A DNA stretch of 48,658 bases, taken from Limnochordia bacterium. GTDB taxonomy: Bacteria; Bacillota; Limnochordia; Darwinibacteriales; DTU012. The DNA is taken from positions 1-48,658 of the forward strand of contig SKJB01000017.1 of assembly GCA_007116145.1 (NCBI GenBank), in the 5' to 3' direction. This document shows positions 1 to 48,658 of the stretch, piece after piece. Every line of letters starts with the position of its first letter. Position 1 is the stretch's first letter. The notes beneath the pieces are model-generated. The model saw nothing but the letters and a program-made list of their open reading frames with translations. It was not told the DNA's origin and ran no database searches. A program made the translations under genes and the position numbers.

Positions 1-39
1 ACCCGAACCCGAACCCGAACCCGAACCCGAACCCGAACC
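1..39 (+). repeat. ACCCGA hexanucleotide tandem repeat (Pro-Glu linker)
   Basis: Six full copies of the hexamer ACCCGA plus a partial one open the window. Read from base 2 they encode alternating Pro and Glu in frame with the large protein that follows, so they are a coding microsatellite forming a (PE)n spacer. Because the unit is 6 bp, gain or loss of copies would change linker length without breaking the frame. The repeat may extend upstream of the window. Confidence 0.9.
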
Positions 40-2476
40 ATACGATGTATCTGGTGTTGTGATCGATGTAACGAGCCAGCCTCGAGCAGGTATCACTCTC
101 GCTTTTAATGGCTCTAAGACAGGCACAGTGGAAACGGATGCAAACGGGAAGTGGTCGATCAAAGGACTTGACGGACTTACCTATATTGCACCTGTGTCGG
201 AAGTGTATATATTTGAACCTGCATTTGTGGATGTTGAAGGTCCTGAGGAGGGCATTGCATTCATCCTCACGAGCATAGAAGATGATCAGGATCTCGTTCA
301 GTCTGTTGAGTCGTTTTTTACTGGATTCTTTAGCGCTGATTCCGATCAATTTATGCCGTATCTAGGCGATGAGCTTCTGCTTGAACTGGCTCACCTTGAA
401 GGAGTTCAGTTTACGCTGACACCGGAACAGGTTGTCGAAACCTGGGCGGAGGAATGGGAGCTAGACCAGTTACCTTCTGGAACCATCGATTTTCGATTAG
501 ATTATGAAACGGAAGATGATACTCTTGGGTACGTATCTGGGTGGCTTCAGTGGACGCCAGATATCGATAATGAAAATTCGTTCGAACCCATAGAGCTCCA
601 AGTTGATATGGAGTGGGAGTATGGGACCGATGGTCGATGGAAACTGTATTACTTCCTGGTTGACATATTGGACACAATCATCGTTGAGGAATACGAGATA
701 ACTGGTAAAGTTATTGACACAGTAGGTGATGGGATTCCCAATGTACAGGTTGTAATCTATGATACTCGAGGTATTATTACTGTGCAGACGGATAGCACAG
801 GATCCTGGAGTGCGACAGTTTCTGGGTACGCCTATGTAACACCGTATAAAGAAGGCTACCTCTTCGACTTACCTTTCGACAGTGTCCATGGACCGACCCA
901 TTTGGTTTTCACGGGCAGTAGTGAGATGCTTGAGCAATACGCTGTTGTGACTGGCTATGTAATGGATAGCATGAGCAGCGCTCCGCTAGCTGGCGCTCTT
1001 GTCACTCTTGATGGCGGCGTTATAACCAATGGCGTGATAGCATCTGAACGCACAGATTCTGCTGGCAGCTTTACGTTCTATTATGTACCATTGCAGGTAT
1101 CTGGTAACAACCTCGAAAGCATCAAGGTTTCCGCGAGCTTGTCGGGGTACATTACCGATTCTATCGACGTTACTTTAGTGGGCGGCGAGGAGATTTTCGT
1201 TGATCTTGCGCTGGACTCTATCGATGTGCCAGTCATTTCGAATTCGTACTTTAGTGACGACTTCGAGACAGATCAAGGTTGGATAGCAACTGGTTTATGG
1301 CGCCGACAAGAGAATGATCCGACGATTTACAATACGTTAGTGCCTACCTATGTGCACTTGCCACCGAACGACACATCGGGTGGTCGTATTCCAGAGGCTT
1401 ACACGGGTAATTACGCCTATTGGTATGGCGATCCAGCAACAGGAACCTTTGTAGGTGTACAACAACCGAATGATCACCCGTTGTCTGGTGGTACAAGTGA
1501 GTTCGATCACGACTGGGATTTGGATACAGGGTTTGAAGACTGGGATATGGAAACGGAAGTGTTTTTCGATAATAACAATATCTGGGCAGTGCAGAATAAT
1601 CCTACGAACCCAACAACCTTTACCACAGATCAAGGGTACATGCTTGCCTATATTGAGACCTATCATTATTTCAATGGTGGTAAGCTACCTGGAACCATTT
1701 CACTTATCGATCAAGATGGAAATGAATTCGGTCCATGGCCAGCCGAAGGGCGTGTCGGCCAGGGAGGTGTTCTTAATGCCTACTGGTTTGTTGAGTGGGA
1801 ATACTGGGATAGTCTATATCTTCCTGCTGGAACATATACGATAGAGGTTTCGGATCCAAGTACGTGGTCGCATAACAGCCAATCGGGCAATAAGGGTTTT
1901 GCCAAGCTTCAAGCGTTTTCTGACATCGAAGAGGGAGAGTATCCCCACAGACGGTTAGGTAACAGAGGTACCCTTACTTCTCGGGATATTGACTTAACGG
2001 ATGCAGTACAACCCATACTGACATTTATGACATGGTATGAGATTGAAAGTATCAATCCTAATGAAGAAGGCTTTGATTTGATGATGATCACTGTCTCTAA
2101 TGACTCCAACGCTGATCAAGATTACCCATGGTGGGAGTATACTTTTGAGTACTACGATCCTGGCTTTCCTTTAGTGGCTAAGCTGAATCCGTGGTCCGAT
2201 CCCGTTCTAGAAAATCGAGGACATTTGGCGTATACAAGTGGTGGATTCAACCGGGCGGCGAACTGGATTCCGATTCGGGTCGATCTGAGTGAGTTTGCAG
2301 GTGATATCGTGCAAATCCGCTTTATATTCGATACCGTTGATAACTTATTCAATGGATTCCGTGGTTGGTTTATTGATGACCTTGCGGTTATAGAGGGAGC
2401 CGTTGAAAAGGAACAATCATTGACACCCCTTACTTTGGATTATCCTTCGGATTTGCGGGGTTACCCCAGGCGTTAA
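2..2476 (+). CDS. Large secreted/surface protein, 3' part (carboxypeptidase-regulatory-like and jelly-roll domains)
   Basis: The frame is open from base 2, so the gene starts outside the window; the GTG at 59 is internal. Visible order: (PE)n linker; a carboxypeptidase-regulatory-like beta domain (VSGVVIDV, then TDANGKWSI); a segment of about 120 residues resembling an NTF2/SnoaL-type fold (SVESFFTGFFSADSDQF onward); a second beta domain (YEITGKVIDT, TDSTGSWSA); a third (VVTGYVMDS, TDSAGSFTFYY); then a long C-terminal region starting FSDDFETDQGW and ending in RGWFIDDLAV, typical of the immune-inhibitor-A/choice-of-anchor-J type beta-sandwich found on extracellular proteins. No sortase motif or S-layer repeat is seen at the C-terminus. 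Function is unknown; extracellular adhesion or polymer binding is an inference from the domains. A strong terminator follows at once. Confidence 0.8.
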   Translation, partial: PEPEPEPEPEPEPYDVSGVVIDVTSQPRAGITLAFNGSKTGTVETDANGKWSIKGLDGLTYIAPVSEVYIFEPAFVDVEGPEEGIAFILTSIEDDQDLVQSVESFFTGFFSADSDQFMPYLGDELLLELAHLEGVQFTLTPEQVVETWAEEWELDQLPSGTIDFRLDYETEDDTLGYVSGWLQWTPDIDNENSFEPIELQVDMEWEYGTDGRWKLYYFLVDILDTIIVEEYEITGKVIDTVGDGIPNVQVVIYDTRGIITVQTDSTGSWSATVSGYAYVTPYKEGYLFDLPFDSVHGPTHLVFTGSSEMLEQYAVVTGYVMDSMSSAPLAGALVTLDGGVITNGVIASERTDSAGSFTFYYVPLQVSGNNLESIKVSASLSGYITDSIDVTLVGGEEIFVDLALDSIDVPVISNSYFSDDFETDQGWIATGLWRRQENDPTIYNTLVPTYVHLPPNDTSGGRIPEAYTGNYAYWYGDPATGTFVGVQQPNDHPLSGGTSEFDHDWDLDTGFEDWDMETEVFFDNNNIWAVQNNPTNPTTFTTDQGYMLAYIETYHYFNGGKLPGTISLIDQDGNEFGPWPAEGRVGQGGVLNAYWFVEWEYWDSLYLPAGTYTIEVSDPSTWSHNSQSGNKGFAKLQAFSDIEEGEYPHRRLGNRGTLTSRDIDLTDAVQPILTFMTWYEIESINPNEEGFDLMMITVSNDSNADQDYPWWEYTFEYYDPGFPLVAKLNPWSDPVLENRGHLAYTSGGFNRAANWIPIRVDLSEFAGDIVQIRFIFDTVDNLFNGFRGWFIDDLAVIEGAVEKEQSLTPLTLDYPSDLRGYPRR

Positions 2477-2484
2477 TGTTAGGA

Positions 2485-2523
2485 ATTAGAAGCCAGATTC
2501 TTTGAATCTGGCTTCTAATTTTA
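2485..2523 (+). terminator. Rho-independent terminator of the surface-protein gene
   Basis: A perfect 16-bp stem (2485-2500 with 2504-2519, loop TTT) rich in GAAGCCAGATTC/GAATCTGGCTTC is followed by a short T-rich tract, just 8 nt after the stop codon. The hairpin is bounded on its right by a sequence that looks like a group II intron 5' end. Confidence 0.85.
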
Positions 2524-2620
2524 GTGCGCCACGCAGAGCACATAGCTTGGCGGCGAAAGTCCGCTATGGGGGCTGAAGGTAAAATGAAGCAGCAAGCAGG
2601 AATTTTTAACGGGTTGCGAG
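2524..2620 (+). mobile_element. Probable 5' remnant of a group II (class C-like) intron
   Basis: Immediately after the terminator the sequence begins GTGCGCC and continues with GGCGGCGAAAGTCC, a stretch of G residues, GGCTGAAGG and GCAGCAAGCAGG. This order (GUGYG 5' end, a GAAAGUCC motif, GGGG, CUGAAGG) is that of the first domain-I helices of bacterial group II introns. Class C introns characteristically insert right behind Rho-independent terminators, which matches the position exactly. No intron-encoded reverse transcriptase and no domain V are seen before hisA, so only a 5' fragment of about 100 nt remains. The boundary on the right is uncertain. An unrelated structured leader of hisA is the alternative. 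Confidence 0.5.
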
Positions 2621-2661
2621 AACTTGATCATTAATTCTTCTTTCATAAGTGAGGTACTGAA

Positions 2662-3465
2662 ATGAAATTTAGACCATGCATCGATTTACATAACGGAAAA
2701 GTAAAGCAAATCATTGGTGGATCGTTAGATACAAGAAGTGATGGGCTTATTGAAAATTTTGTGTCTGATAAAGATGCGGCCTTTTATGGACAATTATATA
2801 AAGCTGATGGGTTAACGGGTGGCCACACTATAATGCTTGGACCAGGTAATGAACAGGAAGTACTGAAGGCTTTACAAGCCTACCCTGGAGGATTGCAGGT
2901 AGGTGGTGGAATCACGTCGGAAAATGCCAGTAAGTACTTAGATGCCGGAGCTTCTCATGTTATTGTTACTTCCTACGTTTTTAAAGATGGGCAGATCTAT
3001 CAGGATAATTTAGAGAGAATCGTATCGGAAGTTGGCATCCCTAACCTAGTATTGGATCTGAGTTGTCGGCAAAAAGGTGATAGTTATTTTGTTGTCACTG
3101 ATCGCTGGCAAAAGTTTACGAGTTGGGAGATAAACGCTTCCAATCTTGCAAGTTTAGCCCAGTATTGCAGTGAATTTTTGATTCACGCTGTAGATGTGGA
3201 AGGTAAGTGTAGTGGAGTCCAGGAAGATTTAATTACTAAATTAGGTGAGTGGTCGACGATTCCCACAACATATGCAGGAGGAGTTTCATCATTTGCTGAT
3301 CTTGGGTTAGTGAAAAGACTAGGTGCAGGCAAGCTTGATGTAACCATAGGCAGTGCTTTAGACATATTTGGGGGCTCCCTACCTTATAAAGAGGTAGTAC
3401 GGCTTTATGGTCGCGGTGAAACCACGGAATGGCAGAGTTTGATTAGAAGTAGACGGCAACACTAG
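2662..3465 (+). CDS. hisA: Phosphoribosylformimino-AICAR ribotide isomerase, eukaryote-like HisA
   Basis: The 267-residue product is a (beta/alpha)8 barrel isomerase of histidine biosynthesis, converting ProFAR to PRFAR in the cytoplasm. The N-terminus FRPCIDLHNGKVKQIIGG resembles fungal/plant HIS6 (CIDLHNG-VKQIVGG) rather than the usual bacterial HisA start (IPAIDLKDGK), and the catalytic Asp is in CIDLHNG. The second phosphate-binding half shows TYAGGVSSFADL and VTIGSALDIFGG. The ATG at 2662 follows a GTGAGG ribosome site. No other his gene is adjacent, so it is an orphan here; the remaining pathway genes must lie elsewhere if the pathway is complete. A terminator follows at once, so it appears monocistronic. 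Eukaryote-type HisA occurs in scattered bacteria, so old transfer is possible but not shown. Confidence 0.88.
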   Translation: MKFRPCIDLHNGKVKQIIGGSLDTRSDGLIENFVSDKDAAFYGQLYKADGLTGGHTIMLGPGNEQEVLKALQAYPGGLQVGGGITSENASKYLDAGASHVIVTSYVFKDGQIYQDNLERIVSEVGIPNLVLDLSCRQKGDSYFVVTDRWQKFTSWEINASNLASLAQYCSEFLIHAVDVEGKCSGVQEDLITKLGEWSTIPTTYAGGVSSFADLGLVKRLGAGKLDVTIGSALDIFGGSLPYKEVVRLYGRGETTEWQSLIRSRRQH

Positions 3466-3493
3466 AGATCACATTGTGTTCTCTCTTTTTTTA
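3464..3493 (+). terminator. Terminator after hisA
   Basis: An interrupted hairpin (AGAGA and CAC pairing with GTG and TCTCT around an ATT loop, one T-T mismatch) is followed by a run of seven T residues at about 3485-3492, directly behind the hisA stop codon. Confidence 0.7.
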
Positions 3494-3561
3494 TAGGACG
3501 GTCCTAGCGCAGAGCCATCAGTTGCGCTTTAGACAGACGTGAGCGAAAGGAGAATGAAGTG

Positions 3562-4266
3562 ATGATTGAACTAAAAAATGTCAGTACGTTTTATGGCGGA
3601 ACTGTTAAAGCGGTAAACTCGATTAGTCTACAAGTCTCTGATGGTGAAATATTTGGGCTTTTTGGACCTAACGGTGCTGGAAAAACCACAACGATTAAAA
3701 TGATGACAGGAATTCTAGTTCCTACTAGTGGGGATATTTCGGTTAATGGAGTTAGTATAAAGGAGGAGTCTGCAGAGGTCAAGCGGATGATCGGATTTGT
3801 ACCGGATGCACCCAATATGTTTCTCAGTCTAAAAGGAATTGAATATCTAAACTTTATGGCTGATATGTATGACGTTAGCTTATGTGATCGCAAAGAGCGG
3901 ATTGAAGTTCTAAGTAAACGACTTGAAATGAGTAGTGTGCTACGCGATCCAATCCAGAGTTATTCGCATGGAATGCGGAAAAAGATTGAGATTATTGGAG
4001 TTTTAGTGCATAATCCATCAGTTTGGATTATGGATGAACCCATGACTGGTTTGGACCCTCGATCGTCGTACCTTATTACAGAGATGATGCGAGAACATGT
4101 AAATGATCAGAAAACGGTGTTCATTTCAACCCAGTCACTGGATGTAGCCGAGAAGATCTGTGATCGGGTTGCGATTATCCATAATGGACAAATCGTATTC
4201 TGTGGCAATATAGATGAGCTGAAGGAGCATTTTCAAAAGCAAGAAGCGCGCAATTCCGTCTCTTAA
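3562..4266 (+). CDS. ABC transporter ATP-binding protein (lone ATPase subunit)
   Basis: The product is a complete 234-residue nucleotide-binding domain. It has Walker A GPNGAGKTT near residue 37, an ABC signature written SHGMRKK near residue 137, Walker B VWIMDEP near residue 157 and a switch-like STQSLD segment. It resembles the CcmA/NatA-type ATPases of ABC-2 exporters. The ATG at 3562 is preferred over the GTG at 3559 because AAGGAG at 3547-3552 is better spaced for it. No permease gene follows: the next gene, 82 nt downstream, is an oxidoreductase. Either the membrane partner is encoded elsewhere or the operon has lost it. The substrate cannot be inferred. Confidence 0.85.
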   Translation: MIELKNVSTFYGGTVKAVNSISLQVSDGEIFGLFGPNGAGKTTTIKMMTGILVPTSGDISVNGVSIKEESAEVKRMIGFVPDAPNMFLSLKGIEYLNFMADMYDVSLCDRKERIEVLSKRLEMSSVLRDPIQSYSHGMRKKIEIIGVLVHNPSVWIMDEPMTGLDPRSSYLITEMMREHVNDQKTVFISTQSLDVAEKICDRVAIIHNGQIVFCGNIDELKEHFQKQEARNSVS

Positions 4267-4348
4267 GGGTTATTTTTTCGATAATAAAAGGATAGTTATG
4301 GAGTTATGACTAATATGTATACAGCGGTACGAATTTAGGAGGGATTTT

Positions 4349-5422
4349 ATGGGTAATGGGAGTGTATTACGGGCAGGTGTTGTCGGAGTTGGAAATATAG
4401 GCCAAAAAACACATATTCCAGCTTATGTTAACTTACCAGACACACAGTTAGTGGCAGTATGCGATACAGACTCAGAGCGATTAGACACTATCGCAGAGAA
4501 ATATGGTATTGCTAAGGAATACCGATTTACTAATCATGAAGAGATGTATGCTAATGCTAATCTTGATGTTGTCAGTATTTGTACGCCTACATGGGCTCAT
4601 TTTGGACAAACAATTGCGGCCCTTAACAGTGGCATTCATGTTATGTGCGAAAAACCAATTGCTATGAGTACAGAAGAAACAGTTAGCATGGTCAAAGTGG
4701 CGAGAGAGAAAGACTTGTCTTTAGGTATTGGCTATAATAATCGGTTTTCCATAGAGTCGCAAACTCTCAAATCCTATATTGATGACGGTGTTCTAGGTGA
4801 ACTGTATTATGCTAAATGTGGATGGTTGCGTCGCCGTGGAAATCCTCATGGATGGTTTACGAAGAAAGAGTTATCAGGTGGAGGACCATTAATTGATTGC
4901 GGGGTTCACGCTCTAGATTTGGGTTGGTGGCTAATGGGTACGCCTCAGCCTGTGTCTGTATTAGCTTCCACGTACCAAAAGTTTGGAAACTACGACGTAG
5001 AGGGTATCGGTCAATATTGGGCTATGAGCGGTAATAAAGAAGGTGTATTCGATACAGAGGATCTAGCCACTGCGCTAATAAAATTTAGTGATGGGTCGAC
5101 GATTTTCTTTGATGTTAGTTGGGCACTTAATGGCGAAAACAGCTTTTATGCAGAAGTGTACGGTGATAAGGCCGGAGCCCAATGGAATCCCCTCAATATC
5201 TATGGTATGATCGGCAAAAATCTTGCAAATATCCAACCAGTTCTCAATCAAAATATTAACGCGCAAGAGGCAAAGATTGCCAATTTTATCGGTCACCTTT
5301 TTGGACGTGAACAGTTACTTTGTCCAGCTAGTGAGAGCGTAGCCATGTCTCAAATTGTTGATGCTATTTACGAGTCAGGTAGTACAGGAAAGGCTGTTAT
5401 CATTGAGCCATTACAGCTGTGA
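4349..5422 (+). CDS. Gfo/Idh/MocA-family NAD(P)-dependent oxidoreductase
   Basis: 357 residues, usual length for the family. The N-terminal Rossmann fold begins GVVGVGNIGQKTHIP; the family EKP motif appears as VMCEKPIAMS, carrying the catalytic Lys; the substrate-binding half contains GGPLIDCGVHALDLGWW with the conserved Asp and His. A TAGGAGGG ribosome site stands before the ATG. Enzymes of this family reduce or oxidise sugars, inositols and related polyols; the actual substrate is not deducible. A crotonase-family gene starts 44 nt downstream on the same strand and may be co-transcribed, but no shared pathway is evident. Confidence 0.85.
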   Translation: MGNGSVLRAGVVGVGNIGQKTHIPAYVNLPDTQLVAVCDTDSERLDTIAEKYGIAKEYRFTNHEEMYANANLDVVSICTPTWAHFGQTIAALNSGIHVMCEKPIAMSTEETVSMVKVAREKDLSLGIGYNNRFSIESQTLKSYIDDGVLGELYYAKCGWLRRRGNPHGWFTKKELSGGGPLIDCGVHALDLGWWLMGTPQPVSVLASTYQKFGNYDVEGIGQYWAMSGNKEGVFDTEDLATALIKFSDGSTIFFDVSWALNGENSFYAEVYGDKAGAQWNPLNIYGMIGKNLANIQPVLNQNINAQEAKIANFIGHLFGREQLLCPASESVAMSQIVDAIYESGSTGKAVIIEPLQL

Positions 5423-5465
5423 TGTCAAAATTAGGGATACAAATTGAGTTGTGGGAGGAATAGGA

Positions 5466-6266
5466 GTGAGCTATCATTCTATTGTACTAGAAAGAACAAA
5501 TCCTGTATGGATTATTAAGCTAAATTCCCCAGAAAATGAGAATAAGTTAACGATTTCTGGAATGCAGGAACTTACCTCTGTTTTTAAAGAAGCAGAAACG
5601 AGTCGCTCTTGTAAGGCAGTGGTGTTAGCAGCTGAGGGGGAGCTTTTTTGTGGCGGTGGAGCGCTTGGAGATTTTCGCCAGCAAGACTCTATGGCTATTG
5701 TTGAATTTTCCAAGAGTTTTATCGACCTACACACTACCATTTATGCTTTATCAAAACTGGTTATTGCTGCTGTTTGTGGTGAAGTAAAGGGTGGCGGGTT
5801 TAATTTAGTTGAAGTTTGTGATCTAGCGGTAGCTGCAGATAATGCAACCTTTGCCATTCCTGAGATTTTAGCAGGTTTAGCCCCAATGTTAGCTTTAGTA
5901 GGGGTAACGCAAGTATATCCACGCAAGAAAGTGATGGAACTTGCACTGCTTGGTGAATCCATTGACGCTAAAGAGGCGCAGAATATCGGTCTCGTAAATT
6001 GGGTCGTTAAGCAGGAGGATGTCTTAGCGAGTGCTTGCCAAGTAGCGCAGCGTTTAGCGGTGAAGAATCCAACAAGTATTAAGCTTTGTAAGAAACTGTA
6101 TGCGGATCTTAATCTGTCAGCCTATACACAGCACCTAGAAGTGGCTGCACCCTTACTGGTTACAATGCTAAAATCCAAAGATGCGCAGGAAGCACTAGAT
6201 GCTAAGGAGCAGCAGCGGGAGCCAGTGTGGTCTAACAGCGAATCAGATACGCAGGTTTTGTCATAA
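5466..6266 (+). CDS. Enoyl-CoA hydratase/isomerase (crotonase) family protein
   Basis: The product has the crotonase fold of about 266 residues. The oxyanion-hole segments are LFCGGGALGDF and GEVKGGGFNLVEVCDLAVA, and a likely catalytic Glu lies in IPEILAGLAP. The divergent FCGGG and GEVKGGG motifs recall the decarboxylase/dehydratase-type crotonases of polyketide beta-branching (PksI-like), but no polyketide synthase is nearby, so the reaction is left open. I place the start at GTG 5466, served by GGGAGGA at 5453-5459; the frame also opens at GTG 5451 inside that ribosome site. It lies 43 nt after the Gfo/Idh gene. Confidence 0.8.
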   Translation: MSYHSIVLERTNPVWIIKLNSPENENKLTISGMQELTSVFKEAETSRSCKAVVLAAEGELFCGGGALGDFRQQDSMAIVEFSKSFIDLHTTIYALSKLVIAAVCGEVKGGGFNLVEVCDLAVAADNATFAIPEILAGLAPMLALVGVTQVYPRKKVMELALLGESIDAKEAQNIGLVNWVVKQEDVLASACQVAQRLAVKNPTSIKLCKKLYADLNLSAYTQHLEVAAPLLVTMLKSKDAQEALDAKEQQREPVWSNSESDTQVLS

Positions 6267-6279
6267 CCAAACGAACAAG

Positions 6280-6306
6280 CACCAGGCACCTTATCTGGTG
6301 TTTTTT
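6280..6306 (+). terminator. Terminator after the crotonase gene
   Basis: CACCAG (6280-6285) pairs with CTGGTG (6295-6300) and is followed by six T residues (6301-6306). It overlaps the last codons of the convergent kinase gene, which ends at 6291. Confidence 0.75.
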
Positions 6307-7055
6307 CTTTGTTCCCAGTTGTCTAATGCCTGAATAAATTCGGTCGCTGATTGATATCTTAGTTTTGATTCTGTTTGCATGCCGCGGCCAAGTAGCGACT
6401 GTAATTGCTTATCTGGTAGTGAGAACGGACGAGACACAGAAGGAAGCGAACGCGTGATTAACCAATAACAAAGCCGCGCAACAGAATAGAGGTCTGAGGC
6501 GGGAGATAAGAGACATGGGGTTTGTTCTTGTTCCGGTGGGCGAAAATTGATGGTACCTCCGCGGCGTTTGGTCAGCCAGATACCCTTCGCATTTTTGCGT
6601 ACGGATCCACAGTAGTCAAGAATTTTCACTGTTTGTGGTTTATCGTTTTCGATCATGATATTATGATGGGCAATGTCAAAGTGAATAAAGCCGCATCTGT
6701 GTAGATGCTTAAGGCCTTCGAGTATTTGTCTTGTAATAGCTATGGCTAGCATTGGGTCTCTTACCGGTCCTCCTTTTGGACAATTGATTCTCTGTCCCTT
6801 AACCAATTCCATGACAATATAGGCTTGTTTATCCTGAACAAAGAAATCATAGAAACGAGGAAGACAAGGATGTTTTCCGTAGTCTTGCATGATCTCGGCC
6901 TCTTTTTCGGCGCGTTTTATTCTTCGACAAACTTTAATTGCAACAGGAATATCTCGAAGGACGTCAAATCCCTGGTACACACAGTTACTGGCTTTCGCAA
7001 GGGGTTCAATCATCACTTGATATTGGTGCCATTTTATCATCTTGTTCTCGTTCAT
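6291..7055 (-). CDS. Ser/Thr protein kinase-like protein with degenerate motifs
   Basis: A single eukaryotic-type kinase domain of about 254 residues with no transmembrane or PASTA segment. Conserved: VAIK lysine (residue 44 counting from the upstream GTG at 7064), an alpha-C Glu near 55-57, a hinge-like IVMELVKG, and an APE-like RPPEQ followed by SPASDLYSVA. Altered: the glycine-rich loop is not recognisable (EPLAKASNCVYQG); HRDxKxxN reads HFDIAHHN, keeping the Asp and Asn but losing the Arg and the catalytic-loop Lys; DFG reads DYCG. It could be weakly active, specialised or a pseudokinase. ATG at 7055 or GTG at 7064 could start it; neither has a strong ribosome site. It is divergent from the DUF3231 gene and convergent with the crotonase gene. 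Confidence 0.8.
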   Translation of the reverse strand: MNENKMIKWHQYQVMIEPLAKASNCVYQGFDVLRDIPVAIKVCRRIKRAEKEAEIMQDYGKHPCLPRFYDFFVQDKQAYIVMELVKGQRINCPKGGPVRDPMLAIAITRQILEGLKHLHRCGFIHFDIAHHNIMIENDKPQTVKILDYCGSVRKNAKGIWLTKRRGGTINFRPPEQEQTPCLLSPASDLYSVARLCYWLITRSLPSVSRPFSLPDKQLQSLLGRGMQTESKLRYQSATEFIQALDNWEQRKNTR

Positions 7056-7191
7056 CCGACTCACTTTCTTTACAGCCTGAGTGCCTTTGCTCTATTGTAT
7101 GCTGCAGTTCGCTTTTAATGCTTAGTAACAAAGGTGAGTTAGTGTATAGATTGTGTAAATTGTGAAAATCATAATTGATGAGGTGATCAAC

Positions 7192-7710
7192 ATGAAATTC
7201 ACTCGTATAGGTGAGAAAATTGGCTATTTGGGCAAAAAACCGAAGGAAAAAGCAGCTATGATATCCATTGGCGAGGCTTATTCTATCTGGACCACACTAG
7301 TCTACCGTTATGACGCTCTTATGACGACCAAGATCCTGGGTAGCTTTGTCAAGGATGAAGATCTGAAAAGAGTGGTTCAGCGCGGGTTAACGATTTTAGA
7401 GTCTCAGAGAGAGCAGCTTGAAGAGTTAGCTAAGGAGTTTAATATTCCTATGCCTGCTAGACCTCCTGAAAGTGCTAACGTTGCAGCTGATATCAGCACA
7501 CTTACAGATGAATTAATATATCGTGAAATCTATAGTGGTTTAGGAGATATGATGTTTAAGCATGTATCTAGTTTCCAACGGGCACATGGCTCTAGGATTC
7601 GCAAAGTTTTTCGCAATTTTATTGAAACAGAGATGGAGTTATATGATAGCTTTTATGAGTATGGCAAACTCAAAGCCTACCTAAACGAAACGCCTTCTTT
7701 TCGCTTATAG
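7192..7710 (+). CDS. DUF3231 family protein (ferritin-like, spore-coat-associated type)
   Basis: 172 residues, mostly helical, with GEAYSIWTTLVYRYDAL and the repeated helix-rich second half ending near the Phe-rich SSFQRAHGSRIRKVFRNF. This is the pattern of DUF3231, a ferritin-like four-helix family related to CotF-type coat proteins in spore formers. Many family members are two-domain proteins of about 330 residues; this is the single-domain length. ATG 7192 is chosen over GTG 7162 because a GAGGTG site stands 6 nt upstream. It is monocistronic, with an inverted repeat right behind it. No iron-binding residues can be assigned with confidence. Confidence 0.7.
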   Translation: MKFTRIGEKIGYLGKKPKEKAAMISIGEAYSIWTTLVYRYDALMTTKILGSFVKDEDLKRVVQRGLTILESQREQLEELAKEFNIPMPARPPESANVAADISTLTDELIYREIYSGLGDMMFKHVSSFQRAHGSRIRKVFRNFIETEMELYDSFYEYGKLKAYLNETPSFRL

Positions 7711-7740
7711 CTTAAATGACCCTAAGGGGTCATTTAAGCT
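7709..7740 (+). terminator. Perfect inverted repeat behind the DUF3231 gene
   Basis: A 14-bp perfect stem (7709-7722 with 7727-7740, loop TAAG) begins at the stop codon. It lacks a T-run on either strand, so it may be a weak terminator or an RNA-stabilising 3' hairpin shared with the convergent DJ-1 gene. Confidence 0.6.
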
Positions 7741-7794
7741 TGTGCTCAGATACCACAGTGTGTATAATAGAGAAGTGATCTACTTCTTAGGTAA

Positions 7795-8301
7795 TTACTG
7801 GATAAGTGTAACCAGTTTTTGACCAAATTCTTGGGCTGCTTCTGGTCCGTTTCCAGTAATCAAGTTACCATCAACCTCTACTAGATTCCCGGTGTAGTTG
7901 GCACCTTGGTCTATTAATGCTGAGGATCCGTCGGGGAATACTGTGGCGCGTTTATTTATTAGTAACCCCGCATTTGCAAGAATTACTGGAGCTATACAGA
8001 TGGCCCCCAGGATTTTTTTGCTGTCAACTACAGCCTTTGCTAAACGGTGGACTGACTTGTCTTCAAAGTATTGGGATGCACCCCCTCCGCCAATAAAGAC
8101 TAAAGCATTGAGTTGAGTTATTTCTATGTCACTAACTAAAATATCTGGATTGACAATTAACCCTAGTTTTCCTATGGTTTTATCCGTAGTGGTAGATGCC
8201 GTAATGACACTGATGCCTGCTGCTTCTAAGATAGCTTTTGGTACTTGGTATTCTTCGTCTCGAAAAACTTTCTCGGCTATGATGAAAACTGCTGTGTTCA
8301 T
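7795..8301 (-). CDS. DJ-1/PfpI family protein
   Basis: About 168 residues with the class I glutamine-amidotransferase-like fold: N-terminal VFIIAEKVFRDEEY, a central ALVFIGGGGASQYF, and the nucleophile-elbow Cys in LGAICIAPVILANAG. The residue after the Cys is Ile instead of the His of PfpI-type proteases (AICHGP), so a peptidase triad is unlikely; a chaperone, glyoxalase or stress role is more plausible. The start at 8301 has an AAGGAGGAAT ribosome site; the longer frame to 8412 is not needed. It is transcribed divergently from the flavodiiron gene across about 110 nt, which supports a stress context. Confidence 0.8.
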   Translation of the reverse strand: MNTAVFIIAEKVFRDEEYQVPKAILEAAGISVITASTTTDKTIGKLGLIVNPDILVSDIEITQLNALVFIGGGGASQYFEDKSVHRLAKAVVDSKKILGAICIAPVILANAGLLINKRATVFPDGSSALIDQGANYTGNLVEVDGNLITGNGPEAAQEFGQKLVTLIQ

Positions 8302-8413
8302 AAGAATTCCTCCTTGTGCGCGTGTTGTTACTGTTATTCTACCATTTTTACTGCAGGATTTCCTGTTTGTTGCTAGATACATACTGAAATTATTTTGAAA
8401 GGAGCACAACACA

Positions 8414-9607
8414 ATGGCTGTAACAGAGATTAAGAAGGGTGTTTATTGGGTGGGGGCCGTCGATTGGAATATTCGATCCTTTCACGGACCAACCTTCACG
8501 ACGCCGTACGGAACAACGTATAATTCCTATCTGATTGTGGATGAGCAAATTACCTTGGTTGATGCTGTTTATACACCCTTTGCCCAAGAGTTGATTGATC
8601 ATATCGCCGAAATTATTGATCCAACTACGATTGATAATGTGGTTGTCAATCACATTGAAACGGATCATGCTGGCGCGCTACCAAACATTATGGCGCTTAA
8701 TCCTGGAGCAAGAATGTTTGCCACGAATAATGCGAAAGTAGGCTTGGCCAAACACTTTGATCAAGATTGGGATATCACGGTCGTTAAAAGCGGTGACACT
8801 CTAAAAACTGGGAAATACACATTGTCTTTTCTAGAAGCCCCCATGCTGCACTGGCCAGATAGTATGTTTACATACATTGGTGAACTAAAATTATTGATGC
8901 CAAACGATGCTTTTGGTCAACACTATGCCTCGAATTTTCGTTTTGATGATCAAGTGAATTTTAACCATGTGATGGATGAAGCGAGGAAATATTATGCAAA
9001 CATCTTAAATCCGTTCTCAAAACTAGTATTAAAAAAATTAGCTGAGGTTGAGAGTTTAGGGTTAGAAATCGATATGATCGCACCAAGTCACGGGATAATT
9101 TGGCGGCAAAATCCCGATAAAATTCTGCAAGCGTATTCTGGATGGGCTAAGGGAGAGAGTGCGAAGAAAGTGGTTATTCTCTATGATACAATGTGGGAGA
9201 GTACCACAAAGCTAGCTAAAGCATTCATGGAAGGAATCACGGAAGCTGGAGTGGAAGCCGCTCTGTATCAGGTTTCTAAGACCGATCACAATGACATTTT
9301 GACTGATGTTATCAATGCAAGTGCTGTACTGATTGGCTCTTCTACTGTTAATAATAATATTTTGCCATCGCTCTCCCCAATTCTCGATGAACTTGTAGGC
9401 TTAAAAGCTCCGGGAAAAATAGGCTTAGCTTTTGGTTCACAGGGATGGGCTGGTGGAGCAGTTAAGACAATTGAACAGCGGCTAACCGAAGCTGGAGTAG
9501 AGATGCACGGACCAGCTTTTGTGGTAAAATGGCTCCCAAATGGCGAGGAATTACAACGTGCAAAGGAATTGGGAAAAGAAATTGCAATGCAGGTTGTTCA
9601 TTCATAA
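8414..9607 (+). CDS. fprA: Flavodiiron protein (A-type FprA, O2/NO reductase)
   Basis: 397 residues, the normal two-domain A-type length. The N-terminal metallo-beta-lactamase-like domain carries the diiron ligands: NHIETDHAG (HxExDH), MLHWPDSMF, NDAFGQHYA and PSHGIIWR. The C-terminal flavodoxin domain begins VVILYDTMWESTTKLA and binds FMN. These cytoplasmic enzymes reduce O2 to water and/or NO to N2O in anaerobes, fed by rubredoxin or F420-type donors; none is encoded here. AAAGGAG precedes the ATG. The next gene (GrpE-like) starts 22 nt downstream with its own ribosome site, so co-transcription with the chaperone module is likely. Confidence 0.93.
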   Translation: MAVTEIKKGVYWVGAVDWNIRSFHGPTFTTPYGTTYNSYLIVDEQITLVDAVYTPFAQELIDHIAEIIDPTTIDNVVVNHIETDHAGALPNIMALNPGARMFATNNAKVGLAKHFDQDWDITVVKSGDTLKTGKYTLSFLEAPMLHWPDSMFTYIGELKLLMPNDAFGQHYASNFRFDDQVNFNHVMDEARKYYANILNPFSKLVLKKLAEVESLGLEIDMIAPSHGIIWRQNPDKILQAYSGWAKGESAKKVVILYDTMWESTTKLAKAFMEGITEAGVEAALYQVSKTDHNDILTDVINASAVLIGSSTVNNNILPSLSPILDELVGLKAPGKIGLAFGSQGWAGGAVKTIEQRLTEAGVEMHGPAFVVKWLPNGEELQRAKELGKEIAMQVVHS

Positions 9608-9629
9608 TATTTGAGTATGGAGGTACTTG

Positions 9630-10295
9630 ATGGATTTACGATTTTGGCGAAATAAGCAGAATAATCCAGTAGTGGAAGAGTTACGATTAATGAGAGAAGA
9701 AAGGCAGTTTTTTCAAGAAAGCATGAATGATTTAACCACGCAATGCTTAGAACAAAAAGAGGAGATTCGTAAACTTGCTCGTCTGCAGTATAGGGCAAAT
9801 CAAGATGCTAGTCAGAAGTATGAATCTTTAGTTTTAGAAGTTACAAAAGTGCAGCAACTATACCAAGAGCAACTCGGGGCTCGTCAATGGCAGGAATTAG
9901 CTACTGCGCAGTGGCAAACAGCAGTTAATGGAATTATCCGTTTACTAGACGATTTGGATCTAGCGATTTCTCATAATAAGGAGGGACAAGATGCCTGGTC
10001 TCAGTTATTGCTCAATTGGGCTACATATAGTCTGTCGTTGTTAAAGGATTTAGGAGTTACTGAGATTTCTGCTGTGGGTCAAATATTTGAACCAAGGTTA
10101 ATGGATGCCACAGGTACGATAAATCGTACCGAGATAGAAGCTTCTGGGGAAACAGTATTCGCCCCATACAGTGTTGTGGAGGTTATCAAACGGGGGTTTG
10201 TTACTAAGAATGGCGAAATGGTGCGAAAAACACAAGTCATAACGTTGGAGGAAGACTTAGATGAAATCAAAAACTCGTCCTATTGTCGGAATTGA
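9630..10295 (+). CDS. GrpE-like nucleotide exchange factor
   Basis: About 221 residues: a long N-terminal coiled coil (residues about 15-95, rich in Glu, Gln and Arg) followed by a short beta domain ending FAPYSVVEVIKRGFVTKNGEMVRKT split over the last 60 residues, the GrpE signature. The segment LLDDLDLAI corresponds to the GrpE four-helix bundle. Start at ATG 9630, with GGAGGT 5-6 nt upstream; the TTG at 9627 is less likely. It overlaps the following dnaK-like gene by 35 nt, a strong sign of translational coupling. It is divergent from housekeeping GrpE and is a partner for the neighbouring Hsp70. Confidence 0.8.
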   Translation: MDLRFWRNKQNNPVVEELRLMREERQFFQESMNDLTTQCLEQKEEIRKLARLQYRANQDASQKYESLVLEVTKVQQLYQEQLGARQWQELATAQWQTAVNGIIRLLDDLDLAISHNKEGQDAWSQLLLNWATYSLSLLKDLGVTEISAVGQIFEPRLMDATGTINRTEIEASGETVFAPYSVVEVIKRGFVTKNGEMVRKTQVITLEEDLDEIKNSSYCRN

Positions 10296-12102
10296 CTTAG
10301 GAACAACGAATTCGGCCATAGCTTGGATTCAAGAGGGTAAGCCGGCAATAGTATCTTCTCCGAAAAGGGAACGGATTATTCCTTCGGTCGTGCACATTGA
10401 CACGCGCGGTCAAGTTTTAGTCGGTCAAGATGCAGTTGGATCTAAGATTGCTATGCCAAGTCGAACCATCAGTGCTATTAAACGACATATGGGTTCAGAG
10501 GAGCCCTTGTCGATTGCTGATCAAATGCTGTTGCCTGAAGAAATATCGTCCCTCATTCTGAAAGAACTAAAGGGCTTTGTCGCTACTACATTTCCAGATG
10601 AGACAGCTATTGAGGCTGTTATTACAGTGCCAGCCTATTTTACCGATGCGCAACGAAGAGCTACAAAGAGAGCCGGAGAGTTGGCTGGTTTTGTGGTTGA
10701 ACGGATTATCAACGAACCTACAGCTGCTGCCTTAGCTTTTGGTTTAGGCAAGCCAGATCAAACAGGTCATATTTTAGTCTATGATTTAGGTGGAGGAACT
10801 TTTGATGTATCGGTCGTGGAAATGTACTCTGGCATTTTAGAGGTAAAAGCATCTGCCGGAAACAATCTCCTCGGAGGTGAAGATTTCGATTGGTTGTTGC
10901 TAGACTATATGGCAGAACACGTAGTAGCTGAGTATGGAGTGGATCCTCGACTGGATTTGCGAGCAAAGACTTTGTTGAAGGAGAAAGCAGAGGAAACGAA
11001 AAAGCTGCTGTCTATGTCTGAGAGAGTAGATGTGAGTATTCCTCTCTTATGCTTTAAAGATAAAGATCCCATTGGTCTAGCAATCGAAATCACTAGAGTG
11101 CAGTTTGAAGCAATGATCGATGACCTGCTAAGAGAAACCACTGAACTAGTGACTAGAGCCTTAGCGGATGCCCATCTGTTGCCGACTGATATCAATGAGG
11201 TCTTGCTAGTTGGTGGTTCTACTCGGATTCCGAAAGTTCGCGAACTGATAAGGGACATCTTTGAGATGGAGCCCCGTACTGATGTGGATCCTGATGAAAC
11301 GGTGGCCTTAGGGGCAGCTGTGCAAGCAGGTATTAAATCAGGAGAGCTTACAGCAGAGTCGCTGATATCTACGGACGTTGCTCCCTTTTCCATGGGGATC
11401 TCCGTTCTGCATCAAATAGGTGCTAGTATGCGTTCAGATTGGTTCAGTGTGATCATCCCCCGTAATACCACGATTCCGGTTACCCGCACGGAACAGTACC
11501 ATACTTCATCTGATGGGCAAAGAGCGGTTTCTATTGAGATCTACCAGGGAGAAAGTGAACAGGCTAAGGAGAATTATAGTCTCGGAGAGTTTATGTTAGA
11601 GGGAATTCCAGCAAATCTTGCTGGTGAAGAAGCGATTGATGTCACATTTAGTTACAATATCAACGGTATCCTAGAAGTTGCAGCAAAGTGTGTTTCAAAC
11701 GGTAAAGAAATGCATATTTCTGTACACGATCAGCTACAGCGAGACTCTGAAGAGGAATTTTCGCAAAGCTTAGAGCGAATTCACCAAGCGTTAGCAAATA
11801 GTCGACTGTTTGATGATGAGTTTGATTTTGACGATGAGGAGATGGATATCACCGTAGAAGCGGACGACGAGTTTCTGAGTGCCAATCGCTCTCTCGCGTC
11901 ACTTATCGACGAGGCAAAACTAGCCGTAGCGAAGGGTCAGCGACTAGTTAGCGCACTTGACGAATTAGCAGCGAAGAATCTATTGCAGCAGGTCGATCAG
12001 GTACTCCAATTATTAGAGAATCCAGAGGTTACTTCATTGCGAAATGCGCTTGATGACTTAGTGGACATGCTAATCGATTATGACATGGAGGGTGAAGACT
12101 AG
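10261..12102 (+). CDS. DnaK-like Hsp70 chaperone (paralogous/non-canonical)
   Basis: 613 residues. The ATPase domain is well kept: GIDLGTTNSAIAW, ITVPAYFTDAQRRATKRAG, INEPTAAALAFGLG, VYDLGGGTFDVSV and LLVGGSTRIPKVRELI. The beta substrate-binding domain follows (about 385-505). The lid is unusual: after about residue 510 there is a very acidic stretch (DDEFDFDDEEMDITV) before a short helical region, and the C-terminus lacks a conserved EEVD-like tail. Length and lid suggest a specialised Hsp70 rather than the main DnaK. It lies inside a grpE-like/dnaJ-like operon, overlapping both neighbours, and has a GGAGGAAG site within the grpE coding end. Confidence 0.88.
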   Translation: MKSKTRPIVGIDLGTTNSAIAWIQEGKPAIVSSPKRERIIPSVVHIDTRGQVLVGQDAVGSKIAMPSRTISAIKRHMGSEEPLSIADQMLLPEEISSLILKELKGFVATTFPDETAIEAVITVPAYFTDAQRRATKRAGELAGFVVERIINEPTAAALAFGLGKPDQTGHILVYDLGGGTFDVSVVEMYSGILEVKASAGNNLLGGEDFDWLLLDYMAEHVVAEYGVDPRLDLRAKTLLKEKAEETKKLLSMSERVDVSIPLLCFKDKDPIGLAIEITRVQFEAMIDDLLRETTELVTRALADAHLLPTDINEVLLVGGSTRIPKVRELIRDIFEMEPRTDVDPDETVALGAAVQAGIKSGELTAESLISTDVAPFSMGISVLHQIGASMRSDWFSVIIPRNTTIPVTRTEQYHTSSDGQRAVSIEIYQGESEQAKENYSLGEFMLEGIPANLAGEEAIDVTFSYNINGILEVAAKCVSNGKEMHISVHDQLQRDSEEEFSQSLERIHQALANSRLFDDEFDFDDEEMDITVEADDEFLSANRSLASLIDEAKLAVAKGQRLVSALDELAAKNLLQQVDQVLQLLENPEVTSLRNALDDLVDMLIDYDMEGED

Positions 12103-13376
12103 TGTTTGGACAAATTCGCCGCCAGAAGAAACCAGCGCTTGAGAACTATTATAAGGTTTTAGGTACGCGAGCTAACATTTCACAAGAACGCATTAAAGAG
12201 AAATATGTTGCAAAGCTGAAAGAAAACCCACCTGAAACCCATCCCGAAGAGTTTAAAAAGATCCGTGAAGCCTATGACACCTTACGGGATCCTGCTAAGC
12301 GCAAAAAATATGATATAACTCGTAAGTATGGACGGAAAGTAGAGAGATTAAATGACGATATGATGCTAGCGTTATATATGGAAGATTATCTAGATGCAGA
12401 ATCCTTAGCGCAAGATTCGTTACAATTGATCCCTAATTCGTCTGCTTACACGGTCTTGTCGCAAATTGCCTTGGTGTACCATCAGGATATTAAACTTTTT
12501 CATCATTATATGGATCAAATAGTGGCAGTAGGAGATGTCGATCAAGAGACTCTTATTACTACGAAGGCTTCTATTCTAGTCGAAATGGAGTATGCGCAAG
12601 AAGCCTATGATCTCGTGCTCGAGGCGAAGAAAACGTATCCGCAATCTCGAGATCTAGAGTATGTAAGCGTTAGTATATGTTTAGCCCTTGATAAGCCTGA
12701 TGAAGCCATTAACAGTATTGAGAGTCTGCTCCCTGATGATCAGCAGCTTTCTATTGATGATCTCGATCTATTTATAAAATATACTCTTATTCTAATGCGC
12801 TATGATAGGTGGGAGTTAAAACCAAATATTCAGCGGCGGATAAAGCCTTTTGTGAGCAATCTTGATGCTCCTGATCGCGATGTTGTTATTTCTAAACTTA
12901 CTGATGAGTATGAGGAATATTGGGACCGAGCAATGTTTCGAGCTGCAGAATTCATTGCTTCTATTCTCACCACATTAGATCCTAAGAATAGAGAATTCCG
13001 ACAAATGCGCAGGGATAGTAAAGAGCTAGTCGAAGTGGAAAAAGCATTAAGGCGCTTGGATAGAGACGAGATTCTGTTTCCGTACTTATTCTATAATGCC
13101 CTTGCCTGGTATAGAGATAAATATGTAGATAGCTTTGAGGTTTTTATGGGGGAAGAAGAGAATGAAGCAGCACGATTTCTAGAGGAGACAAGAAGTTCGG
13201 GCGAGCTCGATGATGACGAGATAAATGTAGTGATTGCCATGGGAATTCGTCGAATTAAGAACAAGCATCCCCTGATCTATGCAGAGTTCAAGCAAGAGTG
13301 GACTGAGCTGTTAGAAAAGGCGACGAAGGGGATGAATCGCGAGGAACGACGACAAATTATGCGGACGAAAGGCTAA
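12102..13376 (+). CDS. J-domain protein lacking the HPD motif, with TPR-like helical C-terminus
   Basis: 424 residues, GTG start overlapping the dnaK-like stop by one base. Residues about 14-75 align with a J-domain (ENYYKVLGTRANIS, then FKKIREAYDTLRDPAKRKKYD), but where helices II and III are joined by HPD this protein has KENPPETHPEEF, so the HPD tripeptide is replaced by NPP. The rest (about 90-424) is helical with TPR-like repeats (YLDAESLAQDSLQLIPNSS, AQEAYDLVLEAKKTYPQS). The zinc-finger and peptide-binding domains of true DnaJ are absent. It is presumably the dedicated co-chaperone or adaptor of the preceding Hsp70; classic HPD-dependent ATPase stimulation is doubtful. Confidence 0.75.
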   Translation: MFGQIRRQKKPALENYYKVLGTRANISQERIKEKYVAKLKENPPETHPEEFKKIREAYDTLRDPAKRKKYDITRKYGRKVERLNDDMMLALYMEDYLDAESLAQDSLQLIPNSSAYTVLSQIALVYHQDIKLFHHYMDQIVAVGDVDQETLITTKASILVEMEYAQEAYDLVLEAKKTYPQSRDLEYVSVSICLALDKPDEAINSIESLLPDDQQLSIDDLDLFIKYTLILMRYDRWELKPNIQRRIKPFVSNLDAPDRDVVISKLTDEYEEYWDRAMFRAAEFIASILTTLDPKNREFRQMRRDSKELVEVEKALRRLDRDEILFPYLFYNALAWYRDKYVDSFEVFMGEEENEAARFLEETRSSGELDDDEINVVIAMGIRRIKNKHPLIYAEFKQEWTELLEKATKGMNREERRQIMRTKG

Positions 13377-14234
13377 GTGAATAGCGTGATACAAATTGGT
13401 AAAACCCACACTTTGCAGGTGATAAGAAAAACTGGCATTGGCGTGTATCTTAATCTACAAGATGCTAAAGCGCCAGATGATATTTTGTTGCCGAAAAATC
13501 AAGTGCCGCGAGAAATAGAAGTCGGCGATGCGATTGAAGTATTTGTTTATAAGAATGCTGAGGATGTAACCATAGCTACAGTTCGCAAACCGATGCTGAC
13601 ATTAGATGAGCCAGGACCAGGACTTTTGGAAGTGGTTGATATGACAGAGTTTGGTGCGTTCTTAAACTGGGGTTTAGAGAAGGATTTACTATTACCTCTA
13701 AGTGAACAGATAGGCACAGTTAAGCAAGGGGATTCATGTTTAGTGGGGTTATATCTCGATGAGGTGACGCAAAGATTATGTGCATCAATGTATATATATG
13801 ATTTGCTAAGTACTGAATCACCATATAACCAGAATGATAGTGCCAACGGAACCGTGTACACAATAAACGATGAGATTGGAGTCTTTGTAGCTGTAGATAA
13901 TAAGTATCATGGGCTGATTCTTAACAAAGAACTGTATGGCAAGTATTCAATAGGTGACAATGTTGAAGTACGAATAAAAAAAGTGAGAGATGATGGTAAG
14001 TTGGAATTAAGCACGAGAAAACCGGCTTACGTTGCCATAGAGAGTGATTCGCAAAAGATTATGGAGCGGTTGAAATTGTGTGAGGGTAATCTTCTTCTCA
14101 ATGATAAGAGTTCTCCAGCGCAGATAAAGGCAGAGTTAAATCTAAGTAAAGGTGCCTTTAAAAGGGCCGTTGGTAGACTTTTACGAGAAGGTGCGATTAA
14201 GATCACGGAGGATGGTATTACGTTGAATTGGTAA
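13377..14234 (+). CDS. cvfB: CvfB-like S1-domain RNA-binding protein
   Basis: 285 residues with the CvfB/YitL layout: tandem S1-type OB folds (an N-terminal one with GIGVYLNLQDA and PDDILLPKNQVP; a second with LEVVDMTEFGAFLNWG and KDLLLPLSEQ; a third with NDEIGVFVAVDNKYHGLI) and a C-terminal winged helix (SSPAQIKAELNLSKGAFKRAVGRL kept here only as a description of residues about 245-270). Such proteins bind RNA and affect virulence or stress gene expression in Firmicutes. The GTG start follows the J-protein stop without a gap, so it belongs to the chaperone operon. Hairpins and a T-run terminator follow. Confidence 0.82.
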   Translation: MNSVIQIGKTHTLQVIRKTGIGVYLNLQDAKAPDDILLPKNQVPREIEVGDAIEVFVYKNAEDVTIATVRKPMLTLDEPGPGLLEVVDMTEFGAFLNWGLEKDLLLPLSEQIGTVKQGDSCLVGLYLDEVTQRLCASMYIYDLLSTESPYNQNDSANGTVYTINDEIGVFVAVDNKYHGLILNKELYGKYSIGDNVEVRIKKVRDDGKLELSTRKPAYVAIESDSQKIMERLKLCEGNLLLNDKSSPAQIKAELNLSKGAFKRAVGRLLREGAIKITEDGITLNW

Positions 14235-14236
14235 TA

Positions 14237-14316
14237 GCAACACTACGTGCTGGTGTTGCGCCTACTTTGGTATGAGTGAGCATGATTGCGTCTTCGATAC
14301 GCATTCGTGCTTTTTT
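14237..14316 (+). terminator. Tandem hairpins and terminator ending the fprA-chaperone-cvfB unit
   Basis: First hairpin: GCAACAC (14237-14243) with GTGTTGC (14253-14259), no T-run. Second: GCATGATTGCGT (14280-14291) pairs, with one mismatch and one wobble, with ACGCATTCGTGC (14299-14310) and is followed by six T residues (14311-14316), a good Rho-independent terminator. The small frame that could be read from 14276 overlaps this terminator and is not taken as a gene. Confidence 0.8.
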
Positions 14317-14558
14317 GCTTTATCTACAGGAACGTCGTACTTATGCATGGGAGCGGGTAGTTATTTTGTGGTATCTAGTTAAATCGCTGTTAAATGCGGC
14401 AAAACTGAGATATCTGGGGAGGATTTTCTCTATTAGACGAGAATATTTCATAGTTAAATAGTTAAAAAATGAAAACGATAGGCGAATCGATACGAGTGTG
14501 GTATTCGTTTGATATACTGATGGGCTTATGAGTTTGAATGTGAAAGGTGGAGTTAGTT
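14317..14558 (+). promoter_or_regulatory. Leader/promoter region of the ilv-leu operon
   Basis: These 242 nt hold no convincing gene. A TATACT -10-like element is at 14513-14518, with only a weak -35 (ATACGA) 17 nt upstream. An imperfect inverted repeat (CGAAT ... ATTCG, 14484-14508) overlaps the presumed -35 region and is a possible operator. I looked for a T-box leader (specifier loops and the GGGTGGNACCGCG sequence) and see none, so regulation is probably by a DNA-binding repressor rather than tRNA sensing. Confidence 0.35.
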
Positions 14559-16220
14559 GTGCGAAGTGATATTGTTAAACGTGGACTCGAACGAGCACCC
14601 CATCGTTCTTTGTTTAAAGCGATGGGTTATACAGATGCAGAGATCAATGCACCTCTAGTAGGGATTGTGAATTCCCAGAACGAAGTAGTTCCTGGGCATA
14701 TTCACCTCGATACAATAGTGGAAGCTGTGAAGGCTGGAGTCCGTAATGCTGGAGGAACACCGATGGAATTTCCAGCGATCGCTGTGTGTGATGGGATATC
14801 CATGGGACACATAGGTATGCACTACTCGTTACCGAGTCGGGAGTTAATCGCCGATTCCATCGAAACGATGGCCATGGCCCACGGATTCGATGCTTTAGTT
14901 ATGGTGCCAAACTGCGATAAGATAGTGCCTGCAATGTTAATGGCTGCTGGTCGCTTAAATATCCCGACAATCGTTGTCAGTGGTGGCCCGATGTTAGCAG
15001 GAAAGACAAAGCAAGGTAATATTAGTCTTTCTAATATGTTTGAAGCCGTTGGATCGGTACAAGCTGGTACTATGAGTGAAGCCGAACTGCTCAGTTGTGA
15101 AGAAAATGCCTGTCCAACCTGTGGATCGTGTTCTGGAATGTTTACGGCAAATAGCATGAATTGTCTTACCGAAGTACTCGGGATGGGGCTGCCTGGTAAT
15201 GGAACGATTCCAGCTGTTTATGCTGAACGTGTGCGCTTAGCGAAACAAGCGGGACAGACGATAATGTCTTTACTGGATAAGGATCTTAGACCTCATGATA
15301 TTATGACTAAAGAAGCTTTCATGAATGCCTTAACAGTCGATATGGCCTTAGGCTGTAGCACCAATAGTATGTTACACTTACCAGCTATTGCCTATGAAGT
15401 CGGGATTGAGTTAAATCTAGATTTAGCGAATACTGTGAGTGCTCGCACACCTAATTTATGCAAATTGAGTCCTGCAGGCCCTGATCATATTGAAGACTTG
15501 TATATGGCTGGTGGAGTGCAAGCTGTTATGAAAGAGCTAAGCAAAGGGAACTTATTGCACTTGGAAATAGGGACGGTTACAGGTAAGACTGTGGGAGAGA
15601 ATATTGCCCATGCAGTTAATAGCAACCCTAAGGTAATTCGCCCGCTTGATAAACCTTACAGCCAAACAGGAGGCATCGCCGTTTTAAGAGGTAATTTAGC
15701 ACCGGATGGCTGTGTAGTGAAACGCTCAGCGGTGGCGAAAGAAATGTTACAACACACCGGGCCTGCACGGGTGTTTGAAAGTGAAGAAGCAGTGAGTGCT
15801 GCTATTCTCGGTGGCAAGATTAATCGGGGTGATGTTGTCGTGATTCGCTATGAGGGGCCTAAGGGTGGACCGGGTATGCGAGAAATGTTAGCGCCCACAT
15901 CAGCGGTGGCTGGCATGGGCTTGGATAAAGACGTGGCCTTAATTACCGATGGTCGGTTTAGTGGCGCTACGCGCGGTGCATCCATTGGCCATATTTCACC
16001 GGAAGCAGCCGAGGGTGGTCCGATTGCCTTTGTAAATGAAGGTGATAGTATCTCCATTGATGTGCTAGCCGGAACGTTAATACTTCATGTTTCTGACGAG
16101 GAACTGACCAAACGGAAAGAGTCGTGGAATCCTCCTGCACCTAAGATTCGACACGGGTATCTAGCTCGGTATGTTAAGTTAGTTAGCTCTGCTAGTACAG
16201 GAGCTGTACTAAAAGCGTAA
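14559..16220 (+). CDS. ilvD: Dihydroxy-acid dehydratase
   Basis: About 553 residues. It dehydrates 2,3-dihydroxy-isovalerate and 2,3-dihydroxy-3-methylvalerate to the keto acids of valine/leucine and isoleucine. The Fe-S ligands are seen in [13 protein letters not shown] and [18 protein letters not shown]; the C-terminal swivelling domain contains [23 protein letters not shown] 14559 is chosen because the product then begins [18 protein letters not shown], the family's usual start, and AAAGGTGGAG lies 8 nt upstream; GTG 14547 falls inside that ribosome site. It is the first gene of a nine- to ten-gene operon; ilvB starts 19 nt downstream. Confidence 0.95.
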
Positions 16221-16239
16221 TGGGAAAGCGAGGAGAACA

Positions 16240-17919
16240 ATGCAGTTAACAGGAGCAGAAATTTTACTAGAATGTTTAATGGAACAAGGAGTTGATACAG
16301 TATTTGGCTACCCAGGCGGTGCAGTTTTAAACATTTATGATGCGCTAGCTAAGTATCCGCATACGATTCGACATATTTTGCCTTCCCATGAGCAAGGAGC
16401 AGCTCATGCTGCAGATGGTTATGCCAGAGCCACTGGGAAAGTAGGGGTTTGTTTAGCTACCTCAGGGCCTGGAGCCACTAATTTAGTGACGGGAATAGCC
16501 ACAGCCTATATGGATTCTGTGCCGCTAGTAGCAATTACTGGTAATGTCCCGAGTCCGCTATTAGGAAAGGATAGTTTCCAGGAAGTAGATATAACAGGTA
16601 TTACGATGCCGATCACGAAACATAATTTTATTGTTAAGGATGTCAGGAACTTAGCGAGCGTACTGCGTAAAGCGTTCTATATTGCCCAGGAAGGCCGCCA
16701 AGGTCCAGTCTTGATTGATATTCCTAAGGATATTACAAGTCAGCAAACAGACTTTCGGTGTGAGGTGCCAAAAACAATTCCCAAGCATACCGGGTTGATA
16801 ACCGCTGACGCAATTACAGAGGCAATTCGTCTCCTGCAATCGAGTAAACAACCTTTGATTTATGCAGGCGGAGGTGTAGTATCCTCGAATGCAGCTTCCG
16901 ATTTACTGCGATTTGCAGAAAAAGTTGCATCCCCCGTTGTTAGTAGTTTAATGGGACTTGGTGGATTTCCAGGAAATCACCCGCTATTCTGTGGATTGAT
17001 CGGGATGCATGGTATGAAAACTTCGAATCTGGCATCGAGTAGTTGTGATTTGCTGATTGCCGTCGGTGCTCGCTTTAGCGATCGGGTGGTCAGTGATATC
17101 AAGCGGTTTGCATCGAGTGCACAGATTTTGCATATCGATATTGATCCTGCCGAGATTAACAAGAATATCCATACACATCATCACATCACAGGGGACATTA
17201 AAAGTGTATTAGAACGCTTAAATGTAGCGTTGGAACCGCTTGATATTGAATCTAAACAGGAGTGGTTATCCCAGATTAGCAGTTGGAAAACACAATTTCC
17301 ACTTAGCTATGGGAAAAGTGGAGGTTTGAAGCCCCAGTATATTATCGAACGTATCCATGCCTTAACCCAAGGTCAAGCCATCATTACCACCGAAGTCGGC
17401 CAAAATCAGATTTGGGCAGCTCAGTCATACACGTATACATTACCTCGTACTTTTATCTCCTCAGGAGGTTTAGGGACGATGGGCTATGGATTAGGAGCAT
17501 CAATTGGAGCGCAAATTGGGCAACCGAATAAACAAGTCTTTAATATTGCTGGTGATGGTAGTTTTCGCATGAATTGCAACGAGCTAGCAACAGCTGTAGA
17601 ATACGAGTTGCCGATAATTATTGTGATTCTAAACAATCATGCACTCGGTATGGTGCGGCAATGGCAAGATTTATTCTATGATAAGCGGTATTCACAAACC
17701 ACACTTACACGCAGCACCGATTTTGTTAAACTAGCAGAGGCTTATGGAGCCTTAGGATTAAACCTAACACGTATAGAAGATGTCGACACGGTCTTAACAC
17801 AAGCTCTTGAGTATTCAGGGACAGTAGTAGTTAATTGTGAGATAGATAGAGACGATAAAGTATTTCCGATAGTTCCGCCTGGAGCTGCGATCGAAGACGT
17901 AATTACTGAGGATAGCTAA
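16240..17919 (+). CDS. ilvB: Acetolactate synthase (AHAS) large subunit
   Basis: 559 residues, ThDP-dependent. It condenses two pyruvates to acetolactate or pyruvate with 2-ketobutyrate. The catalytic Glu is in LPSHEQGAAHAADGYARA; the ThDP/Mg site is GDGSFRMNCNELAT followed by ILNNHALGMVRQW; FAD-domain sequences such as GAGGVVSS-type (AGGGVVSSNAASD) are present. The ATG has a CGAGGAG site. The regulatory subunit gene ilvN follows 17 nt downstream, so this is the biosynthetic, feedback-regulated enzyme rather than the catabolic type. Confidence 0.96.
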   Translation: MQLTGAEILLECLMEQGVDTVFGYPGGAVLNIYDALAKYPHTIRHILPSHEQGAAHAADGYARATGKVGVCLATSGPGATNLVTGIATAYMDSVPLVAITGNVPSPLLGKDSFQEVDITGITMPITKHNFIVKDVRNLASVLRKAFYIAQEGRQGPVLIDIPKDITSQQTDFRCEVPKTIPKHTGLITADAITEAIRLLQSSKQPLIYAGGGVVSSNAASDLLRFAEKVASPVVSSLMGLGGFPGNHPLFCGLIGMHGMKTSNLASSSCDLLIAVGARFSDRVVSDIKRFASSAQILHIDIDPAEINKNIHTHHHITGDIKSVLERLNVALEPLDIESKQEWLSQISSWKTQFPLSYGKSGGLKPQYIIERIHALTQGQAIITTEVGQNQIWAAQSYTYTLPRTFISSGGLGTMGYGLGASIGAQIGQPNKQVFNIAGDGSFRMNCNELATAVEYELPIIIVILNNHALGMVRQWQDLFYDKRYSQTTLTRSTDFVKLAEAYGALGLNLTRIEDVDTVLTQALEYSGTVVVNCEIDRDDKVFPIVPPGAAIEDVITEDS

Positions 17920-17936
17920 ACAAGGAGTGGTGAACC

Positions 17937-18431
17937 ATGAATCGCCAGATTTTATCCGTTTTAGTCGACAACCAATCCGGTGTACTTAGTCGTGTGGCTG
18001 GATTGTTTAGTCGGCGAGGTTACAATATTGACAGTCTATCTGTCGGTGAGACAGAAGACCCGGATGTTTCACGTATGACTATCGTGGCTCGCGGTGACGA
18101 TGCTACCTTAGAGCAAATTAAGAAGCAGTTAAATAAATTGATTGATGTAATCAAGGTAGTGACACTTGAACCTGGAGATTCGGTTTACCGTGAACTCTTA
18201 TTAGTAAAGGTTCAGACAGCGGCGGGTAATCGAGCTTCAATTTCTGAGATTGTTGATATATTTCGTGCAAAAATTATTGATGTTGCACCCCAATCCATGA
18301 CAGTGGAGCTCACTGGAGATGAATCAAAAGTTAACGCTTTTGCCCAGTTGATGCAACCATATGGTATTATTGAAATTGTAAGAACTGGACTTACTGCTCT
18401 CCAACGGGGAGATAAGGATATTAAAAATTAG
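17937..18431 (+). CDS. ilvN: Acetolactate synthase small (regulatory) subunit
   Basis: 164 residues, the usual bacterial IlvN/IlvH size. The N-terminal ACT domain reads ILSVLVDNQSGVLSRVAGLF and RRGYNIDSLSVG, the valine-binding fold; the second half (LLVKVQTAAGNRASISEI onward) is the C-terminal ferredoxin-like domain that activates the large subunit. AAGGAGTGG precedes the ATG. It is expected to confer valine feedback inhibition on IlvB. Confidence 0.95.
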   Translation: MNRQILSVLVDNQSGVLSRVAGLFSRRGYNIDSLSVGETEDPDVSRMTIVARGDDATLEQIKKQLNKLIDVIKVVTLEPGDSVYRELLLVKVQTAAGNRASISEIVDIFRAKIIDVAPQSMTVELTGDESKVNAFAQLMQPYGIIEIVRTGLTALQRGDKDIKN

Positions 18432-18453
18432 CGGTATAGAAACAGGAGGATGA

Positions 18454-19452
<999 letters not shown>

Positions 19453-19468
19453 TTAGGGAGGGATACGA

Positions 19469-21010
19469 TTGGCTACGCAAATAAAAATCTTTGATACCAC
19501 ATTACGCGACGGAGAACAATCACCAGGGTGTAGCATGAATCTGCAAGAGAAGCTTGAAGTAGCCAAGCAGCTTGAGCGATTGCGAGTGGATGTGATTGAA
19601 GCGGGTTTTGCAATTGCATCTCCAGGCGATTTAGCTGCGGTAAAAGCAATAGCAGAAAGTGTGCATGACTGTGTTGTTGCGAGTCTAGCCAGAGCCATCC
19701 CCAAAGATATCGATCATGCTTGGGAAGGTGTGAAAGCGGCTAAAAGTCCACGTATTCACACCTTTATTGCTACATCAGACATCCATATGCAGTATAAATT
19801 GCGTAAATCTCCTGAACAAGTGTTAGAACAAGCGGTCGCAATGGTTAAATATGCGAAACAATACTGTAGTGACATAGAGTTTTCTGCCGAAGATGCAACA
19901 CGTAGTAATCCAGAGTTTCTCTATCGCATGTTTGAAGCAGTGATAAACGCTGGTGCCACTGTCGTGAATGTACCGGATACAGTTGGCTACAGCACACCTT
20001 TAGAGATGTTTGATTTGATTACAGGTATTCGTAATCATGTGCCAAATATCGATAAAGCAGAGATAGCAGTGCATTGCCATGATGATTTGGGGCTAGCTGT
20101 GGCCAATACACTGGCCGCACTGCGTGCTGGTGCTACTCAGTTAGAATGCACAATCAATGGGATCGGAGAACGGGCTGGTAATGCTGCCCTCGAGGAGCTT
20201 GTGATGGGGCTTATGACCAGGAAAGACTACTACAATGCCACATCTGGAGTAGATACCACCCAAATATATCGCACCAGTAAACTCGTAAGTTCTTTAACAG
20301 GATCGCAAGTGCAGCCGAATAAGGCTGTTGTGGGTGCGAATGCCTTTGCACACGAGTCAGGCATTCATCAGCATGGTATTTTGGCTAATAAAAACACTTA
20401 CGAGATTATGACACCGGCTTCGATTGGGTTGGCACAGAATAAGATGGTTTTAGGTAAACATTCTGGTCGTCACGCTTTTGAAGATCGCTTAATCAGTCTA
20501 GGCTATTCGTTAACTAAAGAGAAACTTGATGAAGCGTTTGAGCAATTTAAAATTCTGACAGATAAGAAAAAGGTTGTGGCTAATGGTGATATTGAGGCTT
20601 TAGTGCAGCAAAAAACCGCTGATATTCCCATCACTTATAGCTTAGCACGTTACGTCATTAATAGTGGTAATGCCATCACAGCAACCGCTGCAGTCAGCTT
20701 AATCAGCAATGAAGTTTCCAAGGAAGAAGTCGCTACTGGAGATGGCTCGATCGACGCTGCCTTTAAAGCCATAGATAAGCTTGTCGGGATTGACTTTGAA
20801 TTAGAGGATTTTGCCCTGCATTCAGTCACCGAGGGTAAGGATGCCCAAGGAGAAGTGATGGTCAAAATTGCCAAAGATGGACAAGTCTATACTGGACGAG
20901 GTTTAAGTACCGATGTAATTGAGGCTAGTGTCAAGGCATATATTAATGCAATAAACAAGATGATTGACGAGCTTAAGTTAGTTAAGGAGGTTACATCAAG
21001 TGGCCAATAA
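19469..21010 (+). CDS. leuA: 2-isopropylmalate synthase
   Basis: 513 residues with catalytic TIM barrel and C-terminal regulatory domain. It makes 2-isopropylmalate from 2-ketoisovalerate and acetyl-CoA. Motifs: IFDTTLRDGEQSPGCSM, the metal-binding IAVHCHDDLGLAVANTL, NGIGERAGNAALEE and HESGIHQHG. The TTG start follows AGGGAGGG by 7 nt. The C-terminal LeuA dimer domain (about 390-505) is present, so leucine feedback inhibition is expected. Its end overlaps the start of cimA by 11 nt. Confidence 0.95.
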   Translation: MATQIKIFDTTLRDGEQSPGCSMNLQEKLEVAKQLERLRVDVIEAGFAIASPGDLAAVKAIAESVHDCVVASLARAIPKDIDHAWEGVKAAKSPRIHTFIATSDIHMQYKLRKSPEQVLEQAVAMVKYAKQYCSDIEFSAEDATRSNPEFLYRMFEAVINAGATVVNVPDTVGYSTPLEMFDLITGIRNHVPNIDKAEIAVHCHDDLGLAVANTLAALRAGATQLECTINGIGERAGNAALEELVMGLMTRKDYYNATSGVDTTQIYRTSKLVSSLTGSQVQPNKAVVGANAFAHESGIHQHGILANKNTYEIMTPASIGLAQNKMVLGKHSGRHAFEDRLISLGYSLTKEKLDEAFEQFKILTDKKKVVANGDIEALVQQKTADIPITYSLARYVINSGNAITATAAVSLISNEVSKEEVATGDGSIDAAFKAIDKLVGIDFELEDFALHSVTEGKDAQGEVMVKIAKDGQVYTGRGLSTDVIEASVKAYINAINKMIDELKLVKEVTSSGQ

Positions 21011-22592
21011 GATAGCGATTTTTGATTCAACACTACGAGATGGAGCCCAAGCTGAAGGTATTTCTTTCTCTGTTCCTGATAAACTAAAACTTGTAACTGC
21101 CCTTGATCAACTAGGAGTTAACTATATTGAGGCCGGAAATCCTGGCTCAAATCCTAAGGATTTAGAGTTCTTTGAGCAAGTAAATAAACTAACTTTAAAA
21201 ACAGCAAAACTGACTGGATTCGGTAGCACTAGACGCAGAGATATTGCCGTTGAGGATGATCTCAACGTTCGATCATTATTGCAAGCTGAGACTCCGGTGG
21301 TCGCTATTTTCGGTAAAAGTTGGGATTTTCATGTTACTGATATAATTAAAACTACGCTCGCTGAAAATCTAAATATGATTCGTGATACCCTAGCATTTTT
21401 TAAATCAAAAGGTAAGGAAGTCATCTTTGATGCTGAGCATTTCTTTGATGGATATAAGTCCAATCGAGAGTATGCCTTAGCGAGTCTCCAAGCGGCGGTT
21501 GAAGGCGGAGCCGAGGTTCTTTGTTTGTGCGATACGAATGGAGGCGCGTTTCCTACTGAAACCTATGAGATTACCAAATTAGTCTTAGAGAATTTTCCAG
21601 CGCTCGAAGTCGGTATTCACTGTCATAATGACGGTGGAATGGGCGTAGCTAATACAATTATGGCTGTAGAAGCGGGAGCGACACACGTACAAGGTACGTT
21701 TAACGGTCTCGGCGAGCGGTGTGGTAATGCGAATTTATCGAGTATTATTCCTAATCTCCAATTAAAACAGGGTTTTTTATGCATTCCGCCTGAGCAACTC
21801 ACGAATTTAACCTTAACGGCTCGTTTAGTCGCCGAAATTGCTAATGTTGCCCTTAATGAACGAGATCCTTATATCGGGAAAAGTGCCTTTGCACATAAGG
21901 GTGGTATGCATATTGATGGGGTTAGTAAAGCCTCTCATTCCTTCGAGCATATTCAACCTGATTTAATTGGCAATGAACGCCGGTTTTTAATGTCTGAGGT
22001 CGCAGGACGCAGTACGATATTTGCAAAAATCCAAAAAATCGCTCCTGATCTATGTAAGGATTCACCAGAAGTCGCTGAAATTGTTAATCGTTTAAAGGAA
22101 TTAGAGCATCAAGGGTATCAATTCGAGGGTGCCGAGAGTAGTTTCGAACTCGTCATTCGTAAGCATCTCGGTAAATACCAGCCATTTTTTGAGCTTGATC
22201 ACTTTAAGATTTTAGGAGAACAGCCAAGTGACGGAGAACTAAGTTCAACGGCCATGATTAAGCTCACTGTTGATGGGCAAGCAGAGATTACAGCCGCTGA
22301 GGGTGATGGACCGGTTAACGCCTTAGATAAAGCACTACGCAAGGCCTTAGAGGTTTTCTATCCAGAATTACGGCAAGTTCATCTTACCGATTATAAGGTG
22401 CGTGTTTTAGAAACGAAATCGGCTACAGCAGCTAAAGTACGAGTATTAATCGAGTCGACGGATGGTGAAGATATCTGGACAACAGTGGGTGTGTCTTCGG
22501 ATATTATTGAAGCCAGCTGGATCGCCTTAGTGGATTCCATAGAACATAAGTTGCTGCGGGATATGGAAAAGAAAATAAAGATTTTTATGTAA
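21000..22592 (+). CDS. cimA: (R)-citramalate synthase
   Basis: 530 residues, DRE-TIM family. IFDSTLRDGAQAEGISFS, VGIHCHNDGGMGVANTI, FNGLGERCGNANLSSI and AHKGGMHIDGV are typical of the CimA branch (TIGR00977-like) rather than LeuA or homocitrate synthase. It condenses pyruvate with acetyl-CoA to citramalate, which the LeuCD and LeuB enzymes convert to 2-ketobutyrate, giving isoleucine without threonine dehydratase. The GTG start lies within the end of leuA, with AAGGAGG about 10 nt upstream. No ilvA is in the operon, consistent with this route. Confidence 0.92.
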   Translation: MANKIAIFDSTLRDGAQAEGISFSVPDKLKLVTALDQLGVNYIEAGNPGSNPKDLEFFEQVNKLTLKTAKLTGFGSTRRRDIAVEDDLNVRSLLQAETPVVAIFGKSWDFHVTDIIKTTLAENLNMIRDTLAFFKSKGKEVIFDAEHFFDGYKSNREYALASLQAAVEGGAEVLCLCDTNGGAFPTETYEITKLVLENFPALEVGIHCHNDGGMGVANTIMAVEAGATHVQGTFNGLGERCGNANLSSIIPNLQLKQGFLCIPPEQLTNLTLTARLVAEIANVALNERDPYIGKSAFAHKGGMHIDGVSKASHSFEHIQPDLIGNERRFLMSEVAGRSTIFAKIQKIAPDLCKDSPEVAEIVNRLKELEHQGYQFEGAESSFELVIRKHLGKYQPFFELDHFKILGEQPSDGELSSTAMIKLTVDGQAEITAAEGDGPVNALDKALRKALEVFYPELRQVHLTDYKVRVLETKSATAAKVRVLIESTDGEDIWTTVGVSSDIIEASWIALVDSIEHKLLRDMEKKIKIFM

Positions 22593-22614
22593 GTGTGGTT
22601 ACGGGGGGATAATT

Positions 22615-22758
22615 ATGATGGAGAGCACTGTAATTCCAAAGGCTTGGGAGAGCTTGCTTCGTTCATCAAGTTATCTTCCTGTTAGTGTTGAAACGATTGC
22701 GCGTGTCCATAATACGAGGTGCTGGAATTTTAGTGCGGAACGTGGAATAATTTGGTGA
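22615..22758 (+). CDS. Candidate small protein (47 aa) between cimA and leuC
   Basis: A frame of 47 codons starts ATGATG at 22615 behind a GGGGGGAT purine tract about 7 nt upstream and ends in TGA at 22758, 35 nt before leuC. The product starts MMESTVIPKAWESLL and ends WNFSAERGIIW; it has no Cys pair, signal or membrane segment that I can recognise. It may be a true small protein, a translated spacer coupling ribosomes to leuC, or chance. The good ribosome site is the main argument for it. Confidence 0.35.
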   Translation: MMESTVIPKAWESLLRSSSYLPVSVETIARVHNTRCWNFSAERGIIW

Positions 22759-22792
22759 GATAATCGAAGTATCAGTTTAATGGAGGTATAGA

Positions 22793-24061
22793 ATGATGGG
22801 AATGACGATGACACAAAAAATCCTCGCAGCACATGCTGGTCTAGAGGAGGTAGTTGCTGGGCAACTCATTCAGGCAAATCTGGATATGGTGCTAGGAAAC
22901 GATATCACAACTCCAGTTGCAGTAAGGGAATTTGCCAAAATCGGAGTAACGGAAGTGTTCGATAAGCAAAAGGTAGCGATAGTGCCTGATCACTTTACCC
23001 CAAATAAGGATATAAAAGCTGCTGAGCAATGTAAACTTATTCGTGAATTCGCCCACGACAAAGAAATTGAGAATTACTTCGAAGTAGGAGAAATGGGTAT
23101 CGAACATGCCTTGTTACCTGAAAAAGGGCTGGTAGTACCTGGTGATGTGGTAATTGGAGCCGATTCTCATACCTGTACCTATGGTGCTCTGGGTGCTTTC
23201 TCCACCGGAATTGGCAGTACAGATATGGCAGCTGGGATGGCCACAGGTAAGGCTTGGTTTAAAGTTCCTGCTGCGATAAAATTTGTGCTAACGGGTAAAC
23301 CCAGTAAGTGGGTGAGTGGTAAAGATGTGATCCTCCACATTATTGGAAAAATCGGTGTGGATGGTGCATTGTATAAGTCCATGGAATTTGTGGGTGATGG
23401 TCTCGCTAATTTATCGATGGACGACAGGTTGTCTATGGCTAACATGGCGATTGAAGCCGGTGCAAAAAACGGTATCTTTTTAGTAGACGAGAAGACTTTA
23501 GAGTTTGTGAAAGAGCATGCGACCAAAGAATATACCATTTATGAGCCAGATGCAGATGCTGAATATGAGATGGAGTACACGATCGATTTGAGTACCATTC
23601 GTCCGACTGTTTCATTTCCCCATTTGCCGGATAATACGCGGACTATCGATGAAGTCGGAGAGATTCAACTCGATCAAGTGGTTATTGGTTCCTGCACGAA
23701 TGGTCGGATTGAGGATATGCGGGTGGCAGCCCAAATTCTTAAGGGTAAAAAAGTGGCTAAGGGATTACGAGTTATCGTATTTCCAGCTACTCAGAAAATT
23801 TATCTGCAAGCCTTGCGTGAAGGGTTAATTGAGCAGATGGTTGAGGCAGGCGTTGTATTTAGTACCCCAACTTGCGGACCTTGTTTAGGTGGGCATATGG
23901 GTATTTTGGCCAAGGGTGAACGAGCCATCGCCACAACCAATCGTAATTTCGTTGGACGTATGGGCCATCCAGAATCAGAAGTGTATTTAGCCAGTCCTGC
24001 TGTTGCTGCTGCCTCAGCACTAACAGGTAGAATTAGTAATCCAGAAGAAGTAGCAGAATAG
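22793..24061 (+). CDS. leuC: 3-isopropylmalate dehydratase large subunit
   Basis: 422 residues, the shorter archaeal/clostridial-type LeuC. It holds the [4Fe-4S] cluster: Cys in [13 protein letters not shown] and the pair in [33 protein letters not shown] is the aconitase-family active-site segment. It isomerises isopropylmalate and, with CimA upstream, citramalate. TGGAGGT precedes the ATG. leuD follows with 12 nt spacing. Confidence 0.95.
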
Positions 24062-24073
24062 GAGGGATTGTAC

Positions 24074-24562
24074 ATGCAAGCGAAAGGAAAAGTTTTTAAG
24101 TATGGGGATAACGTGGATACGGATGTTATCATACCGGCTCGTTACCTAAACACTTCAGACCCAGCTGAACTAGCTAAGTATTGTATGGAAGATATTGACG
24201 CTAGTTTTGTTAAAACTGTAAGGCCTGGTGATATTATCGTGGCTGATAAGAATTTTGGAAGTGGATCTTCGAGAGAACATGCACCCATTGCGATTAAAGC
24301 GGCTGGTATATCCGTTGTTATTGCTCGGACATTCGCACGTATCTTTTACCGTAATGCTATCAATATTGGATTGCCTATTCTTGAATGTCCAGAAGCTGTG
24401 GCAGGTATTGAGGCTGGAGACACTGTGGAGGTTGATTTTAGCACAGGTGTAATTCATAATGTTACGAAGTCAACAACCTATCAAGCCCAACCATTTCCAG
24501 CGTTTATGCAAGAGTTAATCTCTGCTGGTGGACTGATTAACTATATTAGTAGAAATAAGTAA
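24074..24562 (+). CDS. leuD: 3-isopropylmalate dehydratase small subunit
   Basis: 162 residues, the short LeuD form that pairs with the short Leu[16 protein letters not shown] and [18 protein letters not shown] are the swivel-domain signatures. ATG 24074 has GGAGGG 7 nt upstream; the upstream in-frame TTG at 24068 lies against that site and is not used. Confidence 0.95.
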
Positions 24563-24596
24563 AGAGAGTTAAGCAACTAGGAAGGGAATGAAGAAA

Positions 24597-25667
24597 ATGG
24601 ACTTTAAGATAGCGACATTACCTGGCGATGGTATTGGTCCAGAGGTCATTGAGCAGACCATTGCCGTTTTAAATAAAATTGGTACTATGTTTGGCCATAC
24701 TTTTAATTACACGGAATTACTAGTCGGCGGTTCTGCGATTGACGCAACAGAAGAACCCCTACCGCAGCTCACAATTGATACTTGCTTAGCCAGCGATTCT
24801 GTGTTATTAGGTGCTGTTGGTGGACCCAAGTGGGATAATCTGCCTGGTGATAAACGACCAGAAAAGGCACTGCTTGGATTGCGTGGCGCTCTAGGTCTCT
24901 ACGCTAATATTCGACCCGCTGTACTCCACAAAGCATTAAAGGATGCTTGTCCGCTACGTTCCGACATTGTTGGTGATGGGATTGATATTTGTGTGGTACG
25001 GGAACTAACCGGGGGGATGTATTTTGGTGACCGCGGGCGCACGACTGGAGAGATGGGTGAAGCGGCCTACGACACTGAATGTTATAGCATTACGGAAGTA
25101 GAACGAATTAGTCGGATTGCCTTTGAAATTGCCCGCAAGCGCAATAAAAAGGTAATGAGTGTGGATAAAGCTAATGTATTAGAGAGCTCTCGCTTGTGGC
25201 GTTCAGTTGTCATCAATGTGGCTAAAGATTATCCTGACGTGGAGTTGGATCATATGTATGTGGATAATGCGGCGATGCAGTTGATTCGTGATCCTCACCA
25301 ATTTGACGTGATTGTAACCACGAATATGTTTGGCGATATTTTATCAGATGAAGCAAGTATGGTTACCGGTTCTATTGGAATGTTACCGTCCGCTAGCTTA
25401 GGTAAAGGTACATTAGGTATGTATGAGCCTATTCATGGGTCAGCTCCTGATATTGCTGGACAAGACAAAGCAAACCCTATTGCTACTATTCTCTCGGCCG
25501 CTATGATGCTTCGATACTCTTTTGGTTTAGAGCAAGAAGCAGTAGCTATTGAAGAAGCCGTCACAAAGGTGTTAGATCAACAGTTCCGGACTGGAGACAT
25601 TATGAGTGCTGGTATGCAGCTCATTGGAACAAAAGAAATGGGCCAGCGAATCTTGGCTGCGCTCTAA
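24597..25667 (+). CDS. leuB: 3-isopropylmalate dehydrogenase
   Basis: About 356 residues. NAD-dependent oxidative decarboxylation of 3-isopropylmalate, and of methylmalate in the citramalate route. Motifs: [28 protein letters not shown], the Arg/Tyr loop [27 protein letters not shown], and the NAD-site [21 protein letters not shown] 24597 is preferred to ATG 24588, which sits only a base or two from the GGAAGGG ribosome site. It is the last gene of the operon. Confidence 0.95.
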
Positions 25668-25709
25668 AAAATAACAACCACCTCGTTGCTGGGGTGGTTG
25701 TTATTTTTT
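25667..25709. terminator. Bidirectional terminator shared by leuB and pflA
   Basis: AAAATAACAACCACC pairs with GGTGGTTGTTATTTT around a loop of about 10 nt. A-rich on the left and T-rich on the right, it gives a T-run on both strands. It starts at the leuB stop and reaches the pflA stop, so it serves both convergent units. Confidence 0.9.
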
Positions 25710-26433
25710 AGTTGACAAAGTCTGTGATGCCAAATGCGACTAATTGCTCCTTACTCTTTTTGACATCCTGCTTTGAAGCATCAGGAACGTTAGTTAGTTC
25801 ATAGTGGAGACCCATTTCTTGCCATTTGGGAATGCCCATACTGTGGTAGGCTAATAATTCGAGTTTTAGAGGGTTCGGTAAAGATAGTACAAACTTGGCG
25901 AGCTCTCCAAGTTCCTTTGGGGTATCAGTCATGCCTGGAATAATGACATAGCGCAAAAGCATCGTAGCTCCTGAGAGATTTAATCGAGTTATCCGATCAA
26001 GAATGGGTTGGTTATCTCTTTTAGCAATATCGTGATGTAAATCAGCAGATACAGCCTTAATACTGACCATCCAGAGATCAATATAGGATGACAAAGAATC
26101 AATCCAAGGCTCTCCACATGCTAGAGAGGTGTCTAGTGTTAGATGGATTTGGTTCTGTTTCATCTCTTTTGCACAGGCAAGAACAAATTCACCTTGGGCT
26201 AATGGTTCCCCCCCAGAGAATGTCAATCCGCCATTTTGGTAAAAGGAGTGATTTTTCGCATAGGTAGCGATGAGATCCTGGGGGGTGTACAGATCACCTT
26301 GTTTACTCCAAGCTATTTCTGGATTATGGCAAAACTTACACCCCATGGGGCAACCTGTCAAGAACACAACCATGCGAATGCCCGGACCATCAAAGGTGCC
26401 AAAAGGTTCAATAGAATGGACTAGACCCTTCAT
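25708..26433 (-). CDS. pflA: Pyruvate formate-lyase-activating enzyme
   Basis: 241 residues, radical SAM. The cluster motif CxxxCxxC is in [28 protein letters not shown] is the SAM-binding GGE region. It transfers a hydrogen atom from the glycyl site of PflB to a 5'-deoxyadenosyl radical. No extra ferredoxin insert is present, matching the canonical short PflA. Its start overlaps the pflB stop by 4 nt, so translation is coupled. Confidence 0.95.
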
Positions 26434-28640
26434 CCGCCGAGACCTTCTTGAAAAATGGTGCGCGAGATCACCTCTTGTTGTTGCTCAGGCGTTAGTTTAA
26501 TAAAGTTAACAGCATATCCTGAAACTCGAATGGTGAGTTGTGGATATTTTTCGGGGTTCTCTATGGCATCCTCGAGCGTTTCGCGGTTTAGGACGTTAAC
26601 GTTTAAGTGCTGTCCGCCGTTTGCGAATTGACCGTCAATAATTGCAACCAGATTTTTTTGTTGCGCTTCTCGGGCTTTCCCTAAGCTAAAGGGAGTCACT
26701 GATAGTGTGTAAGAAATTCCATCTTTAGCATCTTGATAATCAATGGAAGCGACGGAACTAAGGGAGGCTAATATGCCACTAGTATCCCGATTGTGCAGGG
26801 GATTTGCTCCAGGTGCAAAGGGTTCGCCAGCCTTACGACCACATGGTGTCGCTCCTGTATATTTGCCATAAACCACATTTGAAGTAATCGTTAAAATTGA
26901 TAGGGTGTGTTCAGCGCCACGATGAGCGGGGAATTCACGTAAGTTGCCAATAAAATCAGCCACAACGTCCCGTGCAAGTTGATCGACCTGGGGGTTATTG
27001 TTGCCGAAGTAAGGAAATTCGCCTGTGATGATAAAATCTTTGGTTAGTCCCTGCTCATTAAAGATCGGAGTAACACTTGCATACTTAATCGCACTGAGCG
27101 AATCGGTAATGACAGACAAACCAGCCATCCCAAAAGCCATATAACTGTGGGGAGCAATATCATGCAAGCCCATTTCCAGCTTCTCATAGGCATATTTGTC
27201 ATGCATATAATGAATAACATTCATTGTATCTACATATTGTTCAGCGAGCCACCGAATCGTTTTGTCGAAAGCACTCTTTACTTCGAGATAATCTAAGGGT
27301 TCTCCAACTTGTGACTGATAGAATTTGGGGGCTACTTGGACACCGCTAATCTCGTCTCGGCCACCATTTATCGTTAACAGAAGGGCTTTTGGTAGATTGG
27401 CGCGTGCTCCAAAGTATTGAATATCTTTACCAATACGCATGGCAGAAACACAGCATGCAATACCGTAATCGTCGCCATATATGGGACGCATAATGTCGTC
27501 ATTTTCGTATTGCACAGCACATGTTTCTAACGAAATTTCTGCACAAAAATCTTTAAACCCTTGAGGGAGTGATGTTGACCATAAAACAGTCATATTCGGT
27601 TCAGGAGCGGGACCAAGATTGCGTAAGGTTTGTAAGAATCTAAATGAAGTTTTCGTTACAAGTGTCCGTCCATCCTCGCCCATTCCACCTAACGCTTCGG
27701 TAACCCAAGCAGGATCGCCAGAGAATAAATCATTGTAAGCCTGGGTGCGTAATTGCCTTGAGAGACGTAATTTGATAACAAAATCATCAATTAGCTCTTG
27801 GACTCCTTCTTCTGCGATCAAACCGATTTTGAGGTCTCTCTCGAAGTAGATATCTAAAAATGTACTTACCCGGCCTAGTGACATTGCTGCTCCATTTTGT
27901 TCTTTAATGGCAGCAAGATAGGCAAAATAGAGCCATTGCACTGCTTCTTGGCTGTTTGTGGCAGGCAACGAGATATCAATTCCATAACTAATTGCCATTG
28001 TTTTGAGATCAACTAGAGCTTGAATTTGATCATTTACTTCTTCGCGTAGCTGGATGGTCTCAGGCGTTGTTTTACTTAATAATTCACTGGTACGTAGCGC
28101 GTCTTTACGCTCGGCTATAAGGCTGTCTACGCCGTACAAAGGTACTCGTCGGTAATCACCGATGATTCGTCCGCGGCCGTACGCATCAGGCAATCCAGTT
28201 AGTACCCCAGTTTTACGTAGTAAGCGCATGGTATCGGTGTAAGCACTGAATACTCCGTCATTATGTGTGCGGCGATATTTATTAAATGCCTCTTTGACAT
28301 GGTCTTTGATTGAATGTCCATATTCTTCACAAGCCACTTCGACCATTCGAATACCACCCCATGGATTAATGGCCCGTTTAAGGGGGGCATCTGTTTGTAA
28401 ACCAACAATGAGTTCGTTGGTCTTGTCTATATAGCCCGGTTGATGGCTTGTAATGGTTGTAGGTGTATCTGCGTCTATATCAAGGACGCCACCTTTCTTG
28501 TACTCTTCTTGTAGTAAAACACTACATTGATTCCACAAACTTTTTGTTCGAGTAGTAGCAGCAGTTAAAAACGAACTGTCACCAGAATAGGGTGAATAAT
28601 TCTCTTGAATATAAGCTTGGACATCGATGATCTTTTCCAT
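26430..28640 (-). CDS. pflB: Formate C-acetyltransferase (pyruvate formate-lyase)
   Basis: About 736 residues. True PFL rather than a glycerol or choline glycyl-radical homologue: the adjacent catalytic Cys pair is in GIACCVSAM and the radical Gly in [11 protein letters not shown] near the C-terminus. It cleaves pyruvate with CoA to acetyl-CoA and formate in anaerobic metabolism. I choose the ATG at 28640 ([10 protein letters not shown]) because AAAGGG is 9 nt upstream of it; the ATG at 28649 abuts that site. A consensus-like promoter lies at 28673-28701. Confidence 0.96.
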
Positions 28641-28672
28641 GGGTATCATCCCTTTCTAGTAATTACATAACC

Positions 28673-28701
28673 ATGTTAACATTAAGTGGATCCCCTGTCA
28701 A
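28673..28701 (-). promoter_or_regulatory. Promoter of pflB-pflA
   Basis: On the minus strand, TTGACA (complement of 28696-28701) is separated by 17 nt from TAACAT (complement of 28673-28678), about 30 nt before the pflB start. The -10 overlaps a GTTAACATGGTTA-type imperfect palindrome that could be an operator. No clear Fnr-type TTGAT-N4-ATCAA site is seen. Confidence 0.6.
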
Positions 28702-28821
28702 TCAGTAGGTACGAGATTTAACCAATGATTAATAACTTTCATCAAAGTAAACAAAGCTGGCTGTGCAACTTATCCCTTGCCATGATAATTTGATATAATG
28801 TGTACGGGAAGGGGAGTTGTT

Positions 28822-29031
28822 ATGAAACCGTTTCTTGCTAGAGCTAAAAGCATCAATGTTTTAGCCAAGCAAACGATCTTTTCTCACTGTGAACCAGCAT
28901 TAGGGGAGGTTCCAGCGAGACTCGCAAAATATCTTTTAGAGCTCGACCAAGCGCAAGGTAATCCGTATATTAAAGTCGATAGTTCGAAAGCACCATCAAA
29001 ATCATTGATCGTAAACGACTTAGCGCATTAG
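28822..29031 (+). CDS. Small protein of unknown function (69 aa)
   Basis: The product begins MKPFLARAKSINVLAKQ and ends KSLIVNDLAH, with ARLAKYLLELDQAQGNPYIKV in the middle split by no Cys pair. The ATG at 28822 has AAGGGGAG 7-8 nt upstream, and a TATAAT-like -10 (28793-28798) stands just before. No signal peptide or membrane segment. It is divergent from pflB. I do not recognise the family. Confidence 0.55.
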   Translation: MKPFLARAKSINVLAKQTIFSHCEPALGEVPARLAKYLLELDQAQGNPYIKVDSSKAPSKSLIVNDLAH

Positions 29032-29045
29032 TCGATGGAGAGAAA

Positions 29046-29088
29046 TTGACTTAAGTCAAAGCATATTTCTAAGTAAGTATGTTATGAT
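29046..29088 (+). promoter_or_regulatory. Fnr/Crp-type palindrome with correctly spaced -10
   Basis: TTGACTTAAGTCAA (29046-29059) is a perfect 14-bp palindrome of the TTGAC-N4-GTCAA class bound by Crp/Fnr-family regulators. A TATGAT -10 is at 29083-29088, so the palindrome centre is about 42 nt upstream of the expected start near 29095, the geometry of class II activation. The window encodes a Crp/Fnr-family regulator at 44223-44915, but its own presumed site differs in sequence. Confidence 0.5.
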
Positions 29089-29361
29089 TGAAGAGAAGTG
29101 TAACATAAAATACAAACCGAATAAAGTACTAAAGGGATCGTAGGAGCCCTTCTTGATACGTTCTAAAAAAAGAGAAAGCTCTTATCTTCCGTTAGAATAT
29201 TGAGGCTTTAAATAGCTATAGAGACTGAGAACATGATAAATCTGGTTTTTCTGTACGCCCGAGAGAAAATCGAGGCGCAGGAATGGATATGTGGATTACT
29301 AAATAAATATAGATGTTAGCTAATCGCTAATCATAATGCACTGGGTCTTGAAAGTTGGATC
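29089..29361 (+). other. Gene-less stretch downstream of the Fnr-like promoter (candidate small RNA)
   Basis: No open frame with a ribosome site is seen on the plus strand, and the next genes run on the minus strand. A weak hairpin (AAGGG ... CCCTT, about 29130-29152) is present, but no clear terminator. If the promoter at 29046 fires, the product would be a small RNA or the remnant of a lost gene. Confidence 0.25.
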
Positions 29362-29757
29362 TTAAGGTTTCAAATTAGGGAATGGCAGACAATCAAAGTG
29401 ACGATCAAAGGATACAACGGCTTCTGCTCCTTTAGAACGGGCTCTTTCAACGAGTAAGCAGTCAGCAAAATCCGCGTAGTTTAGAGATTCATCGGACCAA
29501 AGTAACAATGCTGACATTTGTGCTGTTAAATTCTCACTTTTTATAAATGGTTGTCGTAGTAGATCTAGAAGTGTAAAGCATATTTCGTCTCTATCTATTT
29601 TGAAGCGAATATTGAGGACATAAACAATTTCAAACAATGTTACATCAGAGATAAGATAGCTTTGTCCGTTAGTGAGTGCTTTCATGGCTCTTCGGTGGAG
29701 TTGCTCATCAAGATTAACTAGATAATTACAAACAACATTGGTATCAACATACAGCAT
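29362..29757 (-). CDS. PIN-domain toxin, VapC-type
   Basis: 131 residues, one PIN domain. The acidic metal-binding residues expected of these RNases are visible: D5 in YVDTNVV, a Glu in TLFEIVYVL, an Asp in NYADFADCL and an Asp in VSFDRHFD. Substrate is probably structured RNA such as tRNA or rRNA, by family. The AbrB-type gene ends 7 nt upstream, so the two form a standard antitoxin-first operon. Confidence 0.85.
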   Translation of the reverse strand: MLYVDTNVVCNYLVNLDEQLHRRAMKALTNGQSYLISDVTLFEIVYVLNIRFKIDRDEICFTLLDLLRQPFIKSENLTAQMSALLLWSDESLNYADFADCLLVERARSKGAEAVVSFDRHFDCLPFPNLKP

Positions 29758-29764
29758 ATAGCAT

Positions 29765-30070
29765 TCAGTCCTTTCTCTTGTTTTGGTTTGCTATATACTC
29801 ACCAATTCCATGTGTCAAATTATCTGGGTTAACCTCGGCTTTTATTGCATCCAAATGTAGAGATAGGCATCCTGCTAATTCTTGTGGTGTGCGTGGCGTT
29901 GACAACACTTGGCATTCTAGTTTTCCAGTACCAGTGACGCGCCATAAGATTTCATTTCCGGTGAAAATGCCAGCAGATTTACGCACTTCGCTCGGTATAG
30001 TAACCTGGAATTTGCTCGTAACCTTGGATGTACCTGTAATGTATGGCTTTCTGCTCTCCATCCTATTCAT
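29765..30070 (-). CDS. SpoVT/AbrB-type antitoxin of the PIN toxin
   Basis: 101 residues. The swapped-hairpin DNA-binding motif is KVTSKFQVTIPSEVRKSAGI, and the remaining half with the toxin-binding tail ends YIANQNKRKD. The ATG at 30070 has a GGAG site 5 nt upstream. It should neutralise the PIN toxin and repress the shared promoter at 30103-30131. Confidence 0.85.
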   Translation of the reverse strand: MNRMESRKPYITGTSKVTSKFQVTIPSEVRKSAGIFTGNEILWRVTGTGKLECQVLSTPRTPQELAGCLSLHLDAIKAEVNPDNLTHGIGEYIANQNKRKD

Positions 30071-30090
30071 CCTTTCTCCTTTCTTTGCTG

Positions 30091-30131
30091 TTTCGTATAA
30101 TTATTATATCCTTACGTATCGAAAATTGCAA
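30091..30131 (-). promoter_or_regulatory. Promoter and likely operator of the AbrB/PIN operon
   Basis: On the minus strand TTGCAA (30126-30131) and TATAAT (complement of 30103-30108) are spaced by exactly 17 nt. The promoter lies within an imperfect inverted repeat, TTTCGTATAA (30091-30100) against TACGTATCGAAA (30113-30124), a likely autoregulatory site for the antitoxin. Further upstream, GTGAAGCTTCAC (30172-30183) is a perfect 12-bp palindrome of unknown role. Confidence 0.6.
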
Positions 30132-30305
30132 GGAGTTAGGCGGATTTACTTGCGCTTCATATGATGACACCGTGAAGCTTCACAAAACAACCTGGTATAC
30201 GTTCTGGTTTGTTTGGTGGTGATCGCAGAAAACTCTCAGGTCAGCAATCGAAGCCTTTGCTCAAAAGCTTTTTCAGACCTTCGATTTTTCTTAACGGTAC
30301 CAGAG

Positions 30306-30356
30306 TTATACCGATATCGGAATATCGTTGACAATAATCCGATATCGGTATAAAAT
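30306..30356 (+). promoter_or_regulatory. fic promoter embedded in a large symmetric operator
   Basis: TTATACCGATATCGG (30306-30320) and CCGATATCGGTATAA (30339-30353) are perfect inverted copies of 15 nt separated by 18 nt; each also contains the self-palindrome CCGATATCGG. Between them lies TTGACA (30328-30333), and TAAAAT (30351-30356) follows after 17 nt. The promoter is therefore bracketed by two identical repressor half-regions, one upstream of -35 and one covering the spacer and -10. Confidence 0.8.
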
Positions 30357-30374
30357 GTTTGTGAGGTGATTCCT

Positions 30375-31295
30375 ATGAAGCATATGAGTACAAAAGAGGC
30401 AAGCGAAAAATGGGGAATAAGTGATCGTAGAATCCGAGTGCTCTGCAAGGAGGGGCGTATCGAAGGCGCTAAGAAAACTGGGCGTAATTGGTCTATACCT
30501 TGGGATTTTTCTAAGCCTGTGGATGCAAGAGAAGGAAATAGAAAAGACTATCTAGGATTAGACTATGATTTTAGTTATATTGATTCGCAAAAGTACTCTA
30601 TCGACCAGCATCGACCACTTTCGAGGCAACTAGCCAATTCACTTCATGAAAAATTAATTGTGGAATGGACGTATAACAGCAATGCGATAGAAGGGAATAC
30701 TCTAACATTGTCAGAGACGAAAGTTGTCCTTGAAGGTATTACGATCGGCGGAAAGAGCATGGTGGAACATTTAGAAATAATTAACCATCGTGATGCGATA
30801 CTCTTTATAGAGGATCTTATTTCTAGTAAAGAAAGGCTTTCTGAATGGAATATCAAGAACATCCATGCTCTGATACTGAAAGAAATAGATAGTATTAATG
30901 CTGGTAAATACCGAACGGAGAATGTTGTCATAAGTGGTGCCAAGCACATTCCACCTAAACATTATGAAATTGGGGGTTTGATGCAGAGACTTCTTTCGGA
31001 ATATCAGAATGAATGGGGAAGGCTTCATCCGATTGTGAGAGCAACCCTGTTGCATGGTGAGTTTGTAAAGATTCATCCATTCATAGATGGGAATGGGCGA
31101 ACATCAAGGCTTCTATTGAACTTTGAACTCATGAAGAATGGCTACACTCCGATCATTATAAAGAACGAGAGAAGGGCAAAGTACTATGATGTTCTTGATC
31201 TGGCGCATACAACCATGAATTACGAGCCATTTATAAAGTTGGTATCAGAACTGATGATAGAGTCAGGAAAGCTTTGGCTATCAGTATTAGATTAA
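30375..31295 (+). CDS. Fic-domain protein with N-terminal helix-turn-helix
   Basis: 306 residues. Residues about 4-48 form a MerR-like HTH (STKEASEKWGISDRRIRVLC, then GAKKTGRNWSIP). The Fic core has the catalytic HPFIDGNGRTSR with His at about 234, so AMP transfer from ATP to a protein hydroxyl is expected. An inhibitory-helix motif SNAIEGN (S102, E106) lies upstream of the core, giving autoinhibition in cis (class II Fic). ATG 30375 has GAGGTG 6 nt upstream. No separate FicA-like antitoxin is present, which fits the built-in inhibition. The HTH and the bracketed palindromic promoter together suggest that the protein represses itself. Confidence 0.9.
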   Translation: MKHMSTKEASEKWGISDRRIRVLCKEGRIEGAKKTGRNWSIPWDFSKPVDAREGNRKDYLGLDYDFSYIDSQKYSIDQHRPLSRQLANSLHEKLIVEWTYNSNAIEGNTLTLSETKVVLEGITIGGKSMVEHLEIINHRDAILFIEDLISSKERLSEWNIKNIHALILKEIDSINAGKYRTENVVISGAKHIPPKHYEIGGLMQRLLSEYQNEWGRLHPIVRATLLHGEFVKIHPFIDGNGRTSRLLLNFELMKNGYTPIIIKNERRAKYYDVLDLAHTTMNYEPFIKLVSELMIESGKLWLSVLD

Positions 31296-31400
31296 GCAGA
31301 ACAAACAGCTGAATCAATAAAATCTGTAAAGCCCAGGTCAACACTCCATGCTGGGAGTGCGTAGCGTTGAGTACAGACTATAGTGAGTGAGGTAATATCT

Positions 31401-32105
31401 ATGAAAAAATGGGCAAGAATATCCCTGATAACGATCATATCGCTCATACTTCTATTAATCGGTTCATTTTTTATCTATGTATCTGATTATTACAGAGCGG
31501 ATGATGTAGCAATTGCAGTGATGCAAAGTGCATCTACCATTCATGTTCAAGACAACATTGTTACATTATCACCTGCCACATCCAGCGACACCGCATTGAT
31601 TTTTTATCCAGGCGCAAAGGTGGAACACTACGCTTATTTGCCGATTTTAGAAAAAATCAAAGAGACTTCTGGCATTACTTGTATTCTTGTTAAAATGCCG
31701 TTCAATATGGCTATATTCAACGCGAATGCTGCCGATAAAATTATGGATCAGTTCCCTGAAATTGAAAACTGGTACATAGGTGGCCACTCCATGGGTGGTG
31801 CAATGGCTAGCAACTATGCATCAAAGCATCCAGAAAAGGTGAAAGGGTTGATTCTGCTGGGAGCTTATGTCTATGGCAATTACCCTGCTGAAGATGCTCT
31901 TACGGTTTACGGCACATTCAATACAAGCGTTGCAGATAAGATAGACTATACCGAAAATATTGTAGTCATACAAGGGGGGAACCATGCTCAGTTTGGTAAT
32001 TACGGCAAGCAAAAGGGCGACCCTGATGCTACGATTTCAAGCTTAGAGCAACAGAATATCGCTGTGGAAGCTATCAAGGAATTCTTGGTGAAAAGGAATG
32101 ATTAG
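31401..32105 (+). CDS. Membrane-anchored alpha/beta hydrolase
   Basis: 234 residues. An N-terminal transmembrane segment (residues about 7-30, IIISLILLLIGSFFIYV-like) anchors an alpha/beta-hydrolase domain with the nucleophile elbow GGHSMGGAMAS and the acid/His region VVIQGGNHAQFGNYG. It resembles the extracellular hydrolase family that is often misnamed carboxymethylenebutenolidase or YdeN-like. ATG 31401 has GAGGT 8 nt upstream. It is 3 nt from the following ferredoxin-like gene, so co-transcription is likely. Substrate unknown. Confidence 0.8.
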   Translation: MKKWARISLITIISLILLLIGSFFIYVSDYYRADDVAIAVMQSASTIHVQDNIVTLSPATSSDTALIFYPGAKVEHYAYLPILEKIKETSGITCILVKMPFNMAIFNANAADKIMDQFPEIENWYIGGHSMGGAMASNYASKHPEKVKGLILLGAYVYGNYPAEDALTVYGTFNTSVADKIDYTENIVVIQGGNHAQFGNYGKQKGDPDATISSLEQQNIAVEAIKEFLVKRND

Positions 32106-32108
32106 ATT

Positions 32109-32558
32109 ATGATTTATTATTTTTCTGGCACAGGAAACTCAAAGTGGATTGCTGAGGATGTAGAAAGCGATAAAGTCATAGTCTCAAAGATTGCTAATGC
32201 CCAAGAGAAACTCAAAATAATTGCAGATCAAATTATCTCAAAGCAGGCTGTCGTTGATGTTAATAGAGGTAACTTACCGTGGATAAAGTCTAACCTTGCC
32301 AACTTAGGCTTTAACAAATTTGCTCGTAGCACAAAGTCGTTTTATGTTACAGAAAAGTGTACTTCCTGCCGACAGTGCGCCAAAGATTGCCCTGCAAACA
32401 GTATACGGATTGTAGATGGAAAACCGCAATGGAGCGAAAAATGTTATCAGTGTACAGCATGCATTAATCTCTGCTCAGCCAAAGCCATTGAATATGGAAA
32501 GGCAACCCCCACAAGAAGTAGGTATCAGTTCAAAGCATATTGGAATCCAGTATCATGA
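32109..32558 (+). CDS. EFR1-type flavodoxin-ferredoxin protein with most of the flavodoxin domain deleted
   Basis: 149 residues. The start MIYYFSGTGNSKWIAE is the FMN-loop N-terminus of EFR1-family proteins, which normally run to about 250 residues with a full flavodoxin domain. Here, after about 20 residues, the frame passes directly to the linker (SKQAVVDVNRGNLPWIKS) and the two [4Fe-4S] motifs CTSCRQCAKDCP and CYQCTACINLCS. About 100 residues are missing in register. The ferredoxin half could still be functional, but FMN binding cannot be. I read it as a decaying gene with an intact frame. Confidence 0.75.
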   Translation: MIYYFSGTGNSKWIAEDVESDKVIVSKIANAQEKLKIIADQIISKQAVVDVNRGNLPWIKSNLANLGFNKFARSTKSFYVTEKCTSCRQCAKDCPANSIRIVDGKPQWSEKCYQCTACINLCSAKAIEYGKATPTRSRYQFKAYWNPVS

Positions 32559-32752
32559 TCGAAATAAATCTGAAGACCGGTGGAAGTCGAAAAACTTTTG
32601 AAGTCGTACAGGCAACTGAGTAGTCAGCGCACTATGAGCGATATGGCCATGATGCTAGCGCCCATAACCCATTTCCCATTTCCATCTGGAACCCTTGAGT
32701 CCAGTAAAAAAGCAGAATGACCAGAGTGCGAGACTTAAGGTGTAGAACGCTC

Positions 32753-33907
32753 CTAAAACCATTTTATTGGCGCATTCCTAAACGTTCGACCTTTCCAAAC
32801 TGCTTGTCCAGAGATCGTGCGCACCATGGATGTTAAGCCAATTCCAGAGGCTACTAAGACAACAAGCGGATACAGTAAAACTACCCTCATTGGCATGCGA
32901 AAACGCAGTGTGGGAAGAGCCCAAACTATAAGTTGTAGCGCTACAGTACTAGCCACCAACGAATCCCAAGGCGCGTCTAGAAACGAGCATAGACCTTGAA
33001 TAATTAAAAGAGCTAAGGGGAACCCATATACGAAACTCATCCAAAACCAGATGAAGCATGAGACAACTATCCGATAATCAAAGAGCGCAAAGTAATTCTT
33101 CGTAAAACCTTCCACTGCTTGCGTTAAAGATTGATACATGCGGCACGATACCAGATCAGTGGCGTCATGAATGGCCAAATTATACCCCTTCTTTACGATC
33201 AACCGCCCTAAAGCCACATCATCCACAGCATGATTTCGTACCGCACTATGACCGCCTATGCACAGGTAACTGGACTGCTTAAAGAACATAAACTGACCAT
33301 TAACCGCACTAAGAGCAGATAACCGTAATAAACGACCGACTTTGAGCGGAAGTATCGCAAAAATCGACCAAACAGGAAAGGGAACCGTTACCAATTCACC
33401 CCAGGTATGCATTTTCTGGTACACAAAGGCTGTCAGCAGATCCAAATCTTCTTCTCGAGCTAAAGAAACGGAAGACCAAAGCATGGTTGGAGCATGGATC
33501 GTATCGGCGTCGGTGAACAGAATCCATTCTCCGCGGGCTAGTTTCGCCAACTGCCAGCACGCCCAATGCTTGCCATACCATCCTTCAGGTAGTGGTTTCC
33601 CTTCCACTACCTGAAGATTATCATGCCTTTTCTGCAGGGCAGCTAGAATATCGCCCGTGGCATCTTCGGAATGATCGTTGAGTACTATGACTTCATAACG
33701 GGGATACTCCTGTTCTACTAAGGATTGCACACAGACCTCAATCGAGCGTTCTTCGTTTCTAGCTGGAACCAACACCGACACAAATGGTGGTTCATCCTTC
33801 AGGGGCTCTTTGGGAAAATGCCTAATCACATACCCATTAAACAGTTCAATGCACAGCTGAACTACGACAAAAAACAAAACCGAACTAATCATGAAATGTA
33901 TTAGCAT
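32753..33907 (-). CDS. Membrane-associated family 2 glycosyltransferase (CrtQ-like)
   Basis: 384 residues. An N-terminal membrane segment (about 2-22) precedes the GT-A domain: VSVLVPARNEERSIEVCV, VIVLNDHSEDATGD, the DxD metal site in LFTDADTIH, and the acceptor region GGHSAVRNHAVDDVALG; the C-terminus has three or so transmembrane helices. The pattern matches glycosyltransferases linked to carotenoid or hopanoid-like lipids. Its start overlaps plsY by 7 nt, so the three downstream-reading genes form an operon with the desaturase remnant. A short frame of 35 codons (32655-32762) follows the stop; it has no ribosome site and I do not call it. Confidence 0.82.
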   Translation of the reverse strand: MLIHFMISSVLFFVVVQLCIELFNGYVIRHFPKEPLKDEPPFVSVLVPARNEERSIEVCVQSLVEQEYPRYEVIVLNDHSEDATGDILAALQKRHDNLQVVEGKPLPEGWYGKHWACWQLAKLARGEWILFTDADTIHAPTMLWSSVSLAREEDLDLLTAFVYQKMHTWGELVTVPFPVWSIFAILPLKVGRLLRLSALSAVNGQFMFFKQSSYLCIGGHSAVRNHAVDDVALGRLIVKKGYNLAIHDATDLVSCRMYQSLTQAVEGFTKNYFALFDYRIVVSCFIWFWMSFVYGFPLALLIIQGLCSFLDAPWDSLVASTVALQLIVWALPTLRFRMPMRVVLLYPLVVLVASGIGLTSMVRTISGQAVWKGRTFRNAPIKWF

Positions 33908-34500
33908 GTCGTCCTCCGACTTGATATGCGTAAGGGTTGCGATAAATCAACCCTGTGTTTATATCCTACGATTACTATATTCAGACACCAAACAAACCAA
34001 TAACTCTGTGGAACTCGCAAGATCACTAGAGAACCTGCTGTTCCCACAAGGGCTAACATGACGATCCAACCATTGCTACTTATAGTAACACAGACACGAC
34101 CCCAGGCAAGAAGGATCCCTAAGGTAGTAGGCACTACCCATAGAGTCAAGCCAGACCAGATACCAAACGTAACAGCTATTGCCTTCCCGCCGCGACAGCC
34201 CATAAACGGTGAAAATGCGTGACCTAACACCGGGCTGATGCAAAAGACTGTGAAAAGCAGTTGATTGTGCGAACCGATTCCACTTGCAAGCAGTAAAACC
34301 GGAAAAAAACCCTTGGAAAAATCCAAAATAATGGCTAATACACCGACCCATCGACTTCCAGCAAGAAACACATTACTAGCTCCAGGGTTCCCATCCCCCA
34401 CACTACGAATGTCTATATGATGCAAGCTTTTCCCGAGCCAATAGGAAAACGGTAGCGATCCACTTAGAAACCCAATTAGTATCAAGACAAGTGTATGCAT
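33901..34500 (-). CDS. plsY: PlsY-like glycerol-3-phosphate acyltransferase
   Basis: 199 residues with several transmembrane helices. The three PlsY motifs are present: SGSLPFSYWLG, GDGNPGASNVF and GHAFSPFMGCRGGKAIA. PlsY uses acyl-phosphate to acylate glycerol-3-phosphate. The C-terminus (YKHRVDLSQPLRI) departs from the usual HRxNI ending. Because it is embedded between a glycosyltransferase and a desaturase-like gene, it may be a paralogue acylating another hydroxyl, such as a glycosylated carotenoid, rather than the housekeeping enzyme. It begins 2 nt after the desaturase stop. Confidence 0.85.
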   Translation of the reverse strand: MHTLVLILIGFLSGSLPFSYWLGKSLHHIDIRSVGDGNPGASNVFLAGSRWVGVLAIILDFSKGFFPVLLLASGIGSHNQLLFTVFCISPVLGHAFSPFMGCRGGKAIAVTFGIWSGLTLWVVPTTLGILLAWGRVCVTISSNGWIVMLALVGTAGSLVILRVPQSYWFVWCLNIVIVGYKHRVDLSQPLRISSRRTTC

Positions 34501-34502
34501 AG

Positions 34503-35051
34503 CTAACGGACACGAGTATCAGATTTTTTTGTGTGCTCTTTTAGTATACGAGTAACCGCTAGTTTTCCTGTTAGGAATGACATGGGTAACCTGGCAGGGC
34601 TGTAGCTCCACTGTCCTGCTTGTAGAAAGCGGGGAATGGGGGTGAGTGTCGATCTGACGACATGCTGCATCTTATGAACGGCTGGCATACTAAGAGTGGT
34701 AAACGCCCACCCGGTTATCGCACCTTCACTGTTGCCTGTACGTGTTTTAAGGGATAAGGGAGTAGTAACGAACCAGGAAATAAGCTTCTTTTCCAATCCT
34801 GGGTAGATAGAGCTAGAAATTACAGCGATCATGGTGTCAGCACAGAACTGTTTGAACTCTTCATACCATCCTGCATTATGGATTAGGCTCGTGAGCCGGT
34901 AATCGAAGAGGCAACTGACTATCAGCCCACTCTTCCCCTCTGGTGCAAGCTTGGGATCCTTCAAAACAGGGACGGATATTTCGTAGGTAGTACGCGCAAA
35001 GTAGTCTGAGGTTTGATGATGAAGGATCTGCTCTCGTAGGTATTTGAACAT
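34503..35051 (-). CDS. C-terminal remnant of a CrtISO/phytoene desaturase-like oxidoreductase
   Basis: 182 residues matching only the last third of phytoene-desaturase/carotene-isomerase-type proteins, which run to about 480-500 residues. Recognisable parts: LAPEGKSGLIVSCLFDYRL, AVISSSIYPGLEKKLI, TGNSEGAITGWAFT and the terminal FAD-site segment AGQWSYSPARLPMSFLTGK. The N-terminal GxGxxG dinucleotide-binding region is absent, and the upstream DNA is a separate SnoaL-like gene ending 3 nt before, so the 5' two-thirds was deleted at about 35055. It is unlikely to be catalytic on its own. It marks the cluster as formerly carotenoid- or isoprenoid-linked. Confidence 0.75.
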   Translation of the reverse strand: MFKYLREQILHHQTSDYFARTTYEISVPVLKDPKLAPEGKSGLIVSCLFDYRLTSLIHNAGWYEEFKQFCADTMIAVISSSIYPGLEKKLISWFVTTPLSLKTRTGNSEGAITGWAFTTLSMPAVHKMQHVVRSTLTPIPRFLQAGQWSYSPARLPMSFLTGKLAVTRILKEHTKKSDTRVR

Positions 35052-35054
35052 GGA

Positions 35055-35492
35055 TCACCCGAACTTCCTGTGCATAAACTTACGATAAGCCTTACCAAAT
35101 CGCGGAATATTATCAAAGATATCTCCCCAAAGGTCATAGTAATCGCGTTGAGTGATGATGAGACCGTCGTCATTTAATGTCAGCTTAGAACAACCGTACA
35201 AAGTGGAACTGGGATACTTCTTAAACATCATTGTCATTTCCCACTGCAAAAAGATGCTATTCCCAGTCTGGGAAAGATCGATGATGTCCATCCTCAACTC
35301 TTGACATCGATTAGAAAGCCGGTTACACAGAGCCTCAAAGTCTGCCCGCCCTTCGACTCTTTGAATGGAATCTTGAAAAATAATATCATCATGGTAATAA
35401 GGGAACAGGTGAGACCAGTCGGGTTTTCCACTGGTGTTGTAGGTTCTAGACCACAGCTCTCTCACCATCTCCTGGTTCAATTTAGTTTCCAT
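35055..35492 (-). CDS. SnoaL-like (NTF2 fold) protein
   Basis: About 145 residues, one NTF2-like domain: LWSRTYNTSGKPDWSHLFPYY, then HDDIIFQDSIQRVEG (the classic SnoaL start of strand one) and DGLIITQRDYYDLWG near the end. The start at 35492 is chosen for its GGGAGAAAGGGG ribosome site; the frame extends further to 35588 without one. Members serve as ketosteroid-isomerase-like enzymes or binding proteins; it is frequently found beside desaturase-type oxidoreductases. Substrate unknown. Confidence 0.7.
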   Translation of the reverse strand: METKLNQEMVRELWSRTYNTSGKPDWSHLFPYYHDDIIFQDSIQRVEGRADFEALCNRLSNRCQELRMDIIDLSQTGNSIFLQWEMTMMFKKYPSSTLYGCSKLTLNDDGLIITQRDYYDLWGDIFDNIPRFGKAYRKFMHRKFG

Positions 35493-35719
35493 ACAGGCCC
35501 CTTTCTCCCTATAGAAAGACGTAATCGATTTCACCGGTGAACACCACTCCCGGTAATGTAACTCACTATAGGCATTAGATTCAACCATAACCTACTTTAC
35601 TCTTAGCACAACGCAAACAACTCTTGGTAGAATCGCTCATAGATCTGGCTATCTGTATAGAATTCTATGTAGTTTGAGGTTATTCCTTCCATTCTAGGAT
35701 GGATATAAGTAGATGTACT

Positions 35720-36561
35720 TCACCCTTCAATAAATGCAATTACTTTTTCCATTGCTGTTTTTGCTTCAGGTATTGGGAATCCAACCCATACATGCTGCAT
35801 TTGCTCGTACTCATAGTATGAAAGCTTCTGACCGTGGCTTGCTAGTTTATCTCTCAACTGCCTTGCCTGAACGTTAAGTATGTCACTTGTCCCTGTGAAC
35901 AGTGCAATATCTCCGATTTCCATAGTATATCCGTAGACGGGGGAACAGCGATAATTTTTCGTATCACAATCGCCTGCATATCTTCTGCCCACTTTCTTTA
36001 GGGTTTCTTTTGCTAATATCAAATCACTCTCTTCTTGCTCCTTTGAGATATCATTTTCCATGGAGATATCCAGCCAAGGCGATAATAAAACAATCTTTTT
36101 TGGTTGTGGTTGGATCCCCTCCATTTTTAGATGTTGGGCCAAGGCTAGCGCTAATCCACCCCCAGCAGAATCGCCTACCAAAATTGTTTCTTGCTCAGTT
36201 GCTTTGCATGATAAAGAATATGCCTCTATCACCATTGCAATTGTATCGAGGCAGGTAAATTCGGGTGCCAGTGGATAGTTAATGAAGGTTATTTGGCACT
36301 GGATTTTATCTAAGATACTTTCAATAATGCGCCAATGTATCTTATTCGCTTGTAGTGTATAAGCACCGCCGTGAAAATAGAAGATATGCTTCTTAGGACT
36401 TCCTGATGATTTTAGACAAACACATTTTCTGTCGCTGATTGTATCGCACTTAATAATGTATCTTTTATAGAAGCTTTTTGGCGGTTCTTCATATTGATTA
36501 CTCCGTTTCGCAAAGATACGGGTTACGCCCCGAATAGAATGAATTTACCTGCAAATAACAT
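35720..36561 (-). pseudogene. Broken hormone-sensitive-lipase-type alpha/beta hydrolase
   Basis: The frame ending at 35720 carries the second half (VGDSAGGGLALALAQ, LLSPWLDISM, MQHVWVGFPIP). Reading upstream in the same frame continues through NYPLAPEFTC and the oxyanion motif FYFHGGAY to about 36547, where a stop codon occurs, yet no ATG, GTG or TTG lies before the HGG motif. A plausible ATG at 36561 is in another frame (MLFAGKFILFGA), so one frameshift near 36525-36540 would restore a complete esterase of about 280 residues. The remaining internal ATG (36235) gives only a C-terminal piece lacking the oxyanion hole. Confidence 0.7.
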
Positions 36562-36741
36562 GGTATTTGACGTGGTATGCAGAGGCAGGACTATCTTCTA
36601 CAACGTAGAATAGTTCATAAATGTATCCTAATCTCGAATATGGTCGCATTCTGGCTTAGAAGTTCGTCCACATTCGACACCTGAATGTGGCCAAACTTTG
36701 GGTTGGGGTTTGATTAGAAATTTAAAAAGGCGGTGTAGTGT

Positions 36742-37713
36742 ATGGGTTCATTTCCGAAGCCTGTGGTAGTCATTAGTCGATGTTTGGGGTTTGAGAGATG
36801 TCGCTACAATGGTGACGTGCTTTCTAGTCCAGCGGTGGAAGAGTTACGACCTTTCATACATGTAATCACACCTTGTCCAGAAGTAAGTATTGGGCTGGGT
36901 GTTCCTCGAGATCCGATTCGCTTGGTAGATGTGGATGGTGACATTCGATTGCAGCAACCCAGTAGTAGCCGAGATGTTAGTGACAGCATGAAAGAGTTTT
37001 CCGCTACGTTTTTAGACTCGCTCGATGCAGTTGATGGGTTTATTCTCAAAAGCAGAAGCCCGTCATGTGGTCCAAAAGAAGTGCGTATCTATGCTAGTTC
37101 TGATAAGTCAGCCATGGTCCTAGGCAAAACTAGTGGTTATTTTGCGGGTGTTGTAATGAAGAGTTATCCGTCTATACCACTAGAGGATGAGGGGCGCCTC
37201 AAGAACTTCACTTTGCGTGAGAAGTTTTTGATTGGGATCTTTACCCTAGCAGCTTTTCGTGCAACAAAGGCGCTGCAGTCCATGGCTACATTGGTTCAGT
37301 TTCATGCCCGGAATAAGTACCTATTTATGGCGTTTAGTCCTTATATCCTCAAAAAAATGGGTCAGATCGTGGGTAATCATCAAAAACATCCTGTGGTGAT
37401 CGTCCTAGACGAGTATGAACTGCAGTTACGTGAGCTGCTGAAAGGGTCGCCAAGTCCAGGTTCGTTTGTAAATGTGCTGTTGCATGAATTCGGTTATATG
37501 AGCAAGAAGATCACAGCTAGCGAAAGAGCGTTCTTTCTAGAAACCATTGAGGATTACAGGAATAACAAAATACCCTTAAGTTCCTGTGCCCGATTGCTCC
37601 AAAGTTTGGTTGTTCGCTTCGGCGAGGAATATCTGTCTCAGCAAACCATTTTTCATCCGTATCCAAGGGAACTAGTCTCGATTACCGACTCTGGAAAGGG
37701 ACGAGATTTTTAA
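36742..37713 (+). CDS. DUF523-DUF1722 protein (TudS/YbgA-like)
   Basis: 323 residues. The N-terminal DUF523 domain has the conserved Cys set in ISRCLGFERCRYNG, ITPCPEVSIGLG and SRSPSCGPKE; DUF523 proteins such as TudS bind an Fe-S cluster and act as desulfidases on thiolated substrates. The C-terminal DUF1722 domain starts near residue 165 (REKFLIGIFTLAAFRATK) and contains HARNKYLFMAFSP. The same domain fusion, YbgA, lies next to phr in Escherichia coli; here the photolyase gene is convergent, ending 14 nt away. A role in repair or thiopyrimidine handling is inferred from this association. Confidence 0.85.
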   Translation: MGSFPKPVVVISRCLGFERCRYNGDVLSSPAVEELRPFIHVITPCPEVSIGLGVPRDPIRLVDVDGDIRLQQPSSSRDVSDSMKEFSATFLDSLDAVDGFILKSRSPSCGPKEVRIYASSDKSAMVLGKTSGYFAGVVMKSYPSIPLEDEGRLKNFTLREKFLIGIFTLAAFRATKALQSMATLVQFHARNKYLFMAFSPYILKKMGQIVGNHQKHPVVIVLDEYELQLRELLKGSPSPGSFVNVLLHEFGYMSKKITASERAFFLETIEDYRNNKIPLSSCARLLQSLVVRFGEEYLSQQTIFHPYPRELVSITDSGKGRDF

Positions 37714-37727
37714 GCAGGGTGTTAATC

Positions 37728-39101
37728 TTAGCTATACTGTTGAATGTAGAGTTTGCTCTTAAACTTTCGTCGAGTGCTTTCGTAGCTCATATACCGAACC
37801 AGGCCAAAAATCTGTCGTTCGGGTCCCCAGGGTCTATCGTGTTTTCCACCAATAGCCCAAGCCACTCCCGTATAACCATTTGGATCTCTGCCATCAAGCT
37901 GGTATTTGTCGTTTAAAGTGATGGCAATGTGAAAAGCTTCTTGGGGTGTTTCGGTCCACTCTAAGATCTTTTTTGCCCAGTACATCCGCATGTATCCATG
38001 CATCCATCCTTCGGTGACCATTTGCACCTGGGCTGCATTCCAGAGGGGGTCGTGAGTGTTGGCCTGCTCGAAATCCTCATAGAGATACACTATGGGCCGC
38101 AAATCACTCATATGCTTGTTCAGACTCTTTTGTGCCCATTCATGACAGCCTTTTAGTGAATCGTAGAGGGGATTATGGGTTACATAGTTAATGGCAACTT
38201 CCCGACGCACAATCAGCTGTTCTAACAAAGCTTCCTTGGCCTCTACGAGACCGGTTGTCGTTTGTATGTCGTAGGCTAGTTGCTGCACACTCACTTGTCC
38301 AAAATGTAAATAGGGAGAGATTCTCGTTGTGCCCTCTGCCTCCGGTTTGTTACGGAGATGGGAGTATTTCGCAAAGGTTTCTTTCATGAACCGACGAAAT
38401 CTTTTCGTTGCTTGACTTGTACCTCCGATAAACTGGACAACAGGTGCTACACTGCTGTCGACATCGAGTTGGTCTGCTAACGCTGAGGGCCTATGCACAT
38501 GGCGTTTTTGCAAGAGCTCGGCTAGTTTATCCTGAAAAACGGGGACGACATCCTTCATGGGTTGGAGAAATGATGGAATCCACTGCTTTATTTTTCGCCT
38601 CATGGTATAGGCAGAATATTCCTCTTTAAAAAATAGCGAGGTAGGGACTACTACATCTGCATCGACGGTGACAAAGCTACACGATAGGGTGACTGCTAGG
38701 TCTTTTCTCCATTGCATGGCATAGTTTAGGGGATTCTCATCGCCAACAATTAGGGCAGGGTTCTGTTGATTAGAAAATTTTGTAAGTCCAGAGACTGGTG
38801 GAGTAACGTCTAGGATGAAAGGGATTTTTAGGTCTTTCGCTTTTGACGCCACCTCATCTAGACCTTGTAGCATAAAGTGCAAGTGGCGCAAATTCCCACT
38901 GGTAAAGGCGGGATCAAGGGCGAAGTACACAACAAGGGGTAGATGCAACGCGTTAGCCTGCTCAATGGCAAGATTAAGGGCATGGTTATTTGTGATACGC
39001 TGTGCTCGTTGCATCCAGTAAATGACTATCTGACCATCATGTTTGATGGGTAATCGATTGTGTTGTGTGACTCGTGGATTTGCGTAGAGATTCTTGCTCA
39101 T
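37728..39101 (-). CDS. phrB: Class II CPD photolyase
   Basis: 457 residues. It repairs UV-induced cyclobutane dimers using FADH- and light. The N-terminal antenna domain begins VIYWMQRAQRITNNHAL, the class II hallmark; the FAD-binding region includes ISPYLHFGQVSVQQLAYD, WNAAQVQMVTEGWMHGYMRMY within residues about 355-380 (split here), and YQLDGRDPNGYTGVAWAIGG. All regions of the family are present and the length is normal. It is monocistronic and convergent with the DUF523-DUF1722 gene. Confidence 0.94.
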   Translation of the reverse strand: MSKNLYANPRVTQHNRLPIKHDGQIVIYWMQRAQRITNNHALNLAIEQANALHLPLVVYFALDPAFTSGNLRHLHFMLQGLDEVASKAKDLKIPFILDVTPPVSGLTKFSNQQNPALIVGDENPLNYAMQWRKDLAVTLSCSFVTVDADVVVPTSLFFKEEYSAYTMRRKIKQWIPSFLQPMKDVVPVFQDKLAELLQKRHVHRPSALADQLDVDSSVAPVVQFIGGTSQATKRFRRFMKETFAKYSHLRNKPEAEGTTRISPYLHFGQVSVQQLAYDIQTTTGLVEAKEALLEQLIVRREVAINYVTHNPLYDSLKGCHEWAQKSLNKHMSDLRPIVYLYEDFEQANTHDPLWNAAQVQMVTEGWMHGYMRMYWAKKILEWTETPQEAFHIAITLNDKYQLDGRDPNGYTGVAWAIGGKHDRPWGPERQIFGLVRYMSYESTRRKFKSKLYIQQYS

Positions 39102-39581
39102 GTTTCTAACCTATCCTTTCCGGCAGCCTATGAAGAATCTGGTCTTTCATCTGTTACTCTTCCTCAAGCTCAAACGCTCCCTTTGTCACAACAATCTTCA
39201 CATTGCTATTCACATCATGTTCTTGACCCTAAACGTATCACACATAACCAAAAAAAGGAATACACCTGCGCCTAATATGGTAAAATGGAAGTGAAAAACC
39301 ACCAAATACCCTATAAGCGGGGTGTATTAAATATGGTTTTGCAACTTTAACTGCTACCATACTATTATTATAACACACTAGGGTTCGATGCGGAACTCAT
39401 TGATTACATAGATCATGATGATTCTATTGTTTTCGAGCAAATAGCTCCTCTCTATAAATAAGGAAGGTCGTCGTCCAATTGACCTGAGAGGCGAGCAAGG
39501 TCGTATCCTTGTTTTTAACGGGTTCGACAGAGACACATATACCGCTTGGTCTAGAGGAGATAGATAATCTAAATTTTTGTC
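39102..39581 (+). other. Non-coding stretch with possible insertion-sequence debris
   Basis: 480 nt without a supportable gene. The plus strand contains short protein-like fragments (for example GFDAELIDYIDHDDSIV at about 39388-39440) interrupted by stops, suggesting a decayed reading frame ahead of the IS1182-like remnant. I see no clear terminal inverted repeats and no target-site duplication. Confidence 0.35.
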
Positions 39582-40494
39582 TTGTTTCACGAGTACATTA
39601 TAGCAGATAATGGACGCCCTAATTTTCCGGTAAACATTCTGCTCTCCTTAGAGTTTATCAAGCACTTGAAGAATTACACAGACGAGGAATTGATAGAGCA
39701 ATTTCACTTTAATTATCAGATTATGTACGCTGTCGGCATTCGTAACCTAGGAGATATACCCTTGGCTCATCGCACACTTTATGAGTTCCGCGAGCGTGTA
39801 TTAAACTATACAGTTAGCCATCCCGACCAAGCAGATCTACTGTTTTCAAAGTTTCAACCATTAACAAATCACTTTCTAACCGAGGCAAAACTTAGTACTA
39901 ATGAGCAGCGTGTGGATTCTACGCATATAATGCCGAACATAAAGGTTGCTGGCCGGCTGTCCATTGCCTACGATGTATTGCGACAAGCCATCAGCGATTG
40001 CCCTCTAGAAATCCTGCCTCAGGATATTCAGGACGTTTTAAAACCTGAGTATAATACGGAGACAAAGACATGGGTAGCCAAGCCGAATAAAGACATCCAA
40101 GCAACGAGCTTACAATCAGCTTACGATCCCGACGCTACGTTTCGGAACAAGGCAGGCAAGATACACAGTGGATATGTCTTAAATCTAGCGGAGACCTGTA
40201 ATGATGACAACCCTGTGCAACTGATCACCGATTATTCGCTAGAAGATAACGGCGCATATGATGCCCATATACTACATAAACGTTTGACAGTGATGAAAGA
40301 GCTGAATCCAGAACTAAAGGATGTATACGTGGATGGTGCTTATATGTAGTTTGGTAGCTGGTTTAAAAGTAATTGGTCATAATATTCGTCAGTTTATTCG
40401 GTTCTGCAAACAAGACTTCCGCCGAGGGTTCGACCCAGAAAAGCGTAAAAGTCAACCCCAAGGGGTTAGTGCGCCTATTTCAGCAAATTGTTGA
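39582..40494 (+). pseudogene. IS1182-like transposase remnant
   Basis: The open frame 39582-40349 encodes about 255 residues of a DDE transposase: NGRPNFPVNILLSLEFIK, the LTDEELIEQF-like segment, QRVDSTHIMPNIK with the first Asp, and VYVDGAYM with the second. It lacks the N-terminus (its TTG is only where the surviving frame opens) and stops just after the second Asp. In the next frame, 40351-40494, a C-terminal piece continues (LVAGLKVIGHNIRQF), so the segment carrying the catalytic Glu has been lost at about 40350. Inactive. Confidence 0.8.
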
Positions 40495-40670
40495 GAAAAC
40501 AGGTTAGATAATAGGTGGAAATGCGCTAGATATATGATGCCTAAACGGAAATGGCTACTAATAAACCCAAGAAAAGTGATCACGATAAATTTTGGAGCTA
40601 TTTTTGGGGTTACATGCATAATTTAGTTGCGTTTCAGCAGTGGAATCATAGGTTATAGGGGATAAAATGC

Positions 40671-40700
40671 TTGACAAAATGATCATGTAACATATATAAT
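40671..40700 (+). promoter_or_regulatory. Consensus-like promoter upstream of the double-glycine peptide
   Basis: TTGACA (40671-40676) and TATAAT (40695-40700) both match the sigma-A consensus fully, with an 18-nt spacer. Transcription should begin near 40707, some 400 nt before the first good coding start (41106). Confidence 0.8.
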
Positions 40701-41105
40701 ACAAATAAATCTAAAGATACAAACAAATCAAACAAGCATAAATGCAAATTAAATAATAGGCATTTTCATTAGTAAGACAAGAATTAGTGTTAACTAATCG
40801 TATTTAGTGTGATAGGTAGACTTATTGCTGTAGCTAGTGCCATGCTTAATTAACACGGCATGGGGCAGGCACTAGCTACCATATATATTGGGAGCAAGCA
40901 GAGGAGAGGTTCAGAATATCTCTCGACTGACGTTAATACAAGTATCATCAAGTTCAATTGTTCTTGTCAAATTGTAGTAGCATCACATCATGTGCTAGAG
41001 ATCGTCTGCTGCGCTAGCAGTTGATAGATGACTAATGACTCTGAGACGTCGACTATCATGGTTTTTAGTCGCCCTATAAATCGAAAAAAAGAAAGGGTTG
41101 ATGTA
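40701..41105 (+). other. Long structured 5' leader with several hairpins
   Basis: No open frame with a ribosome site occurs here. Inverted repeats include GTAGCTAGTGCC (40830-40841) with GGCACTAGCTAC (40868-40879), a perfect 12-bp stem containing an inner CCATGC/GCATGG stem; GAGAG/CTCTC (40904-40924); CACA/TGTG extended by TAG/CTA (40978-40997); and CTGCT/AGCAG (41006-41020). It resembles a regulatory leader or an independent RNA. It matches no riboswitch consensus I know. Confidence 0.55.
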
Positions 41106-41369
41106 ATGAATTTTAACGGATCATTATTTACTGACATGAACACAAAGGAGCTGCAGACTGCCAATGGAGGTGGTCCTGTAAGTATAATTGTAAGCTTTGC
41201 GATAGGTCTTATAGCTAGTGAAGTAGTAAATGAAGTTGTTGAAAGATCAACAGGTCAAGATATAAGAGATTGGGTTTCTAATGGAATGGATTCACTAGTC
41301 AACTCCAATTACGATGGGTCAAAAAATAGTTCCGAAACAAGCTATCTCCCTGGACGATGGGCAAATTGA
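41106..41369 (+). CDS. Double-glycine leader peptide (candidate bacteriocin or signal peptide)
   Basis: 87 residues. The first 22 (ending MNTKELQTANGG) fit the double-glycine leader pattern, with Glu-Leu at -8/-7 and Gly-Gly at -2/-1, cleaved by C39 peptidases during export. The predicted 65-residue mature part has a hydrophobic helix (PVSIIVSFAIGLIASEVV), then a polar, Asn/Ser-rich tail ending LPGRWAN. There is no Cys, so no lanthionine or disulfide. The start at ATG 41106 has a GAAAGGG site 9 nt upstream; the frame is open from 41028, but no earlier start is supported. It follows a strong promoter and a structured leader. No C39 transporter, immunity protein or modification enzyme is recognisable within the window, so secretion would rely on a distant exporter. 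Confidence 0.6.
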   Translation: MNFNGSLFTDMNTKELQTANGGGPVSIIVSFAIGLIASEVVNEVVERSTGQDIRDWVSNGMDSLVNSNYDGSKNSSETSYLPGRWAN

Positions 41370-41437
41370 GTGAAACTTACAATGTCCATGTAATGTCTTT
41401 AGTCTTTCTGAAGGTTTCACACTAAGTTGTCACCAAA

Positions 41438-41469
41438 TTACCAAGGGGTGCTAAGAAACCCCTTGGTAA
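41438..41469 (+). terminator. Inverted repeat behind the double-glycine peptide gene
   Basis: TTACCAAGGGGT (41438-41449) and ACCCCTTGGTAA (41458-41469) pair perfectly over 12 bp around an 8-nt loop. There is no T-run, so it may be a weak or partial terminator that still allows the next small gene to be transcribed. Confidence 0.55.
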
Positions 41470-41612
41470 GGTACTAATAGGATTATGATGCCCTTTGAGT
41501 AAAAATGCACTAGGTTACTCTCTTCTAGAAACTAATCTGTTTTTATTTTTCTTAATGTGAAAAACTGTGAGCTAAAGAAAGAGAGCGAGAGACTATAGAG
41601 GGAGGTAAGTGT

Positions 41613-41702
41613 ATGTCAAGTATTCATTTTAACTGGAAGCACATGTTTATTGGTTTCATTTTAGGTTTTCTCACCAATATACTGTATAAGATGCTTCGTT
41701 AA
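41613..41702 (+). CDS. 29-residue single-span membrane peptide
   Basis: Starts MSSIHFNWKHMFIGF and ends TNILYKMLR; the centre (FIGFILGFLTNIL) is a transmembrane-length hydrophobic stretch flanked by Lys/His before and Lys/Arg after. The ATG is preceded by a very strong site, GGGAGGT, at optimal distance. It lies about 240 nt after the double-glycine peptide. An immunity peptide, an export accessory or a type I toxin-like peptide are all possible; nothing in sequence decides between them. Confidence 0.55.
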   Translation: MSSIHFNWKHMFIGFILGFLTNILYKMLR

Positions 41703-42337
41703 TTGTGCTATTCAAGGACTTTTTGGAGGTAAATTAAAGAAAATGTCCTGACACTTAGGATGGTGTTCCCGCCTCTTCGCTTTGGAGCTACGATCCCCTT
41801 AGGTTATGGCTTTTAAGACATGTTTCTACCAAGGTACAAGGGTGTGTTAGTATACATGCCTTTTGTACAGTCGTTTTTGCGTAACCTAGATTTTTCTCCA
41901 AAGACTATCGCTATATCAGGCAATCTAGCTTCTGCTTATCAAGACTATCGATTTAGAGACCTTTTAATGAAGTTCAAGAAATGTATCAAATTTGGAGCTT
42001 AGTCTCTCATTTGTGGTAGTATGTTTGTGGGAGATGACGTAATGAAAAATAACTACTTTGCCAAATTAGTGATTCCACTGCATAAAATCCTTTACATCAG
42101 TTCATCCATATGTAGTAGCCACGCTCATAGCTGCATCCGATATCTAGTGCCATATGAACTAAAAAGTAGGTTTTCGCACAATTCTGCCACTCCAAAACTA
42201 GCTGTTACCTTGATACTCTTACCGCTAATAATAGATAGGGACCCTCGTATCGGGGCCACTGCAAATTTCTAGCGGTGGACTAAGGCAAATCAGATTGTTT
42301 AAATATAGTGCATACCTTGATTTATTGCTAAAAATAT
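41703..42337. other. Gene-poor stretch, no supportable gene
   Basis: 635 nt. Open frames at 41820-42002 (60 codons) and 42042-42272 (from an ATG with a GGGAG site 8 nt upstream, product beginning MKNNYFAKLVIPLHKILY) are seen. Neither resembles a known family, and codon usage does not persuade me; the second is the better candidate for a small gene. I see no repeats or IS ends. Confidence 0.3.
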
Positions 42338-42416
42338 GGCAACATAATAACGAACAAGAGTTCTGCTAATTGCATAATTTATTATGGTTGCCAGCTGCGA
42401 TAATTCTAGGTATAAT
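42338..42416 (+). promoter_or_regulatory. Promoter and inverted repeat upstream of the Rpn remnant
   Basis: TTGCCA (42388-42393) and TATAAT (42411-42416) are spaced by 17 nt. GGCAACATAATA (42338-42349) and TATTATGGTTGCC (42380-42392) form a near-perfect inverted repeat (one bulged base) whose right arm covers the -35, so it may be an operator. Confidence 0.6.
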
Positions 42417-42430
42417 TAGGGGTGAATTAG

Positions 42431-42949
42431 GTGTTGCATTTAGTTGGAGACGAATCGGGGAAATACAACAGATACAATCAGCATGATAGAGGATACAAGA
42501 ATCTATTGTCTTCGAAGCAAACCTTTAGACAACTAGTAATGGGATTCATTCCGGAACAATGGGCTCAAAGTTTGGACGAATCATCCATTATATTGATCAA
42601 TAAATCTTTTGTTTCGCATACCATGAGGGAGAAAGAATCCGATCTACTATATTGCATCCACTTAGATAGTCAGGAAATTATTTTCTATATGTTATTGGAG
42701 CTGCAACGAGAACAGATTTTGGAAGTATTAGATGAATGCGAGGAGGTCGAGACTATGTTGGGCAACTTAGGTCGAGTAATCAGCGAGGGATATCAAAAGG
42801 CAAGAAACGAAGGTGCAATTCAAGGCAAAGCCGAACTGATTGCTAATATGCTAGAAAAAGGTCTTAGCGCAACCGATGTCAGCGAGCTTACTGGTTTAGA
42901 TGAGAAAACGTTACAAGAATTGCTAGGAATTCTTGATTCGAGCCATTAA
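42431..42949 (+). CDS. Internally deleted Rpn-family (YhgA-like) nuclease
   Basis: 172 residues versus about 300 for complete Rpn/PDDEXK proteins. The N-terminal half keeps HDRGYKNLLSSKQTFRQLV, the catalytic-region Asp in KESDLLYCIHL and the ExQ of FYMLLELQ; then the frame jumps straight to the C-terminal helix REQILEVLDECEEVETML and the repeat-like QGKAELIANMLEKGLSATDV. About 120 central residues are missing in register near 42715. GTG 42431 with a GGGGTG site about 6 nt upstream is used. DNA-cleaving function after the deletion is doubtful. Confidence 0.75.
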   Translation: MLHLVGDESGKYNRYNQHDRGYKNLLSSKQTFRQLVMGFIPEQWAQSLDESSIILINKSFVSHTMREKESDLLYCIHLDSQEIIFYMLLELQREQILEVLDECEEVETMLGNLGRVISEGYQKARNEGAIQGKAELIANMLEKGLSATDVSELTGLDEKTLQELLGILDSSH

Positions 42950-43186
42950 TACGCCGCACAAGTATTTATTAATTGCCGCAGCGGGATAATCTCTAATCTC
43001 TAATCGCTTAGCTGCCAAGACTTACATCACCTGATACACAAACTAACTATGGCTACCTCAAGATGCAATTGCTGTGTGTCTCACCATCTCATGATCTATG
43101 TAATCCAAGTAGCCATATTTTCGCCGGTGCATTTCCTTTTTTTGGTTATATACTAGGACTTTTTGAACAGGCTCTTAGACTAAAAA

Positions 43187-43217
43187 GACTCGACTATTAT
43201 CTTTGTCGGGTCTTTTT
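43187..43217. terminator. Bidirectional terminator at the end of the MNT gene
   Basis: GACTCGAC (43187-43194) pairs with GTCGGGTC (43205-43212) including one G-T pair. Five A residues precede and five T residues follow, so there is a T-run on both strands. It overlaps the last codons of the minus-strand nucleotidyltransferase gene. Confidence 0.8.
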
Positions 43218-43538
43218 ACCATTAACATTAAGACTAGAAGTGTATATTTCTACTCCATACTGATCAATATGATCTTTTAACGCTTGATTTTGGATCAAGG
43301 AATAGACTACAATATCAAAATAATAGGGTAGTGGGAGTTCTTCGTTAAGTTGTGTACTTATTCTCAAGCGAATTTCCTCGGTTAACTTAGCGCCATACAG
43401 TACTAAATCAATATCAGATCCGTTCTTATAATTCCCTAAGGAGCGACTACCAAATATGTCTGCACTCTCTACTTCGTCAACGGTAGACAAAATCTCTTTA
43501 ATTTGAAATTTGGTGTTAATGGATAGGCCACAATTCAT
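43197..43538 (-). CDS. mntA: MNT-type nucleotidyltransferase antitoxin (MntA-like)
   Basis: 113 residues, minimal nucleotidyltransferase fold. The motif GSRSLGNYKNGSDIDLVLY fits GS-x10-DxD (G30-S31, D42, D44), so the metal-binding Asps are intact. It starts within the HEPN gene's stop region with a 4-nt overlap. In characterised pairs, MntA AMPylates the HEPN toxin to silence it. The C-terminal LNVNGKKTRQR is encoded over the terminator hairpin. Confidence 0.88.
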   Translation of the reverse strand: MNCGLSINTKFQIKEILSTVDEVESADIFGSRSLGNYKNGSDIDLVLYGAKLTEEIRLRISTQLNEELPLPYYFDIVVYSLIQNQALKDHIDQYGVEIYTSSLNVNGKKTRQR

Positions 43539-43936
43539 CGCTTCTCACCTAGAGTGTGGAATACCTGTGTTATCGCAGCAAAAAACCTATCTCTGATTAG
43601 TTCAATTGCTCTATTAAATTGTTCCTCGTCATACGTGTGTGCTATTAGGTTACGTTGTTCAAGCATCTCCATCCAAATCTCTCCATCGATTATTAACTCA
43701 TAATGGAAAGCAGACTTAATTACCTCTCGAGGAAAACTTGCCTCTACGCCTTGAGACTCAAGGAAGTCCTTCAGAGTCTTCCAGGCTAATTCAAAAGTAT
43801 ACTCAAATCTCTGGATCATTCCCTCTTTTTCTAGGGTAGTGAGACTGTCAAATGCTATTGCCGCCTCAGCAAGCTTTTCGTATGCTCGCTCAAGGTTACT
43901 ATAACGTTGACACCAGCGTTGTGACTTTAGATTCAA
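43535..43936 (-). CDS. hepT: HEPN toxin (HepT/HI0074-like)
   Basis: 133 residues, all-helical. The RNase motif R-x4-H is RNLIAH (R95-H100) followed by TYDE, the Tyr being the usual AMPylation site region of HepT. It is the first gene of the pair. The start is TTG at 43936 with GGGAGGG 7 nt upstream. Annotated relatives are often called nucleotidyltransferase substrate-binding proteins. Confidence 0.87.
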   Translation of the reverse strand: MNLKSQRWCQRYSNLERAYEKLAEAAIAFDSLTTLEKEGMIQRFEYTFELAWKTLKDFLESQGVEASFPREVIKSAFHYELIIDGEIWMEMLEQRNLIAHTYDEEQFNRAIELIRDRFFAAITQVFHTLGEKR

Positions 43937-44222
43937 CTATGATCCCTCCCTTGATACTAGTGATTCTATACGTTTCCTAATTCGCTAACAGATATGAAAA
44001 ACCCTTGAATTTTTTGTTTGACCACAATTCCTATTAATCTAGAAGTATACTCGCGACAGGGTTGGAGGAGCCAAAGGCATTAGGGATGTCGGGTTAGTGG
44101 TTATCTGTGATCATAAATTACTGTTGCTAAATTACCACATTTTTACCACATTGGGAGCAGGTTACCCCAGCGGATTAGTATAGAGTAATCACTAGCATTT
44201 AATTTTACGTGGAATCTGGGAG

Positions 44223-44915
44223 TTACTCTACCATGGTATTTAGCAGCTTAAGATCACGAATCTGAATTGCTGAGCGGTGAAAATCCAAAACTCCTTCAGC
44301 GCGCATGCGACTCATCTCTCGACACATCGATGATCTAGAGACGTTAAGAAATTCGGCTAGTTGATTGCGGTTCATTGGCAGCACGAAGCTAAGCTTTCCG
44401 GTTTTGTTTACATACTCTAAGAAGAATGCGCTAAGTTTAGCACGCATACTCTTAATCAGCAGGTATTCTACCCGTCTATTTAGCATGAGGCCTTTTGACG
44501 AGAGGATTCTCAGCATGTTCTCGACAAGCACTGTGTGCCAGGTACACGTTTTGTCACACTGTCCAGTAATACTCGTTTGCGCTATATAGAAAACGGTGCA
44601 CGGTTGCTGGGCCTGAACAGTGGCCGGCCACTCTGCTTGACGAGAGAAGGCTACCATTTCTCCGAATAACTCTCCCGGTTCAAGGCTTGCCAAGAACACC
44701 CGATTTCCCGCGGCGCTCTCTTTGCTAATTGTTGCACAGCCGCCCACGATAATTCCAAGTCCTAGATAGGGATCGCCCATCAAAGCAATATATTCGTCTT
44801 TTTCGTAGTTGTAGACTGTAGGCTGTAAGCAATCTAATAGCATTGTTAGATTCTCTTTAGTAATTCCCTGAAACAGTGGACACTCGGAGAGTATTTCTAG
44901 ATATTGAGAAAACAT
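44223..44915 (-). CDS. Crp/Fnr-family transcriptional regulator
   Basis: 230 residues. A cNMP-binding-type beta barrel (residues about 12-125, LEPGELFGEMVAFS in the middle) is followed by the dimerisation helix and a C-terminal winged HTH (MNRNQLAEFLNVSRSSMCREM). The N-terminus lacks an Fnr-type Cys cluster, and the phosphate-binding cassette lacks the RxS of cAMP-binding Crp, so the ligand is unknown; heme, as in HcpR-type regulators, is possible. It is divergent from ferredoxin-hcp, with palindromes between, and is the obvious regulator of that unit. Confidence 0.88.
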   Translation of the reverse strand: MFSQYLEILSECPLFQGITKENLTMLLDCLQPTVYNYEKDEYIALMGDPYLGLGIIVGGCATISKESAAGNRVFLASLEPGELFGEMVAFSRQAEWPATVQAQQPCTVFYIAQTSITGQCDKTCTWHTVLVENMLRILSSKGLMLNRRVEYLLIKSMRAKLSAFFLEYVNKTGKLSFVLPMNRNQLAEFLNVSRSSMCREMSRMRAEGVLDFHRSAIQIRDLKLLNTMVE

Positions 44916-44934
44916 TTGTATCCTCCAATCTATT

Positions 44935-44994
44935 TGTAGCTATGGCTACAGACTTGATGCTCTTATTGTACTATACTCAGCTTGTAGAGACAAG
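44935..44994 (+). promoter_or_regulatory. Divergent promoter region with Crp/Fnr-type palindromes
   Basis: TGTAGC-N4-GCTACA (44935-44950) is a perfect 16-bp inverted repeat. A TATACT -10 follows at 44972-44977 without a good -35, and the palindrome centre is 41.5 nt upstream of a start predicted at 44984, ideal class II activation. A second inverted repeat, CTTGT-N4-ACAAG (44981-44994), overlaps the start site. The first palindrome also lies 20-35 nt before the regulator's ATG, so it may repress itself. Confidence 0.6.
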
Positions 44995-45024
44995 AGACAA
45001 ATAGAATATGAGGAGGATTCCTAT

Positions 45025-45741
45025 ATGAAACGGAAGATAATCCATATAGAGAGGGATAAGTGTAATGGGTGTGGGCTTTGTATTGATGCTTGTCATGAAG
45101 GTGCTCTGAAACTCATAGATGGTAAGGCTGAGCTAGTATCAGACTCGTATTGTGACGGTTTGGGAGATTGTCTGCCCCAGTGTCCAACTGAGGCAATTTC
45201 CATTATTGAACGCGAAGCCGCAGAGTTTGATGAAGAAGCCGTAAATGCGCATCTGACTGCAAGGGCTGCAAATACGGTAAGTAAGGGATTTCGTGGGTAT
45301 TCAGGTACGTTGTTACAAGCGTTTGCCAGAGAAAAGTCAGAGGCAAGTCCAGTTGAAAAGGCACATACAGGTAAGTCCGAGTTGCGTCAGTGGCCCATTC
45401 AACTTCAACTTGTCCCGGTAAACGCCCCTTACTTTACTAATGCCCACTTGCTTGTAGCAGCAGATTGTACAGCGATTGCATATGGTAGTATTCACCAGGA
45501 TTTCATGAGAAACAGAGTGACCCTGATTGGTTGTCCCAAATTGGATGAGGTAGACTATGCTAGCAAACTAACGGAAATCCTTACCCAGAACGAAATAGCG
45601 AGTGTAACAGTATTGAAAATGGAGGTTCCTTGTTGTGGTGGTCTATCTGATGCAGTAAAGACAGCACTGCAGAACAGTGGTAAGATGATTTCTTGGACAG
45701 TAATCACCGTCAGTCTTGATGGCAGCATACTAGAGCATTAA
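45025..45741 (+). CDS. Ferredoxin-type iron-sulfur protein linked to Hcp
   Basis: 238 residues. The N-terminus carries a standard [4Fe-4S] motif CNGCGLCIDACHEG and a modified second one, YCDGLGDCLPQCP, where the first spacing is lengthened. The C-terminal part (about 100-238) contains VAADCTAIAYGSIHQDF, LIGCPKLDEVDYASKL and VPCCGGLSDAV, conserved Cys that may hold another cluster. Homologues sit next to hcp in clostridia and probably pass electrons to it. AGGAGG precedes the ATG. hcp follows after 38 nt. Confidence 0.88.
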   Translation: MKRKIIHIERDKCNGCGLCIDACHEGALKLIDGKAELVSDSYCDGLGDCLPQCPTEAISIIEREAAEFDEEAVNAHLTARAANTVSKGFRGYSGTLLQAFAREKSEASPVEKAHTGKSELRQWPIQLQLVPVNAPYFTNAHLLVAADCTAIAYGSIHQDFMRNRVTLIGCPKLDEVDYASKLTEILTQNEIASVTVLKMEVPCCGGLSDAVKTALQNSGKMISWTVITVSLDGSILEH

Positions 45742-45779
45742 TTCTAGAGACAATACAAAAATACGGAGGTCGAAGTGTT

Positions 45780-47345
45780 ATGCAAAGCATGTTTTGTTTT
45801 CAATGCGAACAAGCAGCTAGTGGAACAGGATGTACGAAAATCGGGGTCTGCGGAAAACAGCCAGAAGTCGCCAATAAGCAAGATGAACTGACCTGCGCTC
45901 TAATTGGTTTGGCCCAGGCGGCCAAGGGGAAGAAACCACAGGCTAGTGTAGATGAAGTGGTCATGCGTTCACTGTTTGCAACCGTGACGAATGTCAGTTT
46001 TGATGGAGATCAAATAGACGCACTAGCGCGAGAGGTAGAGCGGGAGAAGCGGTTATTAGGTAGCGCCCCGAACTTCCCTCTAGAGGATCTATGGGAGGGA
46101 GAAACTGATGTAGTATCGCTGCGATCCACATTGCTACTAGGAATGCGGGGGATGGCAGCCTATGCCCACCACGCTTATATGCTTGGCCACAGTGATCCAG
46201 AAGTGACTGAATGGTTCTATACTGGTCTGCGCGCGCTAGGAGAAGAGCATACGGTTGATGGATGGCTCAGTATCTTAATGGAATTCGGTAACATAAACTT
46301 GAAGTGTATGGGCCTTTTGGATGCGGCAAATACATCGACCTATGGACATCCAGTTCCTACAAAAGTAACAACAAGCGTGGCTAAGGGCCCCTTCATTGTG
46401 ATAACTGGCCATGACTTACTTGACCTTAAGCATTTGCTGGAGCAAACTGAAGGTAAGGGTATTAATGTCTACACCCATGGTGAAATGTTGCCAGCCCATG
46501 GATACCCAGAGCTAAATGAGTATGCTCATCTCAAAGGAAATTTTGGCAGTGCTTGGCAGAATCAGCAAAACGAATTTCATGATCTTCCAGCCCCCATTTT
46601 CTTTACAACAAATTGTTTGATGCCTCCCAAGACTAGCTATGCTGATCGGGTCTACACTACATCGGTGGTGGGCTATCCAGAAATGCAGCATATACGCGAT
46701 GGCATCGATGGCATCAAGGATTTCACTCCCATGATCGAGCAGGCTCTTGCTCTAGGTGGCTGGAATGAAGAGAAGAAGTTCACAGGGATTAACGGTGGTT
46801 CTACCTTAACAACTGGCTTTGCTAGAAATACGGTACTTGGCGTAGCTCCTCTGGTGATCGATGCAGTAAAAAATGGCGCAATCAGACATTTTTTCCTAGT
46901 AGGTGGATGTGATGGTGCCAAGCCAGGACGTAATTACTACACCGAGTTCGTACAAAAGACGCCTGACGATACGGTGATTCTCACCTTAGCTTGTGGTAAG
47001 TTCCGGTTTAATGACTTAGACCTCGGTGAGATTGGTGGTTTACCTCGCATCATGGATATGGGTCAATGTAACGATGCATACTCAGCAATTCAGGTGGCAG
47101 TAGCACTTTCACAAGCATTTGAGTGTGAAGTTAACGAGTTGCCGCTCACTTTGGTACTATCCTGGTATGAGCAGAAGGCTGTAGCTATCTTGTTGAGTCT
47201 TCTTGCGCTAGGTATCAAGAACATCTATCTTGGACCGACTCTTCCTGCATTCTTTTCCTCTAACGTACTAGCAGCTTTAGTAGAGAAATTTGATATCAAA
47301 CCAGTTAGCACTCCTGAACAGGATCTACAGGCAATCCTGGGATAG
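45780..47345 (+). CDS. hcp: Hydroxylamine reductase / hybrid-cluster protein
   Basis: 521 residues. The N-terminal [4Fe-4S] ligands are MFCFQCEQAASGTGCTKIG with the fourth Cys in GVCGKQ, the close spacing typical of strict anaerobes. Hybrid-cluster residues lie in ITGHDLLDL, THGEMLPAHGYP, FTTNCLMPP, GCDGAKPGR and LACGKFRFN. Hcp reduces NO or hydroxylamine and protects from nitrosative stress. The ATG at 45780 has GGAGGT 9 nt upstream. Confidence 0.95.
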   Translation: MQSMFCFQCEQAASGTGCTKIGVCGKQPEVANKQDELTCALIGLAQAAKGKKPQASVDEVVMRSLFATVTNVSFDGDQIDALAREVEREKRLLGSAPNFPLEDLWEGETDVVSLRSTLLLGMRGMAAYAHHAYMLGHSDPEVTEWFYTGLRALGEEHTVDGWLSILMEFGNINLKCMGLLDAANTSTYGHPVPTKVTTSVAKGPFIVITGHDLLDLKHLLEQTEGKGINVYTHGEMLPAHGYPELNEYAHLKGNFGSAWQNQQNEFHDLPAPIFFTTNCLMPPKTSYADRVYTTSVVGYPEMQHIRDGIDGIKDFTPMIEQALALGGWNEEKKFTGINGGSTLTTGFARNTVLGVAPLVIDAVKNGAIRHFFLVGGCDGAKPGRNYYTEFVQKTPDDTVILTLACGKFRFNDLDLGEIGGLPRIMDMGQCNDAYSAIQVAVALSQAFECEVNELPLTLVLSWYEQKAVAILLSLLALGIKNIYLGPTLPAFFSSNVLAALVEKFDIKPVSTPEQDLQAILG

Positions 47346-47650
47346 ACTTATTAGCCGATTCAGGTGATTAGCATATCCAATGCATGGGGTGATAAGGCAC
47401 TAGGCATGCCAGCATTCATTCTGCGGTGCTTTGAAAAGGCTCGATCGGTAGAGCAAGGGCCAGAGAACGGCACTCGGAATATCCGACCGTCTGGGAACGC
47501 AGGGGGTTTCAATTTCGACTCCCTGTTGTTACTGTACAATCCAAGTAGTAAAACTGCACCCGTACCACTATGATTATAGAGGATTTCACATTAATTGCAG
47601 AATATTTATTCATGTAATTAGTTTTTTCGTGAACCAAGGAGAGCACTAGA
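47346..47650. other. Intergenic stretch between hcp and the FGE-like gene
   Basis: 305 nt with no supportable gene. An open frame at 47364-47573 has no ribosome site and no familiar motif. The segment 47440-47550 has tRNA-like traits (GGTAGAGC with a GCTC partner, and a GGGGGTTTCAA...TTCGACTCCC arm), but no matching acceptor stem. No T-run terminator for hcp is found. Confidence 0.4.
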
Positions 47651-48271
47651 ATGTGGTTGCTGCGTAAGAATGTTTTGTTGATGAGCCTGCTTCTAAGCAC
47701 ATTACTGTTAACTGGGTGTGAAGACTTAGAGGGATTAGTAATCCAACAGGTAAAGCACTCCCTTAACAATGTTGCGTTTCATATGCGTTTAGTACCAGGT
47801 AGTCGTTTTCGTGAATTAGAGTTTGAATATCCTAGCAAGAGAATAGTTGATGGTAATTATTGGATAGCAGAAACACCAGTCACCTATGCACTGTGGTATG
47901 AGGTCATTACCTGGGCTAGAGGCAATGGTTATGTATTTGGTAATCCAGGAAGAGAAGGAAACTCATCGGTAACAGGATTAGCACCTACAGATAGGCAAAC
48001 AGAACCAGTAACAATGGTTAGTTGGCTCGATTGTGTAGTCTGGTTGAATGCACTCACAGAGTACTATAATCTTCTCCATGGGACAGAGTATACAAGGGTG
48101 TATTATGATGGAGATGGTGTTATTACAGATTCTAGGAACCTGTTAGCCTATGACTCGCTAGTGGAAATACATGCGAATACGGGCTTTCGCTTGCTTACAG
48201 GAGACGAACGGGAAGTAGCAGCACGCTATCTTGGGCCGTCAAAACCAACTGATCATCCCTTGAAATTATAG
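47651..48271 (+). CDS. FGE/SUMF1-like lipoprotein, interrupted by an in-frame stop
   Basis: 206 residues to the TAG at 48269. A signal peptide with lipobox (LLLSTLLLTGC, Cys at about 23) predicts export and lipid anchoring. The domain matches formylglycine-generating-enzyme-like proteins: MRLVPGSRF, IAETPVTYALWYEVI, VTMVSWLDCVVWLNALTEYY and GFRLLTGDEREVAARY. The frame continues in register after the TAG (FYWLPQNYVIGATDFYTNEA, to a further stop at 48437), so a complete protein has been broken by a nonsense codon. The catalytic Cys pair of true FGE would lie downstream and is not seen. These relatives are often carbohydrate- or surface-associated proteins with unknown activity. Confidence 0.75.
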   Translation: MWLLRKNVLLMSLLLSTLLLTGCEDLEGLVIQQVKHSLNNVAFHMRLVPGSRFRELEFEYPSKRIVDGNYWIAETPVTYALWYEVITWARGNGYVFGNPGREGNSSVTGLAPTDRQTEPVTMVSWLDCVVWLNALTEYYNLLHGTEYTRVYYDGDGVITDSRNLLAYDSLVEIHANTGFRLLTGDEREVAARYLGPSKPTDHPLKL

Positions 48272-48658
48272 GTCATAATAAGAAGAGGGTTCTATTGGTT
48301 ACCCCAGAATTATGTAATCGGAGCAACGGACTTCTACACTAATGAGGCTGCAACGGCAGCTGTTAGTTGGTACAAGGTAAATAGTAACAGACGTACCCAA
48401 GTAGTTGGGCAAAAACCTATAGATCGCATGAGGGGGTAGAAATGCCACGACCGAAACACATTTAATTAGTGATGAAAAGGATGCAACGGGTTTCCGCCTT
48501 CTCACAAGCAACGAGTGGGAATTAGCAGTGCGCACTACGCCAAGAGCAATGATTACCGTAGCGAGGAACCAGACCGTTCCAGGGATTGAGTATCCCGCAA
48601 ATAGTAGGATCTATTGGACTCCATTCGACTATGCCAGTGGTGCCACTGGGCCTGCCTG
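48272..48658 (+). pseudogene. Continuation and second partial copy of the FGE-like domain
   Basis: 48272-48439 continues the broken upstream gene in the same frame (VSWYKVNSNRRTQVVG) to a second stop. From about 48459 a different frame encodes ISDEKDATGFRLLTSNEWELA and later YWTPFDYASGATGPA, which repeat segments already present upstream, so this is a second FGE-like domain joined to the first with a deletion and frameshift. It runs off the end of the window. Confidence 0.65.

Follow-up and report, generated by a model that had tools for sequence, protein, structure and literature searches.

A double-glycine peptide gene of a Limnochordia bacterium shares an upstream element with a C39 exporter operon on another contig

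The peptide gene and its surroundings

The window, by which we mean the whole analysed stretch of 48,658 nt, is contig C50 of the 2.76-Mb, 164-contig genome of a Limnochordia bacterium, and a small peptide gene with the surrounding features listed in Table 1 lies on it. As proposed in the initial annotation of this DNA, the open reading frame encodes 87 residues, of which the first 22 form a leader whose residues 15-22 read ELQTANGG, and the predicted mature part contains no cysteine (leader / mature part, MNFNGSLFTDMNTKELQTANGG / GPVSIIVSFAIGLIASEVVNEVVERSTGQDIRDWVSNGMDSLVNSNYDGSKNSSETSYLPGRWAN). Leaders of double-glycine (GG) peptides carry hydrophobic residues at positions -4, -7, -12 and -15 before the GlyGly (PMC7018657), and in the window peptide these positions are occupied by A19, L16, M11 and F8. 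No other ORF of the window showed this pattern, for which 0.25 occurrences are expected per dinucleotide-shuffled window. The predicted mature peptide has a net charge of -4 (K and R minus D and E). Fold prediction from the single sequence gave three helices (residues 24-36, 39-49 and 53-67), which carry little weight because the mean pLDDT was 56, and a search of solved structures with the window peptide returned chance-level matches only.

Table 1. Features of the peptide locus, with positions in the window
Feature	Position	Strand	Basis
Candidate distal consensus promoter, TTGACA-18-TATAAT	40671..40700	+	12/12 match; only one in window, 0.05 expected in shuffles
Hairpin of 17 base pairs; sole leader piece beyond chance among those tested	40830..40879	+	-26.4 kcal/mol, z -4.0
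Element common with the C68 exporter operon; probably an operator or activator site	41022..41068	+	85% identity, E 9e-7, near-equal distance from start codon
Candidate proximal -10 hexamer TATAAA	41075..41080	+	16 nt after CTATCA; TATTAT in C68 copy
Ribosome binding site GAAAGGG	41091..41097	+	sequence; 8 nt before ATG
Gene for 87-aa double-glycine peptide precursor	41106..41369	+	ORF; top rank among 1036 window ORFs with a family profile that excluded it
22-residue leader ending GlyGly, F/M/L/A at -15/-12/-7/-4	41106..41171	+	sequence; rule in PMC7018657
Predicted mature peptide, 65 aa, with TGQ core	41172..41366	+	sequence; family profile
Strong hairpin 3' of the gene (12-bp stem without a T run), perhaps a 3' end or processing site	41438..41469	+	41430-41485 folds at -23 kcal/mol, z -4.1
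29-aa ORF MSSIHFNWKHMFIGFILGFLTNILYKMLR with GGGAGG site; weak candidate partner or immunity peptide	41613..41702	+	no Pfam match

A truncated IS1182-type transposase ORF (39582-40349) ends ~320 nt before the distal promoter, and a shortened Rpn/YhgA-like nuclease gene (42431-42949) follows the peptide gene, so that the gene sits in a stretch of mobile-element remnants. No immunity gene was recognisable beside it, the 29-aa ORF being the only, and weak, candidate. Neither a histidine kinase nor a regulator gene was found in the stretches read around the peptide gene or in the part examined of contig C68, which holds the exporter operon described below.

Upstream of the gene, the initial annotation had placed a full-consensus promoter followed by a structured 400-nt leader with at least four hairpins. 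The promoter sequence is there, matching at all 12 consensus positions. The 398 nt between it and the ATG fold better than shuffles overall (z -2.9) and include one strong hairpin (40830-40879), but the other pieces tested, 40708-40823, 40885-41030 and 40958-41105, folded like shuffles (z -0.08, -0.17 and -0.51, respectively), so four hairpins are unsupported beyond chance and the description of the leader as structured was overstated. The case for a regulated leader is correspondingly weak, with most of this stretch folding no better than shuffles and the part in common with the exporter operon looking rather like a DNA element. A search of the leader against Rfam found no family at the gathering score and chance-level matches only, and a search for homologous leaders found none in 40 relatives and, besides the match on C68, again nothing above chance. 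Repeated matches of 23-26 nt at one spot of the leader were set aside, since they come from apparently protein-coding sequence in other genomes.

A C39 exporter operon on contig C68 and a common upstream element

The peptide had been described as lacking a linked exporter, which agrees with our finding a C39 exporter operon on a different contig. When the whole genome (assembly ~97% complete) was searched with Peptidase_C39, two places were found: a remnant on contig C4 and a full-length gene on the minus strand of contig C68 (L032; E 1.8e-41). Even with its C39 part left out, the C68 exporter scored 550.7 bits on TIGR01193, whose cut-off is 523.9. No other full-length C39 exporter was found in the genome, although one could be missing from the ~97% complete assembly. 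The operon runs from a gene for a bacteriocin-like GG peptide, through genes for a 66-aa membrane protein and the C39-ABC exporter, to one for an HlyD protein.

Two oddities were observed on C68. The bacteriocin-like gene (9621-9369, minus strand) reads MASTLFLSDVAFANLSDDEMQLTEGG... and, after its GG leader, passes by an apparent frameshift into ...GIAGGVAGFLSAAAKGAKLGACLGPKGAFGGAVLAVTAYSAMAVVNYYW. In the exporter ORF (~8969, minus strand) the conserved start KRYYCIKQHDITDCG is not preceded by an ATG, GTG or TTG codon, though an ATT would fit. These may be assembly errors near the contig end or signs of a damaged operon. The C39 remnant on C4 (L034, 2861-2679, minus strand) stays open for only 60 aa; it lies downstream of genes for a GG peptide (ELEAIDGG; mature part with four cysteines) and a CPBP protein, and adjoins transposase and integrase genes.

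Searching the genome with the peptide gene and its leader gave a single match besides the gene itself, a 47-nt element (Table 1) whose second copy lies directly before the bacteriocin-like gene at the head of the C68 exporter operon. The reverse search gave E 2e-7. The element core TGAGACGTCGACTATCA (41042-41058) occurs nowhere else in the genome with up to two mismatches allowed, and it was found once in the species-genome collection, on a deltaproteobacterial contig, and not at all in viral contigs. The distance from the end of the element to the ATG is 37 nt for the window gene and 41 nt for the C68 gene. In both copies a -10-like hexamer lies 16 nt downstream of CTATCA, and in the window gene this proximal promoter-like arrangement spans 41022-41080. 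Contig C68 ends ~130 nt before its peptide gene, and the upstream comparison is limited to that stretch.

In neither copy is the folding of the element better than chance, and in the C68 copy a stop codon stands directly before the ATG of the bacteriocin-like gene; RNA structure and an N-terminal extension are thus both poor explanations of its conservation. That stop, in a copy that nevertheless keeps the element, together with the fit of the ribosome binding site to position 41106, also disfavours an in-frame upstream ATG at 41028, which would give a product of 113 aa. To judge from the sequence of the two known copies, the element probably belongs to a proximal promoter, as its operator or activator box.

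Sister peptides and relatives in other genomes

Four sister GG peptides are encoded in the host genome, on contigs C21, C4, C117 and C54, and after each of their genes comes one resembling a membrane protease gene. A first profile, made from the window peptide and the C21 and C4 peptides, found those on C117 and C54 as well as weaker ones in genomes of the same order. The C21 and C54 peptide genes are followed by genes for DUF3267 proteins, and those on C4 and C117 by genes for CPBP (Rce1-like) proteins; a CPBP protein gene likewise comes after that of a relative in another genome (G002). CPBP neighbours are known at bacteriocin loci, as Abi/CPBP immunity proteins. At two of these loci, on C54 (L049, 3551-4114) and C21 (L033, 5564-6133), the DUF3267 genes encode HELIH / HEFIH.

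With a profile of sisters and relatives from which the window peptide was left out, the window peptide ranked first of the 1036 window ORFs, with E 1e-6 for the whole precursor and E 0.05 for the mature part alone. A mature-part profile of eight of the relatives described in this section, again leaving out the window peptide, placed it first of the 1036 at E 6e-12, the next ORF having 0.8. The mature pattern of the family is a hydrophobic helix, T-G-[QK], and then often an E/D-W helix. This TG[QK] core is absent from Pfam and NCBIfam. The window peptide itself scored 13.2 bits against PF10439 (Bacteriocin_IIc), below the curated cut-off of 27.1, and had no NCBIfam match. A weak TIGR03949 match on contig C2 of the host was rejected, since it is no GG peptide and has flagellar genes as neighbours.

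The search for homologues brought up relatives with the same kind of GG leader, and a wider genome sample added those in G220 and G384. The G220 peptide is the closest relative, with 40% identity to the window peptide over 47 aa, and its gene comes directly after a C39-ABC gene and an HlyD gene and before those for an ABC permease and an ABC ATPase; the G384 relative also lies behind an HlyD gene. The window peptide had initially been called undescribed and unlike known class II bacteriocins. The former holds insofar as it belongs to no Pfam or NCBIfam family; the latter does not stand, since related GG peptides do occur in exporter operons. In a genome of the same order (L051; G011, contig C19), the stretch 2977-7341 holds a C39-ABC gene, an HlyD gene and, after them, an ORF of 350 aa whose product by eye resembles a TolC-type outer-membrane factor; two neighbouring GG peptides come further on (13520-14016), as if for export across two membranes.

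The same core was also found in proteins with signal-peptide-like N-termini, a Sec signal call judged by eye. A 126-aa protein with the TGQ core (WP_070415974.1, IAIFVVGILAGYIVDGVIIYATGQPSAEWIARGM) is carried by 16 plasmids from Enterococcus and one from Lactococcus, and 14 of these 17 are predicted to be conjugative. It is nearly identical across these plasmids (L071, 3830-4207), one of which is named for optrA, and is annotated as hypothetical. A 142-aa protein in G127 adjoins ABC permease and ATPase genes, and one of 158 aa in G322 adjoins a gene for a 70-aa hydrophobic protein. Sequence similarity suggests that the core is homologous across both export types; shared helix composition could partly explain this similarity, but would hardly account for the T-G and W positions. 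A tblastn search with the window peptide had no match in plasmids and phages, and the species-genome collection held no close relatives. The first single-protein matches, in G031 and G005, were discarded, one lying inside a 685-aa frame and one containing stops.

Interpretation and comparison with known systems

The window peptide has the sequence features that define GG peptides, and a C39-peptidase ABC exporter is encoded in the same genome. We conclude that its ORF is a genuine gene, whose small product is probably secreted and probably kills bacteria. The initial suggestion of a bacteriocin or signal peptide lacking a linked exporter is thus supported, both by the exporter found on C68 and by homologues with GG leaders of the same kind. 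Several established systems offer points of comparison. Like the class II bacteriocins with a double-glycine leader (PF10439, Bacteriocin_IIc; TIGR03949, the lactobin A/cerein 7B family), it joins a C39-type GG leader to a small hydrophobic mature peptide, and two of its relatives score near or over these models; the models lack the TG[QK] core, however, and the window peptide differs from them also in its net negative charge. The streptococcal GG peptides (NlmTE mutacins and ComAB/BlpAB substrates) likewise have genes away from a common exporter and a common promoter element, with ComE/BlpR sites and substrates common to the exporters. The window peptide belongs to another family, and no direct-repeat ComE/BlpR site was recognised. 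The enterococcal plasmid protein WP_070415974.1 has the same mature core but a signal-peptide-like N-terminus and no adjoining exporter gene.

A resemblance to TMcin lies in the hydrophobic helix of the mature peptide and in the DUF3267 (TmcP family) genes that follow the C21 and C54 sister genes. The mature TMcin peptide has two conserved cysteines that form a disulfide (PMC12328743), and its leader protease TmcP is a DUF3267 protein (PMC13252029). We rejected membership in this group since the window peptide has no cysteine pair; it also has a GG leader rather than one cut by TmcP, and neither tmcP (DUF3267) nor tmcBC was found among the ORFs around 40300-43500. Since DUF3267 stands for a protease in TMcin, the DUF3267 proteins beside the sister genes may serve either in immunity or in maturation.

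The reading that we favour, with moderate confidence, is that the window peptide is a bacteriocin-like peptide of class II (unmodified, with a GG leader) whose gene is unlinked to the C68 exporter but regulated together with it. The exporter would serve the peptide in trans, and the peptide would kill by acting on membranes. The 87-aa precursor would be cut after GlyGly by the C39 peptidase of the C68 ABC exporter, working with its HlyD partner, and exported as the 65-aa peptide. This peptide would consist of a membrane-seeking hydrophobic helix, the conserved T-G-[Q/K] turn and another helix, which is amphipathic, and the hydrophobic helix would act on the membranes of related bacteria and kill competitors. 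Through the common element a single regulator may control both the peptide gene and the exporter operon, and the exporter would then be present when the peptide is made. We count in favour of this reading the leader pattern, the mature-part profile, the exporter linkage of the G220 and G384 relatives, the CPBP and DUF3267 neighbours of the sister genes, the sole full-length C39 exporter and the 47-nt element. Doubt comes from the lack of any immunity-like neighbour other than the 29-aa ORF, from a net charge unusual for a class II bacteriocin, and from the C68 frameshift and odd exporter start, which may point to a damaged operon or to an assembly error; the occurrence of the element in two copies only also counts against it.

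It is unlikely that the product is a secreted signal (pheromone) or community peptide that uses the same C39 transporter and is sensed by kin or self, with the element as response site: 65 aa is long for a pheromone, the stretches read around the gene and on C68 hold no histidine kinase or regulator gene, and the CPBP and DUF3267 neighbours of the sister genes are as at bacteriocin loci. Such a role would suit the acidic mature peptide, the absence of an adjoining immunity gene and the sharing of the element with the exporter operon, and pheromone, biofilm and colonisation roles of GG peptides are described (PMC7018657). The mobile-element remnants on either side of the gene, the missing immunity gene, the broken frame of the C68 bacteriocin-like gene and the reduction of the second C39 gene on C4 to a remnant are what would be expected of a decaying relic, that is, a once active bacteriocin gene stranded between IS remnants, its immunity gene lost and its product no longer made or exported. 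We regard this as quite improbable, however, given an intact ORF with a ribosome site, leader and conserved core, and a control element that has been kept. A cis-regulatory RNA leader, a new riboswitch-like element controlling the peptide, would account for the long distance from the consensus promoter, the folding of the whole stretch and its one strong hairpin; with the rest folding like shuffles, no Rfam match, no homologous leader in the 40 relatives and a conserved stretch that is not a conserved structure, we consider it very improbable.

Beyond the single gene, and more tentatively than for the bacteriocin-like reading, we suggest that the TG[QK] core may define a new and widespread family of secreted peptides that act on membranes and switch between export routes. 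Some lineages would carry the mature helix-turn-helix behind GG leaders and use C39 exporters, and others would carry the same one behind the signal-peptide-like N-termini seen on enterococcal plasmids and beside ABC transporter genes, with varying partners (CPBP, DUF3267, an ABC pair or a small hydrophobic protein). Where one genome has several scattered copies, these would use one exporter, at least one of them tied to it by a promoter element. The family is new to the two libraries, while the GG-leader kind of peptide is already known. Its core would be missed by genome mining around exporters alone. The association of the sister genes with CPBP and DUF3267 genes offers a direct test of whether these encode immunity proteins or maturation proteases for the core. 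For the window gene itself, what was an orphan ORF can now be tested as one half of a pair, the other half being a specific exporter encoded on a different contig and connected with the peptide by a common control element.
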